Below the pieces are notes generated by a model, which worked only from the letters and a program-made list of their open reading frames with translations, was not told the origin of the DNA and searched no databases. Source: Planctomicrobium sp. (lineage in GTDB: Bacteria; Planctomycetota; Planctomycetia; Planctomycetales; Planctomycetaceae). Taken from it: DNA of 13,318 bases. This document shows, in pieces, positions 1 to 13,318 of the stretch; position 1 is the stretch's first letter, and the number at the start of each line of letters is the position of its first letter. A program made the position numbers and the translations under genes. The stretch lies in assembly GCA_029259835.1 (NCBI GenBank), contig JAJDEL010000460.1, positions 1-13,318 on the forward strand. The letters are read 5' to 3'.

Positions 1-477
1 GAGGAAGTTTCGGAGGAAGGAGAAGTCACTTTTCGTGATTAACACAAACGCTGTCAGTCCACCAAAGATCATTAGTGTGAACACCGCAGCCTGTGTGATG
101 ATGTCGCCACCACCCGGTCGTGTTTGAATTATCCAGAGTAAGGGGGCAAAAAAGATTGCCTCGGCGAACGCGTAAAACCCAAGACCTGCATATTGCAATC
201 CCGGGTTCGCTCCTGTGGCAGCCATTCTGTGAGCAGCAGTACTGGCAACCATAAAACCAATAAAGAAAATCCAAAACCTACCAAAGAACACACTTGCCAG
301 TGGCTCTACGATTGATGGTGTGTTGACCATGATCGCTGCGAGCGTCACGAAGACCGCAACCGCACCAGCAACATGAATGTAAACCCGTCGGATAAACGCC
401 ACGCGTTCTGACAGTTCCGCATCAGCAACGAACAAATCGCGTTGTCCGTAAACATCGTAATCTACTGGATGATTCAT
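1..477 (-). CDS. Bax inhibitor-1 (BI-1/YccA, UPF0005) family membrane protein, partial
   Basis: The reading frame is open from an ATG at 477 to the left edge and gives 159 N-terminal residues. The rest of the gene lies outside the window. A soluble N-terminus of about 30 residues is followed by four hydrophobic segments at roughly 32-52, 58-80, 94-115 and 124-145. The stretch with LQYAGLGFYAFAEAIFFAPLL, then TQAAVFTLMIFGGLTAFV and a final DFSFLRNFL, matches what I know of bacterial Bax-inhibitor-1/TMBIM proteins: multi-helix inner membrane proteins linked in some members to calcium leak or membrane protease control. The start is supported by GAGG seven bases upstream. It follows the NYN nuclease gene on the same strand after 82 bases, so the two may be co-transcribed. 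The family call rests on recalled motifs only. The physiological role is not known from this sequence. Confidence 0.85.
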   Translation of the reverse strand, partial: MNHPVDYDVYGQRDLFVADAELSERVAFIRRVYIHVAGAVAVFVTLAAIMVNTPSIVEPLASVFFGRFWIFFIGFMVASTAAHRMAATGANPGLQYAGLGFYAFAEAIFFAPLLWIIQTRPGGGDIITQAAVFTLMIFGGLTAFVLITKSDFSFLRNFL

Positions 478-559
478 GTGACCGCCTCGGTATTGGTTTT
501 GAAAACTTGCCCGAATTGTTTTGGGCTGTGTGTGAACGATGTGTTGCGGGAATTGTAAG

Positions 560-1279
560 CTATTCTCCTTCCTGATCTAGTTCTGCAATCCGATTTTCCC
601 AGAAATCGACATCTAACTCAGGATCATTTTCATTGGAATCGGATTTTTCCTCTTCAATATCTGGGGCTGATGCCTCACTCGCAGGCGTTTTCGGAGTTGC
701 AGGAGTTTTCTCGCGTTGAGTTTTCTCAACACGCTTCATTTCCCGCTGAACATCCGATTCAATCTCGTTGATGTCAATATCGCCGAATTCCTGAAACCAT
801 TCTTCTGCATTTTCAGGCACGGCTCTGCCATCGGTTTTGGAGCTTTCGGCCGCAGTCCCATCGCGTTGTTCTCTCGCAAATCGTTGCAACTGTTCCACAA
901 ATTCTTCGGAATCAATCGCATGTGCCCGCCTAACACGAGCAGCCTTATGAAGACGATGATCGCTCGACACGACAATCAACTGCTTTGGAGCCGAATGTTC
1001 GGAGATAAAGTCTTCAATTTCATCATCCGCTTCACGATTCGGCGGCGAAAAGAAAACCAACATCCCATGAAACTGAAATTCGGCACTGACCGGACGGTCA
1101 GAACTGTGACCATCGAAAACAATCGTTGTTCGTAACCGTTGTTCCGGGGTGAGACCATGGCGGATCAGTTGCAGCAGCCGCTGCCGCGCCCGTTCCATGT
1201 CGCCAGGACCATAACGCTGACGAGCCAGACCGGCGGCGTGCATCAAGTTATAGCCATCAATAACGAAATCAAATCGCAT
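560..1279 (-). CDS. NYN-domain endoribonuclease, YacP/Rae1-like (DUF901)
   Basis: This 239-residue protein begins MRFDFVIDGYN, the usual opening of the YacP/DUF901 branch of NYN (PIN-like) nucleases. Candidate metal-binding acidic residues are D8 (in IDGYN), D56 (VFDGHSSD), D85/D86 (EADDEIEDF) and D107 (VSSDHRL), spaced as expected for a PIN-like fold. In Bacillus subtilis the relative Rae1 cuts mRNA inside the translating ribosome. Applying that role here is inference. The nuclease domain ends near residue 135. It is followed by about 100 charged, Pro/Ala/Glu-rich residues ending in a DVDFWENRIAEL segment, so this protein is longer than the roughly 170 residues of Rae1. The open frame continues upstream to 1492, but the family start is clearly the ATG at 1279; the ribosome site there is weak (AGAAGA). 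The gene is divergent from the RimB-like gene, with 112 bases between them. Confidence 0.85.
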   Translation of the reverse strand: MRFDFVIDGYNLMHAAGLARQRYGPGDMERARQRLLQLIRHGLTPEQRLRTTIVFDGHSSDRPVSAEFQFHGMLVFFSPPNREADDEIEDFISEHSAPKQLIVVSSDHRLHKAARVRRAHAIDSEEFVEQLQRFAREQRDGTAAESSKTDGRAVPENAEEWFQEFGDIDINEIESDVQREMKRVEKTQREKTPATPKTPASEASAPDIEEEKSDSNENDPELDVDFWENRIAELDQEGE

Positions 1280-1337
1280 ACGATCTTCTACGATTGCCTG
1301 TGCTTGTTTGATCCACCTCAAAAAACTTACACTGCGG

Positions 1338-1364
1338 AGTATAACGCATTTGACCCTGTCAGGG
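1338..1364. promoter_or_regulatory. Divergent promoter region with an 11-bp palindrome
   Basis: The 112 bases between the divergent nuclease and RimB-like genes should hold both promoters. On the minus strand TATACT (1338-1343) is a good -10 candidate for the nuclease gene, but no convincing -35 lies 16-18 bases upstream. On the plus strand TATAAC (1340-1345) overlaps it. The interrupted palindrome CCCTGTCAGGG (1354-1364) lies next to both and could be an operator or chance. The assignment is weak and rests on sequence words only. Confidence 0.25.
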
Positions 1365-1391
1365 ACGACCAATCGACCACACAGGAACATC

Positions 1392-1856
1392 ATGAAGAAG
1401 AAACGTAAAGTGATCGGATGGCGGGAATGGGTCGGGCTGCCGGAACTTGGGATCGATGCGATCAAAGCCAAAATCGATACCGGCGCGACCACGTCATCGC
1501 TTCATGCTCTCGATATTGAAACATTCCAGCGCGATGGTCAGGATTTCGCGCGGTTTCAAATTCATCCATTCCAAAAGAACACGAAGATCACCATTCAGAC
1601 AGAAGCACCGCTCATTGAATACCGCACTGTGAGAAGTTCCAACGGGCAGGAAAGCTCACGACCGGTCATCCTGACGAAGATTGTACTGTTTGACGAAATT
1701 TGGCCGATTGAGTTAACACTTGCGAATCGCGATCAGATGGGTTTGCGGATGTTGCTCGGTCGCCGTGCAATTCGAAAGCGATTCCTGGTTGACCCCGGCT
1801 CCTCATATCGCGACAGTGCCCGCGTTCCGAATGATCCACAATCAGGCAGCGACTAA
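1392..1856 (+). CDS. RimB-like protease (RimK-associated 'ATP-dependent zinc protease', DUF785)
   Basis: This 154-residue protein begins MKKKRKVIGWREWVGLPELGI and carries DTGA at residues 29-32, followed by TTSSLHA, later RPVI at 90-93, and LLGR at 121-124. This is the small family annotated as RimK-associated zinc protease (Pfam Zn_protease). The DTGA plus late LLGR pattern is that of a retropepsin-like aspartic protease fold. From memory, Pseudomonas RimB has been described as such a protease that trims glutamates added by RimK to ribosomal protein S6; I infer the same role here. The start was chosen because the family begins near the WREWV segment and GGAAC lies just upstream. The frame is open further upstream without family similarity. 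The next plus-strand gene is rimK, which supports the call, but an unusual 427-base hairpin-rich gap lies between them. Confidence 0.85.
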   Translation: MKKKRKVIGWREWVGLPELGIDAIKAKIDTGATTSSLHALDIETFQRDGQDFARFQIHPFQKNTKITIQTEAPLIEYRTVRSSNGQESSRPVILTKIVLFDEIWPIELTLANRDQMGLRMLLGRRAIRKRFLVDPGSSYRDSARVPNDPQSGSD

Positions 1857-1939
1857 AAATTGCTGCTGCCCGCCTCAACCCTAAGTGTTTTTATGTAAAA
1901 TGAGATTCATCCTTTACTCTACCGTTGATTTGCGAGTAA

Positions 1940-2171
1940 GCCCGAAGGGCTGTCCCTATGTGTCAGCCCAAGGCAGAACGAAGTGCCGCCCTGGGGAAAG
2001 AATGGGCATCTCAGACCGAGTCCCAACGGGACGGCTCTAAAAATGGAACCTTGTTTCTCTTGCCGTAGGGCCACCCCGTTCGGGTTGAATTCGCCTGTTT
2101 TAACCGTTTCTCAAGGCTGTCGCCTTGGGCTGACATAGTATTGGCCCGTCGGGTCGATTGACTTTCGTCAA
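1940..2171. repeat. Hairpin-array element between rimB and rimK
   Basis: The 427-base gap 1857-2283 has no credible gene. Its core is a chain of short inverted repeats, each with a different sequence: GCCC/GGGC (1940-1950), GGCA/TGCC (1972-1987), GTCCC/GGGAC (2020-2032), ACCC/GGGT (2073-2085), CAAGGC/GCCTTG (2112-2127), GGCCC/GGGTC with one G-T pair (2143-2155) and TTGAC/GTCAA (2158-2171). In addition TGTCAGCCCAAGGC (1961-1974) is the exact reverse complement of GCCTTGGGCTGACA (2122-2135), a 14-bp long-range pairing that encloses the middle of the element. GCCTTG at 2122-2127 can join either the local hairpin or the long pairing, not both. No second copy is present in the window, so calling it a dispersed repeat is inference. 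Confidence 0.6.
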
Positions 2172-2283
2172 CTTGTGTATCAACGAAAAACTGTATCTCT
2201 CTCGCCAGGGGAAGGGGCATGTGTTGCCGTGAGACGAGTGTGATTCAATTTTTTAAACACGTTTTAAGTAACAAATCAACTTC

Positions 2284-3189
2284 ATGAAAATCGTCATCCT
2301 GTCGCGAAATGCGGCTTTGTATTCGACCGCCAAACTTCAACAGGCTGCGGAAAAACGCGGTCACGAAGTGGTGATCATTGATTATCTGCGTTGCTTTATG
2401 AATATCGCCTCGCGTCGTCCCAGGATCATGTTTGCCGGGGAGGAAATCAAAGATGTCGACGCCGTGATCCCTCGCATCGGAGCCTCGCAAACATTCTACG
2501 GAACTGCCGTTGTCCGTCAGTTTGAAATAATGGGTGTTTTTTGCGCGAATGAATCGCAGGCGATTACGCGATCCAGAGACAAGCTTCACTGCCTGCAAAT
2601 CCTCTCTCGTGATGGGATTGGTCTTCCGGTCTCCGGCATCGCACATTCTACGAAAGATATCGACGGCCTGATCGACAGTGTCGGCGGCGCTCCGCTCGTC
2701 GTGAAACTTGTTGAAGGAGCACAAGGCAAGGGAGTTATTCTTGCAGAGACAAGGAAAGCTGCCGAAGCGGTGATTGAAGCGTTTCGCGGACTGGATGCGA
2801 ACATTCTCGTTCAGGAATTCATCAAAGAAGCCGAAGGCAGCGACGTTCGCTGTGTTGTTGTCGATGGAGAAGTCGTCGCATCAATGATCCGCACCTCTCC
2901 CGAAGGTGATTTTCGTTCAAACGTTCACCGTGGTGGCATCGCAAAGAAGGTTGAAATCACATCCGACGAACGTGAGACCGCGATTCAGGCTGCTGAGTCA
3001 ATGGGACTGAAAATTGCCGGTATTGATATCCTGCGGTCCGCCCACGGTCCAGCCGTTATGGAGGTCAACTCTTCCCCCGGTCTGGAAGGAATCGAAATGT
3101 CCACCGGCATTGATGTCAGTGAGAAGATCATCAAATACCTCGAACTGCGAGCAGGTTCTCATCAGAATCAGGATACGATCAAAGGGTGA
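2284..3189 (+). CDS. rimK: Ribosomal protein S6--L-glutamate ligase RimK
   Basis: This 301-residue ATP-grasp enzyme closely follows the E. coli RimK sequence as I remember it. The N-terminus is [14 protein letters not shown], then [21 protein letters not shown] (61-81), RDKL (98-101) and [18 protein letters not shown] (134-151). K141 and the glycine-rich loop bind ATP, D248 (GIDIL) and E260/N262 ([11 protein letters not shown]) bind metal, and the RSNVHRGG segment (211-218) follows GDF. RimK adds glutamates to the C-terminus of ribosomal protein S6. Its length is normal for the family and no key residue is missing. The ATG at 2284 is the family start; the ribosome site upstream is poor (AAGTAACA). 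An upstream RimB-like gene on the same strand is the expected partner. Whether transcription crosses the hairpin array between them cannot be seen. Confidence 0.95.
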
Positions 3190-3285
3190 GAAATGCAGTC
3201 GAACAACAAAGTGGAAAATCGACAATCAATCGCTTCACGGCAGGGTCATCTCGAGATCACTTTTGCATCTTTTTCCGTCTTGAGT

Positions 3286-3315
3286 TTGAAGTATTGAACC
3301 CCCGTTCGTTACAAT
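3286..3315 (+). promoter_or_regulatory. Candidate sigma-70-type promoter of the FHA gene
   Basis: TTGAAG (3286-3291) and TACAAT (3310-3315) are separated by 18 bases, a good match to a -35/-10 pair. The -10 overlaps an in-frame ATG at 3314. If the promoter is real, that ATG cannot be on the transcript and translation must begin at 3392. Consensus matching only. Confidence 0.45.
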
Positions 3316-3391
3316 GAATTGTGTTCGCATCTCGGCACAGGGCACGATTGCCAATTCAATCCTAATTTCAGACATTGGACGGAACAATCAA

Positions 3392-3817
3392 ATGAACGAA
3401 CCACCTGAGTTTCCAGAACTACCTTTGATTGTGCTCTCAATACACAGCCCCAAAACTGGTGAGCAGAAAATCGAAATCGCAGCAGGCAAGAGTGTTGTCT
3501 TCGGTCGCGACGCATCATCTGACCATGCTGTCAATGATCTCCAAATGTCGCGCAGTCATTTCCGCATTGTCAGCACGGACCGTTCTTGGATGTTGCATGA
3601 TCTAGCCAGCAGTAACGGAACACAGCTTAACGGCAAAAATGTGACGGAAAGCGAGATTAGCGATGGCAACATCATTCTAGCTGGCGAGACACAATTTCAT
3701 GTCAGTTTTTCGAAATCGTCTCCCGACGACTCAAGCGATGGCAATTCTGAAGGTTGGCAATTCGGTGAAACGCTCGACAATCTCACAGTCCCCGATGACG
3801 AAGATCATAAACTTTGA
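3392..3817 (+). CDS. FHA-domain protein
   Basis: This 141-residue protein consists almost entirely of one forkhead-associated domain, a phosphothreonine-binding module. The signature is complete: GRD (38-40), SRSH (53-56, with the conserved Ser and His) and SSNGTQLNGK (73-82), flanked by beta-rich sequence. The last 30 residues are acidic and probably disordered. There is no membrane segment or second domain, so it likely acts as an adaptor for a Ser/Thr-kinase pathway; planctomycetes have many such kinases, but none is in the window. The start at 3392 is preferred over the in-frame ATG at 3314. GGACGGA precedes 3392, the upstream residues do not look like FHA sequence, and a candidate -10 box covers 3314. 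It converges on the DUF1559 array with 150 bases between, in which I see no clear terminator. Confidence 0.85.
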   Translation: MNEPPEFPELPLIVLSIHSPKTGEQKIEIAAGKSVVFGRDASSDHAVNDLQMSRSHFRIVSTDRSWMLHDLASSNGTQLNGKNVTESEISDGNIILAGETQFHVSFSKSSPDDSSDGNSEGWQFGETLDNLTVPDDEDHKL

Positions 3818-3967
3818 TGAGAGTCAATAAAGCCTGCGAGTTTGCCGCATCTGGTCATGTGCATTTTCAACCGATAGGTCGAATCTTTATCTCTAACTGA
3901 CGTGACCACCTGCGAACTCCATGAGTGCGAATTGATCTCATCACCCAGTGTCTCGTCAACATGGTTG

Positions 3968-4711
3968 TCAGTAATCACTGCCCGAGACCGTCTCTCCGCC
4001 AGTTGCCGTGCAGAGTTTCTTGAGGACTTCTGGATCGATTGATTCGGGAAGGTATCGTGCGCTGCCGTCGCCGAACACTACGTTGGCTCCTCCTTCATGA
4101 TACGAAGAGAGCAACCCACCTGATTGTCCTTTCGCTTTTTCCGGTAAGTTGATTCCGATTTGCATCGAGTCCAGGTCCACATCGCGAGGCTCACTCCACG
4201 CAATATTCTGCCCGCAGGCTTCGACGATCATCAGCGTTTGTGAAAGGCCATCTCCGCCGGAAATCACGCTGAGATTCAATGACTTCTTTTTTCCCCACAT
4301 CGCGTTGGCGCCGGTGATTGCTGCGTAGCCGGTTAACCCAAAGCCTTCGGAGGTGGTAGAAGATGGGGCTGATAGACATTCATAGACCTCGATCAGAGTC
4401 TCGGCGATCTCGTGATTGGGTCCTTCATTCCAGGGCTGGTCAAATTGATATCCGTCATGTAAAGATTGCTGTTCGAGATACGGCAGAAGTTTCACACGCC
4501 AACTATGTGGCGGCTCACCCGTTTCGGTCGCAGGGATATCTCCTTCATGTTCTGTTGTGTAAAAATGAATTGCCATGCCAACATTCCGCATGTTGTTCAG
4601 GCACTGCATTTGACGTGTGTTGCGTCCTCCTATCCGAGGTCGTGATAACAGGGAAAACATCACGAGTAACGACAGGGAAACCAATGGAAACAATATCCAG
4701 AACTTTTTCAT
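3968..4711 (-). CDS. DUF1559 / H-X9-DG domain protein, short form (paralogue 1)
   Basis: This 247-residue protein has one N-terminal hydrophobic helix (about residues 4-22, starting MKKFWILFPLV) and an extracytoplasmic DUF1559 domain. Family landmarks are QCLNNMRNVGMAIHFY, PPHSWRVKLLPYLEQ, the family core IVEACGQNIAWSEPRDVDLD, and the H-X9-DG motif with H205 and D215-G216, followed by SARYLPESIDPEVL. Most family members carry a type IV prepilin leader (GFTLxE); none is visible here. The usual CPSD after the middle strand is degraded to CLSAP. The start at 4711 was chosen by alignment with paralogue 2, whose corresponding upstream frame is blocked by TAA. An alternative ATG at 4765 would add 18 residues and overlap the stop of paralogue 2 as TGATG, a possible translational coupling. 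The specific function is unknown. Confidence 0.85.
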   Translation of the reverse strand: MKKFWILFPLVSLSLLVMFSLLSRPRIGGRNTRQMQCLNNMRNVGMAIHFYTTEHEGDIPATETGEPPHSWRVKLLPYLEQQSLHDGYQFDQPWNEGPNHEIAETLIEVYECLSAPSSTTSEGFGLTGYAAITGANAMWGKKKSLNLSVISGGDGLSQTLMIVEACGQNIAWSEPRDVDLDSMQIGINLPEKAKGQSGGLLSSYHEGGANVVFGDGSARYLPESIDPEVLKKLCTATGGETVSGSDY

Positions 4712-4722
4712 TGATCTACCAT
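4708..4722 (-). other. Conserved four-codon leader ORF overlapping the start of paralogue 1
   Basis: ATG GTA GAT CAA TGA (M-V-D-Q-stop) ends in an ATGA overlap with the ATG at 4711. The same arrangement precedes paralogue 2 (M-A-D-Q-stop). No ribosome site is visible ahead of it, so translation is doubtful. The pair could simply be conserved because the duplicated segment includes the upstream bases. Confidence 0.2.
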
Positions 4723-4764
4723 TGGAAAGTGAACATGCAATCGAAAGTGAATCGCGTTTAATCA

Positions 4765-5505
4765 TCAGTAATCTGAACCGGTTAACATTTCTCCACCGGT
4801 TGCTGTGCAGAGTTTTTTGAGAATTTCTGGATCGATTGATTCGGGAAGGTATCGTGCGCTGCCGTCGCCGAAGACGACGTTCGCTCCGCTTTGATGATAC
4901 GAGGAGAGCAAACTATTGGGCTGCCCGGATTTCTGATTTGGCAGGTTAATCCCCACTCGCATGGAGTCCAGATCCACATCGCGCGGCTCACTCCACGCAA
5001 TATTCTGCCCGCAGGCTTCGACGATCATCAGCGTTTGTGAAAGGCCATCTCCACCCGAAATCACGCTGAGTTGCTGAGAGTTCTTCTTCCTCCACATTGC
5101 GTTGGTACCGGTAATTGTAGCGTACGCTGTCAATGCGTAGCCTTCTGATGTCGTAGAAACTGGAGCATCTGGGCATTGATAGACTTGGAGCTGAGACTTG
5201 GTGATCTCGCGATTTTCCCCAACGTTCCAAAATTCAGTATCGTCGTATCTTTGGCGGAGCGCTGATTGTTCAAGGTAGGGAAGAAGATCCACACGCCAAC
5301 TATGTGGTGGATGACCTCCTTCGGTCGCAGGAATGTCTCCCCGGTGATCTGTAGCGTAAATTTGAATCGCCACTCCGGCATTCCGCATGTTGTTTAGGCA
5401 TTTTGGCCTGCTTCCAATTCTTGCTTGTTGTGTGCCTGGCATGAAAAGCCATACCAGTAGCAAAAGGGCAACAACGAATTGAACGAAGAACCAAATTTTT
5501 TTCAT
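4765..5505 (-). CDS. DUF1559 / H-X9-DG domain protein, short form (paralogue 2)
   Basis: This 246-residue protein is nearly the same length as paralogue 1, with which it shares most residues. Its single N-terminal helix is at about 4-22 (MKKIWFFVQFVVALLLLVWLF). The domain follows: [59 protein letters not shown], and H-X9-DG with H204 and D214-G215. It has no prepilin leader. Its stop lies 53 bases before the start of paralogue 1, so the two are probably one transcript. At DNA level the pair shares an exact 68-base match (4985-5052 against 4188-4255) and a similar block just before the start codon, which indicates recent duplication or gene conversion. A palindromic element (5541-5743) lies 35 bases upstream and separates the gene from the transposase. 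Confidence 0.87.
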   Translation of the reverse strand: MKKIWFFVQFVVALLLLVWLFMPGTQQARIGSRPKCLNNMRNAGVAIQIYATDHRGDIPATEGGHPPHSWRVDLLPYLEQSALRQRYDDTEFWNVGENREITKSQLQVYQCPDAPVSTTSEGYALTAYATITGTNAMWRKKNSQQLSVISGGDGLSQTLMIVEACGQNIAWSEPRDVDLDSMRVGINLPNQKSGQPNSLLSSYHQSGANVVFGDGSARYLPESIDPEILKKLCTATGGEMLTGSDY

Positions 5506-5516
5506 TGGTCTGCCAT
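5502..5516 (-). other. Conserved four-codon leader ORF overlapping the start of paralogue 2
   Basis: ATG GCA GAC CAA TGA (M-A-D-Q-stop) overlaps the gene start as ATGA, as it does before paralogue 1. An in-frame open stretch continues upstream through the palindromic element, so the short ORF may also be the tail of a spurious reading frame. Confidence 0.2.
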
Positions 5517-5540
5517 TGGAAAGTTAAATTGTAAGGGACA

Positions 5541-5743
5541 GGGTGGCTGGGGCGCTCTTGAGACTGTGCTGTAAGTGATACGTTTTCTTGTGTGAACGAG
5601 TGGGGATGATATTGATTCGTTGCAGCCCCAGACGTAGGTGGTGACTGCAACTTCTGGGGCTAAGACTGTCACTTTTGACTTGACTCTGAGACTGCGTCGG
5701 GTGTTCAATTTTCATACACGATTTCACTCGGCCCCAGCCACCC
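5541..5743. repeat. Composite palindromic element, copy A (REP/BIME-like)
   Basis: A 203-bp element is bounded by the perfect 13-bp inverted repeat GGGTGGCTGGGGC (5541-5553) and GCCCCAGCCACCC (5731-5743). Inside, AGCCCCAGA (5624-5632) and TCTGGGGCT (5653-5661) form a second 9-bp inverted repeat around a 20-base loop. All four boxes share the GGGGC/GCCCC core in alternating orientation. The sequence between boxes is also shared with copies B and C, including a GTTTTCT word after box 1 and a CTCTG...CTGCGT stretch between boxes 3 and 4. It lies between the starts-side of DUF1559 paralogue 2 and the transposase. Confidence 0.85.
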
Positions 5744-5769
5744 AGTATGTAGAAGTCACCATGTTCAAT

Positions 5770-5825
5770 GGGTGGCTGGGGCGCTATGACGCTGTCCTCT
5801 TGAAGTCGAAGTTCATAGCCCCAGA
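5770..5825. repeat. Half copy D of the palindromic element, overlapping the transposase 3' end
   Basis: GGGTGGCTGGGGCGCT (5770-5785) is identical to the first 16 bases of copies A and B. It is followed 31 bases later by AGCCCCAGA (5817-5825), the box-2 sequence; boxes 3 and 4 are missing. Here the two boxes form a tighter imperfect hairpin: TGGGG-CG-CTATGA pairs with TCATAGCCCCA, leaving a two-base bulge, the shape typical of REP sequences. The stop codon and last codons of the transposase gene (GLGL-stop) are inside this hairpin. Confidence 0.75.
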
Positions 5826-6406
5826 CCAGTATCGACAAGCCATTCAGGTGGAATCGAATCAGGCATGAGAGGCACAATGCTTTGATCAACGTACCAGGCT
5901 GCGCTCGACCACTTCCACTCGCTCGCCCTTGTCACCAATTGTGGACGACATGGGTTCTCGTGAACGTAATCAATCATCTTCAATAGTGTTGATCCTTCCG
6001 TGATGTTCCGGTCATATCCACCACCTGATTGCCAGAACAGATATTCCTTCCTCGTTCCTCGTTGACGCTCGATTCGAGGAAGCCATTCGGGAGCATTCTC
6101 TTTGAGCCAGGCGATTGCTTTTCTGGCCACTGGTTCCTTGATCAAACGACGGACGGCTGAAATGTCATAGTGAGACTGACGAGGATGTATGATTAAATGG
6201 ACATGGTCAGGCATGAACACCCATGCCCAAAGATCAAATTCCAGTTTGATTCGCGCATTCTCAATTGACGCCACCAACCATTGGCAAGTTCGTTCGCGTT
6301 CCAAAAATGGAAAACGATGGTAGCACGAAAATGTCAACTCGTGCGCATGTCCTGGATCATTGATGTTCTTGCGATGAGGTTTGTTCGGGCGTCGTGCTGG
6401 GGCCAT
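5813..6406 (-). CDS. REP-associated tyrosine transposase (RAYT, Y1/HUH family)
   Basis: This 197-residue protein is a single-domain HUH enzyme related to IS200/IS605 TnpA. The metal-binding HUH motif is H68-V-H70 in MPDHVHLII. The catalytic tyrosine is Y147 in KMIDYVHENP, and the C-terminal WKWSSAAWY (164-172) is typical of REP-associated transposases. All key residues are intact and the length is normal. RAYTs are usually single-copy genes that bind and cut short palindromic REP sequences around them; consistent with this, related palindromes occur on both sides (copies A, D, B) and further off (C). The ORF ends within half copy D. Near its start, the MAPAR codons contain another GCCCCAGC word. 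The ribosome site is weak (GAAGAAA). Both flanking genes are DUF1559 paralogues, so it appears to have been inserted into the array. Confidence 0.9.
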   Translation of the reverse strand: MAPARRPNKPHRKNINDPGHAHELTFSCYHRFPFLERERTCQWLVASIENARIKLEFDLWAWVFMPDHVHLIIHPRQSHYDISAVRRLIKEPVARKAIAWLKENAPEWLPRIERQRGTRKEYLFWQSGGGYDRNITEGSTLLKMIDYVHENPCRPQLVTRASEWKWSSAAWYVDQSIVPLMPDSIPPEWLVDTGLGL

Positions 6407-6435
6407 CGCGTTTTCTTCTATCTTGGCTTTGTGAC

Positions 6436-6637
6436 GGGTGGCTGGGGCGCTCTTGAGACTGTGTCGTAAATGTTACGTTTTCTTGAATGAACCAGTTGTA
6501 GGAAACTGAATCGTCACAGCCCCAGACATGGTGGTGGTGACAATTTCTGGGGCAGTGTCGGTCACTTTTGACTTGGCTCTGTGGCTGCGTAGGGTGTTCA
6601 AACTTTCATTCAAAATCTCATCAAGCCCCAGCCACCC
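6436..6637. repeat. Composite palindromic element, copy B (REP/BIME-like)
   Basis: A 202-bp copy lies between the transposase start and the stop of DUF1559 paralogue 3. Boxes are GGGTGGCTGGGGC (6436-6448), AGCCCCAGA (6518-6526), TCTGGGGC (6546-6553) and GCCCCAGCCACCC (6625-6637). Order, orientation and spacing match copy A, and the inter-box sequences are clearly related, for example GTTTTCTTG after box 1 and GGGTGTTCAA before box 4. It starts 29 bases from the transposase start codon. Confidence 0.85.
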
Positions 6638-6669
6638 ATATTTAGGATTTATATAGATTGTTTTACTTC

Positions 6670-7725
6670 TCAAAAATCTCCAACCACATCACCACCGCTG
6701 GCAGTGCTGAGGGCCTTTAATACGTCCTTGTCCATGTTTTCACTCACATAGTGAACGCTGCCGTCTCCCATGAGTGCTTGAATTCCTCCGGTGTGAAATG
6801 ACGACAATGCACCTTCTGATCGTCCGAGTTCCTTGCCAGGCGCGTTCATGATCAATTCAGATACTGAGAGCTGCACATCCTTCGGCTCTGCCCAGGCAAT
6901 ACGCTGCCCGCAGGCTTCGACGACGAGCAACGTGTTACTGGTGCCATCGGTGATGTCTCTGATTCTCAATGATTCCTTTGGTTGCCAAATCGTTTCCGTC
7001 CCAACCAAAGCGGCGTACGCCGTGAATGGAAATCCGTCCACACCTGTCATAAACGGATCACTGGGACATTGATAAACACGCAATTTCGTTTTTGCAATTT
7101 TTTCGTTACTGCCAGTGTTCCATTTCTCTGCGAAGTCATATGTGCCGTGTAATGTTTTGAGTGGCGGCTCGTCTCGATATCCTTGACCAAGAAAAGGCAG
7201 CAAATCGACCCGCCAGCTATGCGGCGGTTGATCTGACTGGTGAGACGGAAACCGTTCATAGGTGTCGTGGTAGTTGTGAAGTGCCAGTCCAATTTGCTTG
7301 AGATTGTTTTTGCACTGCGTGCGACGACCTGCTTCGGGTGCCCCAAGGACAACTGGAAGAATGCACGCAAAGTAAAGCAGGAAGAACATTGTCGCGTAGA
7401 TACTGAAATGGCCCCAACGCGATTTATCCCTCAAAGTAAGACGTACCCATTGCAGGAGTATTGCCATCACGACGATGAACCAAGCCGAGAGAAGGATTTC
7501 TTTAAAAGCAATTGGTTGGCCTGGAAAAAAGTTCATCCGTCGAGTGAAAATTATAGAAAGAACAATTCCAATAAGAATGAACACTACTACGTCATAGTAT
7601 CTCGGTGTTCGCTTCCTCCGTACCATCAACAAAATGATGCTGAACCCGGTAAGCAACCACAGCATATGAATGCCCATCGACCCCCACGTGTTCGTTGACC
7701 AAGGCTCCGGTGGAAACTCATACAT
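6670..7725 (-). CDS. DUF1559 / H-X9-DG protein with four-helix N-terminus (paralogue 3)
   Basis: This 351-residue protein begins MYEFPP and has four hydrophobic segments at about 15-34, 43-60, 76-94 and 107-129, with RRKR after the first. The DUF1559 domain follows: [75 protein letters not shown], and H-X9-DG with H311 and D321-G322. By the positive-inside rule the domain lies outside the cytoplasmic membrane. The prepilin cleavage motif that usually precedes [10 protein letters not shown] is absent and a plain transmembrane helix takes its place. It follows paralogue 4 after only 17 bases, with AGAGAA before its ATG, so the two form an operon. The last domain residues are more divergent than in paralogues 4 and 5. 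Function unknown. Confidence 0.88.
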
Positions 7726-7742
7726 GATTGGTTCTCTTTAAA

Positions 7743-8789
7743 TTAAAAGTCGACATAGTCTTCGCCACCGTTGCGAGTGATCAGGCTGTGGATGACTTCG
7801 GGGGATGTCGATTCCGACAGGAAGCGAACGCTGCCGTCTCCGAGTAGTACTCTTGCCCCACCGAGGTGATAGGATGAAGCAATGCCGTCAGAATGATTCG
7901 GTTTGCTGCCGGAAAGGTTGACGCCGGTCGGTGTGTCCTCGAAGGAGACATCTCTCGGCTCAGCCCAGGGAATGCGTTGCCCACAGGCTTCGACGACCAT
8001 AATGGTGTTGCTGGTCCCGTCCGTGATCTCTCGAATCTTTCCACCTTCGTCATCTGGCCAGATTGTGTTCAGACCTGTCACAGCAACATAGGCAGTCGTT
8101 GGGTATCCGTCCGGCCCCGGTTCGTATCGGTCACTGGGACACTTAAAAATTTTCATTTTAGTTTTGGCGATGGATTCGTTGCCTTCTTTATTCCAGCGGA
8201 GATCGTAGTTGTATTCTTTTTGCATCGGGGCATGATCAATGTAAGGCAAGAGATCAATGCGCCAACTATGGGGAAGCTCACCAGAAGCTGCCGCTGGGAA
8301 CTGCGAGTAAGTGTGATGGAAGTTGTGAAGGCCGATTCCGATATGTTTGAGGTTGTTTTTGCATAAATTTCGACGTCGTGGGCTAGTGGGCTGCTGAATT
8401 GCAGGCATCAACATCGCATAAAGAAGTCCTCCGCTGATCGTCATTGCAATTACACTCAGAATGGCGCCTTCGCTGTCCCCTTGTTCTATAAGCCGATTCA
8501 AAACGCGAACTATCGTGCTGACTGCGGAAATCCACACGACAAAAATGAAAATGCCAATATATTCTGGTAGGGGAGCAACCGAGCGATCCACGGACAGCAA
8601 GATCACCGTCACTAAAGTTGCGGCACCGAAGGTGAGCATCGAATCATAGAAATGCGGCTGTCGTTTTCGGCGAATCAAACAACACATAAAGCCGAGACCA
8701 GCGATCATGACAAACGAATGCCAACCGAACAGCCACCAGCTTGTGACTGTGAAAAATGGTTGATAGTGATTCGGTGGGAAGTCGTACAT
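7743..8789 (-). CDS. DUF1559 / H-X9-DG protein with four-helix N-terminus (paralogue 4)
   Basis: This 348-residue protein begins MYDFPP and has hydrophobic segments at about 18-39, 47-66, 75-95 and 108-129, with RRKR after the first. The fourth segment runs into YAMLMPAIQQPTSPRRRNLCKNNLKHIG, which resembles the pseudopilin helix end (LLPAVQQAREAARR) of ordinary DUF1559 proteins, but there is no GFTLxE leader. Then come [47 protein letters not shown], and H-X9-DG with H308 and D318-G319. The end LITRNGGED is shared with paralogue 5. The start is supported by GAGG five bases upstream. It is the first gene of a pair with paralogue 3. Palindromic copy C lies 53 bases upstream. Function unknown. 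Confidence 0.88.
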   Translation of the reverse strand: MYDFPPNHYQPFFTVTSWWLFGWHSFVMIAGLGFMCCLIRRKRQPHFYDSMLTFGAATLVTVILLSVDRSVAPLPEYIGIFIFVVWISAVSTIVRVLNRLIEQGDSEGAILSVIAMTISGGLLYAMLMPAIQQPTSPRRRNLCKNNLKHIGIGLHNFHHTYSQFPAAASGELPHSWRIDLLPYIDHAPMQKEYNYDLRWNKEGNESIAKTKMKIFKCPSDRYEPGPDGYPTTAYVAVTGLNTIWPDDEGGKIREITDGTSNTIMVVEACGQRIPWAEPRDVSFEDTPTGVNLSGSKPNHSDGIASSYHLGGARVLLGDGSVRFLSESTSPEVIHSLITRNGGEDYVDF

Positions 8790-8842
8790 GATGCCTCACA
8801 TTGTAGATGAAAAGTTACTCGGGATCCGTTCATCGTTGCGAT

Positions 8843-9043
8843 GGGTGGCTGGGGTGCTCTTACGCTTGTGTAGTAAGTTTTGCGTTTTCTATACGTGGGA
8901 CATGTGGATAAAAAATTGAATCATCACAGCCCCAGACGCGGTGGATGCAACTCCTGGGGCGATCGCGATTTCTATTCATGTCACTCTGTGGCTGCGTAGT
9001 TCATTCTCTCTTTCTCGACGATCTGATTCAGCCCCAGCTACCC
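8843..9043. repeat. Composite palindromic element, copy C (REP/BIME-like)
   Basis: A 201-bp copy lies between paralogues 5 and 4. Boxes are GGGTGGCTGGGGT (8843-8855), AGCCCCAGA (8928-8936), CCTGGGGC (8953-8960) and GCCCCAGCTACCC (9031-9043). It is more diverged than A and B, with one change in each outer box and a shorter central loop, but the order and spacing are kept. The outer pairing retains most of its pairs. A reading frame that spans A and B on the minus strand is closed here by a stop, which argues against coding. Confidence 0.8.
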
Positions 9044-9070
9044 ACAGGTTTTGCAAAGCTTCATCCAAAT

Positions 9071-10105
9071 TCAAAAATCGCCGACATCTTCCCCACCGTT
9101 GCGAGTGATCAGGCTACTGATGACTTCGGGATCGATATTTTCGGATAGAAAGTGAACGCTGCCGTCCGCCAGCAAAACTTGCACGCCGCCGGTGTGGTAG
9201 GACGACATGAGGCCATCGGAATGATGACGTTCGCGGCCCGGGAGATTCATGCCAAATGTGGTCTCGCTCAGTTTGACATCTCTCGGCTCTGCCCACGGAA
9301 TGCGTTGCCCACAGGCTTCGACGGCTAGCAGAGTATTGCTGCTGCCATCTGGCACCTTGCTCATGTGAATCGCCTCTTCTCCTGGCCATATTGAGTTTGA
9401 ATCGATGATGGCTGCGTATGCCGTAAACGGGTACCTCGCTTCTTTTGGGTGATACGGATCTGACGGGCACTGATATGCTGCTAGCTCGAGCTGCGAGAGT
9501 TCGACGTTAGCCCCTTCGTTCCACTTCGAATTGAAGTCGTATTCGTTGTAGAGCGGGGCCTGATCAATGAATGGCAAAATGTTCACTCGCCAACTCTGCC
9601 TTGGCTTTCCAGCAAATGCTGCCGGGAATGTCTCGTAGGTGTCGTGGTAATTGTGAAGAGCAAGGCCGATTTGCTTGAGGTTGTTTTTGCATTGAGTGCG
9701 TCTACCTGCGGTACGCCCTCCAACAACCGGTTTCAACGTGAAAATTAAAGCCAAAATAACCAGACAACCGAGCCACCAACCGGAACTAATTGCCGCACCG
9801 CTCCCATATGGTCGATCTTGATTTTCAAGTCGGACCCAATTTGCAATCGTTGCAACGATCATTCCAGTCCAGGCGATGACCAGAAAGCTGAAATGCGGAT
9901 ACATCATCCTGTACGGCGTTCCGTAGTCCTGTATCAAGCAATAGGTCTGCCCGATCGCGATGCCCAGAAAGATACTGGCATCAAAGACTCGAAGTTCGCA
10001 CTTCCGCCTGAGCATCCAGAACATTATCCCTGTCCCAACCCAGACAACGATTGCACCGATCACATTCGCCCAGAGCGTCGAAGGGTGTGGTGGGAAGTCG
10101 TACAT
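9071..10105 (-). CDS. DUF1559 / H-X9-DG protein with four-helix N-terminus (paralogue 5)
   Basis: This 344-residue protein begins MYDFPP and has hydrophobic segments at about 12-32, 40-58, 70-92 and 107-126. RRK after the first predicts that the C-terminal domain is outside the cytoplasmic membrane. The domain reads [75 protein letters not shown], and H-X9-DG with H304 and D314-G315, then SVHFLSENIDPEVI. It is the most upstream of the five genes and is probably transcribed from its own promoter; element C separates it from paralogue 4. The N-terminal word MYDFPP and the helices are shared with paralogues 3 and 4 but not with 1 and 2. The ribosome site is not obvious. Function unknown. Confidence 0.88.
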   Translation of the reverse strand: MYDFPPHPSTLWANVIGAIVVWVGTGIMFWMLRRKCELRVFDASIFLGIAIGQTYCLIQDYGTPYRMMYPHFSFLVIAWTGMIVATIANWVRLENQDRPYGSGAAISSGWWLGCLVILALIFTLKPVVGGRTAGRRTQCKNNLKQIGLALHNYHDTYETFPAAFAGKPRQSWRVNILPFIDQAPLYNEYDFNSKWNEGANVELSQLELAAYQCPSDPYHPKEARYPFTAYAAIIDSNSIWPGEEAIHMSKVPDGSSNTLLAVEACGQRIPWAEPRDVKLSETTFGMNLPGRERHHSDGLMSSYHTGGVQVLLADGSVHFLSENIDPEVISSLITRNGGEDVGDF

Positions 10106-10148
10106 TGAAACTTGGCCGCAAGGGTCCTGATTTGAGAGACTGACTGCC

Positions 10149-10177
10149 AGTATCCTCTTTTAAATACGTTGGATCAA
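10149..10177 (-). promoter_or_regulatory. Candidate promoter upstream of DUF1559 paralogue 5
   Basis: Read on the minus strand, TTGATC (10172-10177) and GATACT (10149-10154) lie 17 bases apart and 44 bases upstream of the start at 10105. Each hexamer matches the -35/-10 consensus at four of six positions. It lies in the 185-base region between divergent genes; I see no equally good candidate for the plus-strand gene there. Confidence 0.3.
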
Positions 10178-10290
10178 GAAGTTTCGTTGGATAGGGTTGC
10201 CTTTCGCCGGTTGCTGGCTGTTTCTTTCAGATGCTGGTACGGTTTCTTTTCAAAGAAAATTGCTGACACAACGAGGATTGAGGAAAGACG

Positions 10291-11238
10291 ATGCAGACCG
10301 CACTTTATGGATCGATTGGCTGGAAACATCCATTTGGAATTTTTCAGGTTCTGGAATGGGCGAAGGAGTTTGGTTGGGACAGTGTTGACGCACGCGGGAT
10401 GACGCTTGACATTCCTGGCGGTCCGAAGAAGCAGTTGACGGCGTTTGGGTACGACATGCTTGGTCCTCGGCAGATTCGCCCGACAGCTCGGCAGCAGATT
10501 CGTGCTCGCTGCGAAGAGGTCGGCGTGCCGATTATTTGTCTCTACGTGGCAAGTCCAGTCAATCTGGAAGGACAACTCGGCGACGACAATCGAGCGTTGT
10601 TCAAAGAGTTCGTGCAACTGGCAGCGGACATGGGGATTGAATGGGTCCGGGCAATCAACAACACAACAGAAAGCTACAGCGACGAACCGTTCACAGAAGA
10701 AGAAGCGTTTGCGCGGACGGTCGCTGGTCTCAGAGAGGTCGGTCAGTTTGCTGCCGATTTGGACGTGGGCATTCTCATTGAGAACAACGAAAATACGACG
10801 ACCTCGTGCGCGGATGAACTTCTGGCGATGCAGAACGAAGTCCGCGGCAGTTGCCGAATCGGGATCGCCTACGACGGCACGAACGCCTACTTCCAAGGAC
10901 TCAACGAACTCGACGAGCTTCAGGAACTCGCCGGTTCGGTCGATTTCCTGCATCTCAAAAATGTGAAGCGGCATCACGACCCGACGTTTTCTTATCTCCC
11001 ACGCGGAGACTTCAGTTACGAATGGACATCCTTGCAGCATGGCGATGTCGACTGGCAAGCGTTTCTGGAATTGGCTGTCGAGGGAGGTTTCGACGGTCCG
11101 CTCACATTTGAGTACGTCAATCCGTTCAAAGGGATGCCTGCCGACTATTGGAATATCTTACGAGAACCAGAAGCCGCAGCGGCAGAAGAGATTGCGTTTA
11201 TCAAGAAAGTTTTGAAAGAGTTGAATCCCCCAGAGTAG
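10291..11238 (+). CDS. Sugar phosphate isomerase/epimerase family TIM-barrel protein
   Basis: This 315-residue protein belongs to the xylose-isomerase-like / AP-endonuclease-2 TIM-barrel superfamily. Likely metal ligands appear in the usual order: E164 (ILIENNEN), D195 (GIAYDGTN), H221 (FLHLKNV) and E274 (LTFEYV). The segment HGDVDWQAFLELAVEGGFDGPLTFEY is the typical end of the barrel in this family. There is no signal peptide, so the enzyme is cytoplasmic. The substrate cannot be read from the sequence; relatives act on sugars, inositols or hydroxypyruvate. The start is well supported by GAGGAAAG five bases before the ATG. It is divergent from the DUF1559 array and followed by prfB after 173 bases, in which I find no gene. 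It is probably a single-gene unit. Confidence 0.88.
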   Translation: MQTALYGSIGWKHPFGIFQVLEWAKEFGWDSVDARGMTLDIPGGPKKQLTAFGYDMLGPRQIRPTARQQIRARCEEVGVPIICLYVASPVNLEGQLGDDNRALFKEFVQLAADMGIEWVRAINNTTESYSDEPFTEEEAFARTVAGLREVGQFAADLDVGILIENNENTTTSCADELLAMQNEVRGSCRIGIAYDGTNAYFQGLNELDELQELAGSVDFLHLKNVKRHHDPTFSYLPRGDFSYEWTSLQHGDVDWQAFLELAVEGGFDGPLTFEYVNPFKGMPADYWNILREPEAAAAEEIAFIKKVLKELNPPE

Positions 11239-11411
11239 AGCGGATAGCGTGAGTCGTTGATCTGCGAAATTTCAATATCGGGTGAACTTATTGAGAGCAT
11301 CAATCGTCCGGAGAAAGAGATGCTGGTCAGTCTTCAACAAAGGCGATAAGATTTCGACCCACGGATTGATCGATTTTCTACAAACGTAATGAAACAACAG
11401 GCGAGTGAGTG

Positions 11412-12525
11412 ATGGAAAGTGACTTTCGGGACAATGCAAATGTGTTGATGGAGCGCATCGTTCAGCTTAAGGACTCTCTTTGACTACGATGTGAAAATTC
11501 AGCGCGTCGCAGAGATTGACGAACTCATGGCGGCGCCAAATTTCTGGGACAACCAGGAGAAGGCACAGGAACTCATCGGCGAACTGCAGCGGGTGAACGC
11601 TGTGATTAAGCCTGTCGGGGAACTTGTCTCTGGGGCTGGAGATGTTGAGGTGCTCTTTGAATTTGCAGAGATGGAAGAAGAGGGAGGAGCGTCCGAACAG
11701 GAACTTGTCACAACTGTCGAGGATTTGCAAAAGAAGCTGGAAGCGGTTGAACTTCAATCAAGTATGAAGAACCCTGAAGACGCAGGGAACGCCTACGTGA
11801 CGATTCAGGCGGGCGAAGGTGGCACGGACTCTGCGGATTTCTGTGAGATGTTGATGCGGATGTACCTCCGCTGGTTCGAACGCACCTCTGGTTACAAAGC
11901 GGACGTTGTTGATATCTCCGAAGGTGAAGAAGCCGGCCTGCGAAACGTGACTCTGCACGTCAAAGGAGACTACGCATTCGGATACCTGAAAGGTGAAACA
12001 GGGAACCATCGACTCGTCCGGATTAGCCCGTTTGATTCAGCAGGTCGGCGACATACATCGTTTGCCGCAGTTGATGTGATCCCCGATTTCGGTGAGATGG
12101 AAGTGATCGACATTGACTGGGATAAAGATGTTCGTGAAGACACCTATCGCGCAGGGGGGGCTGGTGGACAGCATGTCAACAAGACAGATTCAGCGGTCCG
12201 TTTGACGTACCTCCCGACGAACGTCGTTTCACAATGTCAAAGCGAGCGGAGCCAACACAAGAATCGTGCATCCGCCAGGAAAATGTTGCAAGCGAAACTG
12301 TTCCAAATCGAACAGGAAAAGAAGAGCGCCGCTGCCGCTGCACGCCGTGGAGAAAAATCCAAGATCGGTTTCGGTGGTCAAACAATTCGGCACTATGTTT
12401 TGCAACCGCAGCAATACGTTAAAGACGACCGCACCGAACTCAAACTCAATAACCCCTTCGAAATCCTTGATGGTGATATCGATGAATTGATCGAAGCGTA
12501 TTTAAGATGGAGTATTGCGAAGTAA
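11412..12525 (+). CDS. prfB: Peptide chain release factor 2, with programmed +1 frameshift
   Basis: The first 23 codons (MESDFRDNANVLMERIVQLKDSL) end at an in-frame TGA. A +1 shift joins them to DYDVKIQRV and onward, giving 370 residues, close to the 365 of E. coli RF2. The protein recognises UGA/UAA and releases the finished chain. SPF at 205-207 (stop-codon reading) and GGQ at 251-253 (peptidyl-tRNA hydrolysis) lie where they do in E. coli. RF2 controls its own level through the shift. Read without the shift, the gene would appear as a 344-residue ORF from a GTG at 11491, which is too short and lacks the N-terminal helix. The ribosome site is modest (GAGTGA). It converges on the putative lipoprotein gene with 27 bases between. 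Confidence 0.95.
11469..11484 (+). promoter_or_regulatory. prfB programmed +1 frameshift site
   Basis: The slippery codon CTT (11478-11480) is followed by TGA (11481-11483) and C, giving the canonical CTTTGAC. An internal Shine-Dalgarno-like AAGGA (11469-11473) lies just upstream, as in E. coli prfB. When RF2 is scarce, the ribosome pauses at UGA, slips one base and reads GAC. The residues on both sides align with RF2 only after the shift. Confidence 0.93.
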
Positions 12526-12552
12526 GGGAACTCCACTCATCTCCCGGAAATT

Positions 12553-13185
12553 TCACTCCAGTTCTTCTGCAACGATTTCTTCAAGTGTCTCCTCGTTAAA
12601 CACATCTTCGTCACCACCCCACCATTTACGGTATAGGTTGAGTAAGTCGGAGCGTGTTTCAACAAATGCTGGCGAAGTCCACACACACTTTAGGGGATAC
12701 TCCTCCCTGCTTCCTTCTCCGAGAATGATGGTAATGTGAGTTCTTATGATGATTGCTTTCAATGCGAGTACAATGAGGATGTCAGAATCTGCCACCCCGA
12801 GTGGTAGCTCGTTGAACTTCGAAAATTTAGGCCCGCAGAGAATCGTGTCAAGCCCTGACATACCTTTCATGTATTCGACGTACGAATTTTCAAATTCTTG
12901 TTCAAATCGAAATAACTTATGTCCTTTTTTAATCGCGACAATTGAATCCAGAATGGTTTTCGTGTCCTCTTTACCAAAAACTTCAATGAGTTCATCTTCC
13001 GTGGAGAAGAGACCATATTCATTGACTTCTGGTTGCTTCTTCTCCGATTCATTCTCTGAAACGGTCGCCTGAAAAGAAGTTTCGTCATCGACACTGCTTG
13101 AGCAACCCGAAAAAGCAACTCCAATCACAATGATCACTAACAAACAGCTCGCATAGCTACTGAAATCCGTCTGGTCAAAAACCAT
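12553..13185 (-). CDS. Putative lipoprotein of unknown function
   Basis: I do not recognise this 210-residue protein. It starts MVFDQTDFSSYASCLLVIIVIGVAFSGC, a hydrophobic signal-like segment (14-25) ending in a possible lipobox, with the acylated Cys at 28 followed by SSS and an acidic, Ser-rich linker. The n-region is acidic rather than basic, which is unusual for a lipoprotein signal, so an uncleaved anchor is possible. The middle is helical and charged. A second hydrophobic stretch (135-155, ILIVLALKAIIIRTHITIILG) may be a buried strand or helix. The C-terminus is strongly acidic. The start is supported by GAGAAG three bases upstream of the ATG. It converges on prfB and probably has its own promoter in 13186-13318, where I find no clear -35/-10 pair. 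Confidence 0.65.
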   Translation of the reverse strand: MVFDQTDFSSYASCLLVIIVIGVAFSGCSSSVDDETSFQATVSENESEKKQPEVNEYGLFSTEDELIEVFGKEDTKTILDSIVAIKKGHKLFRFEQEFENSYVEYMKGMSGLDTILCGPKFSKFNELPLGVADSDILIVLALKAIIIRTHITIILGEGSREEYPLKCVWTSPAFVETRSDLLNLYRKWWGGDEDVFNEETLEEIVAEELE

Positions 13186-13318
13186 AATCTTCTCGCCGAT
13201 AACTTAAAGTCGAGGAATAGAGACTAGCGTATTCAAGCTGGACTGCGTGTGCGAGTCAATGAATCGCCATCAGAAATTCGTCAGTTGGAAAAAGGGAGTT
13301 AATAGACGCTGTTGATGA

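Follow-up and report, generated by a model that had tools for sequence, protein, structure and literature searches.

The analysed window, a 13,318-nt stretch of a Planctomicrobium sp. contig, carries five tandem DUF1559 (SBP_bac_10) genes on the reverse strand (3968–10105, −) with repeat elements lying between them. One of these genes (6670–7725, −) was Pfam-tested, and the other four (3968–4765, 4765–5505, 7743–8789 and 9071–10105, all −) were judged by their repeated sequence. Also encoded here is a RAYT (TnpA-REP) gene (5813–6406, −; stop codon at 5813–5815), which the initial annotation had called intact, and indeed the frame is whole at 197 aa. Its product matches NF047646 (REP_Tyr_transpos) with 90 bits against a curated cut-off of 80, and PF01797 with 24.1 bits (cut-off 23). 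It has the HxH motif and the single catalytic tyrosine of Y1 HUH enzymes, namely HVH at residues 68–70 and Tyr147 within MIDYVHENP, and H68, H70, W125, Q126 and Y147 were invariant in 17/17 sequences. The top relative with a solved structure is the TnpA-REP 4ER8, at a weak match (E = 0.012). An IS200/IS605 insertion sequence was rejected, given that the IS200 model reached 17.3 bits, below its cut-off of 55, and that several like copies were not found in the genome, where at E ≤ 1e-10 the RAYT matched itself alone.

Around this gene, three full copies and a half copy of a ~202-bp element with four shared boxes had been annotated, and their coordinates were borne out. The 13-base outer box (≤1 mismatch) occurred 7 times in the window versus 0.01 expected, and AGCCCCAGA (≤1 mismatch) 13 times versus 2.15, counts that 0/200 shuffles reached in either case; of the 13, two exact and one inexact occurrences fell outside the elements. 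The boxes are shared across the elements as described, except that copy C has one mismatch in each outer box and reads TCCTGGGGC as its third box. Judged from sequence, the ‘four boxes’ represent a pair of inverted REP hairpins and so a REPIN of ordinary plan with expanded hairpin loops, each REP consisting of the head GGGTGG, with its GTGG guide directly at the hairpin foot where REPs have GT[AG]G, and the stem CTGGGGC/GCCCCAG. REPIN A (5541–5743) comprises REPs at 5541–5631 (+, loop 71) and 5743–5654 (−, loop 70) with a centre spacer of 22 nt; REPIN B (6436–6637), upstream of the RAYT, comprises 6436–6525 (+, loop 70) and 6637–6547 (−, loop 71) with a spacer of 21; and REPIN C (8843–9043) comprises 8843–8935 (+, loop 73) and 9043–8954 (−, loop 70) with a spacer of 18. 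The half copy consists of a single REP at the RAYT 3′ end (5770–5824/5825, +), with the same head and a hairpin formed by CTGGGGC (5776–5782), a 35-nt loop and GCCCCAG (5818–5824). It shares 12 bases with the end of the RAYT frame (codons CTG GGG CTA TGA), and apart from this overlap all window copies are intergenic. While the single REP has 55 nt, the REPs of the full copies have 90–93 nt with loops of 70–73, exceeding the usual 21–65 nt with a short loop. The elements had been called larger and more complex than known proteobacterial REPs; their four-part plan is that of an ordinary REPIN. Taken one by one, the REPs folded only modestly better than shuffles, with z of −1.9 for the single REP and of −0.8, −2.0 and −0.2 for the left REPs of A, B and C, respectively.

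The same box flanks the closest RAYTs of other genomes, and distant RAYTs are accompanied by other stems with the same or a similar head. Beside 98 RAYT frames, a stem of at least 6 bp directly followed 114/195 outward GGGTG[GC] heads, versus 27/86 inward heads and 71/3900 shuffled tails. The excess of inward heads with stems over the shuffled control is expected from REPINs, and also shows that the head is common. The stems sorted by RAYT lineage into CTGGGG, CCGGGGC, CGGGGCTG, CACGCCC, CACTGCTGG/CACTGGC and CCCAGACG. The RAYT gene is thus flanked by its own REPs, whose stem matches the RAYT lineage, and this supports the proposal that the elements are cognate REP/REPIN units of this RAYT. 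A conserved target site adjoining the head was not visible in 132 distinct flanks (largest base share, 0.37).

Within each REP, the loop length was nearly fixed. For the CTGGGGC stem, loops were mostly of 14–19 nt at the next-closest RAYTs, and otherwise of 32–36 or 69–73 nt; the ~202-bp units belong to the 69–73 class, with 75–78 in one genome. An open search for loops of 55–85 nt in 170 genomes placed 116/150 of the matches listed at 69–73 and a further 22/150, all from one genome, at 75–78, the remaining 12/150 of those listed lying at 55–58, 74, 76 and 80–85. Likewise, an open search for 20–50 nt in 14 chosen genomes gave 30/32 matches at 32–36. Off-class loops of 38 (G078), 58 and 83/85 (G019), 65 (G063) and 83 nt (G085, a box variant) were found, and for many boxes a second arm was lacking within 120 nt. 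Outside the family, five genomes (5/297 searched in the class) matched the long-range pattern but were discarded, as these matches connect one outer box with the other: of their 30 places 24 were listed, and 22 of these are the same interval on both strands. G014 and two places in G016 were discarded likewise. Among the 23 of 80 named loci covered, a few RAYTs with other stems had hits with loops of 34–49 nt and one of 72, which may be matches into a second REP.

What is kept in the long loop appears to be mainly its length. When every 68–73-class loop of five genomes was compared pairwise (31 loops, 465 pairs), 382 pairs were at chance identity, yet the mean length difference was 1.2 nt. An internal fold found no support, the mean z being −0.2 in 42 loops, a set that leaves out the overlapping units of G019 and keeps two other G019 loops. 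A YGCAR word lay centrally, at loop positions 30–44, in 36/68 occurrences over 90 loops, a post hoc hint. It is conceivable, though we consider it unlikely, that the lengths are constant merely through a common ancestor and rare indels, with no measuring. The long-loop genomes found all fall in one family, long-loop RAYTs cluster on the tree, and 37/120 same-genome loop pairs were above chance identity, all of which suits common descent. The tree itself does not show that long-loop RAYTs arose once (2 changes, and 1 change in 28% of the bootstrap trees). Against common descent alone stand the saturated pairs just described and the centre spacer in units of this kind, which varies from overlap to 116 nt (SD 36 in 31 units; 31 without G019 and G016), so that the box 1–box 2 spacing is nearly fixed and the box 2–box 3 spacing is not. 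Moreover, in the ~141-bp units of G019 the two REPs overlap by about 41 nt and still keep loops of 69–73 wherever both arms are readable, with one exception.

The same spacings bear on whether the copies are ordinary TIR elements or MITEs of a RAYT-type transposon (‘TIRtron’), in which the 13-bp outer boxes alone would matter and the inner ones be incidental. In G103 and others the RAYT gene does lie between two outer boxes placed as transposon ends would be, and RAYTs with long TIRs on their flanks are known from PMC3733652; nevertheless, this reading is improbable, as partnerless single REPs (box 1 plus box 2) exist, box 1 and box 2 but not box 2 and box 3 hold their distance, and other RAYT lineages have a compact head and hairpin on each flank. 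Furthermore, single units of G070, G015 and G011 combine two different loop classes, and therefore the REP is the module.

Besides the window copies, four further units with both outer boxes were found when the host genome was searched for copies outside the window, giving 7 units and 1 single REP in this genome (82% complete); the elements are thus multicopy. The copy number is low for REPs and counts against a RAYT-driven system. Copies A, B and C are 70–79% alike and lie 27–35 bases from tandem DUF1559 genes, along with which they may have been copied. There is accordingly some small probability that copies spread mainly through duplication of the neighbouring DUF1559 genes rather than by the RAYT, and in G103 a segment (L216, 746–1003) recurring dozens of times adjoins several REPIN copies; this segment is a putative part of a DUF1559 gene. 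However, the interiors of the four outside units differ from those of the window, save 32 bases at one end of the C117 unit, and the adjacent gene end looked thiolase-like by eye, not DUF1559. In addition, a 196-bp REPIN of G103 (C73) sits between two single genes that are neighbours in the congeners G078 and G008 as well, and it is absent between them there. This empty site came from the search with L217; searches with L216 and L218 were obscured by many repeated segments. That the copies are a non-mobile RNA element of the DUF1559 array, such as a terminator or regulatory RNA, is very improbable: they are intergenic with perfect outer inverted repeats, but an Rfam search of the window gave no match, no terminator-like site overlaps them (4 in all versus 4.2 in shuffles), the loops have no fold beyond chance and units also lie beside other genes.

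The expectation that boxes would be confined to genomes with this RAYT type fits G000, G070, G071 and G103, and is not strictly borne out by G019 and G016, as far as their fragmented assemblies show. In the fragmented assembly of G019 (255 exact boxes), no box lay beside any of 12 RAYT-like places, and in that of G016 (12 exact boxes) none lay beside 7 such places, the sole exception being one box ~1.3 kb from a RAYT fragment. G085 (11 boxes) and G015 (6 boxes), with RAYT flanks covered in part, had no close RAYT, the best being at 29% and a 52% fragment, respectively. The box-rich G019 and G016 without a flanked RAYT count against assigning the boxes to such a system.

Known systems share the plan but not the loops. 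According to Bertels & Rainey 2011 (PMC3116915), REPINs of Pseudomonas fluorescens SBW25 are likewise RAYT-associated pairs of inverted REPs with a poorly conserved interior whose length matters, the inter-REP distances peaking at 71 bp (GI) and 110 bp (GII); there, however, it is the distance between the REPs that is fixed, with an interior able to fold into a hairpin, whereas here it lies inside each REP, the loops have no fold beyond chance and the inter-REP distance is free. The GT[AG]G-headed REPs and REPtrons (PMC6006769; PMC3686654) resemble ours in GTGG at the hairpin foot, also known in Pseudomonas, in the REP-flanked RAYT with a co-evolving stem and in ‘double-foot’ REPs (here G016 C177 and C235). 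Published REPs of these systems have ~21–65 nt and were searched by a rule of 2–5-nt loops, in contrast to 55 and 90–93 nt with loops of 35 and 70–73 in the window; 4/66 published REPs break that rule, so size is usual but not strictly defining (PMC6006769). In PMC3733652, GTGG heads are reported from O. terrae and GTAG REPs from the planctomycete R. baltica, GTAG-15 loops have 9–15 nt and GTAG-14 has inner loop regions of up to 27 bp; the largest loops of those families are self-complementary or ≤15, unlike ours. In the TIRtrons presented there, inverted repeats with further copies in the genome enclose a RAYT-like gene, and the TIRs were called unrelated to REPs, while the window repeats have the GTGG head and hairpin plan. 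The E. coli BIME REPs y, z1 and z2 also form dimers and differ in upper stem and loop, the upper stem-loop of the E. coli REP having a non-specific structural role, but have 29–37 nt, a needed stem bulge and a GTAG head (PMC8266576).

The sequences show the anatomy, the match of stem to RAYT lineage, the multicopy dispersal, one congener presence/absence and loop lengths concentrated at ~34 or ~71 nt. We regard it as very probable that gene and repeats constitute a REPtron, in which a RAYT is accompanied by its cognate REPs and REPINs. Each REP would act as a single-stranded DNA hairpin with the GTGG head at its foot, two inverted REPs making the ~202-bp unit, and by analogy with TnpA-REP biochemistry the RAYT would bind displaced single strands at the GTGG head and the stem, nick and rejoin them and so spread REPINs. 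The constancy of loop length suggests that the loop may be a functional spacer gauged either by a host single-strand-binding factor or by the complex of the RAYT itself, mainly units of the right length being propagated.

One candidate for the latter is SSB, whose tetramer has 35- and 65-nt binding modes. The ~34- and ~71-nt loops approximate these modes plus a few connecting bases, and the loop might be a ruler for such a sequence-blind ssDNA-wrapping factor, a specific version that we hold to be quite doubtful; SSB bound in the loop would draw the two arms of the stem close to each other, for use by the RAYT, on the strand exposed at a replication fork. IHF and HU wrap ~35 bp per dimer, and wrapping of the loop on that scale stays a candidate that would need duplex loops. 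Helical phasing of two duplex protein sites was rejected by arithmetic, the centre-to-centre distances of 41 and 78 bp being ~3.9 and ~7.4 turns and so off phase.

These observations bear on how RAYTs spread REPINs and on what besides the REP is selected in a REPIN. In a REP class that keeps mainly its loop length, and this at two discrete sizes, length can be told apart from sequence and fold, and the question is therefore testable with synthetic oligonucleotides. Detection rules built on short-loop REPs could miss whole REP populations.

Five DUF1559 genes stand in tandem on the minus strand (window 3968-10105; Pfam confirmed the identity for three of the five), and between them lie a minus-strand gene of 197 aa (5813-6406), three repeats of 201-203 bp, A (5541-5743), B (6436-6637) and C (8843-9043), and one half repeat (5770-5825), the initial annotation having placed all the repeats correctly. 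The 197-aa gene is a REP-associated tyrosine transposase (RAYT), as had been proposed: it passed the NCBIfam model of that name with 90 bits (cut-off 80), and its 17.3 bits against the IS200 model did not reach the cut-off of 55. Its top solved relative by sequence was E. coli TnpA-REP (4ER8), a weak match, and H68, H70, W125, Q126 and Y147 were invariant across 17 aligned relatives. The boxes, both the outer one (head GGGTGG plus the first stem arm CTGGGGC) and the inner one, occur in the window far above chance. The half repeat is one REP, the 3′ arm of which lies inside the last four RAYT codons (CTG GGG CTA TGA), and the RAYT end coincides with a stem arm in two compared genomes, G070 and G071, too. 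DUF1559 stop codons were located 32 and 27 bases upstream of B and C, respectively, as if gene and repeat had sometimes been duplicated as one. The assembly holding the window is 82% complete in 954 contigs, of which the window is number 400, and the host very probably belongs to Planctomycetaceae. By eye we take neighbouring genes in the window to resemble an NYN-domain protein (560-1492), a RimK-associated aspartyl-protease-like protein (1308-1856), a RimK-like ligase (2284-3189), an FHA protein (3314-3817), a sugar-phosphate isomerase (10291-11238) and release factor 2 (11491-12525).

Among 120 genomes sampled from the family, 72 had a RAYT match at E <= 1e-10, and the nearest RAYTs, those of G070 (69% identity), G103 (66%) and G071 (65%), are all flanked by the window's box pointing outward. 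RAYTs at 54-63% identity mostly had the head GGGTGG with stems CTGGGG, CCGGGG or CGGGG and loops chiefly of 14-19 nt, with further lengths of 11, 45, 60 and 88; CACGCCC stems stood beside RAYTs of about 44-58% identity, and at more distant ones the head was often GGGTGC, with stems like CACTGCTGG. RAYT frames were obtained at 98 of 101 loci, and 114 of the 195 outward heads beside them led straight into a stem of 6 bp or longer; for inward heads the figure was 27 of 86, and for shuffled tails 71 of 3900. Since outward heads carry stems far above these controls, a REP consists of head plus stem; therefore the four boxes of each full repeat, initially described as one four-box element cognate to the RAYT, are two inverted REPs, and the repeats are REPINs. 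The cognate relationship agrees with the same box facing outward at the closest RAYTs.

Several variants of this anatomy were seen. On contig C364 of the window's own genome, G000, a second, broken RAYT (loci L142 and L148) has a different flanking REP with the head unchanged (GGGTGGC + CCCGAAAG...CTTTCGGG). Single units with a head at either end and one loop, 76 or 55 nt long, between them, resembling published double-foot REPs, occur at G016:C177:3362-3459, G016:C235:1405-1502 and G014:C40:21826-21902. At two G103 loci (L109, L110) a single long-loop REP is followed by a repeat of the type GACTCACGCAG...GCGCAG or one much like it, at L065 (G078) a RAYT has a GACGCAAAGTCGCAGAGACGC stretch on its upstream side, and extra variant head-and-arm copies, GGGTGCCTGGGGCAG, were found about 40 bases upstream of the REPINs at L117 (G011) and L120 (G079).

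Copies beyond the window, predicted initially, were found in relatives and in G000, where four further units have both outer boxes (C117:11930-12140, C265:6407-6609, C944:2689-2911 and one on C506, in which one of the two is decayed); their interiors are unlike the window's, save for 32 bases that close one end of the C117 unit. Exact boxes numbered 255 in G019, 34 in G071, 33 in G070, 18 in G103, 16 in G059, 13 in G011, 12 in G016, 11 in G085 and 8 in G000, genomes of the 120 in which the backwards control gave 0-2. At least one exact box was present in 67 of the 120, with only one or two, near the backwards-control level, in 41 of the 67. A 196-bp REPIN of G103 sits in a 239-base gap between one gene's end and the next gene's start. 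In the congener G078 about 45 bases separate these genes, and in G008 the corresponding flanks are close together too; neither carries the REPIN at this place. With two empty relatives, gain in G103 is favoured, although the spacers have diverged too far for the precise point of insertion to be read; two other empty-site comparisons ran into confusing repeated segments. In G059, a single contig of 7.7 Mb, long-loop REPs lie along the whole chromosome, with 10 on the minus strand against 1 on the plus strand, an orientation bias that a simple leading/lagging pattern would not obviously produce.

The further expectation that boxes occur only where this RAYT type is present fits G000, G070, G071 and G103, and four other genomes count against a strict partnership. 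None of the many boxes lies beside any of 12 RAYT-like places in G019, or beside 7 such places in G016 save one about 1.3 kb from a fragment, and G085 and G015 have boxes and no close RAYT. Either the cognate RAYT was lost from such genomes, or it falls in an assembly gap of the kind that flanking repeats favour; in G078 a RAYT fragment adjoins a REP with a 34-nt loop, some 430 bases short of where a contig ends.

Counted between the first CTGGGGC arm and the second, loops at the examined loci mostly measured 12-18, 32-36 or 68-73 nt. G016 had loops of 75-78 nt, and off-class lengths were 38 (G078), 58 and 83/85 (G019), 65 (one G063 element) and 83 (G085, with a variant box); many boxes had no second arm within 120 nt. 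A locus-independent search of 170 family genomes for GTGGCTGGGGC-N(55-85)-GCCCCAG matched in 23. Loops were 69-73 nt in 116 of the 150 places listed (one from G016), 75-78 nt in 22 further G016 places, and 55, 55, 57, 57, 58, 74, 76, 76, 80, 82, 83 and 85 nt in the other 12; the places listed, the first in each genome, were 23 of 219 in G019, 23 of 39 each in G103 and G016, 23 of 34 in G071, 20 of 20 in G070, 11 of 11 in G059 and 5 of 7 in G000. With N(20-50), 9 of 14 chosen genomes matched, and 30 of 32 loops were 32-36 nt, 19 of them exactly 34. Both classes occur in the window, 35 in the single REP and 70-73 in the three REPINs, and in G070, G015 and G011 a unit pairs two loop classes, 34 with either about 71 or 15-16. 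The common ~141-bp units of G019 have the box order + + - - because two REPs overlap by about 41 nt, and their loops are 69-73 nt where both arms are readable, with one exception containing a repeated inner segment. Over 31 units the spacer between the two REPs, measured by hand, varied between 42 nt of overlap and a gap of 116 nt. All this suggests that length is preserved at the level of the single REP and not of the REPIN.

Neither the sequence nor the fold of the long loop is much constrained. Of the 465 pairs among 31 loops of 68-73 nt from five genomes, 382 did not exceed the identity of shuffled sequences at the 95% level, and these differed in length by 1.2 nt on average; 42 loops folded no better than their own shuffles (mean z -0.2). 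Loops of one and the same genome show weak conservation at some positions, most evident near the 5′ end, and a YGCAR word, picked after the fact, tends toward the middle.

Across the class, the long-loop pattern matched in 15 of 297 genomes, 5 of them outside the family. These five were rejected as carriers: their matches run from outer box to outer box, and 22 of the 24 places listed (of 30) gave the same interval on both strands. Thus long loops with this stem, the only one searched, were seen only in the family; the box itself is also found outside it, and its loops are short in G250 and G205. In a tree of 61 of the 98 RAYTs (score above 125, at least 160 aa), the four long-loop RAYTs form one group or almost one (2 changes, a number as low in 2 of 500 label shuffles). 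All four of the 120 genomes whose RAYT reaches 65% identity or more had at least three long-loop REPs, versus 5 of the 116 others, a chance of about 1.5e-5 if genomes are independent, the 65% line having been drawn after seeing the data. Other-stem RAYTs at L269 (an Armatimonadetes MAG), L242 and L251 have flanking hairpin loops of 47/49, 72 and 34/41 nt, which could be additional long-loop REPs or, alternatively, hits that extend into a second REP.

If the window's RAYT works like E. coli TnpA-REP (PMC8266576), it would recognise a GTGG guide and hairpin on single-stranded DNA, and would then cleave and transfer strands. In the consulted listings, sections and passages of the open-access RAYT, REPIN, REP and planctomycete literature, REPs whose loops are 34 or 71 nt long were not found described. 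For E. coli SSB, PMC9917605 gives 35 or 65 nt bound per tetramer. In REPs of the window's type the length is kept inside the REP, with no detectable hairpin in the loop; we hypothesize that the loop may be measured by a factor that, like SSB, wraps single strands blind to sequence, which would explain both observations.
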